Shown: one piece after another, positions 1 through 33,813 of the stretch
Layout: every line of letters begins with the position of its first letter
Position numbering within the stretch: the stretch's first letter is position 1
Assembly: GCA_006226555.1 (NCBI GenBank)
Contig: SBGS01000229.1
Span: forward strand, 1 to 33,813
DNA: 33,813 nt
Origin: Bacteroidota bacterium
GTDB lineage: Bacteria > Bacteroidota > Bacteroidia > Flavobacteriales_D > Crocinitomicaceae
Direction of reading: 5' to 3'
Notes under the pieces: model-generated
Databases searched by the model: none
The model's input: the letters and a program-made list of their open reading frames with translations, nothing else
What the model was told of the DNA's origin: nothing
Made by a program: the position numbers and the translations under genes

Positions 1-76
1 GGTGGTTGTAGCTCAGTTGGTTAGAGCGCCTGATTGTGGTTCAGGAGGTCGTCGGTTCGAGACCGATCTTCCACCC
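1..76 (+). tRNA. tRNA-His (anticodon GTG)
   Basis: Cloverleaf readable: GGTGGTTGTAGCTCAGTTGGTTAGAGC D-arm; anticodon stem CCTGA-TTGTGGT-TCAGG with GTG anticodon; T-arm GTCGGTTCGAGACCGAT; 3' ATCTTCCACCC. First base may lie at or just before the window edge. Confidence 0.93.
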
Positions 77-78
77 TT

Positions 79-110
79 AAAGAGTCTTGATTTTCAAGAC
101 TCTTTTTTTT
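79..110 (+). terminator. Rho-independent terminator after tRNA-His
   Basis: Perfect 12-bp stem AAAGAGTCTTGA / TCAAGACTCTTT with TTT loop, followed by a T run; lies between convergent tRNA and the 109..1731 CDS. Confidence 0.9.
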
Positions 111-1731
111 ATCTCAAAATTTGAATTTGCTGATAACTGGAAATCTCGTAAACCTTCCCTCCCATCAGGTCCTTGAGCACGGTAATCTCCCCTCCAAGCC
201 AGTGTATGGTTAACTCTTCCAGGACATTGGCATCGTTCAATCCAAAATACAATATCCTAGTAGATTGTGATGCCTGTCCGCTCCCACCATCAACCTCCCG
301 CATCATAGATTTTCCTCCTTGCCTGAAGATCGCTTTACAACCAAAACAGTCCGCATTAAGGCCATCCGCTCCTCTTAATCTTATTCCGATCCAATTTCCT
401 ACCTTCATTTCATTCTGGTACAACTTGATCTTTTGATCGAGATTGGCAAAAGCTCCCCAAGGAAGCTTAACAACACTTGAAATAATATCCAGATCGCCAT
501 CATGATCGTAATCGAAGATCACCGCTCCACGATGTGACAACAGATCATTTACTCCTGATGAATCAGATGCATCAACAAATTCACCATTTCGGTTTTCAAA
601 TAAGACGTTCCAATCCTTGACAGAAGTTTTTGGGACCAGAGCAGCTACGTTTCCTTTAGATACATACAGATCAAGATCACCATCAAATTCCATATCGAAA
701 AACAAACCACTCCAGCTTGTTCCACGCACTGTATCTCTGACATACGTAAGATCAATTTCTAATTCCTTCGCAACATCGGTAAACTTCCCATTTTCGTAGT
801 TCATAAGGTAGTTCCTTCCAATGTTCGTGAGATAGTAATCCAGGTCAGCATCGTTATCATAATCGCCTTGACCAATACCCATTCCATACATTTTGATCCC
901 AAAACCGCTTTCTATGGTTTTATTCGTAAAACTCTCTTCGGGATAATTGTTTTCATAATACTGGTTGCCGATTCCGGTCCATTCTCCAAAGTCATTCAGC
1001 AGTAACAGATCCGGGTCTCCATCATTGTCAACATCAGTGAAACTAGCTGCGAGGCCACAACCACCATCATTTAAACCATATTTTGCTGCACATTCCGTAA
1101 ACCCTTTACCACCATTATTGAGTAAGAGCTTATTTTCGAAGCAAACCGGATCATAACCAATTTCTCTTCCATTGGAATCTCTGATCCCTCCCATCGAGGA
1201 AACATAATTTGCTAGGTAGATATCCGAAAAACCATCCATATTGAAATCTCCCCAACATGCAGAAGCATAATTCCCGGGTTCGATAACATCTGAAAGATCG
1301 ATGAGCTCGAAATACTCACCGCGAACATTACGCATAAGTGCAGGAGAGTGCTTATCACCACGACCGATACCTTTTCCGAAATTAACGATCATCATATCGA
1401 TAAAACCGTCGTTATCATAGTCGGCACTTATAGCTCCTTGAATGAAATAACCGTATAATGCATCCAATTTGTATTCTTCTGTTCCATCTACAAATTGTCC
1501 TTTTTGATTGATCCAGAGCTTAGAATTGAATACCCCTCCTGACTGAAAAACATCTTCCCATCCATCATTGTTCACGTCTATGACAAGAACACCTCCTCCT
1601 GCCATTTGAAATTCATTACCGGGATAGATATACGTTAGACCTTTTTCTTCACCTACCTCGATGAATTTGGTTTGCCCGAAAACGTAACACGACAGAAATA
1701 GCGTAATAAGAATCGAATAACTACTCTTCAT
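109..1731 (-). CDS. Secreted CRTAC1-like FG-GAP/VCBS beta-propeller with C-terminal ASPIC/UnbV domain
   Basis: Repeated DxDxDGxxD motifs (DVNNDGWEDVF, DYDNDGFIDMM, DVDNDGDPDLL, DYDNDADLDYY, DYDHDGDLDII); C-terminal IGIRLRG..N..GCKAIFRQGG..MMREVDGGSGQASQSTRILYFGL typical of ASPIC/UnbV; signal peptide MKSSYSILITLFLSCYVFGQ. Start moved to internal Met at 1731 (ORF track gives 1755). Confidence 0.85.
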   Translation of the reverse strand: MKSSYSILITLFLSCYVFGQTKFIEVGEEKGLTYIYPGNEFQMAGGGVLVIDVNNDGWEDVFQSGGVFNSKLWINQKGQFVDGTEEYKLDALYGYFIQGAISADYDNDGFIDMMIVNFGKGIGRGDKHSPALMRNVRGEYFELIDLSDVIEPGNYASACWGDFNMDGFSDIYLANYVSSMGGIRDSNGREIGYDPVCFENKLLLNNGGKGFTECAAKYGLNDGGCGLAASFTDVDNDGDPDLLLLNDFGEWTGIGNQYYENNYPEESFTNKTIESGFGIKMYGMGIGQGDYDNDADLDYYLTNIGRNYLMNYENGKFTDVAKELEIDLTYVRDTVRGTSWSGLFFDMEFDGDLDLYVSKGNVAALVPKTSVKDWNVLFENRNGEFVDASDSSGVNDLLSHRGAVIFDYDHDGDLDIISSVVKLPWGAFANLDQKIKLYQNEMKVGNWIGIRLRGADGLNADCFGCKAIFRQGGKSMMREVDGGSGQASQSTRILYFGLNDANVLEELTIHWLGGEITVLKDLMGGKVYEISSYQQIQILR

Positions 1732-3037
1732 CGATACACACAAGTTTTTCAGCAACGAAGCGCCCTAAACGAGAACCATAGTCCATGCTGATGTCAAGGG
1801 TTTTTCTAAAGTGTATTCCACCATAAAAGCGAGACCAGGAGACTTCTTCCACTAATTCTGTAAAAGATGCGTAGGAACGAGGTGCTCCATTGATATCATC
1901 TCGATCTACATTGGTAGAATCTATGAAAGATACCTGATCTCCGAAAACTTGTTTAAATATCTCTCCTCCAGCTGCCGACTGGTAAGAATGTCCTGATGGA
2001 AATTCGGGAAAAGGAGGTGTGCTTAATCTCGTATTGAACTGAGGATCGATATAGCGCTGAATGTAAGTAATGGGACGAATGAAGCTGAACTTATACTTTA
2101 ATTGCCAGCTCGCAATATATGCCTCATTCATCGCTATTCCCAACTTAACATATAATTCGATCGCCTTCTTTAAATCCAGCTCTTTTTGTTCGCTTATCGT
2201 TCTTGCCAATGTATAGAAATGACCTGAGGGTGTACCCGAGTAACCCGGTGAATCATCCCAGTATTCCGCAATGATCTCGAATTTTGGATCCGAAAGTTTT
2301 GAATTTTCCAGAATACTATATGCATCCTTATAGAGTAACGAGTTCGTATCAGTAGAAAACGGAATCACTTCACAACCTGACATGGTTGCTTCACTTCCTT
2401 TCATCATCCAACGATTACTACCCCAATAAGGTAATAAAGATGGCAAATAGCCGGGAGTTGTTTTTACCCAACATTCAAGGCACTCCGGAGGGGTGTATTC
2501 ATCGGGGAAATTATAAATAAATCCTTCTTCTCCTCCATCAGTCTTTGACCATTCTATGATTTCATTTGCAATCCTCTTTCCTAAATCCAGTGATCTCTCA
2601 TTTACTTTTTTCGAAAAACCATCACCGTGTGAATCCTTTAATTCATTGAATAATTGTTGAAGATTTTTTTGGTTTCGCGGTGGCATGTTGCGATAAAGAT
2701 GACTCATCATTTCGTGATCGCAGGCTATGGCTACCAGAAACCTGTTGTATTTTTTTTTGTCCGCAAATACCGTTCTGCTGTAACCATTCATTTGACCTGA
2801 GAGCGACCTCATGTGATCCGTAAAATCGATCGTAGATTCGTAGATTCCAACGCTGAGATAAGCAAATGCTCTTCCGCTAACCGGCGGACTAAAACCAACA
2901 CAATGTTTTGTCAGCTCTATTGCCTCATCCAAATAACGATGATGGATTGCGAGAACTTTTTGATCGTCGCTTTCCTGAGCAATTCCGCTTATACTTATTA
3001 GAGCAAAAACCTGAAAAAATAATATGATCTTCCCCAC
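1721..3037 (-). CDS. Vanadium-dependent haloperoxidase / PAP2-superfamily secreted enzyme
   Basis: Motifs FSFIRPITYI, PPFPEFPSGHSYQSAAGG, SWSRFYGGIHFRKTLDISMDYG match the vanadium haloperoxidase/PAP2 RP...PSGH...SR...H pattern; signal peptide MGKIILFFQVFALISISGIAQ. Confidence 0.85.
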   Translation of the reverse strand: MGKIILFFQVFALISISGIAQESDDQKVLAIHHRYLDEAIELTKHCVGFSPPVSGRAFAYLSVGIYESTIDFTDHMRSLSGQMNGYSRTVFADKKKYNRFLVAIACDHEMMSHLYRNMPPRNQKNLQQLFNELKDSHGDGFSKKVNERSLDLGKRIANEIIEWSKTDGGEEGFIYNFPDEYTPPECLECWVKTTPGYLPSLLPYWGSNRWMMKGSEATMSGCEVIPFSTDTNSLLYKDAYSILENSKLSDPKFEIIAEYWDDSPGYSGTPSGHFYTLARTISEQKELDLKKAIELYVKLGIAMNEAYIASWQLKYKFSFIRPITYIQRYIDPQFNTRLSTPPFPEFPSGHSYQSAAGGEIFKQVFGDQVSFIDSTNVDRDDINGAPRSYASFTELVEEVSWSRFYGGIHFRKTLDISMDYGSRLGRFVAEKLVCIDEE

Positions 3038-3119
3038 TGAATGCCTTTTTCAAAAATTTGATAGTATCTAATAAAAGTATATTAATAATTCGAGTCTGTT
3101 CGTGCAAAAATCAAATTCT

Positions 3120-3127
3120 TACATTTG
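3120..3127 (+). promoter_or_regulatory. Putative Bacteroidota -7 box TACATTTG
   Basis: TAnnTTTG match upstream of ATG at 3143; overlaps the TTG start proposed by the ORF track, arguing for a start at 3143. Confidence 0.5.
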
Positions 3128-3142
3128 CCAAAACACCTGCAC

Positions 3143-4591
3143 ATGATGAAAATCACACGAAATTTCGCGATCCTGTACATGATCTCATCTTCTGTATTAA
3201 GTTTCGCTCAGCGTGAATCGTGGAAAATTCAGATAGATTCAGCCAATATATTCTCTTCTCCCAGGTTTACTGATCTGAACTCTGACGGGGTGAAGGATAT
3301 TGTTCTTGGAGGTGGTGTCGAAGCTATTCCAACACCAAATGGAATAATAGCGATTGATGGAAAAACCGGACAAATGCTCTGGAATTTCCCAACTCCTACA
3401 CAAACATATACGAGCGCAATGTTCCAAGACATTACCGGAGATAAAATTGATGATGTCTTTATTGGTGGAAGAGCAGGTTCATTCTTTGCGATTAACGGCA
3501 ATACAGGTGAGCTTATATGGGAGTTTTTCTCAAAGGACCAAGGAGACCCACGAACAAAAGGTATCCTGAATTTTTATGCTACTCAGTGGATCGATGATCA
3601 GGATAAAGATGGATACAAGGATCTACTTGTGTCAAATGGCGGAGATTATCTTGCAAAACCTGAGGACAAGGAGCGTGGAGGATCGATCCTGATGGTCATA
3701 AGCTCCAAATCAGGAAAGACTATTAAGACTATCCCATTACCTGAAAAACGTGAAACATACTATGCCCCACATATCGTAAATCATCAGCAGGAAACATATG
3801 TTGTATTCGGAAGTGGAGGGGAAACAATTGACGGTGGATTATGGAAAGTAAGATTGTCTGAGGTGTTAAATGGTAAAATGAAAAATGCCGTTGAGATCAC
3901 CCACGATTCAGAGAAGGGTTTCATCCTTAACTCGTTGAGTGCAGATATCAACAAGGATGAAGTTCCGGACATATTAAATGCACGCATGAATGGCACTTTA
4001 AGTGCTTTCGACGGTCAAACCAATCGTGTTCTTTGGGAGCACAACTTCCCTGGCTATGAATGTTATGTCACTCCTTCTTTCGGTCATTTCAATGAGGATG
4101 GTGTACCCGATTTTTTTACCATTATTTCAAAGGGAACATTCCCGATTTATCAGGAATGGCGATTAATCGCAGTTGATGGTGCAAGCGGAAAAATAATTAT
4201 GGATGAAGTATCCGGTTTTAATCAATTTTCTCCGGCTGTATGTGCAGACCTCAATAACGACAAGATCGACGAGATCATTTTTGTTGAGAATGCGCTACTT
4301 GATCCCTCCACTTTCCTCATGATAAATCAAGTAAAAGTTATCGATATCCGATCCAATAAAAACTATTATATCGGTCCAGTTAGGACAGGAATCTCTATGG
4401 CTTCAACACCCTCATTGGAAGACCTGAACAATGATGGTAAATTTGAACTTGTATTGGCCGTGACGACGATGGAATCCGAAAATGAGATGCCTACTAGTAT
4501 CGTCCAATGTATAGATCTTGAACAAAGTATAGAACAACTTACATGGCCTGTTTATCTTGGCCCTAATGAGAATGGTTCATTGGAAAAATAG
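3143..4591 (+). CDS. Secreted FG-GAP / PQQ-like beta-propeller protein
   Basis: Signal peptide MMKITRNFAILYMISSSVLSFAQ; repeated DLNSDGVKDIVLGGG, DITGDKIDDVFIGG, DQDKDGYKDLL, DLNNDGKFELVL plus GxIxAIDGKTGQMLW blades. ORF-track start 3125 (TTG) shortened to 3143. Confidence 0.8.
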   Translation: MMKITRNFAILYMISSSVLSFAQRESWKIQIDSANIFSSPRFTDLNSDGVKDIVLGGGVEAIPTPNGIIAIDGKTGQMLWNFPTPTQTYTSAMFQDITGDKIDDVFIGGRAGSFFAINGNTGELIWEFFSKDQGDPRTKGILNFYATQWIDDQDKDGYKDLLVSNGGDYLAKPEDKERGGSILMVISSKSGKTIKTIPLPEKRETYYAPHIVNHQQETYVVFGSGGETIDGGLWKVRLSEVLNGKMKNAVEITHDSEKGFILNSLSADINKDEVPDILNARMNGTLSAFDGQTNRVLWEHNFPGYECYVTPSFGHFNEDGVPDFFTIISKGTFPIYQEWRLIAVDGASGKIIMDEVSGFNQFSPAVCADLNNDKIDEIIFVENALLDPSTFLMINQVKVIDIRSNKNYYIGPVRTGISMASTPSLEDLNNDGKFELVLAVTTMESENEMPTSIVQCIDLEQSIEQLTWPVYLGPNENGSLEK

Positions 4592-4596
4592 GTGCC

Positions 4597-5655
4597 TTGA
4601 AAGTTTTAATCTTCATTATTCTAATTAGCTCGAGTTGGGCTGTTATAGGTCAGCAGGACACATCTTCTCACAAAAAGATTAAGATACTGCCCGTTCCCGC
4701 ATTTGGATATTCCCCTGAAACCAAAACATATATTGGTGCAGTAGCATTATTCACTATAGACATCTTCAACGACAGTCTCACAAGAACCTCAAATGCTAAG
4801 ATCGAGTTCAACTATACCTGGAGAAAACAGATCATTTCTGAGATCCAATGGAACTATTTCACGAAACATGAAAAGTGGTTTACACAGGGGTTATTGCATT
4901 ACTCTAAATACCCGGATTATTACTACGGAATTGGTGAAAACACTGCTGATACAGCTGAAATTTTATATCAAAGTGACAGATTGAAGATCGACCTGAACCT
5001 CCTTCGTTCAATAAGACGTAATGTATTTATCGGTCTTGGTCTAAGGCATTTTCAGTACACAGCCATTCAGTCAGACTCGTCACTTCTTTCTTTCCCTGAA
5101 TTAAGCAGTCAAAAAAATTATGGGTTGAGCACAATTTTTCTGAATGATCATCGGAACAACATATTAACACCTGACCATGGTCATTATTTAAAAATACAAT
5201 TCGAGTTCAACCTCTCATCCAGCAATTACTCGCGCACCACCCTAGATCTCAGAAAGTACTTTTCCTGGGGAACGAAGCTTCCCCAAGTATTATCAGCTCG
5301 CCTATATTCCAGTCATGTATCACCCGGTGCACCATTTTACGATATTGCATTGTTAGGTGGAGATGCATTTGTGCGCGGATACTTTTATGGGCGCTTTCGA
5401 ACAAACAACCTCACTACTTTACAATCCGAATTGAGAACGGATCTATTCTGGCGAATAGGTTTATCTGTTTTTGGGGGTTACTCCATGATTTACAGAAACT
5501 TAGATAATCTTACTTCAACAAATTTCAAACCCAATGCTGGCGTAGGATTGCGCTTTTTGGTAGACAAAAATGAACGGACCAATTTAAGATTTGATTACGC
5601 TATTGGACAAGACGGACAAAACGGATTCTACATTAGCTTTGGTGAATCCTTTTAA
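4597..5655 (+). CDS. Omp85/BamA-type surface antigen outer-membrane barrel without POTRA domains
   Basis: Signal peptide; LLGGDAFVRGYFYGRFR...LQSELRTDLFWRIGLSVFGGYSMIY...PNAGVGLRFLVDKNERTNLRFDYAIGQDGQNGFYISFGESF resembles the Omp85 C-terminal barrel ending in F. TTG start. Confidence 0.72.
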   Translation: MKVLIFIILISSSWAVIGQQDTSSHKKIKILPVPAFGYSPETKTYIGAVALFTIDIFNDSLTRTSNAKIEFNYTWRKQIISEIQWNYFTKHEKWFTQGLLHYSKYPDYYYGIGENTADTAEILYQSDRLKIDLNLLRSIRRNVFIGLGLRHFQYTAIQSDSSLLSFPELSSQKNYGLSTIFLNDHRNNILTPDHGHYLKIQFEFNLSSSNYSRTTLDLRKYFSWGTKLPQVLSARLYSSHVSPGAPFYDIALLGGDAFVRGYFYGRFRTNNLTTLQSELRTDLFWRIGLSVFGGYSMIYRNLDNLTSTNFKPNAGVGLRFLVDKNERTNLRFDYAIGQDGQNGFYISFGESF

Positions 5656-5673
5656 ATAGTCTGTTCGATTTTC

Positions 5674-5681
5674 TACTTTTG
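5674..5681 (+). promoter_or_regulatory. Putative -7 box TACTTTTG upstream of prfC
   Basis: TAnnTTTG match 14 nt upstream of the prfC ATG. Confidence 0.5.
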
Positions 5682-5695
5682 CAAAAAAATCGTAG

Positions 5696-7288
5696 ATGAG
5701 CAACGAATCAGAGATCGCAAGAAGAAGGACCTTCGGAATTATTTCCCACCCGGATGCCGGTAAGACAACATTAACGGAAAAGTTACTCCTATTTGGTGGT
5801 GCGATTCAGACTGCTGGTGCTGTTAAAAACAACAAGATCAAGAAATCTGCGACCTCCGATTTCATGGAAATTGAAAAACAGAGAGGTATATCGGTTGCTA
5901 CATCTGTTATGGCCTTCGAGTACAACGATAAACAGATCAATATCCTAGACACTCCAGGTCACAAGGATTTCGCTGAAGACACCTATCGCACATTAACTGC
6001 TGTAGATAGTGTGATCCTGGTCGTAGATGTTGCAAATGGTGTCGAGGAACAAACAGAGCGCTTGATGGAAGTTTGTCGCATGAGAAATACTCCCGTGATC
6101 ATTTTTGTCAACAAATTAGACCGTGATGGTAAGGAGGCATTTGATCTTCTTGACGAGCTGGAATCTAAGCTGAACATAAAAGTACGTCCTTTAAGTTGGC
6201 CTATTGGAATGGGCGATAGATTTAAAGGGGTATACAATATCTACAAGAATCAATTGAATCTGTTCTCACCGAATAAAACTGGTATCTCCGACGATGTGGT
6301 TGCTCTTGACATTGAGTCCGATGAGCTTACAAAAATGGTCGGTGAAGATGCAGCCAATGAATTACGTGAGGAAATCGAAACGATTGATGGTGTGTATGAT
6401 GCATTTGATCAAAAAGACTACCTGGCAGGTGAAGTCGCTCCCGTATTTTTCGGTTCTGCTGTGAATAACTTCGGGGTACAGGAACTTCTGGATGCGTTTT
6501 GTGAGATCTCTCCAACTCCAAGAGGAAGAGAAACGGATAAGGGAATGGTGGAACCTTCTGATAAAAAATTCTCTGGCTTTGTTTTTAAAATTCATGCCAA
6601 CCTAGACCCAAAACACCGTGACAGGATCGCGTTCTTAAGAATTGTCTCAGGAAAGTTCGAGCGAAACAAATTCTATCATCACGTCAGACTTGATAAAAAT
6701 TTAAAATTCCCGAATCCAACATCATTCATGGCACAGGATAAAAGTGTCATTGACGAGGCATTTCCAGGTGATGTTGTCGGACTTTACGACGCCGGAAACT
6801 TTAAGATCGGTGATACGCTGAATGAGGGTGAAAACTTCAATTTCAAAGGTATCCCAAGTTTCTCACCTGAAATGTTCATGGAGCTTGAAAACCTTGACCC
6901 ACTTAAATCAAAGCAATTAGATAAAGGGGTACGTCAGTTGATGGACGAAGGCGTTGCTCAGCTCTTTATTCAGCAACCGGGTAGCCGTAAGATCATCGGT
7001 ACTGTTGGTCAGCTTCAATTTGAAGTGATCAGTTACAGATTAGAGCACGAGTATGGAGCAAAGTGTCGTTTTGTACCTAGAAATTATTACAAAGCTTGCT
7101 GGATAACCACTGATAATCAGGAACAGCTCGAATCTTTCAAGCGGGCAAAAGCAAATTACATAGCTATGGATAAAGAAGACAATCTTGTTTTCCTTGCAGA
7201 AACACAGTTCTTACTAACCATGGCAGAGCAGGATTACCCGGATATTACTTTCCACAAAACTTCAGAGTTTAAGTTAGAACACGCTTAA
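5696..7288 (+). CDS. prfC: Peptide chain release factor 3
   Basis: GTPase motifs [52 protein letters not shown]; full-length RF3 architecture (530 aa). Confidence 0.97.
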
Positions 7289-7292
7289 AAGA

Positions 7293-7727
7293 TCAAAAGG
7301 ACATAAATCCTTCGACTATTTGATATTCGGGATCTGTCACGATGGAGAAATGATCTAATCCGTTACTAACCATTAGTCGTTTCGATTGAAAAATCTTGTT
7401 GTATTGAGCGATTTGAAATAAGGTCTCTGAATTTAATTCAACCTCCGGTGCTTTACATTCAATAACTACATCTATATCTGCAGATGCATTATAGATCACA
7501 ATATCGGCTCTCTTTTTCCGACCGTTATAGGATAAACCAACCTCCACGCCAATTCTAACCGGAGATATTTCAAAATGATGGATCAGTGCATAGAGAATAT
7601 GTTGACGTACCCATTCTTCCGGCGAAAGCACCAGCTTTTTCTTTCTGACAAGACATCTTACAAAGATCGTTTCTCCTGCTCGAGATAGATCCAGTCCTGC
7701 AGGCGGTAAATTTAACTGACGTAACAT
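7293..7727 (-). CDS. Standalone type I restriction enzyme R N-terminal-like (HsdR_N_2) protein, PD-(D/E)XK fold
   Basis: VRQHILYALIHH...IGVEVGL...KKRADIVIYN...IDVVIECKAPEVEL...QIAQYN pattern (E..D..ECK..QxxxY); 144 aa; start codon overlaps the ald stop (TAATG). Confidence 0.8.
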   Translation of the reverse strand: MLRQLNLPPAGLDLSRAGETIFVRCLVRKKKLVLSPEEWVRQHILYALIHHFEISPVRIGVEVGLSYNGRKKRADIVIYNASADIDVVIECKAPEVELNSETLFQIAQYNKIFQSKRLMVSNGLDHFSIVTDPEYQIVEGFMSF

Positions 7728-8950
7728 TACTTCATCCCCATAAGAAGAAGCTCAATGTCCTTATACTTGAGACCAAAGACTTTTCCAAGAACTTCACTCG
7801 TCACCACACCTTTGTACATGTATACTCCACTTCTGAATCCATGATCTCTTTGGATCAATTCACGTGGGCCACCTTTATCTCCCATATCCAGCAGTATAGG
7901 TGAGAAAATATTTGAAAGCGCAAATGAAGCTGTTCTTGAAACACGAGATGGAATGTTCGGAACGCAGTAATGTACTACTCCATGCTGAACAAATGTCGGT
8001 TTCTCATGCGAGGTTACACGAGAGGTCTCGAAACAACCTCCTTGATCAATACTGACATCTACGATCACAGATCCTTCCTTCATGTTCTCTACCATATCTT
8101 CTGTTACTACGCAAGGCGTCCTTCCCAATGATGCACGCAATGCACCAATCGCAACGTCCGCTCTCATGAGAGCTTTAGCCAAAACTTTAGGTTGAATAAC
8201 AGAAGTGTAAACTCTTTGACCAAGGTTGTTTTGTAATCTCCTTAACTTCGAGAGTGAATTATCAAAAACCTTTACAGAAGCTCCAAGTCCAAGTGCTGCT
8301 CGAGTAGCATACTCTCCAACCGTTCCTGCTCCAATAACAACAACTTCAGTAGGTTGGACTCCTGCAACCCCTCCTAACATCATGCCTTTCCCCTGATTAA
8401 AACAAGAAAGCAGATCACCTGCCAGCAGAATTGAAGTATTACCTGCAATCTCTCCCATTGTCCTGACAACTGGGAATGAACCGCTGTCATCCCTTATGTA
8501 ATCCCAAGCGATAGCCGTGATCTTCTTTGAGCTGAGCTTTTGAAGGATCTCTTTGGGTTGAATTGAGATCTGAAGAGCGGAGATCAACGTTTGATTTCCA
8601 GACATCATCTCAACTTCATCTTCAGAAGGAGGAGCAACTTTAAATACGATGTCGCATTTGAAAATATCTTCCGGTGAGTGACAGATCTCTGCTCCAGCTT
8701 CGCTGTAATCGCGGTCTGAAAAACTAGCGCCTTCACCACATTTGGATTCTACCTTAACGCGATGCCCGTTTGCAACAAGCAATGATACTGTTTCAGGAAC
8801 CAAAGCCACTCTTCTCTCTTGAAAAGATGTCTCTTTTGGAATACCGATATAAAGACTTCCTTTCTTCTTCGCAACTTCAAGCATTTCTTCCTTAGGAAGA
8901 AGGCTACCCTGCTGCATTAAATGTTTGAGTAGTTCCGGATCTGTTATCAT
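7727..8950 (-). CDS. ald: Alanine dehydrogenase
   Basis: IGIPKETSFQERRVALVPETV, VVIGAGTVGEYATRAALGLGASVKVFD, VIVDVSIDQGGCFETS, VPNIPSRVSRTASFALSN. Confidence 0.92.
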   Translation of the reverse strand: MITDPELLKHLMQQGSLLPKEEMLEVAKKKGSLYIGIPKETSFQERRVALVPETVSLLVANGHRVKVESKCGEGASFSDRDYSEAGAEICHSPEDIFKCDIVFKVAPPSEDEVEMMSGNQTLISALQISIQPKEILQKLSSKKITAIAWDYIRDDSGSFPVVRTMGEIAGNTSILLAGDLLSCFNQGKGMMLGGVAGVQPTEVVVIGAGTVGEYATRAALGLGASVKVFDNSLSKLRRLQNNLGQRVYTSVIQPKVLAKALMRADVAIGALRASLGRTPCVVTEDMVENMKEGSVIVDVSIDQGGCFETSRVTSHEKPTFVQHGVVHYCVPNIPSRVSRTASFALSNIFSPILLDMGDKGGPRELIQRDHGFRSGVYMYKGVVTSEVLGKVFGLKYKDIELLLMGMK

Positions 8951-9366
8951 ATATCAATGCTTATTGTTCTACTTCCATCCTGATTTACACGAATATACGA
9001 CCAAATCACGTTATCAGGAAGGAGTTCGGAAATTTTTTCAGGCCATTCGATAAAACACATACCGTCACCATAAAGCATTTCCTCAATTCCAATATCGTAT
9101 GCTTCCTCTTCGCTTTCTATTCTATACAGATCAAAATGATAGATCTTACCGTACATCGGGCTTTCATAGCTGTTAACCAGTGAATAAGTTGGAGAACCAT
9201 CGGGGTCTTCAATGCCCATGCAATTCAATAGCGCCTGAATAAAAGTGGTTTTGCCACTACCCATCTCTGCCTGAAAAGCAAATAATTTCCAATGTCCTAC
9301 CTTTTCAAGAAACTCTTTCGCAGCTTCATGAATATCATCAAGTTGTTGAATCTGAATCGTTATCAT
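8947..9366 (-). CDS. tsaE: tRNA threonylcarbamoyladenosine biosynthesis ATPase TsaE
   Basis: Walker A EMGSGKTTFIQALL, SPTYSLVNSYE, IYHFDLYRIESEEEAYDIGIEE, FIEWPEKISELLP. Confidence 0.95.
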   Translation of the reverse strand: MITIQIQQLDDIHEAAKEFLEKVGHWKLFAFQAEMGSGKTTFIQALLNCMGIEDPDGSPTYSLVNSYESPMYGKIYHFDLYRIESEEEAYDIGIEEMLYGDGMCFIEWPEKISELLPDNVIWSYIRVNQDGSRTISIDI

Positions 9367-10907
9367 CTCGGATCTAGCTCAACATAAGGAATCAGCAGCT
9401 CTTCAAGTGAAATCCCGCCATGCTGAAAGGTATTACTGTAATAATTGACGAAGTGATTGTAATTGTTTGGATAAACAAAGAAATCAGCTGCACTCACAAA
9501 AACGAATTCAGAAGACAACCTGGTTTTCGGCAGTTTGGCATCCTCCGGGTTTGATACCCTGAAAACTTCTTTTTCGTTGTACGAAAGATTATGTCCAACC
9601 TTGTACCTCAGGTTTGAATTCGTTGATCTTTCTCCAATGATCTTTACGGGATTTGTAACGCGGATCGTGCCGTGATCAGTGGTAATCACCAATTTTCTAC
9701 CTGATTCTGCTACCTTTTTTATGATTTCGAACAAAGGCGAATGATCGAACCATGAACGCGTAATTGATCTGTATGCTGATTCGTTTTCTGCCAATTCACG
9801 GATGACCTCCATCTCAGTTCTCGCATGAGAGAGCATGTCCACGAAATTGTACACGATCACGTTCAATTTATTCGACAATAACTGATTGAAATTGTCCGAC
9901 AACTTCTTCCCTGCATCTATGTTTGTGATCTTGTGATAAGACCATTTTATATCGTGACCAAGTCTTTTTAATTGTGCTTCGAGCAATTCCTTTTCAAATT
10001 GATTCTTACCTCCTTCATCCTCTTCGTTTCTCCAAAGATTTGGATGTTTTTTTGCTATATCAGAAGGCATCAATCCTGCAAAAAAAGCATTGCGGGCATA
10101 ATGTGTCGCTGTTGGAAGAATAGAATAAACTACCTCCTCGTTTTTGATCTGGAAAAGTTTACTCAGCATTGGGTTTAATACCTTCCATTGATCATACCTC
10201 AAATTGTCTATTACGATCACAAAAGGATCATGCTCCTTAAGCAATGGACTGATTCGATTTTTAAAAAGTGTATGAATCATTTGAGGGGCCTCTACTTTGC
10301 CATTTACCCAATCCAAATACGCATCCTCAACAAATTTGCTAAACTGAATATTCGCCTCCTTCTTCTGCATTTCAAGAATTTCACGCATCCCGGAATCCTC
10401 AATTCGATCGAGCTCAATATCCCAATAGACAAGCTTCTCGTACACTTCTTTCCATTCATCCTCATCTAACCTTGAATTCAGCATCATTCCTAATTCACGA
10501 AACTCCTGCTGATATGCAGAATTGGTTTTGTTCGTGATCAATTTACTGTGATCAAGATTTTTCTTAATGCAAAGCAATATTTGATTAGGATTTACAGGTT
10601 TAATGAGGTAATCAGCGATATTACTTCCGATCGCTTCCTCCATGATATGCTCCTCCTCACTCTTCGTGATCATTACCACCGGAATGTGCGGCTTTCGCTT
10701 TTTAATGCGCGCCAAGGCTTCCAATCCTGAAATACCAGGCATATTTTCATCCAGAAAAATAATATCGTAATCGCGTTCTTCCACTCGCTCAACCGCCGCC
10801 GAACCATTATTTACCGGATCTACTGAATATCCTTTTCCTTCCAGAAACAGTATATGTGGTTTCAATAGATCAATTTCGTCATCTGCCCAAAGTATTTTCG
10901 CCTCCAT
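9363..10907 (-). CDS. porX: PorX: response regulator receiver + PglZ domain (T9SS regulator)
   Basis: Receiver ILWADDEIDLLKPHILFLE...YDIIFLDENMPGISG...VVMITKSEEE...DYLIKPVNP; PglZ region VIVIDNLRYDQWKVL, ILPTATHYARNAFFAGLMPSDI, LVITTDHGTIRV. Start assigned to ATG at 10907 (MEAKILWADDE) rather than the ORF-track 10955. Confidence 0.93.
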   Translation of the reverse strand: MEAKILWADDEIDLLKPHILFLEGKGYSVDPVNNGSAAVERVEERDYDIIFLDENMPGISGLEALARIKKRKPHIPVVMITKSEEEHIMEEAIGSNIADYLIKPVNPNQILLCIKKNLDHSKLITNKTNSAYQQEFRELGMMLNSRLDEDEWKEVYEKLVYWDIELDRIEDSGMREILEMQKKEANIQFSKFVEDAYLDWVNGKVEAPQMIHTLFKNRISPLLKEHDPFVIVIDNLRYDQWKVLNPMLSKLFQIKNEEVVYSILPTATHYARNAFFAGLMPSDIAKKHPNLWRNEEDEGGKNQFEKELLEAQLKRLGHDIKWSYHKITNIDAGKKLSDNFNQLLSNKLNVIVYNFVDMLSHARTEMEVIRELAENESAYRSITRSWFDHSPLFEIIKKVAESGRKLVITTDHGTIRVTNPVKIIGERSTNSNLRYKVGHNLSYNEKEVFRVSNPEDAKLPKTRLSSEFVFVSAADFFVYPNNYNHFVNYYSNTFQHGGISLEELLIPYVELDPR

Positions 10908-10921
10908 CTTGGTATAATTCT

Positions 10922-10929
10922 TAGTTTTG
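10922..10929 (+). promoter_or_regulatory. Putative -7 box TAGTTTTG for the HD gene
   Basis: TAnnTTTG match in the 42-nt porX/HD divergent gap, 20 nt before the TTG start. Confidence 0.45.
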
Positions 10930-10949
10930 TAGCGGAAAAACCGCGTCCC

Positions 10950-12230
10950 TTGCAATCAAAGGTAAAGATTAACAATAAAAAGAAGATATTTAACGATCCG
11001 GTATACGGATTTATTTCAATTCCCAAGGAAGTAATCTTTGATGTAATTGAACATCCATATTTTCAGCGTCTAAGAAGGATCAAGCAATTAGGTTTAACCC
11101 ACAATGTTTACCCGGGAGCCTTGCATACACGTTTTCATCATGTTCTGGGTGCAATGCATCTCATGACGAAAGCGGTACAAACCATCAGACGCAAAGGTCA
11201 TGAAATAACCGACAAGGAAGAAGAAGCCGTTTTATTGGCCATCCTTCTTCACGACATTGGTCATGGACCGTTCTCACACGCGTTGGAATATGATATAGTT
11301 TCCGGTGTATCCCATGAAGAGATTTCCCGCTTCTTCATTGAACGTTTAAGCGAAGAATTAGAAGGTGAACTTGATCTCGCACTGGAGGTTTTCAAAGGAA
11401 CCTATCCGAAGAAATTCTTGCATCAGCTGGTTTCGAGCCAATTGGATATGGATAGAATGGACTATCTGAACAGAGACAGCTTCTACACTGGTGTAAGCGA
11501 AGGGGTGATCGGTAGCGACCGCATTATTGAAATGTTAAATGTGGTCGATGGAAATTTGGTACTTGAAGAAAAAGGGATCTACTCCATTGAAAAGTTCATT
11601 GTCGCCAGACGTTTGATGTATTGGCAGGTGTACCTGCATAAAACTGTAGTTGCTACGGAATACATGTTGATCCATGTTTTGAGAAGAGCAAAAGAGCTTT
11701 CCACTAACGGACATGATCTTTTTGCTAGCCCTGCTCTGAACTTTTTCCTTAAAAACAACATCACCAAGGAAGACTTTATTTCCAACAAAAACGTACTTGA
11801 GCAGTTTGCAAGACTTGATGACTATGATATTCTTGGAGCCGTGAAAGTATGGATGGATTATCCAGACAGAGTGTTGAGCGAGCTGTCGAAAAGAATCATC
11901 AACAGAGATCTCTTTAAGATCAAGATTTCTAAAGAGCCTTTTGATCTAAAAGATGTTGAGGCAATCCGTGTTCGCGTAATGCAAGACTTCGATCTTTCGG
12001 AAAATGAAGTGAAATACTTTGTGTACTCAGATAAACTTTCAAATTCTGCCTACACCGAGCATAAGGAAAACATCAATCTCATGATGAAAGATGGCAGCAC
12101 TGTTGATGTGAGTAAAGCATCTGATAATCTGAATATCTCTGCACTATCGAATCCGGTGGAAAAGTACTTTGTGTGTTACCCCGTTACACGCTCCAAAAAA
12201 GCTAAACAGCTAACATTCAAGCACCAGTAG
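10950..12230 (+). CDS. HD-superfamily phosphohydrolase (dGTPase-like)
   Basis: RLRRIKQLGLTHNVYPGALHTRFHHVLGAMHL, ILLHDIGHGPFSHALE, SSQLDMDRMDYLNRDSFYTGV. Initiates at TTG; no upstream in-frame ATG. Confidence 0.9.
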   Translation: MQSKVKINNKKKIFNDPVYGFISIPKEVIFDVIEHPYFQRLRRIKQLGLTHNVYPGALHTRFHHVLGAMHLMTKAVQTIRRKGHEITDKEEEAVLLAILLHDIGHGPFSHALEYDIVSGVSHEEISRFFIERLSEELEGELDLALEVFKGTYPKKFLHQLVSSQLDMDRMDYLNRDSFYTGVSEGVIGSDRIIEMLNVVDGNLVLEEKGIYSIEKFIVARRLMYWQVYLHKTVVATEYMLIHVLRRAKELSTNGHDLFASPALNFFLKNNITKEDFISNKNVLEQFARLDDYDILGAVKVWMDYPDRVLSELSKRIINRDLFKIKISKEPFDLKDVEAIRVRVMQDFDLSENEVKYFVYSDKLSNSAYTEHKENINLMMKDGSTVDVSKASDNLNISALSNPVEKYFVCYPVTRSKKAKQLTFKHQ

Positions 12231-12231
12231 A

Positions 12232-12873
12232 TCACTCTCTGGCCAGCTTACCTTCTTTCCAATCCTTGATCAACTTAGCCCAAGAATATGGGTTTAACAA
12301 GTTATTGGCCGGTAACTGTCCGTTCGTGTATAACATAGTATACTGTTGATTTCTGGAATACGCATAAGACAATGATGCATCACTTTCTAGACGGGCTGCA
12401 ATAAACGCTAAACTTTCACCGGATAGCTGACGTTGTGCTCTTCTAAGCGCGTCATCATAAGGTTTCATGTCCAAGAATGCTCGAGCAAAGTCTTCCCTTG
12501 ATGGCCACGGGTAAACTTCTACTGCCGGCAGATTTACGGTATCCATGTGCATCATGTGTATGATGGAATAACGATCCTCATTTAATGTGTCCGGAACTAC
12601 AAATGTGCTTGTCTTGTATCCGTAATAAGAAAAATACAAAGTATCTCCCGGGAGAACGACCAAAGAAAAATAACCATAATAATCAGCGATCACTCCCCTT
12701 CTTTGGGTTTTATCAAAGACCGTCGTGTACGGCATAGGTTCAAGTTCCTCAGACTCTACTACGACTCCCGATAATTGAATTAGTAGCGTATCTTCACCTC
12801 CACGAGACTGTGAAAAGGTTGTTAAGGAATTAAAAACTAGAGCAAGCGCAACAATCGAAAGTGTACGAATCAT
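12232..12873 (-). CDS. Secreted carboxypeptidase-regulatory-like (CarboxypepD_reg) domain protein
   Basis: Signal peptide; LSGVVVESEELEPMPYTTVFDKTQRRGVIADYYGYFSLVVLPGDTLYFSYYGYKT typical of the domain. Confidence 0.75.
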   Translation of the reverse strand: MIRTLSIVALALVFNSLTTFSQSRGGEDTLLIQLSGVVVESEELEPMPYTTVFDKTQRRGVIADYYGYFSLVVLPGDTLYFSYYGYKTSTFVVPDTLNEDRYSIIHMMHMDTVNLPAVEVYPWPSREDFARAFLDMKPYDDALRRAQRQLSGESLAFIAARLESDASLSYAYSRNQQYTMLYTNGQLPANNLLNPYSWAKLIKDWKEGKLARE

Positions 12874-12981
12874 CTATCAGACTTTTCACAAGAGTAATCA
12901 ATTCAAAGATGAATTTCAAATGAATTCTGATACTTTAACAAAAACTTATAGTCCACTCCCTTCACCCACAAAAATTAGTGT

Positions 12982-12989
12982 TAACTTTG
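12982..12989 (+). promoter_or_regulatory. Putative -7 box TAACTTTG upstream of guaB
   Basis: TAnnTTTG match 27 nt upstream of the guaB ATG. Confidence 0.5.
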
Positions 12990-13004
12990 CAGGAATTTAT
13001 TTAG

Positions 13005-14489
<1,485 letters not shown>

Positions 14490-14512
14490 AGTATAACTCA
14501 AACAAATAAGAA

Positions 14513-16477
14513 GTGAATATGAAGCGTTTGATTGTTGTTTTATCCAGTTTATTTATCACTATAGGTGTATTTGCTCAGCAAGACGCGGTGATCATGACAA
14601 TTGACGGGAAACCGGTTACAAAGTCAGAATTTTTACAGATCTATCTGAAAAATAATCCTGATCCAAAATTTGATAAAGCTTCGCTCGATGAGTATGTTGA
14701 ACTCTTCAAGAAATTTAAGTTAAAAGTTATTGAGGCCGAAGCATTAGGTTACGATACCATTCCAAAGCTTGCACGTGAATTGAACGGCTACAAGAAACAA
14801 CTTGCAATGCCTTACTTGCAAGATTCTACAAAAAACGAAGAGCTTGTACGAGAAGCTTACGATCGTCTGCAAAATGAGGTAAGAGCATCTCACATTTTGA
14901 TCAAAGCTGATGAGAAAACAAGTCCGGAGGATACGCTAAAGATCTACAATCGACTTCTCGCCATGAAAAAGAGAATCGAGAACGGAGAAGATTTTGCTTC
15001 AATTGCTATGGCACCAAATGGTTCTGAAGATCCATCTGTTAGTTCGAATGGTGGCGACCTTGGTTATTTCACAGCATTCCAAATGGTTTATCCTTTTGAA
15101 GACGCTGCGTTTAAGACTGAGATCGGAAAGGTCTCTATGCCGTTCAGAACAAGATTTGGTTACCACATATTAATGGTTAGCGACAAACGTCCGGCAAGAG
15201 GAACAATGGAAGCTGCCCATATCATGGTACGAGTAACAAAGGAAAGTACTGAGCAAGAGGTTAATGCAGCAAGAGACAAAGCCAATGAGATCTATGACCT
15301 GATCGAAAAAGGAGAAAAATTTGAAGATCTGGTTAAAAAGTACTCCGATGATGGCTCTACTCTTTCCAAAGGTGGTATACTTCCTCAGTTTGGAACTGGA
15401 GCTGCAACTCGAATGGTACCTGAGTTTGAAGATGCAGCCTTTGAATTAAAAAATGACGGAGATGTTTCGAAACCGATAAGAACTGATTTCGGTTTTCATA
15501 TCATCAAGCGTATTAGTTGGAAACCAGTTCCTTCTTTCGAGGAAATGGAAAAGGAAATCAGGACGAGAGTATCGCGTGATTCCAGATCTCAGATCACTCA
15601 GGCATCTTTTGTAGAGAAGCTTAAGAAAGAATATGGTTTCAAGAAGAAAAATGACAAACCTGTTCTGTGGTTTGAGAATGTATTGGACTCTACGTACTAC
15701 CTTGGCCTATTCAAGGCAGCAAGTGTTTCAGCATCCAAGCCTATCTTCACGTTAAACGGGAAGAAATACACTCAGCAAGACTTTGCTATTTATCTTGAGC
15801 AGAACTACAGATCTGCTAACAAAGGAGGAGACATGAAGCAAATGTTACTTGACCAATATGCAAAGTGGGAGAAAAGGGCGATCATTGATTACGAATCTGA
15901 TCGACTTCCGGAAAAATATCCTGCATATAAGGCATTACTGAAGGAGTATCATGATGGAATTCTGCTTTACGAGGTCATGTCTGACCTTGTTTGGAACAAA
16001 GCAATGAGAGACACGAGCGGGTTAAAAGCATATTACGAGGAAAATAAATCAAATTACATGTGGAATTTGAGATATGAAGCCGATGTAATGGAGTGCAAAG
16101 ATCAGAAGATCGCCGAGCAAGTGTATCAGATGATGCAAAATGACACGGTACAGGTAAATGCTGTTGTGAAAGAAGTTAACAAAGACAGTGAGCTTAATGT
16201 TCGGTTGAGAAATGGAAAACTGGATGTTGAAAAGACTGCTTATCTTAAAGATCAAAAACTTGTAAACGGACTAAACAAACCTTACGAATTTGAAGGCAAA
16301 TACTACGTTGTTCGTTTGAAAGAAGTGATCCAACCAACTCAAAAAGAGTTCTACGAAGCTAAAGGTGCTGTTACAAGTGATTATCAAAATAAATTGGAGA
16401 AAGACTGGCTGGCTGAATTGGAAGCTAAATATCCAATCGTTGTAAATGAAGCAGCATTATACAGTTTAGGTGAGTAA
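14513..16477 (+). CDS. Periplasmic PpiC/parvulin-type peptidylprolyl isomerase with two rotamase repeats
   Basis: Signal peptide; RASHILIKADEK...GGDLGYFTAFQMVYPFEDAAF...FGYHILMV and AAHIMVRV...GGILPQFGTG..MVPEFEDAAFEL...FGFHIIKR. Confidence 0.9.
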   Translation: MNMKRLIVVLSSLFITIGVFAQQDAVIMTIDGKPVTKSEFLQIYLKNNPDPKFDKASLDEYVELFKKFKLKVIEAEALGYDTIPKLARELNGYKKQLAMPYLQDSTKNEELVREAYDRLQNEVRASHILIKADEKTSPEDTLKIYNRLLAMKKRIENGEDFASIAMAPNGSEDPSVSSNGGDLGYFTAFQMVYPFEDAAFKTEIGKVSMPFRTRFGYHILMVSDKRPARGTMEAAHIMVRVTKESTEQEVNAARDKANEIYDLIEKGEKFEDLVKKYSDDGSTLSKGGILPQFGTGAATRMVPEFEDAAFELKNDGDVSKPIRTDFGFHIIKRISWKPVPSFEEMEKEIRTRVSRDSRSQITQASFVEKLKKEYGFKKKNDKPVLWFENVLDSTYYLGLFKAASVSASKPIFTLNGKKYTQQDFAIYLEQNYRSANKGGDMKQMLLDQYAKWEKRAIIDYESDRLPEKYPAYKALLKEYHDGILLYEVMSDLVWNKAMRDTSGLKAYYEENKSNYMWNLRYEADVMECKDQKIAEQVYQMMQNDTVQVNAVVKEVNKDSELNVRLRNGKLDVEKTAYLKDQKLVNGLNKPYEFEGKYYVVRLKEVIQPTQKEFYEAKGAVTSDYQNKLEKDWLAELEAKYPIVVNEAALYSLGE

Positions 16478-17336
16478 ATCCTATAAAAATATCAAATGGG
16501 CTGGCATCCTTGTCAGCCTTTTTTCTTTTACCTGTTTATTGCCATCCTGCGGTGATCAGGACAAGGTAGTTGCTTCTGTAGGAAACATGGAGCTTCTAGA
16601 ATCCGAGGTCCTTATTATGATGAAACATCTCGGACAAGACCCCAAGGATGAAAAACAATTCAATTCTTTTATCGAGCAGTGGACCGAAACTGCTTTATAC
16701 GAAATTGAGCTCAAAGAACGTTATCCGGAAAAGTATAAGGTAATCGATCAAAGGGCGAACTCATTTAGAGGTGATCTTGCACGTTTCGAGCTTGAAGAAC
16801 TATCACTTCTATCGAAAATAGATACTGTGATAACAAAAGAAGAGGTTCAGGCTTATTACGATGAACACAAAGAAGAATTCGTTTTAACAGATTATCTTGT
16901 ACGTGCGCTTTATTTGAAAATACCAGAGGGACAGGACTTCAAGAAAAAAAATATTCACATCAAATACCTGTTAAAAAACAATAAAGACCTGGAAGAAGTC
17001 AATTCTTATGCTAAACTTTATGCGGAGAATTTTTATTTCAATGATTCTTCCTGGATTTATTTTTCAGAACTAACGAAAGACATTCCGATGAAGCGATTCA
17101 ACAAGGATAATATTGTTTTGAACAGAACAAAAACGTACTTCAGTGAAGGCGAATACACCTACTTCCTGAATATCCTTGATTATCAATTAAAGGATGATGT
17201 CCCACCTATTGACTTTCTAGAGAATGAGATCAAAACGATTGTTCTCAACCAACGAATTCAGCAGGAAAAAGAAAAATTGAGCCCAATATTACTGAAAGAA
17301 CTAAAAGAAAAATATGCTGTACAGATCAATCATTAG
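16470..17336 (+). CDS. SurA/PpiC N-terminal-like chaperone lipoprotein lacking a recognisable rotamase core
   Basis: Lipobox-like LLPSC; VVASVGNMELLESEVLIMMKHLG matches SurA N-domain style; no SHIL...GG..G parvulin motifs. GTG start overlapping the upstream stop. Confidence 0.65.
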   Translation: MSKSYKNIKWAGILVSLFSFTCLLPSCGDQDKVVASVGNMELLESEVLIMMKHLGQDPKDEKQFNSFIEQWTETALYEIELKERYPEKYKVIDQRANSFRGDLARFELEELSLLSKIDTVITKEEVQAYYDEHKEEFVLTDYLVRALYLKIPEGQDFKKKNIHIKYLLKNNKDLEEVNSYAKLYAENFYFNDSSWIYFSELTKDIPMKRFNKDNIVLNRTKTYFSEGEYTYFLNILDYQLKDDVPPIDFLENEIKTIVLNQRIQQEKEKLSPILLKELKEKYAVQINH

Positions 17337-18672
17337 TATCTTCTTACTTCAAGCATTCGGTGCATTTGCACAACCCAAGACCGTTGATAAAATTGCCGCT
17401 CAAGTTGGTGAAAAGGTAATCCTGTTATCCGACATTCAGGGACAAAAATTACAAATGCTTCAAGCAAATATGAGCTTGACCCCAGATACGGATTGTCAGC
17501 TGTTAGAAGAATTGATGTATCAAAAACTTCTTTTGAATCAAGCTATTCTTGACAGTATTGAAGTTACAGACGAGCAGGTTAATGCAGAAATGGAAAACCG
17601 ATTGAGGATCATTGAAAATCAGATCGGAAGCCGTGAAAAAATGGAGCAATTCTATGGTAAAACGATCGGACAGATCAAAATAGAATTTGCCGATGCGATC
17701 CGTGATCAGTTACTTGCACAGGAAATGGAACGTGAGATCACAATGGGGCTCAGCGTAACACCGAGAGAAGTTGAAAATTTCTATAACTCTTTACCTAAGG
17801 ACAGTATCCCTTTCATCAATTCACAGCTGAGCTTCCAACAGATCGTATTCTATCCGGAAGTTACTCAGGAAGACAAAAAACGTGCATTTCAGACCTTGGA
17901 AGAGATAAGAAAAGACATCATTAACAATGGAAAGTCATTCAGCACGCAGGCGCGTATCCATTCAATGGATCCGGGAAGTGCTTCTACCGGTGGTAAAATT
18001 GAAGCTTCCCGTGGAATGATGGTTGCTCCTTTCGAGGCTGCTGCTTTCAGTCTGGAGGTCGGACAGATCAGTTCCGTATTTGAAACAGAATACGGTTATC
18101 ACATCCTAAAATTACTCGATCGAAAAGGAGACGAATACGTTTGTCAACACATCCTCATCATACCTGAATTCGCTCCTGACGCATTAGAAAAAGCTGCAAT
18201 GATGATGGATTCTTGCTACAATTTACTGATGACCGGAAAGATGACGTGGAACGATGCGGTGATGAAGTTTTCAAATGACGAAGAAACCAAACAAAACAGT
18301 GGTATAATCACCAATCCTATTACAGGTGAACAAACATGGGACATGGAAGACCTTAACCAGGTGGATCAACAGATCTACCTAATCACGGACCGCATGGAGC
18401 CGGGTGATATATCACAACCGGGACTTTACACGAATATCTTTAGTCGTAAGCAAGGTATTCGAATTGTTCGTTTGATGAACAGAACATCTCCTCATAAAGC
18501 CAATCTAAAGGATGATTACAACCTGATCAAAACAGCCGCTGAAAATCAAAAGAAACAAGAAAAAATATTAACCTGGACCAAACAGAAGATCTATTCGACT
18601 TATATTAGACTGGATGATAATTACCAAAATTGTAATTTTGTCAATCCTTGGAATAAAACTGAAAAGCGTTAA
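17314..18672 (+). CDS. SurA-like periplasmic peptidylprolyl isomerase
   Basis: Signal peptide; KIAAQVGEKVILLSDI N-domain; GGKIEASRGMMVAPFEAAAFSLEVGQISSVFETEYGYHILKLLDRKGDEYVCQHILI. Confidence 0.88.
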   Translation: MLYRSIISIFLLQAFGAFAQPKTVDKIAAQVGEKVILLSDIQGQKLQMLQANMSLTPDTDCQLLEELMYQKLLLNQAILDSIEVTDEQVNAEMENRLRIIENQIGSREKMEQFYGKTIGQIKIEFADAIRDQLLAQEMEREITMGLSVTPREVENFYNSLPKDSIPFINSQLSFQQIVFYPEVTQEDKKRAFQTLEEIRKDIINNGKSFSTQARIHSMDPGSASTGGKIEASRGMMVAPFEAAAFSLEVGQISSVFETEYGYHILKLLDRKGDEYVCQHILIIPEFAPDALEKAAMMMDSCYNLLMTGKMTWNDAVMKFSNDEETKQNSGIITNPITGEQTWDMEDLNQVDQQIYLITDRMEPGDISQPGLYTNIFSRKQGIRIVRLMNRTSPHKANLKDDYNLIKTAAENQKKQEKILTWTKQKIYSTYIRLDDNYQNCNFVNPWNKTEKR

Positions 18673-18677
18673 CATTT

Positions 18678-19631
18678 ATGTCAGATAAAGCAGCAGTTGA
18701 TCAGCTTGTAAAAGATTACGAGGCTCTCAAAACAGAAATTCACAAAGTAATCGTAGGTCAAGATGACGTGGTAGACCAGGTTTTGATCTCTATCTTTTCT
18801 CGTGGTCATGCTTTACTTGTTGGTGTTCCGGGATTAGCTAAAACGTTACTCGTAAATACCATTGCACAGTCATTAGGACTTACATTTAACAGGATTCAGT
18901 TCACTCCGGACCTCATGCCTTCTGACATTATTGGTTCAGAAATCCTTGATGAAACAAAGAATTTTAAGTTCGTAAAAGGGCCGTTGTTCTCGAATATTAT
19001 CCTTGCGGATGAGATCAACAGAACGCCTCCGAAGACGCAATCTGCACTTTTAGAGGCCATGCAAGAAAGAGCAGTTACTGCGGCAGGTAACAACTATCCA
19101 CTACCCTCACCATTTTTTGTATTGGCTACACAGAATCCGATTGAGCAAGAAGGTACTTATCCTCTTCCTGAAGCACAATTAGATCGATTCATGTTCAATA
19201 TCTGGGTGGACTACCCTACTTACGTTGAAGAACTTGCAATCGTAAGAGCCACTACAACTGACTTCAAGGCTGATCTTAAGCAGATTCTCGATGGACCTCA
19301 GATCATGAATTATCAGGATCTAATTCGAAGAATACCGGTAGCTGATAATGTGTTGGAGTATGCGGTAAAACTTGTCGGTAAAACGCGCATTAATAGTGAA
19401 TTTGCAACTTCATTGACCAAAGATTATATCTCTTGGGGAGCAGGACCACGAGCCTCTCAAAACCTTATCATAGGTGCAAAATGTCACGCTGCCCTAAATG
19501 GAAAATACTCTCCTGACATCGAAGATGTTAAGGCTGTCGCTCAACCAATTCTACGACATAGAATTGTAAGAAACTACAAAGCGGAGGCCGAAGGATTTAC
19601 AATGGAAAGGATCATTAACGAGTTGCTGTAG
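18678..19631 (+). CDS. MoxR-family AAA+ ATPase
   Basis: IVGQDDVVDQVLISIFSRGHALLVGVPGLAKTLLVNTIAQSL, FTPDLMPSDIIGSEIL, LADEINRTPPKTQSALLEAMQER, ATQNPIEQEGTYPLPEAQLDRFMF. Confidence 0.96.
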   Translation: MSDKAAVDQLVKDYEALKTEIHKVIVGQDDVVDQVLISIFSRGHALLVGVPGLAKTLLVNTIAQSLGLTFNRIQFTPDLMPSDIIGSEILDETKNFKFVKGPLFSNIILADEINRTPPKTQSALLEAMQERAVTAAGNNYPLPSPFFVLATQNPIEQEGTYPLPEAQLDRFMFNIWVDYPTYVEELAIVRATTTDFKADLKQILDGPQIMNYQDLIRRIPVADNVLEYAVKLVGKTRINSEFATSLTKDYISWGAGPRASQNLIIGAKCHAALNGKYSPDIEDVKAVAQPILRHRIVRNYKAEAEGFTMERIINELL

Positions 19632-19702
19632 TAGTTAACCGTTTAACTAAAAAATCTCAAGAATATCAGGCGCTTAGACTTTTTTAAAGGCTCAATTTGC
19701 CT

Positions 19703-19710
19703 TATTTTTG
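19703..19710 (+). promoter_or_regulatory. Putative -7 box TATTTTTG upstream of the T9SS cassette
   Basis: TAnnTTTG match; overlaps the TTG start of the ORF track at 19708, supporting ATG at 19735. Confidence 0.45.
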
Positions 19711-19734
19711 TACCCTACTGAAACCGGGTACTAC

Positions 19735-20058
19735 ATGAAAAACTTCTTTCTTATTGGTGGATTTATAATTTTATCCAATTTAACTTTTGGGCAGACTCAT
19801 TCTTATTCCTTCAAGGGCATAGTGACTCAGGAGCAAGCAGCAGAACTGATTGCAGAACTTGAACGACTTCCTGAAGTTTCTAATGTGAAATTAAAATACA
19901 AGGAAGAAAAGGCTGGTGGTGAACTACTATTTGACGTTTTAACACCTGCTTCAAAGACGGATATTGATCAATCCTTCTCCCCTGTTTCGATCAAAGAGAT
20001 TTTACTCCGAAGAAATTTGGAACCCCTGACATTTAAATCAAGAACGGAAAATCCTTGA
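19735..20058 (+). CDS. Small exported protein of unknown function (possible beta-alpha-beta/ferredoxin-like fold)
   Basis: Signal peptide MKNFFLIGGFIILSNLTFGQ then YSFKGIVTQEQAAELIAELERLPEVSNVKLKYKEEKAGGELLFDVL; ends 1 nt before the adhesin ATG. Confidence 0.65.
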   Translation: MKNFFLIGGFIILSNLTFGQTHSYSFKGIVTQEQAAELIAELERLPEVSNVKLKYKEEKAGGELLFDVLTPASKTDIDQSFSPVSIKEILLRRNLEPLTFKSRTENP

Positions 20059-20059
20059 G

Positions 20060-23000
20060 ATGAAAAATTTATTACTATCAGCGCTCTTAATCGTGAGTGC
20101 ACAAGCATTGGCACAATCTGATGGCTGTTCTTCGGCAACGCTTCTTAGCGTAACAGCAAACTGTTCCTCCCCTGTATCAGGTACAACTCTTGGTGCTACT
20201 CAAACTATTGCAGGTTGTTCAGGTAATGCCGATGATGATGTATGGTATCAATTCACTGCAACCAATACAGCACATCAGATCACAGTGATTCCAATTGCAG
20301 GTTTTGATCCGGTCGTTCAATTGTTCTCCGGAACATGCTCTTCTCTGACCTCACTGGTTTGTAAAGACAATGGAGGATCCGGTGTTACTGAAATCATCAA
20401 CTACAATGGTCTAACGCCCGGGAATACTTACACAGTAAGAATTTATCATTATGGTGCAGGATCAGGTACTGGAAATTTCACAATTTGCGTTACGAATCCA
20501 CCCCCGACACCGTCAAACGATGAATGTATCAGTGCTACACCATTAAATGTTAACGGCTCTTGTAGCTATACCAATGCTACCACTGATGGTGCTTCTCAAT
20601 CTTTAACCGGATGTTCAGGAACAGCAGATGACGATGTTTGGTTCAGTTTTGTAGCTACAAATTCTTTACAAAACATCCAGGTTAATCCAATTGACGCTAT
20701 CGACCTGGTATTTCAGGTATACTCTGGTTCATGTGGAGCTTTAAACAGCTTGATCTGCATTGATAACACGTTCACAGGAGATGTTGAGCAATCCGATATC
20801 GTTGGACTTGTTCCAGGTCAGACATATTACATTCGTGTTTACGATTACTATCAAGGTAACACAGGTGATTTTCAAATATGCATCACGGGAACGCCCACAC
20901 CTACACCAACCAATGATGATCCTTGTTCGGCGATAGAACTTCCTGCTGTTACAGCAACTTGTCAATTCTCACAATTCACAACTGTAGGTGCTTCAGCAAC
21001 CATGAGTGCTCCTACCCCATCAACTTGTGCTGGAGGTAGTGGTGCAGCGATAGGAGGTTTTTCTGCTTCCTCATCTGATGTTTGGTTTGCCATAACGGTA
21101 CCTGCCAGTGGTAATGTTGATGTTACAGCTCAACCGAATGGTGGCGCAGGATCGATCACAGATGGAGTTATGGCACTCTATAGTGGTACATGTTCCAGCT
21201 TGACTCAGATTGCCTGCTCGGATGATAATAATTATCCCGGATCAACAAATGATCTATTACCATTCTTATCCGTAAACGGACTCACTCCGGGATCAACTGT
21301 CTACCTTAGATACTGGGGATTTGGTAGTTCGACAGGGACATTTGGTATTTGTGTTTCGACGGCAACGAACGATGATTGTGCAAATGCCTTGTATATATGT
21401 GACATTAATGGTTACAGCGCTTCTACAAGTGCCTCTTACACACCTGATCGTCCGGACAATATGCGCGGAAACAACGAGGACATCAACGGAAATAACCTGG
21501 TTGATGGGTTTGACTCAGGAGGGATCTTCGGACAAGCAGGACCATGGGGAACCGGGTCGGCTGATTTTGATGTTGTGATCGATAATAACAGCTGGATCAA
21601 ATTCACTGCTTCAAATACAACTGCTACCTTGGATGTAGATGTTTATGACTGCTGGACAGGAAACGGAATACAAATGCAGATCTTTGAAGGAACGAACTGT
21701 ACAAACTTTATCCCGGTTTCAAATTTTGAAGAAAGTGCGATCGGATTTACAATTACAGCGATAAATCTGACTATTGGAAATGACTATTATCTCATGGTAG
21801 ATGGGTTTGCAGGTGATATTTGTAATTATACGATAACGGCGAATTCAGGTGTTCAGTTTCCTGACATCGCTGACGTAAATCCTATTTGCGAAGGAGGAAC
21901 GGTAACCTTGAATGCACCTCCGGGAGCAACTTCCTACGAGTGGCAGCATGATGGATCTGCAACTCCTAGTGTTACGGTTTCACCATCTACAACGCAAACA
22001 TATTACTGTGAAGTAACTGGTTTATGTGATTACAAGCAGATGCTGGATGTTGTTGTTACAGTAAACCCAAATCCAAATGTGAGTATTACAAATGGTGCTA
22101 CAACATCAATTTGTCAGGGAGCTAGTGCTACACTGACCGCTACCGGAGCAACAAATTACACATGGTCAACAGGTGGTTCAGGAGCATCGATCAATGTTTC
22201 TCCGACCACAAATACGCAATATACTGTAACAGGGATTGATGCGAATGGTTGTTCTAATAATGATGTGATCACGGTGCAAGTAAATTCTCTTCCAACGTTA
22301 GCGGCTAATCCGAATGCTACGGATGCTGATTGCGGTGGATCAAATGGAGCACTTATCGGTGCAACTGCATCAGGAAATGGACCTTTCAGCTATTCATGGT
22401 CAAATGGAACTTCAACTATCGGGTCAACCGCCAACCTTAACAATGTTCCTGCGGGAAATTATTATTTGACTGTAACCGATGCCAACACATGTAATGACCA
22501 ATTCGGACCGTTCAATATCTCAAACCCAGGAGCTCCTCCTGCGCCATCACTTACGATCGATGATAATGATCCTTGTCTTGGTGCATCAAGTGTTTTAACT
22601 GCATCCAGCGCTGCGAGCTCTCCGGTATATAATTGGACCGGTCCTAACGGATTCACTGCTACCGGCACTACTGTTAACTTAACAAATGTGACTTCCCTTG
22701 AAAGCGGTAATTACTGTGTTTCTGTTACATCCGCTGGTTGTACTGGTCCATCTTCCTGCCAGACGATCACAGTACTAAACGATCCTCTGATCGCAGTAAC
22801 AGCTGCCGGGAATGATTCTACAATATGTTTATTCAATGACATTAACCTAAGTGTTACCGGTGCTGATTCATACACCTGGACTGGTCCAAACAGTTATAGC
22901 GGCTCAGGTTCGACCATCAATATCCCTAATGCTCAACAAGCAAACAGTGGTTACTATGCTGTAACGGGAATTGATGCCAACGGCTGTTCTGCTACTGATT

Positions 23001-23800
23001 CCATTTTAATATCAGTACTGCAGCTTCCTGTTGTTGATCTCGCTGCAGATCATGCCAATAATATCTATTGTAATGGCTATATAGCCAATTTAACTGCCAG
23101 TGGAGCTATGTCATATACCTGGACAGGACCATCAGGATTCACTTCCTCCAATAGTTCCGTAACCTTGATCAATCTGGATGCCGGAGATCAAGGATACTAT
23201 TATGTTACAGGTACAGATTCAGAAGGATGTGCTAACTCAGATAGTATTTTCTTGACGATTATTACCAATGTTCCGGCGTTTGCTCCTTCTGACACAATGA
23301 TCTGTCCGGGAGAAACACTGATTCTTTATGGTTCAGGAGGTCAGACGTACAATTGGAATGGACCTGCGGGGTATTATTCTGAGCTTCAGAATCCAACTGT
23401 TACGACCGATGCTTCATTTGAAAACTCAGGAATTTACTACCTGACAGTTACCGATGCCAATGGATGCCTGGGATATGACTCTACACTTGTTGAAGTAACA
23501 AACAATGGAGACTGCCTATTTATTCCAAACCTTACAACTCCTGATAAGGATGGCCACAATGACCTATGGGTAATTGAAGGACTTGATAAATTTGAAAATG
23601 CCGAGGTCGAGATCTATAACAGATGGGGAAATATGGTTTATTATTCCTCTCCCTATAACAATGATTGGGATGGTACTGTAAATCAGCCGGGAGTAATAGA
23701 CGGTGAAGGAAAGGTTCCTGTTGGTACATACTTCTATATTATCAAGCTTAATGAAGGCGATAAACCACCATTTAAGGGATATGTTGAAGTCCAATACTAA
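20060..23800 (+). CDS. Large T9SS-secreted adhesin-like protein, type B sorting (gliding motility-associated C-terminal domain)
   Basis: Signal peptide; four N-terminal pre-peptidase-like repeats (ADDDVWYQF..., ADDDVWFSF..., SSDVWFAI..., NNSWIKFTA...), several Ig/PKD-like repeats (YTWTGPNGF/YTWTGPNSYSG/YTWTGPSGF), C-terminus FIPNLTTPDKDGHNDLWVIEGLDKFENAEVEIYNRWGNMVYYSSPYNNDWDG...VPVGTYFYIIKLNEG...FKGYVEV. Confidence 0.92.
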   Translation: MKNLLLSALLIVSAQALAQSDGCSSATLLSVTANCSSPVSGTTLGATQTIAGCSGNADDDVWYQFTATNTAHQITVIPIAGFDPVVQLFSGTCSSLTSLVCKDNGGSGVTEIINYNGLTPGNTYTVRIYHYGAGSGTGNFTICVTNPPPTPSNDECISATPLNVNGSCSYTNATTDGASQSLTGCSGTADDDVWFSFVATNSLQNIQVNPIDAIDLVFQVYSGSCGALNSLICIDNTFTGDVEQSDIVGLVPGQTYYIRVYDYYQGNTGDFQICITGTPTPTPTNDDPCSAIELPAVTATCQFSQFTTVGASATMSAPTPSTCAGGSGAAIGGFSASSSDVWFAITVPASGNVDVTAQPNGGAGSITDGVMALYSGTCSSLTQIACSDDNNYPGSTNDLLPFLSVNGLTPGSTVYLRYWGFGSSTGTFGICVSTATNDDCANALYICDINGYSASTSASYTPDRPDNMRGNNEDINGNNLVDGFDSGGIFGQAGPWGTGSADFDVVIDNNSWIKFTASNTTATLDVDVYDCWTGNGIQMQIFEGTNCTNFIPVSNFEESAIGFTITAINLTIGNDYYLMVDGFAGDICNYTITANSGVQFPDIADVNPICEGGTVTLNAPPGATSYEWQHDGSATPSVTVSPSTTQTYYCEVTGLCDYKQMLDVVVTVNPNPNVSITNGATTSICQGASATLTATGATNYTWSTGGSGASINVSPTTNTQYTVTGIDANGCSNNDVITVQVNSLPTLAANPNATDADCGGSNGALIGATASGNGPFSYSWSNGTSTIGSTANLNNVPAGNYYLTVTDANTCNDQFGPFNISNPGAPPAPSLTIDDNDPCLGASSVLTASSAASSPVYNWTGPNGFTATGTTVNLTNVTSLESGNYCVSVTSAGCTGPSSCQTITVLNDPLIAVTAAGNDSTICLFNDINLSVTGADSYTWTGPNSYSGSGSTINIPNAQQANSGYYAVTGIDANGCSATDSILISVLQLPVVDLAADHANNIYCNGYIANLTASGAMSYTWTGPSGFTSSNSSVTLINLDAGDQGYYYVTGTDSEGCANSDSIFLTIITNVPAFAPSDTMICPGETLILYGSGGQTYNWNGPAGYYSELQNPTVTTDASFENSGIYYLTVTDANGCLGYDSTLVEVTNNGDCLFIPNLTTPDKDGHNDLWVIEGLDKFENAEVEIYNRWGNMVYYSSPYNNDWDGTVNQPGVIDGEGKVPVGTYFYIIKLNEGDKPPFKGYVEVQY

Positions 23801-23807
23801 TGACAGC

Positions 23808-24719
23808 ATGAGAAAGATAATATTTATAACAGCATTATTTATTTCTGCCTTTGCTCAATCCCAACAGGATGAACAAATGAGCTTGTATATGCAGAATCAG
23901 TTGTACTACAACCCGGCATACGCAGGAAGTAGAAATGCTCTGAGCACCATTGCTATCGCAAGATTTCAATGGGTTCAATTTGACGGCGCCCCTACTACCC
24001 AATGGTTCAGTGTGCATGCGCCTTTTCTACAACAAACACTTGGTGCAGGCATACATGCCGTAAATGATCGCATTGGTAACAGAAGTAGAACCGCAATATT
24101 TGGAGATCTTAGTGCTAGTATTCAGCTGAATAAGCAAAACACCCGACTCGCAGCAGGATTATCCGGAGGAATCGATGTTATTGGATATGACTTCAGTTCA
24201 GTTAAGGTGAATGATCAAAATGATCCCTATTATGGTTCACTCTACAGTGTAACTAAACCAAACATGGGAGCAGGTCTCTATTGTTATTCTGATCGTTTCT
24301 TTGTGGGTCTATCCAGTCCACGTTTATTTGAAATGGAAGATGTTCTTTTAGATTCATTGATAGACAAATTAAATACAAGACACTTTTTCTTCTCATCTGG
24401 ATATGTTTTCGATTTGAATAGTGTATTTAAATTAAAGCCATCAGCATTACTGAAATATACTCCAAAGGCTCCATTAACAGTTGATTTTAACCTTAGTATG
24501 TTAATGTATGATCAAATCTGGGTGGGTCTACTTTACCGTTACAACGAAGCAATGGGAGCTAATGTAATTTACAACATAAAGCAAACGCTGAGTATCGGAT
24601 ACACCTATGATTTCCCAATCAATGGTTTACGCACTTATCAATATGGATCACATGAAGTATTCCTGAGATATGACTTTATGCCAAAGAAAACGAACTATAC
24701 TTCTCCTCGCTATTTCTGA
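23808..24719 (+). CDS. PorP/SprF family type IX secretion system membrane protein
   Basis: MRKIIFITALFISAFAQSQQDEQMSLYMQNQLYYNPAYAGSRNALSTIAIARFQWVQFDGAPTTQWFSVHAPF, canonical PorP/SprF N-terminus. Start moved to ATG 23808. Confidence 0.93.
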   Translation: MRKIIFITALFISAFAQSQQDEQMSLYMQNQLYYNPAYAGSRNALSTIAIARFQWVQFDGAPTTQWFSVHAPFLQQTLGAGIHAVNDRIGNRSRTAIFGDLSASIQLNKQNTRLAAGLSGGIDVIGYDFSSVKVNDQNDPYYGSLYSVTKPNMGAGLYCYSDRFFVGLSSPRLFEMEDVLLDSLIDKLNTRHFFFSSGYVFDLNSVFKLKPSALLKYTPKAPLTVDFNLSMLMYDQIWVGLLYRYNEAMGANVIYNIKQTLSIGYTYDFPINGLRTYQYGSHEVFLRYDFMPKKTNYTSPRYF

Positions 24720-24721
24720 TC

Positions 24722-26872
24722 ATGAACAAGTACTTAACACTTCTTTTAATATCATTTCATTTTTCCGGCTTCAGTCAATTGAAACAGAAATTGGCAGATC
24801 AGCATTTCGAGCGCATGGAATATGCGAAATGCGTTGAGATGTACGATGAGCTCGCGGCTAAATGTCTAAAGGGAAAATCAAATTTGAATTGGGAAAATGT
24901 CCGTCGAGCCGGAATTGCACATTTCAAGCTCTATGAAATGAATGATGCTATCAAATTCTTCACGGCTCTTCAATCCAAAAATCTTCTCACAGAATCGGAT
25001 CGGGAATATCTGATTAAGGCTTTGCGATACAATGAAAAGTATGGAGACGCTAATAATCTAATCCGAGAGAGTCACAACTTATTTCCTGAAAATCAATTCT
25101 TTTCGACATTGTATGACGATCGAGATAAGTTTAATGATCTAACAAAAGATTCTGCTCAGATCACTGTAAAAGAAACATCCATAAATTCCGGAGATGGTGA
25201 TTTCGGTGTTAGTTTTTATCAAAATTCGATCATATACTCTTCTAAATCTAAAAACGTTGGTTTTTTGAACGAACGTTATGGTTGGGATGATGATTATTTC
25301 CTTAACATGTTCGAGGCTCGGATCGTAAACGATTCCGTTCTTGGCGAACCGCAACTTCTTAGAGACAATTTCGTTTCAAGGGCACATGATGGTCCGGTCA
25401 GTTTTACACCTGACGAAAAAAGAATGGTCATCACTAAAAATGAGCTCGTAAAAGTTAAAGGTCAATCAGTAAGACGCCTAGGTCTGTACTTTTCTGAAAT
25501 TAATGAATCAGGCGAATGGGGACCACTATATCCGTTCAGTTTTAACCAACCAGAGTATGACTATGGTCATGGTCAGTTCGGAGATAATGGTAACACATTG
25601 TATTTTGTTTCAAATAGACCAGGTGGTTTTGGGGGAACAGATATTTATGTCTCTTATAAAATTGGCAGCAGCTGGAGTGAACCTAAGAATCTTGGAAATC
25701 TTGTAAACACCCCATTAAATGAGATGTTTCCTTGTATTGTAAATAATACCCTTTATTTTTCATCAGAAGGACATTTTGGTTTAGGCGGACTAGATGTTTT
25801 CAAAATTTCACTGAACACTTCAAAACCTCCGATGAATTTGGGATATCCCCTGAATACATCATTTGATGACTTCAATCTGATTCTGGATTCAACAGAAAAT
25901 ATAGGCTATTTTTCCTCGAACAGAGGTGATTTTATTGATCGGGTCTATTCCTATAAACGTAATCCAATACGAATAGATCTAAAAGGAAATCTTTATGAAC
26001 TCTATGCTGAAAAAGAGCCGGTAGAGAACCATTGGGTATATATCAAGAACATGGATCGGAATGAAATTGATTCTCTCTCCACAGGCTCAGCGGGTGAATT
26101 CGATTATACTCTTGACGCGAATAATGAATACCGGATCTTTACTACGAAAGAAGAGTACATCCTATTAAAAGAGGCCGCCGTATCTACAAACAACATCTTT
26201 AAAGACACAACAATTCATGTGGAGCTTTTACTCAAACCAACAACGATATTGGTTCATTTGAGAGTAATTGAAAAGAAAACACGCAACATTATACCTGAAG
26301 CGACAGTTACGATCACAGATTACAATAAGGGATGGGACACTACCTTGATCACAAATCAGGATGGTATAGTGTCGCTTACTGTCGACCGCAATGTTGTTTA
26401 TTGGGCTCACGGTGCTAAAAAAGGTTTCATAGATACAGATATATCCTTCAATACCAGCAATGAAGATGGACGTGTGATCGATCTCGAACTAGCATTACCT
26501 CCGATTAAAAAGGGAGAGAGATTTAAGCTTGAAAATATCTTCTATGACCTTAATAAATCGACGTTAAGACCGGAAAGTAAAAGTTCACTTGACAAACTAG
26601 CAGACTTTATCATTAAAAATGACTTAAAGATCGAGCTAAGTGCACATACTGATTCCAGAGGAAGTAATACATACAACCAGAAACTATCTCAAGCGAGAGC
26701 GCAGAGCTGTGTAGATTACCTGATCTCTAAAGGCGTTCGCAAGGATCGCATCACCGCTAAGGGATATGGAGAAACCATGCTTGTAAATAAATGTAAAGAT
26801 GGCGTACAATGTAGTGAAGAGGAACATCAGGAGAATAGACGTACAGAAGTTCGTATACTAGAAGTGAATTAA
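24722..26872 (+). CDS. PorE-like OmpA-family protein (TPR + PD40 propeller + carboxypeptidase-regulatory-like + OmpA_C)
   Basis: N-terminal TPR-like region; propeller FGDNGNTLYFVSNRPGGFGGTDIYVSYK; C-terminal IFYDLNKSTLRPESKSSLDKLADFI...LSAHTDSRGSNTYNQKLSQARAQSCVDYLISKGV..RITAKGYGE. Confidence 0.9.
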   Translation: MNKYLTLLLISFHFSGFSQLKQKLADQHFERMEYAKCVEMYDELAAKCLKGKSNLNWENVRRAGIAHFKLYEMNDAIKFFTALQSKNLLTESDREYLIKALRYNEKYGDANNLIRESHNLFPENQFFSTLYDDRDKFNDLTKDSAQITVKETSINSGDGDFGVSFYQNSIIYSSKSKNVGFLNERYGWDDDYFLNMFEARIVNDSVLGEPQLLRDNFVSRAHDGPVSFTPDEKRMVITKNELVKVKGQSVRRLGLYFSEINESGEWGPLYPFSFNQPEYDYGHGQFGDNGNTLYFVSNRPGGFGGTDIYVSYKIGSSWSEPKNLGNLVNTPLNEMFPCIVNNTLYFSSEGHFGLGGLDVFKISLNTSKPPMNLGYPLNTSFDDFNLILDSTENIGYFSSNRGDFIDRVYSYKRNPIRIDLKGNLYELYAEKEPVENHWVYIKNMDRNEIDSLSTGSAGEFDYTLDANNEYRIFTTKEEYILLKEAAVSTNNIFKDTTIHVELLLKPTTILVHLRVIEKKTRNIIPEATVTITDYNKGWDTTLITNQDGIVSLTVDRNVVYWAHGAKKGFIDTDISFNTSNEDGRVIDLELALPPIKKGERFKLENIFYDLNKSTLRPESKSSLDKLADFIIKNDLKIELSAHTDSRGSNTYNQKLSQARAQSCVDYLISKGVRKDRITAKGYGETMLVNKCKDGVQCSEEEHQENRRTEVRILEVN

Positions 26873-26873
26873 A

Positions 26874-27290
26874 ATGACGAAGTTTTTTCATTTACACGTT
26901 TTACTGCTTTCCGTATTCTCTTTTGGTCAGGAAAGTGATCTCATTGATGCACATCGAGAGGATTCTGAACTAAAGATCGTTATCAGAACGGAAGAACAAT
27001 TAGAAGACCGATATGTCGCAATGGACAACATGACCATCAAGATTTATGGTGATACAACCAAGGTCTATTACATTAATTACAGCGACGGAATGGTTGGGAG
27101 TATGATGATCCCCTATTCCGTATTTGATCGTTTTGTGAAATACGAAGCAGCTTTAAAAACATATGACTGCGCAACAGATCCTTGTAAAAATTCAGTATTG
27201 ATCGAAATTGGAGAAGAAGCAAAAAGATATCCGATAGATCTTTTCCATGTGGAAAGCCTATCATCACTTATGCTCGAACTCGAAAATTAA
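26874..27290 (+). CDS. Small exported protein of unknown function
   Basis: 138 aa with N-terminal signal-like MTKFFHLHVLLLSVFSFGQ; starts 1 nt after the OmpA-family stop. Confidence 0.65.
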   Translation: MTKFFHLHVLLLSVFSFGQESDLIDAHREDSELKIVIRTEEQLEDRYVAMDNMTIKIYGDTTKVYYINYSDGMVGSMMIPYSVFDRFVKYEAALKTYDCATDPCKNSVLIEIGEEAKRYPIDLFHVESLSSLMLELEN

Positions 27291-27302
27291 AAAACCCGCA
27301 CG

Positions 27303-27337
27303 CCTAGTTAATTGAAGCCTCAATTAACACGTTTAGG
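27303..27337 (+). other. Bulged inverted repeat (putative RNA hairpin)
   Basis: CCTA-GTTAATTG (27303-27314), loop AAGCCT, CAATTAAC (27321-27328), 5-nt bulge ACGTT, TAGG (27334-27337). No T run follows. Confidence 0.5.
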
Positions 27338-27585
27338 TTTGCCGTAAAGTTCTGAATTCCTCCGTTCAATTCTGAAATCCGAAGATCGAGGCCTTTCATC
27401 CGATTACAAAGACTCACCTTAAGATTTAGTTCCTAAGCTTCAAATTATTACGTACGGGTCCTTCTTTCGAAGTAGATAAAATGACCAATCCATGTTGGCT
27501 TTATCGTAAAATAAATGTACGATTTATTATGTGAAGAAGGTAATAATAGAGCAAGTTTGGAAGATAAACTGTAATTTCGACCGCG

Positions 27586-28365
27586 ATGAAAACCATCAAA
27601 CGTATACTCTTCAAGTTGTTGCCGCAAAGAATGTTTCTCCGCGCAATGCACAGGTCCTTTTACTTCATGTATGACCTTGGTTTTTTAAAGAAGAATAAAG
27701 AGTATAAATACCACTACATGATCAAGGAGATCATTGAGCCGGAATATAGCATCGTTGATATCGGAGCGAATCTTGGATACTTTTCCAAGAATTTTGCTCG
27801 CCTTACACCAAAGGGTAAAGTTCTGTCAATTGAGCCTATTCCGCCTTTCTATGATGTCCTTAAACGCTTTCTTTCCAAATTTTCTCAAGTCACGGTTATT
27901 AATTGTGCTTTAGGCAGTGAAAAAGGAGTATTAACCATGGTTATGCCTGAAACAGATGGTGTAATGCGAACGGGACTGCCTCATGTCGCCAGAAATGAAG
28001 AAGAAAAAAAATTGCATAAAACGCAAGATGTTGATGTTCTGGTTGGATCTGAGCTTCTTGGAAATCTGGACAAGATCGATTACATCAAATGTGATATTGA
28101 AGGTTACGAGTGGATCGTTTTTAGTGAGATCAAAAATGTGATCGCTACTAAAAGACCTATCGTTCAAATAGAGATCAGTCCGGATAACGTTCCGAATATG
28201 CTGGAATATTTTTCAAGTCTGGATTACGTTCAATATGGCATTGCCGACTTTAAAGTTGTAAAGGAAAAAGATGGAGTTCAGAAAGAACAAGGTGATTTTC
28301 TTTTTGTTCCGCGCGAGGCAGCTATTTCATTTGAAAACAAACTGAAAAAACGAGGAAAGTTTTAA
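27586..28365 (+). CDS. FkbM-family methyltransferase
   Basis: YSIVDIGANLGYFSKNFARLTPKGKVLSIEPIPPFYDVLKR...VTVINCALGSEKGVLTMV...DYIKCDIEGYEWIVFSE. Confidence 0.9.
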   Translation: MKTIKRILFKLLPQRMFLRAMHRSFYFMYDLGFLKKNKEYKYHYMIKEIIEPEYSIVDIGANLGYFSKNFARLTPKGKVLSIEPIPPFYDVLKRFLSKFSQVTVINCALGSEKGVLTMVMPETDGVMRTGLPHVARNEEEKKLHKTQDVDVLVGSELLGNLDKIDYIKCDIEGYEWIVFSEIKNVIATKRPIVQIEISPDNVPNMLEYFSSLDYVQYGIADFKVVKEKDGVQKEQGDFLFVPREAAISFENKLKKRGKF

Positions 28366-29219
28366 TCCTTTTTTGGTTCGATCAATTTTTCGATCCCTTT
28401 GATATGGACGTCTCTCTGAGGGAAAGGAATAGCCATTCCTTCAGCTGCCAACATTTTATACACCTTCATTCTAAGCTCCGATTTCGTATTCTCAATAACG
28501 AATGGTTCTTTAGACCAAAAGATCATTTCGAACTCAATTGAAGAATCTCCGAAGTTCACCAATCGCACAAAAGGAACTGGTTTAATCGCGATAGCTTTAA
28601 CCTCTGACATTGCTTTTTTCAGGATCTCTACAACGCGATCAACATCTGATCCATATGCTACCCCTACCCCTACTTTAAAACGAACTTCCTCATAATTATG
28701 AGACCAGTTCACTACCTTCTCAACGATAAACCGGGAATTCGGCATGATGATCGTCATGTCATCTCTTGTCATCAGCTCCGTACTGCGCAAATTGATCTCT
28801 TTCACACGTCCAACGACACCGTCCACTTCAAGGATATCACCAATTTTGATCGTGCCCTCAAACAAAAGAAACAGACCAGATACAAGGTCAGTGAAGATAT
28901 TCTGAAGACCTAACCCGAGTAGCGCTAATAATGCCGTTGATCCAACTAGAAGAACTGTAAGTTTAACTCCAATAACATCCAGGAAAACAATGATACTGAT
29001 AACCCATATGAAGTACTTAATTATCAGGTATATCGACATCCTGCGTTTGGTGTCGATCTTATCCATTATAAAACGAGGTTTTGTAATCGCTCTTTTTAAA
29101 AGCAATAAGACAAACCATGTAACAACAAATACCATTAAGCCCAATAAGAGCTTACCTGTCAAGAGTTTAAACCCTCCCAGGTTCAGTATTTCATAATTCA
29201 TAAAATCATTCCACCGCAT
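28362..29219 (-). CDS. MscS-family mechanosensitive ion channel
   Basis: LLVGSTALLALLGLGLQNIFTDLVSGLFLLFEGTIKIGDILEVDGVVGRVKEINLRSTELMTRDDMTIIMPNSRFI. Confidence 0.94.
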   Translation of the reverse strand: MRWNDFMNYEILNLGGFKLLTGKLLLGLMVFVVTWFVLLLLKRAITKPRFIMDKIDTKRRMSIYLIIKYFIWVISIIVFLDVIGVKLTVLLVGSTALLALLGLGLQNIFTDLVSGLFLLFEGTIKIGDILEVDGVVGRVKEINLRSTELMTRDDMTIIMPNSRFIVEKVVNWSHNYEEVRFKVGVGVAYGSDVDRVVEILKKAMSEVKAIAIKPVPFVRLVNFGDSSIEFEMIFWSKEPFVIENTKSELRMKVYKMLAAEGMAIPFPQRDVHIKGIEKLIEPKKD

Positions 29220-29306
29220 AACACAAAGATGCCAACTTTAAGCGAATATCCGAAATGCTCAATTAAGATTAAATAACTATCTTCGTCGCGCATTAAAAAC
29301 GAGTTT

Positions 29307-29870
29307 ATGGCAACTACAGCTGACATTAAGAACGGATTATGTATTAAACACAACGATAAGCTGTTTCAGATTATTGAGTTTCAACACGTAAAACCAGGAA
29401 AAGGTCCTGCTTTTGTGCGTACAAAAATGCGCCAGATAGAAAGTGGTAAAGTATTGGATCATACTTTTTCTGCCGGACATAAAATTGAGATCGTTCGTAT
29501 TGAGAACAGAGAATATCAATACCTGTATCAGGAAGGTGATCAATATGTATTCATGAACAGTGAAACATTCGAGCAGGTTAACATTCCGCCTTCGATGATT
29601 GAAAAACCTGAGTTCTTGCAGGAAGGAATGATCTGTAACATTCTTTTCCATGCCGAAGAGGAAGCACCTCTTGTTCTTGAATTACCGATGCACATTATTT
29701 CTGAGGTTACGTACACAGAACCTGGAATAAAAGGAGATACTGCAACTAACACAATGAAGCCTGCAACGATTGCTACCGGAGCTGAAATCAAAGTTCCTTT
29801 ATTTATTGATACAGGAGAAGTAATTAAAGTTGATACGCGTACCGGAGTGTACGTGGAACGAGTAAAATAA
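29307..29870 (+). CDS. efp: Elongation factor P
   Basis: MATTADIKNGLCIKHNDKLFQIIEFQHVKPGKGPAFVRTKMRQIESGKVLDHTFSAG...TRTGVYVERVK. Confidence 0.97.
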   Translation: MATTADIKNGLCIKHNDKLFQIIEFQHVKPGKGPAFVRTKMRQIESGKVLDHTFSAGHKIEIVRIENREYQYLYQEGDQYVFMNSETFEQVNIPPSMIEKPEFLQEGMICNILFHAEEEAPLVLELPMHIISEVTYTEPGIKGDTATNTMKPATIATGAEIKVPLFIDTGEVIKVDTRTGVYVERVK

Positions 29871-29875
29871 AATGG

Positions 29876-29900
29876 AGGACGCACAAGCGTCCTTTTTTTT
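29876..29900 (+). terminator. Rho-independent terminator after efp
   Basis: Stem AGGACGC / GCGTCCT, loop ACAA, followed by 8 T. Confidence 0.9.
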
Positions 29901-29908
29901 GCTTTGAT

Positions 29909-30658
29909 GTGGCGCTGAATTATAAATGGGTGAATAAAACGAACGACACAAAACGTGTTGTTTTGTTTCTGCATGAGGCCTTGGGGAGCATAGGGCAATG
30001 GAAAGATTTTCCTGAACTTCTGTGCAAAGAATTAGACCTTCCCGGAATTGTTTATGAAAGACAAGGACATGGTCGATCACCTGCACTGACGGAGAAACGT
30101 CGAGCAGATTATCTGCATAAGTACGCTTGGGATGAACTACCATCTTTTCTGGAACCGCTGATATCAACATCCGAAATTGAGGAGATTATTTTGGTTGGTC
30201 ACTCAGATGGTGGCACGATCGCGTTGTTGTATGCTGCAAAATTCCCTGAAAAAATAAAGGCTATAATTACGATGGCTGCCCATGTGATCAATGAGTCAGA
30301 AACCATTGCAGGAATTCAACCCGCAGTAGATGCATATCTGTCAGGTAAACTAAATGGGCTCAGAAAGTATCATGGAGATAAGACTGAAACTCTGTTTTAT
30401 GCATGGGCCGATATCTGGCGAGATCCAGCTTTTAAAAATTGGGATATAACGCAAGATATTAAGTCGATTTGTGCTCCTGTACTTGCAATTCAAGGCAGCG
30501 ATGACCAATATGGCACTATAGAACAATTAGAACTGATCGCTACAAACACAAATGCAGAAACCACTTTGATCGAAGATTGTGGACATCATCCTCATCTGGA
30601 AAAAAGTAATACTTGTATTGAATTGATCCGTAATTTTATGCTAAGCAACGGATCATGA
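29909..30658 (+). CDS. Alpha/beta hydrolase
   Basis: VVLFLHEALGSIGQWKDFPELL, ILVGHSDGGTIALLYAAKFPEKIKAIITMAAH nucleophile elbow GHSDGG, C-terminal EDCGHHPHLE. GTG start just after the efp terminator. Confidence 0.88.
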   Translation: MALNYKWVNKTNDTKRVVLFLHEALGSIGQWKDFPELLCKELDLPGIVYERQGHGRSPALTEKRRADYLHKYAWDELPSFLEPLISTSEIEEIILVGHSDGGTIALLYAAKFPEKIKAIITMAAHVINESETIAGIQPAVDAYLSGKLNGLRKYHGDKTETLFYAWADIWRDPAFKNWDITQDIKSICAPVLAIQGSDDQYGTIEQLELIATNTNAETTLIEDCGHHPHLEKSNTCIELIRNFMLSNGS

Positions 30659-31224
30659 AAGTATTTCTTCTATCCTTTTTTACATTATCCCTTTTTGTTT
30701 CTGAAGCTCAGGTAAAATTTGAGCGTGAGTACAGAATTCCGGTCGATTCAGTACCTGCTGTCTCTATTGAATTTATGGAACGCTTAGTACCAGACCGTAA
30801 AATTCGATGGATCCGTGAGATATCGCAAGAAGGAACTACAACAGAGGCAAAGGTAAAGGACGGAAAAAGGAAATTATCGGTAGAATTTACGCTAAGTGGT
30901 GACCTCATAGATCTTGAAATCGAAATAGATAAAAAGCACATCTTATCGAATCAAGCGATAACGAACACGCTCAATAAAACTTATAAAAAGTATAAAATCG
31001 AACGCGTTCAACTTCAGATCAAGGGATATCCTCAGGAAGTGATCGATTTTTATACGAAAGCTACGGATAGTTCCTTCCTTGACATGTGGTTTCGATATGA
31101 GATCATCATTCGCGGTAAAAAAGATCAGGAATTCCAACGTTACGAGCTTCTATTCGATTATGATGGAACTGCGGTGAAGGAATACGTAATTGTACCTTTC
31201 AAAAACGATAATCTTGAATTCTGA
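30655..31224 (+). CDS. Exported PepSY-like/uncharacterised protein
   Basis: Signal peptide MKVFLLSFFTLSLFVSEAQ; EFMERLVPDRKIRWIREISQEGTTTEAKVKDGKRKLSVEFTLSGDLIDLEI resembles PepSY-like repeats; overlaps the hydrolase stop by 4 nt. Confidence 0.55.
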   Translation: MKVFLLSFFTLSLFVSEAQVKFEREYRIPVDSVPAVSIEFMERLVPDRKIRWIREISQEGTTTEAKVKDGKRKLSVEFTLSGDLIDLEIEIDKKHILSNQAITNTLNKTYKKYKIERVQLQIKGYPQEVIDFYTKATDSSFLDMWFRYEIIIRGKKDQEFQRYELLFDYDGTAVKEYVIVPFKNDNLEF

Positions 31225-31895
31225 TGAGAAGATTATTCTTTCTGATCTTTGCATGTGGAACAGCATTTATACATGCACAGCAAGAAAAAAGAATTGGACT
31301 ACTTCCATCATTTAATTTGCGTTATTCGATAAATGAGGAATGGAAGACAAATATGAAGATTGAGTCTCGTTTTCTTCAGATCGATATGAAGCAAGATTCC
31401 TCTGATTTTCAATTTTACAACCTAACTGACATTTCATTTTTCATCGGAAAAAAAATACGGATCGATAATAATTTTGCTGCTGGGTATTTATTCCGCACCA
31501 CAAACGATGGTAGAATTATTCATCGCTTTATTCAGCAGTTCACCACATTACAAAGCTGGAGAAGCATTAAAAGTGCACAAAGGATCAGATTAGATCAAAC
31601 GATCTCAGCTGGAACTGTTACCTATCGCCTGAGGTACCGATACGGCCTAGAGATCCCACTTAATGGTGAGTCCATCGATATCGGTGAATCCTATTTTCTC
31701 GCACATTTCGAAGCAATTTTTAGTTATGAAAAAAGCGAGCAAATTATCGAAGGTCGTTTAAGTCCATTGATCGGTTGGAAGCTGAATAATAGAGGCAAAT
31801 TTGAAATCGGTCCTGAAATACGTGTGAACAGAAATCGTCAAAAAGAAGGTTTAACCAGTAATTGGTTAGTGATCAATTATTACTTCACAATATAA
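31224..31895 (+). CDS. DUF2490-family outer-membrane-like protein
   Basis: Signal peptide; LLPSFNLRYSINEEWKTNMKIESRFLQ..., alternating beta-barrel character, terminal NWLVINYYFTI. Confidence 0.7.
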   Translation: MRRLFFLIFACGTAFIHAQQEKRIGLLPSFNLRYSINEEWKTNMKIESRFLQIDMKQDSSDFQFYNLTDISFFIGKKIRIDNNFAAGYLFRTTNDGRIIHRFIQQFTTLQSWRSIKSAQRIRLDQTISAGTVTYRLRYRYGLEIPLNGESIDIGESYFLAHFEAIFSYEKSEQIIEGRLSPLIGWKLNNRGKFEIGPEIRVNRNRQKEGLTSNWLVINYYFTI

Positions 31896-31926
31896 CCAAG
31901 AGTTTTTTGCTTTCGTCGTTTTAGCT

Positions 31927-31934
31927 TAATTTTG
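31927..31934 (+). promoter_or_regulatory. Putative -7 box TAATTTTG with TTG (31907-31909) as -33 element
   Basis: TAnnTTTG with 17-nt spacing to TTG; start codon of the DUF2452 gene only 4 nt after the box. Confidence 0.5.
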
Positions 31935-31938
31935 AGAT

Positions 31939-32391
31939 ATGAGCGAGGAGTTCCAAAATCCGATTGATCCTGATAAAATCACAGAGAATCCACATTCTTT
32001 GGAATATGGACACAATGTTGGATCAGCTGTAGTTAAACCCGAAGATCAAGGAAAGATCAAGGGACGTGCTTTGGCTGCAATGGAGCATCAGACGGATATG
32101 CAGTTAGACCAGATTTATCAGCAAATGCAATTGCTCGCTGATCAGGCTAAAAAGCTGAACGATCGAAAGCAGATCTCCAATGTCATATACACAGCTGAAA
32201 TGCGATTTGAGCCATTGATCAATCATGTGTATCACCTATACGAGAAAGAAAATAAGGGGTATATCTTATCATTGATCGCACCTGATCAGTGGGGACGATC
32301 TAAAATGCAATTCACATTCATCGCCACTGTTCGTTTATTGGCGGACCATACATGGGATATACTGGATAAAAATCCGGATTTCGACTTCTAG
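31939..32391 (+). CDS. DUF2452-family protein
   Basis: NPDKITENPHSLEYGHNVGSAVVKPEDQGKIKGRALAAMEHQTDMQLDQIYQQMQLLADQAKKLNDRK...IYTAEMRFEPLINHVYHLYEKENKGYILSLIAPDQWG. Confidence 0.75.
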   Translation: MSEEFQNPIDPDKITENPHSLEYGHNVGSAVVKPEDQGKIKGRALAAMEHQTDMQLDQIYQQMQLLADQAKKLNDRKQISNVIYTAEMRFEPLINHVYHLYEKENKGYILSLIAPDQWGRSKMQFTFIATVRLLADHTWDILDKNPDFDF

Positions 32392-32392
32392 A

Positions 32393-33151
32393 TCAACGCG
32401 TAAATACCCATTCACTATCCGTAGATAGGTTCGCATCAAAACGATATCCTTCACGATCGAAACCTTTGATCTCTTCAGGATCGGTCAAACCACTGGAAAG
32501 AATATAGTTGGCCATCATGCCTCTCGCCTGTTTAGCGTAGACCATTACTACCTGATATTTTCCGTTCTTGAACTCCTTAAAAACAGGCGTGATCAGCTTC
32601 GCTTTTAATTTCTTATTTGGAATGGCTTTAAAATATTCTGTTGAAGCCAGGTTCACGATCAGCTCACTCTCTTCTTTATTCAACTCATCTACGATCTTGT
32701 CTCCCCAGAAAGCATATAGGTTTTTCTTAGTCGGTGTTACCGCCCAGCTAGTACCCATTTCCAATCGATACGGATGAATCAGATCCAATGGTTTCAGTAT
32801 TCCATATAACCCTGAGAGAATTCGTAGCTCATCTTGTGCCCTCCTGAGTGTAGACTCATCAAATTGTGTTGCATTCAATCCTCGATAAACTTCACCATTA
32901 AAAACGGCTCCAGCGTATACTCCCCCGTCTTTATCAGAGGAAATGGGCTTCCATGCAGCATACCGATCAACATTTAACTCGGCAAGATCAGTAGATAAAT
33001 GCATGAGATCAGCGATCTTTTTTACGGAGAATTTTCTGAGCTTTGAGACAAGAGATTCAGCTTCGTTTTGAAAAACAGGAATAGAATACTCCTTAGTACT
33101 GAATGTTTTTGAACTATCGATGTTTTTTGCAGGTGACAATAGAATCTTCAT
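32393..33151 (-). CDS. yaaA: Peroxide stress protein YaaA (DUF328/UPF0246)
   Basis: MKILLSPAKNIDSS, VYAGAVFNGEVYRGLNA, LRILSGLYGILKPLDLIHPYRLEMGTSW, NLASTEYFKAI. Confidence 0.94.
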   Translation of the reverse strand: MKILLSPAKNIDSSKTFSTKEYSIPVFQNEAESLVSKLRKFSVKKIADLMHLSTDLAELNVDRYAAWKPISSDKDGGVYAGAVFNGEVYRGLNATQFDESTLRRAQDELRILSGLYGILKPLDLIHPYRLEMGTSWAVTPTKKNLYAFWGDKIVDELNKEESELIVNLASTEYFKAIPNKKLKAKLITPVFKEFKNGKYQVVMVYAKQARGMMANYILSSGLTDPEEIKGFDREGYRFDANLSTDSEWVFTR

Positions 33152-33160
33152 ACCACAAAA

Positions 33161-33813
33161 TTAAATGAAAATCCATGAAAATACCGTAACAATGATCACT
33201 CCCAGTAAGTTCAATATGAAACCTACTCGCGCCATTTCAGAAACTGTTACTTTCCCTGAAGAAAATACGATCGCATTTGGTGGCGTACTGACCGGAAGCA
33301 TAAATGCACATGAAGCAGCTAATGTAACAGGCATACAAAGTTGCAATACCGAATAATCGCTATTAATGGCAAATACGGCAACAACAGGGACGAATACGGT
33401 CACAAGTGCCAGGTTAGACATAACTTCGGTTGCGTAGATCGCAATACCAACAAGTACGAGTAACAAAACGAAGACAGATATTTTTCCAAATCGTTCGAAT
33501 ACCAGGCTCAAGTCATTCACCACTCCATTCACTTCCATCATCTTGGCTAGTGCCAATCCTCCTCCAAAAAGTAACAATACTCCCCATGGAAGCTGTTTCG
33601 TATCTTTCCATTCAAGTAACTTCTTCCCTTTTTCAGCAGGAATCACGAATAATAAAATCGCACCTAAAATTGCAGGTCCTTCATCTTTGTAGTTGATCCC
33701 CGTGTAATGCATTATCAGTTCTCTGAAAGACCACAGAAACACGATGAACAAAAACAACAGTAGTACACTTTTCTGCTGTATCGTCCACTTGGTTTTTTCC
33801 GGATGTTCAATCG
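33161..33813 (-). CDS. DASS/SLC13-family sodium-coupled anion transporter, C-terminal part (N-terminus beyond window)
   Basis: LPWGVLLLFGGGLALAKMMEVNGVV, CMPVTLAASCAFMLPVSTPPNAIVFSSGKVTVSEMARVGFILNL; reading frame continues open to the window edge (IEHPEKTKWTIQQKSVLL). Confidence 0.88.
   Translation of the reverse strand, partial: IEHPEKTKWTIQQKSVLLLFLFIVFLWSFRELIMHYTGINYKDEGPAILGAILLFVIPAEKGKKLLEWKDTKQLPWGVLLLFGGGLALAKMMEVNGVVNDLSLVFERFGKISVFVLLLVLVGIAIYATEVMSNLALVTVFVPVVAVFAINSDYSVLQLCMPVTLAASCAFMLPVSTPPNAIVFSSGKVTVSEMARVGFILNLLGVIIVTVFSWIFI

Follow-up and report, generated by a model that had tools for sequence, protein, structure and literature searches.

The question raised by this locus is what a small exported protein, encoded directly ahead of a large surface adhesin, contributes to a gene string that also holds a carrier and an anchor, and whether a second small exported protein at the far end of the string serves the same adhesin. 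The locus lies within the window, the whole stretch of 33,813 nucleotides analysed here, which is one entire contig of a draft genome of 2.24 Mb in 308 contigs (hereafter G000). An earlier note, made from the sequence alone, had described five genes on one strand; all five are present on the forward strand where it had placed them, and domain scans support the identity of the three large ones. The features are the following:

19703 to 19710, + strand: TATTTTTG, a possible promoter, between a MoxR gene and the 107-aa gene, fitting the Bacteroidetes -7 consensus TAnnTTTG
19735 to 20058, + strand: exported 107-aa HMA-like protein (predicted ferredoxin fold) lacking the cysteines of the metal site; invariant genetic partner of the adhesin
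20060 to 23800, + strand: 1246-aa T9SS type-B adhesin (as predicted), with a signal peptide, three GBD_T9SS_assoc domains, Ig_7 repeats and a C-terminal CHU_C / TIGR04131 domain
23808 to 24719, + strand: PorP/SprF carrier (TIGR03519), 303 aa counted from the ATG, with a C-terminal tail devoid of Cys-X-Cys
24722 to 26872, + strand: PorE-like outer-membrane/peptidoglycan anchor, 716 aa, with PD40, CarboxypepD_reg and OmpA
26874 to 27290, + strand: exported 138-aa protein, a genus-restricted passenger present in six genomes of one genus

From 5′ to 3′, the ORF coordinates give gaps of 1, 7, 2 and 1 nt at the four junctions; the tight spacing reported earlier stands, with the correction that the PorP start lies 7 nt past the adhesin stop. 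The order of the first four genes is common to many related genomes and that of the fifth is not; the string of genes one to four is beyond chance, and the 138-aa gene is excluded from that statement. Because TAnnTTTG shows no enrichment across the window (23 occurrences observed versus 30 expected), TATTTTTG is regarded as a candidate promoter only; scans for sigma-70 promoters and for terminators stayed at chance level. Just 3′ of the 138-aa gene, a perfect 8-bp inverted repeat (TTAATTGA-AGCC-TCAATTAA, 27307–27326), not followed by a T run, is a possible transcript end. Immediately 5′ of the cassette (14513–19631) lie three PPIase/SurA-like genes and a MoxR ATPase gene, in an order kept in several genomes of the same genus (L026 and L035, and in part L049, L053 and L057) and not conserved in other genera that have the small protein and the adhesin. 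A 530-aa response-regulator-like protein, which we take to resemble the T9SS regulator PorX, is encoded 9 kb upstream of the cassette (9363–10955).

The 1246-aa protein scores 92.4 bits for CHU_C (cut-off 27) and 54.5 bits for TIGR04131 (cut-off 35), and is by this predicted C-terminal domain a T9SS type-B substrate; the Ig_7 stretches number six in the domain scan. The gene directly downstream of it matches TIGR03519 with 251.5 bits (cut-off 90.55), and its product ends in SPRYF, with no Cys-X-Cys within the last 45 residues. In SprF, a Cys-X-Cys motif in the C-terminal tail is disulfide-bonded to GldK, which allows gliding (PMC12635249). None of the related carriers examined that adjoin this adhesin family has the motif; because these carriers lack the gliding motif of SprF, the adhesin of this cassette is probably static. 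The product of the fourth gene scores 329.6 bits for the NCBIfam PorE family NF052230, below the cut-off of 600, and for this reason is called PorE-like only; its PD40, CarboxypepD_reg (below the Pfam cut-off) and OmpA stretches nevertheless reproduce the propeller/carboxypeptidase-regulatory/OmpA layout of PorE, so that the earlier assignment holds except for the TPR, which Pfam did not report in this protein. The translocon component SprA is encoded in G000, in two contig pieces; above the respective cut-offs, the genome also has 13 PorP/SprF matches and 21 C-terminal domains of type B. Operons that combine an adhesin with SprF and PorE are already on record (sections of PMC12618676 and PMC9143113), and this published work in F. 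johnsoniae and P. gingivalis, together with the conserved gene order, backs the view put forward earlier of a dedicated export-and-anchor module.

That view had included both small proteins, which were thought to bracket and serve the adhesin. The 138-aa gene, found in six genomes and once in G000, follows the PorE gene in G000 and G038, as bracketing would have it, and all six genomes have the cassette; in the other four (G064, G099, G128 and G133), however, the gene lies elsewhere in the genome, and it is missing from most cassettes. Thus, the neighbourhood search, which was the earlier note's own means of refutation, finds the gene beside an adhesin/SprF pair in just two of the six genomes, and the co-occurrence with the cassette is explained by genus-level relatedness. 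We regard a second adhesin partner at this position as highly improbable; the 138-aa protein is a local passenger outside the conserved cassette. It is confidently modelled with two helices and six strands; a search of the PDB with this model gave nothing significant, and the matches of its sequence profile were dismissed as antibody noise.

The 107-aa gene behaves differently. A protein search of 100 genomes of the same family recovered it in 15 genomes in addition to G000, and at all 16 places it lies directly upstream of a homologue of the adhesin. When 246 genomes of the order were searched with a profile, 30 of them gave matches, with the adhesin directly downstream at every convincing one; the sole exception, a partial match in G122 inside a 223-aa protein (E 8e-4), was put down to chance. 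With a broader profile (A6), 396 genomes of the class yielded 32 convincing matches in many families, and the adhesin is directly downstream at 30 of 30 loci examined and likewise at L297, the G814 match being left out on account of ORF calling. At phylum level the narrow profile A2 found no member outside the group, its weak matches being chance. With double counts removed, 60 of 60 examined places (16 in the family, more in the order, the 30 loci of the class-wide search, 28 of them not met before, and L297) lie directly 5′ of a homologue of the adhesin, which at one place is a decayed stub (see below). The neighbourhood searches thus tie the gene to one substrate family, and G000, with its 21 type-B domains, has a single copy of it.

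A separate reverse scan, which took the adhesin as its starting point in named genomes, yielded 80 loci. Among adhesins with at least 48% N-terminal identity to that of the window, 60 of 62 have the small-protein gene immediately upstream; the two without it (L137 and L138) are both of an 870-aa type. More divergent small proteins, which match the family profile at 96.5% probability, stand upstream of adhesins at L104 to L109, L111 and L112. Among more distant adhesins, at most one of 18 has a similar-looking small protein (L201), and L188 is cut at a contig end. The second version of the adhesin, of about 870 aa (L102/L138, L103 and L137), is found with neither the small protein nor PorP nor PorE as a neighbour, and its copy in G064 (L103) is split across two reading frames; since these adhesins have no neighbouring small-protein gene, the small protein either acts in trans there or is dispensable. 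In G121 (L060), the small gene is shortened by a stop, the adhesin is reduced to a stub of 67 aa and neither PorP nor PorE is found before the next conserved gene; with both genes in this state, the small gene and the adhesin have decayed together.

What follows the pair is more variable. In most of the Crocinitomicaceae loci that extend far enough, PorP and PorE come next; other groups have a PorP-like gene there but no PorE (L144, L145, L149, L155 and L182), and at L160, L163, L168 and L171, among others, the pair is kept with no PorP adjoining. The persistence of the pair in these last cases indicates that it is the adhesin, and not the carrier or the anchor, that the small protein serves. 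Across the class Bacteroidia, the 107-aa gene keeps its place immediately 5′ of one particular type-B adhesin gene, whatever carrier and anchor genes follow. Divergence of the small protein and of the adhesin N-terminus is correlated (rho 0.69), a mirror-tree value confounded by shared ancestry; a windowed version of this comparison singled out no contact domain convincingly, and no fusion of the two genes was found. Divergence is faster in the small protein than at the N-terminus of the adhesin.

Other small exported proteins were seen upstream of other substrates. The gene of one, of 117 aa, precedes another adhesin pair, beside the enolase gene (L114:2325–2678 and L116:10929–11282); it matches the 107-aa family profile at 80–88% probability, to which the signal peptide contributes. 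In G000 itself, unrelated small exported proteins of 165 and 126 aa are encoded directly upstream of T9SS-type proteins on contigs C34 (L292:4843–5340) and C110 (L293:1792–2172), which hints that small partners encoded in this position could be more widespread.

The 107-aa protein has no significant match in Pfam or NCBIfam, PHROGs and plasmid searches with the small proteins returned no family, and a match to FtsX_ECD (E 0.022, below the cut-off) was rejected as fold-like noise. AlphaFold2, run with an alignment of 16 sequences, predicts a single beta-alpha-beta-beta-alpha-beta domain with a core pLDDT above 90, and the PDB matches of this model are ferredoxin-like folds of the S6 and HMA types; the ferredoxin-like fold is a firm prediction. 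The family profile reaches the HMA domains of copper ATPases in the PDB (best E 1.1e-4, others 0.1–1); the copper chaperone CsoZ is matched by three of 19 members (best E 4e-4), and Pfam HMA by one of the 19 only (E 0.01). The homology to HMA proteins is suggestive, not proven, and the protein probably belongs to the HMA superfamily. In other Bacteroidia, exported HMA-like proteins outside the 107-aa family keep a GITC/GVGC-type cysteine site and are encoded just 5′ of outer-membrane-receptor-like genes of 742–751 aa (L299, L301, L304 and L306); they are likely metal-handling cousins of the family. Proteins of this kind account for most of the weak matches of profile A6 (about 1e-7 to 1e-6), which were not accepted as family members.

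These cousins and the HMA-like profile matches lend some colour to the idea that the 107-aa protein itself binds metal, delivering or sensing it for the adhesin as its exported relatives presumably do beside outer-membrane receptors. Against this, CxxC is found in none of 75 distinct family members, and the mature part of 35 of them has no cysteine at all. Without metal-site cysteines such a role is unlikely, and we hold it to be very unlikely indeed. Given the reach of the profile to copper-ATPase HMA domains and CsoZ, and the existence of exported cousins that keep the cysteines, the most fitting reading of the family is that of an exported HMA relative whose metal site has been lost.

The 75 distinct pairs comprise only small genes that already have a long same-strand neighbour; being preselected in this way, the set was used for gap and residue statistics and not as a test of adjacency. 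The median gap between the small gene and the adhesin gene is 11 nt, and ten pairs overlap. Such short or overlapping junctions, with the small gene always first, would suit a gene placed there for expression only, through translational coupling or feedback, with no contact between its product and the adhesin. A leader gene, however, needs neither a conserved signal peptide nor a folded extracytoplasmic domain with near-invariant residues, both of which the family has, and we consider this explanation improbable. The residue at the predicted cleavage site is glutamine in 93 of 95 sequences, in keeping with the Q-rule of Bacteroidetes (PMC10653852).

The earlier note had called the 107-aa protein an adhesin-specific partner, perhaps a chaperone, plug or surface subunit; adjacency strongly supports its being an invariant genetic partner, and its biochemical role is what we infer here. 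We propose that the locus encodes one surface adhesin with a periplasmic chaperone or escort (the 107-aa protein), a cognate carrier and a peptidoglycan anchor, the 138-aa protein having no part in the mechanism, and we put this proposal at about an even chance. The small protein and the adhesin would both enter the periplasm by Sec, where the former would bind the latter and hold it export-competent; the cognate PorP/SprF carrier would then take the type-B C-terminal domain, with passage through the SprA translocon, and PorE would tie carrier and adhesin to the peptidoglycan, giving a static surface structure. The faster divergence of the small protein counts against its being such an escort, since a tightly fitting partner need not diverge so; the failure to find a gene fusion and the 870-aa adhesins with no small protein beside them weigh on the same side.

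The main rival makes the small protein a structural subunit of the adhesin, which would bind the folded adhesin in the periplasm and leave with it through the wide SprA pore, capping, for example, its N-terminal domains. The T9SS passes folded substrates, the adjacency data fit a subunit equally, the small protein tracks the adhesin rather than the carrier, and it evolves fast, as exposed proteins do. Nevertheless, no small protein of the 75 distinct pairs has a T9SS C-terminal signal motif, and we know of no established case of signal-less piggy-back export through the T9SS. Moreover, the fast divergence, together with the adhesin copies that have no small-protein neighbour, argues against a strictly obligatory structural role and suggests action in trans or tolerated loss. 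On balance, a co-exported subunit seems to us rather unlikely. Returning to the chaperone or escort, we offer as a tentative possibility, more doubtful than the proposal for the locus itself, that the 107-aa family represents substrate-specific chaperones or escorts that serve the T9SS in the periplasm, a class of which it would be the first known. In this reading the family would derive from an exported copper-chaperone (HMA) domain minus its metal site, and would be one among several small, mutually unrelated exported proteins whose genes precede those of type-B substrates.

Work on type-B adhesins, their SprF carriers and their PorE anchors is active, and the core adhesin–SprF–PorE cassette is known; what is new is the small HMA-like protein that invariably accompanies the adhesin. 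No description of the 107-aa family, or of a substrate-specific periplasmic T9SS partner, was found in the open-licence literature searched, and an earlier account elsewhere is possible. Being small and, throughout Bacteroidia, all but invariably linked to a single adhesin family, the gene offers a direct test for dedicated T9SS chaperones or co-exported subunits.

The closest known arrangement is that of F. johnsoniae Fjoh_3952-3951-3950 and like operons, in which a type-B adhesin is followed, as here, by a PorP/SprF carrier and a PorE-like anchor, and for which a static cell-wall-anchored complex was proposed; unlike here, the sections of these reports to which we refer make no mention of an exported small protein of HMA type encoded ahead of the adhesin (PMC12618676, PMC9143113). 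The SprB–SprF gliding system resembles the cassette in that an adjacent SprF exports and holds a type-B adhesin, but SprF has the Cys-X-Cys tail that bonds GldK and no PorE neighbour (PMC12635249), whereas the window's carrier has a PorE-like neighbour and, lacking the motif, does not qualify as the SprF of a gliding apparatus. SkpA, in the extended T9SS translocon, is likewise a small periplasmic protein that serves the export of substrates, including a type-B one; as a Skp homologue it is, however, built into the translocon, is not tied to one substrate and has a different fold from the 107-aa protein (PMC10994853). Finally, the HMA proteins (CsoZ and the N-terminal domains of copper ATPases) have in common with the 107-aa protein the ferredoxin-like fold, as predicted for the latter, and a detectable profile similarity, but the 107-aa protein differs from them in that it lacks the metal-binding CxxC, is exported and is genetically tied to an adhesin, which suggests that a metal-chaperone fold has been reused for a partnership between proteins.
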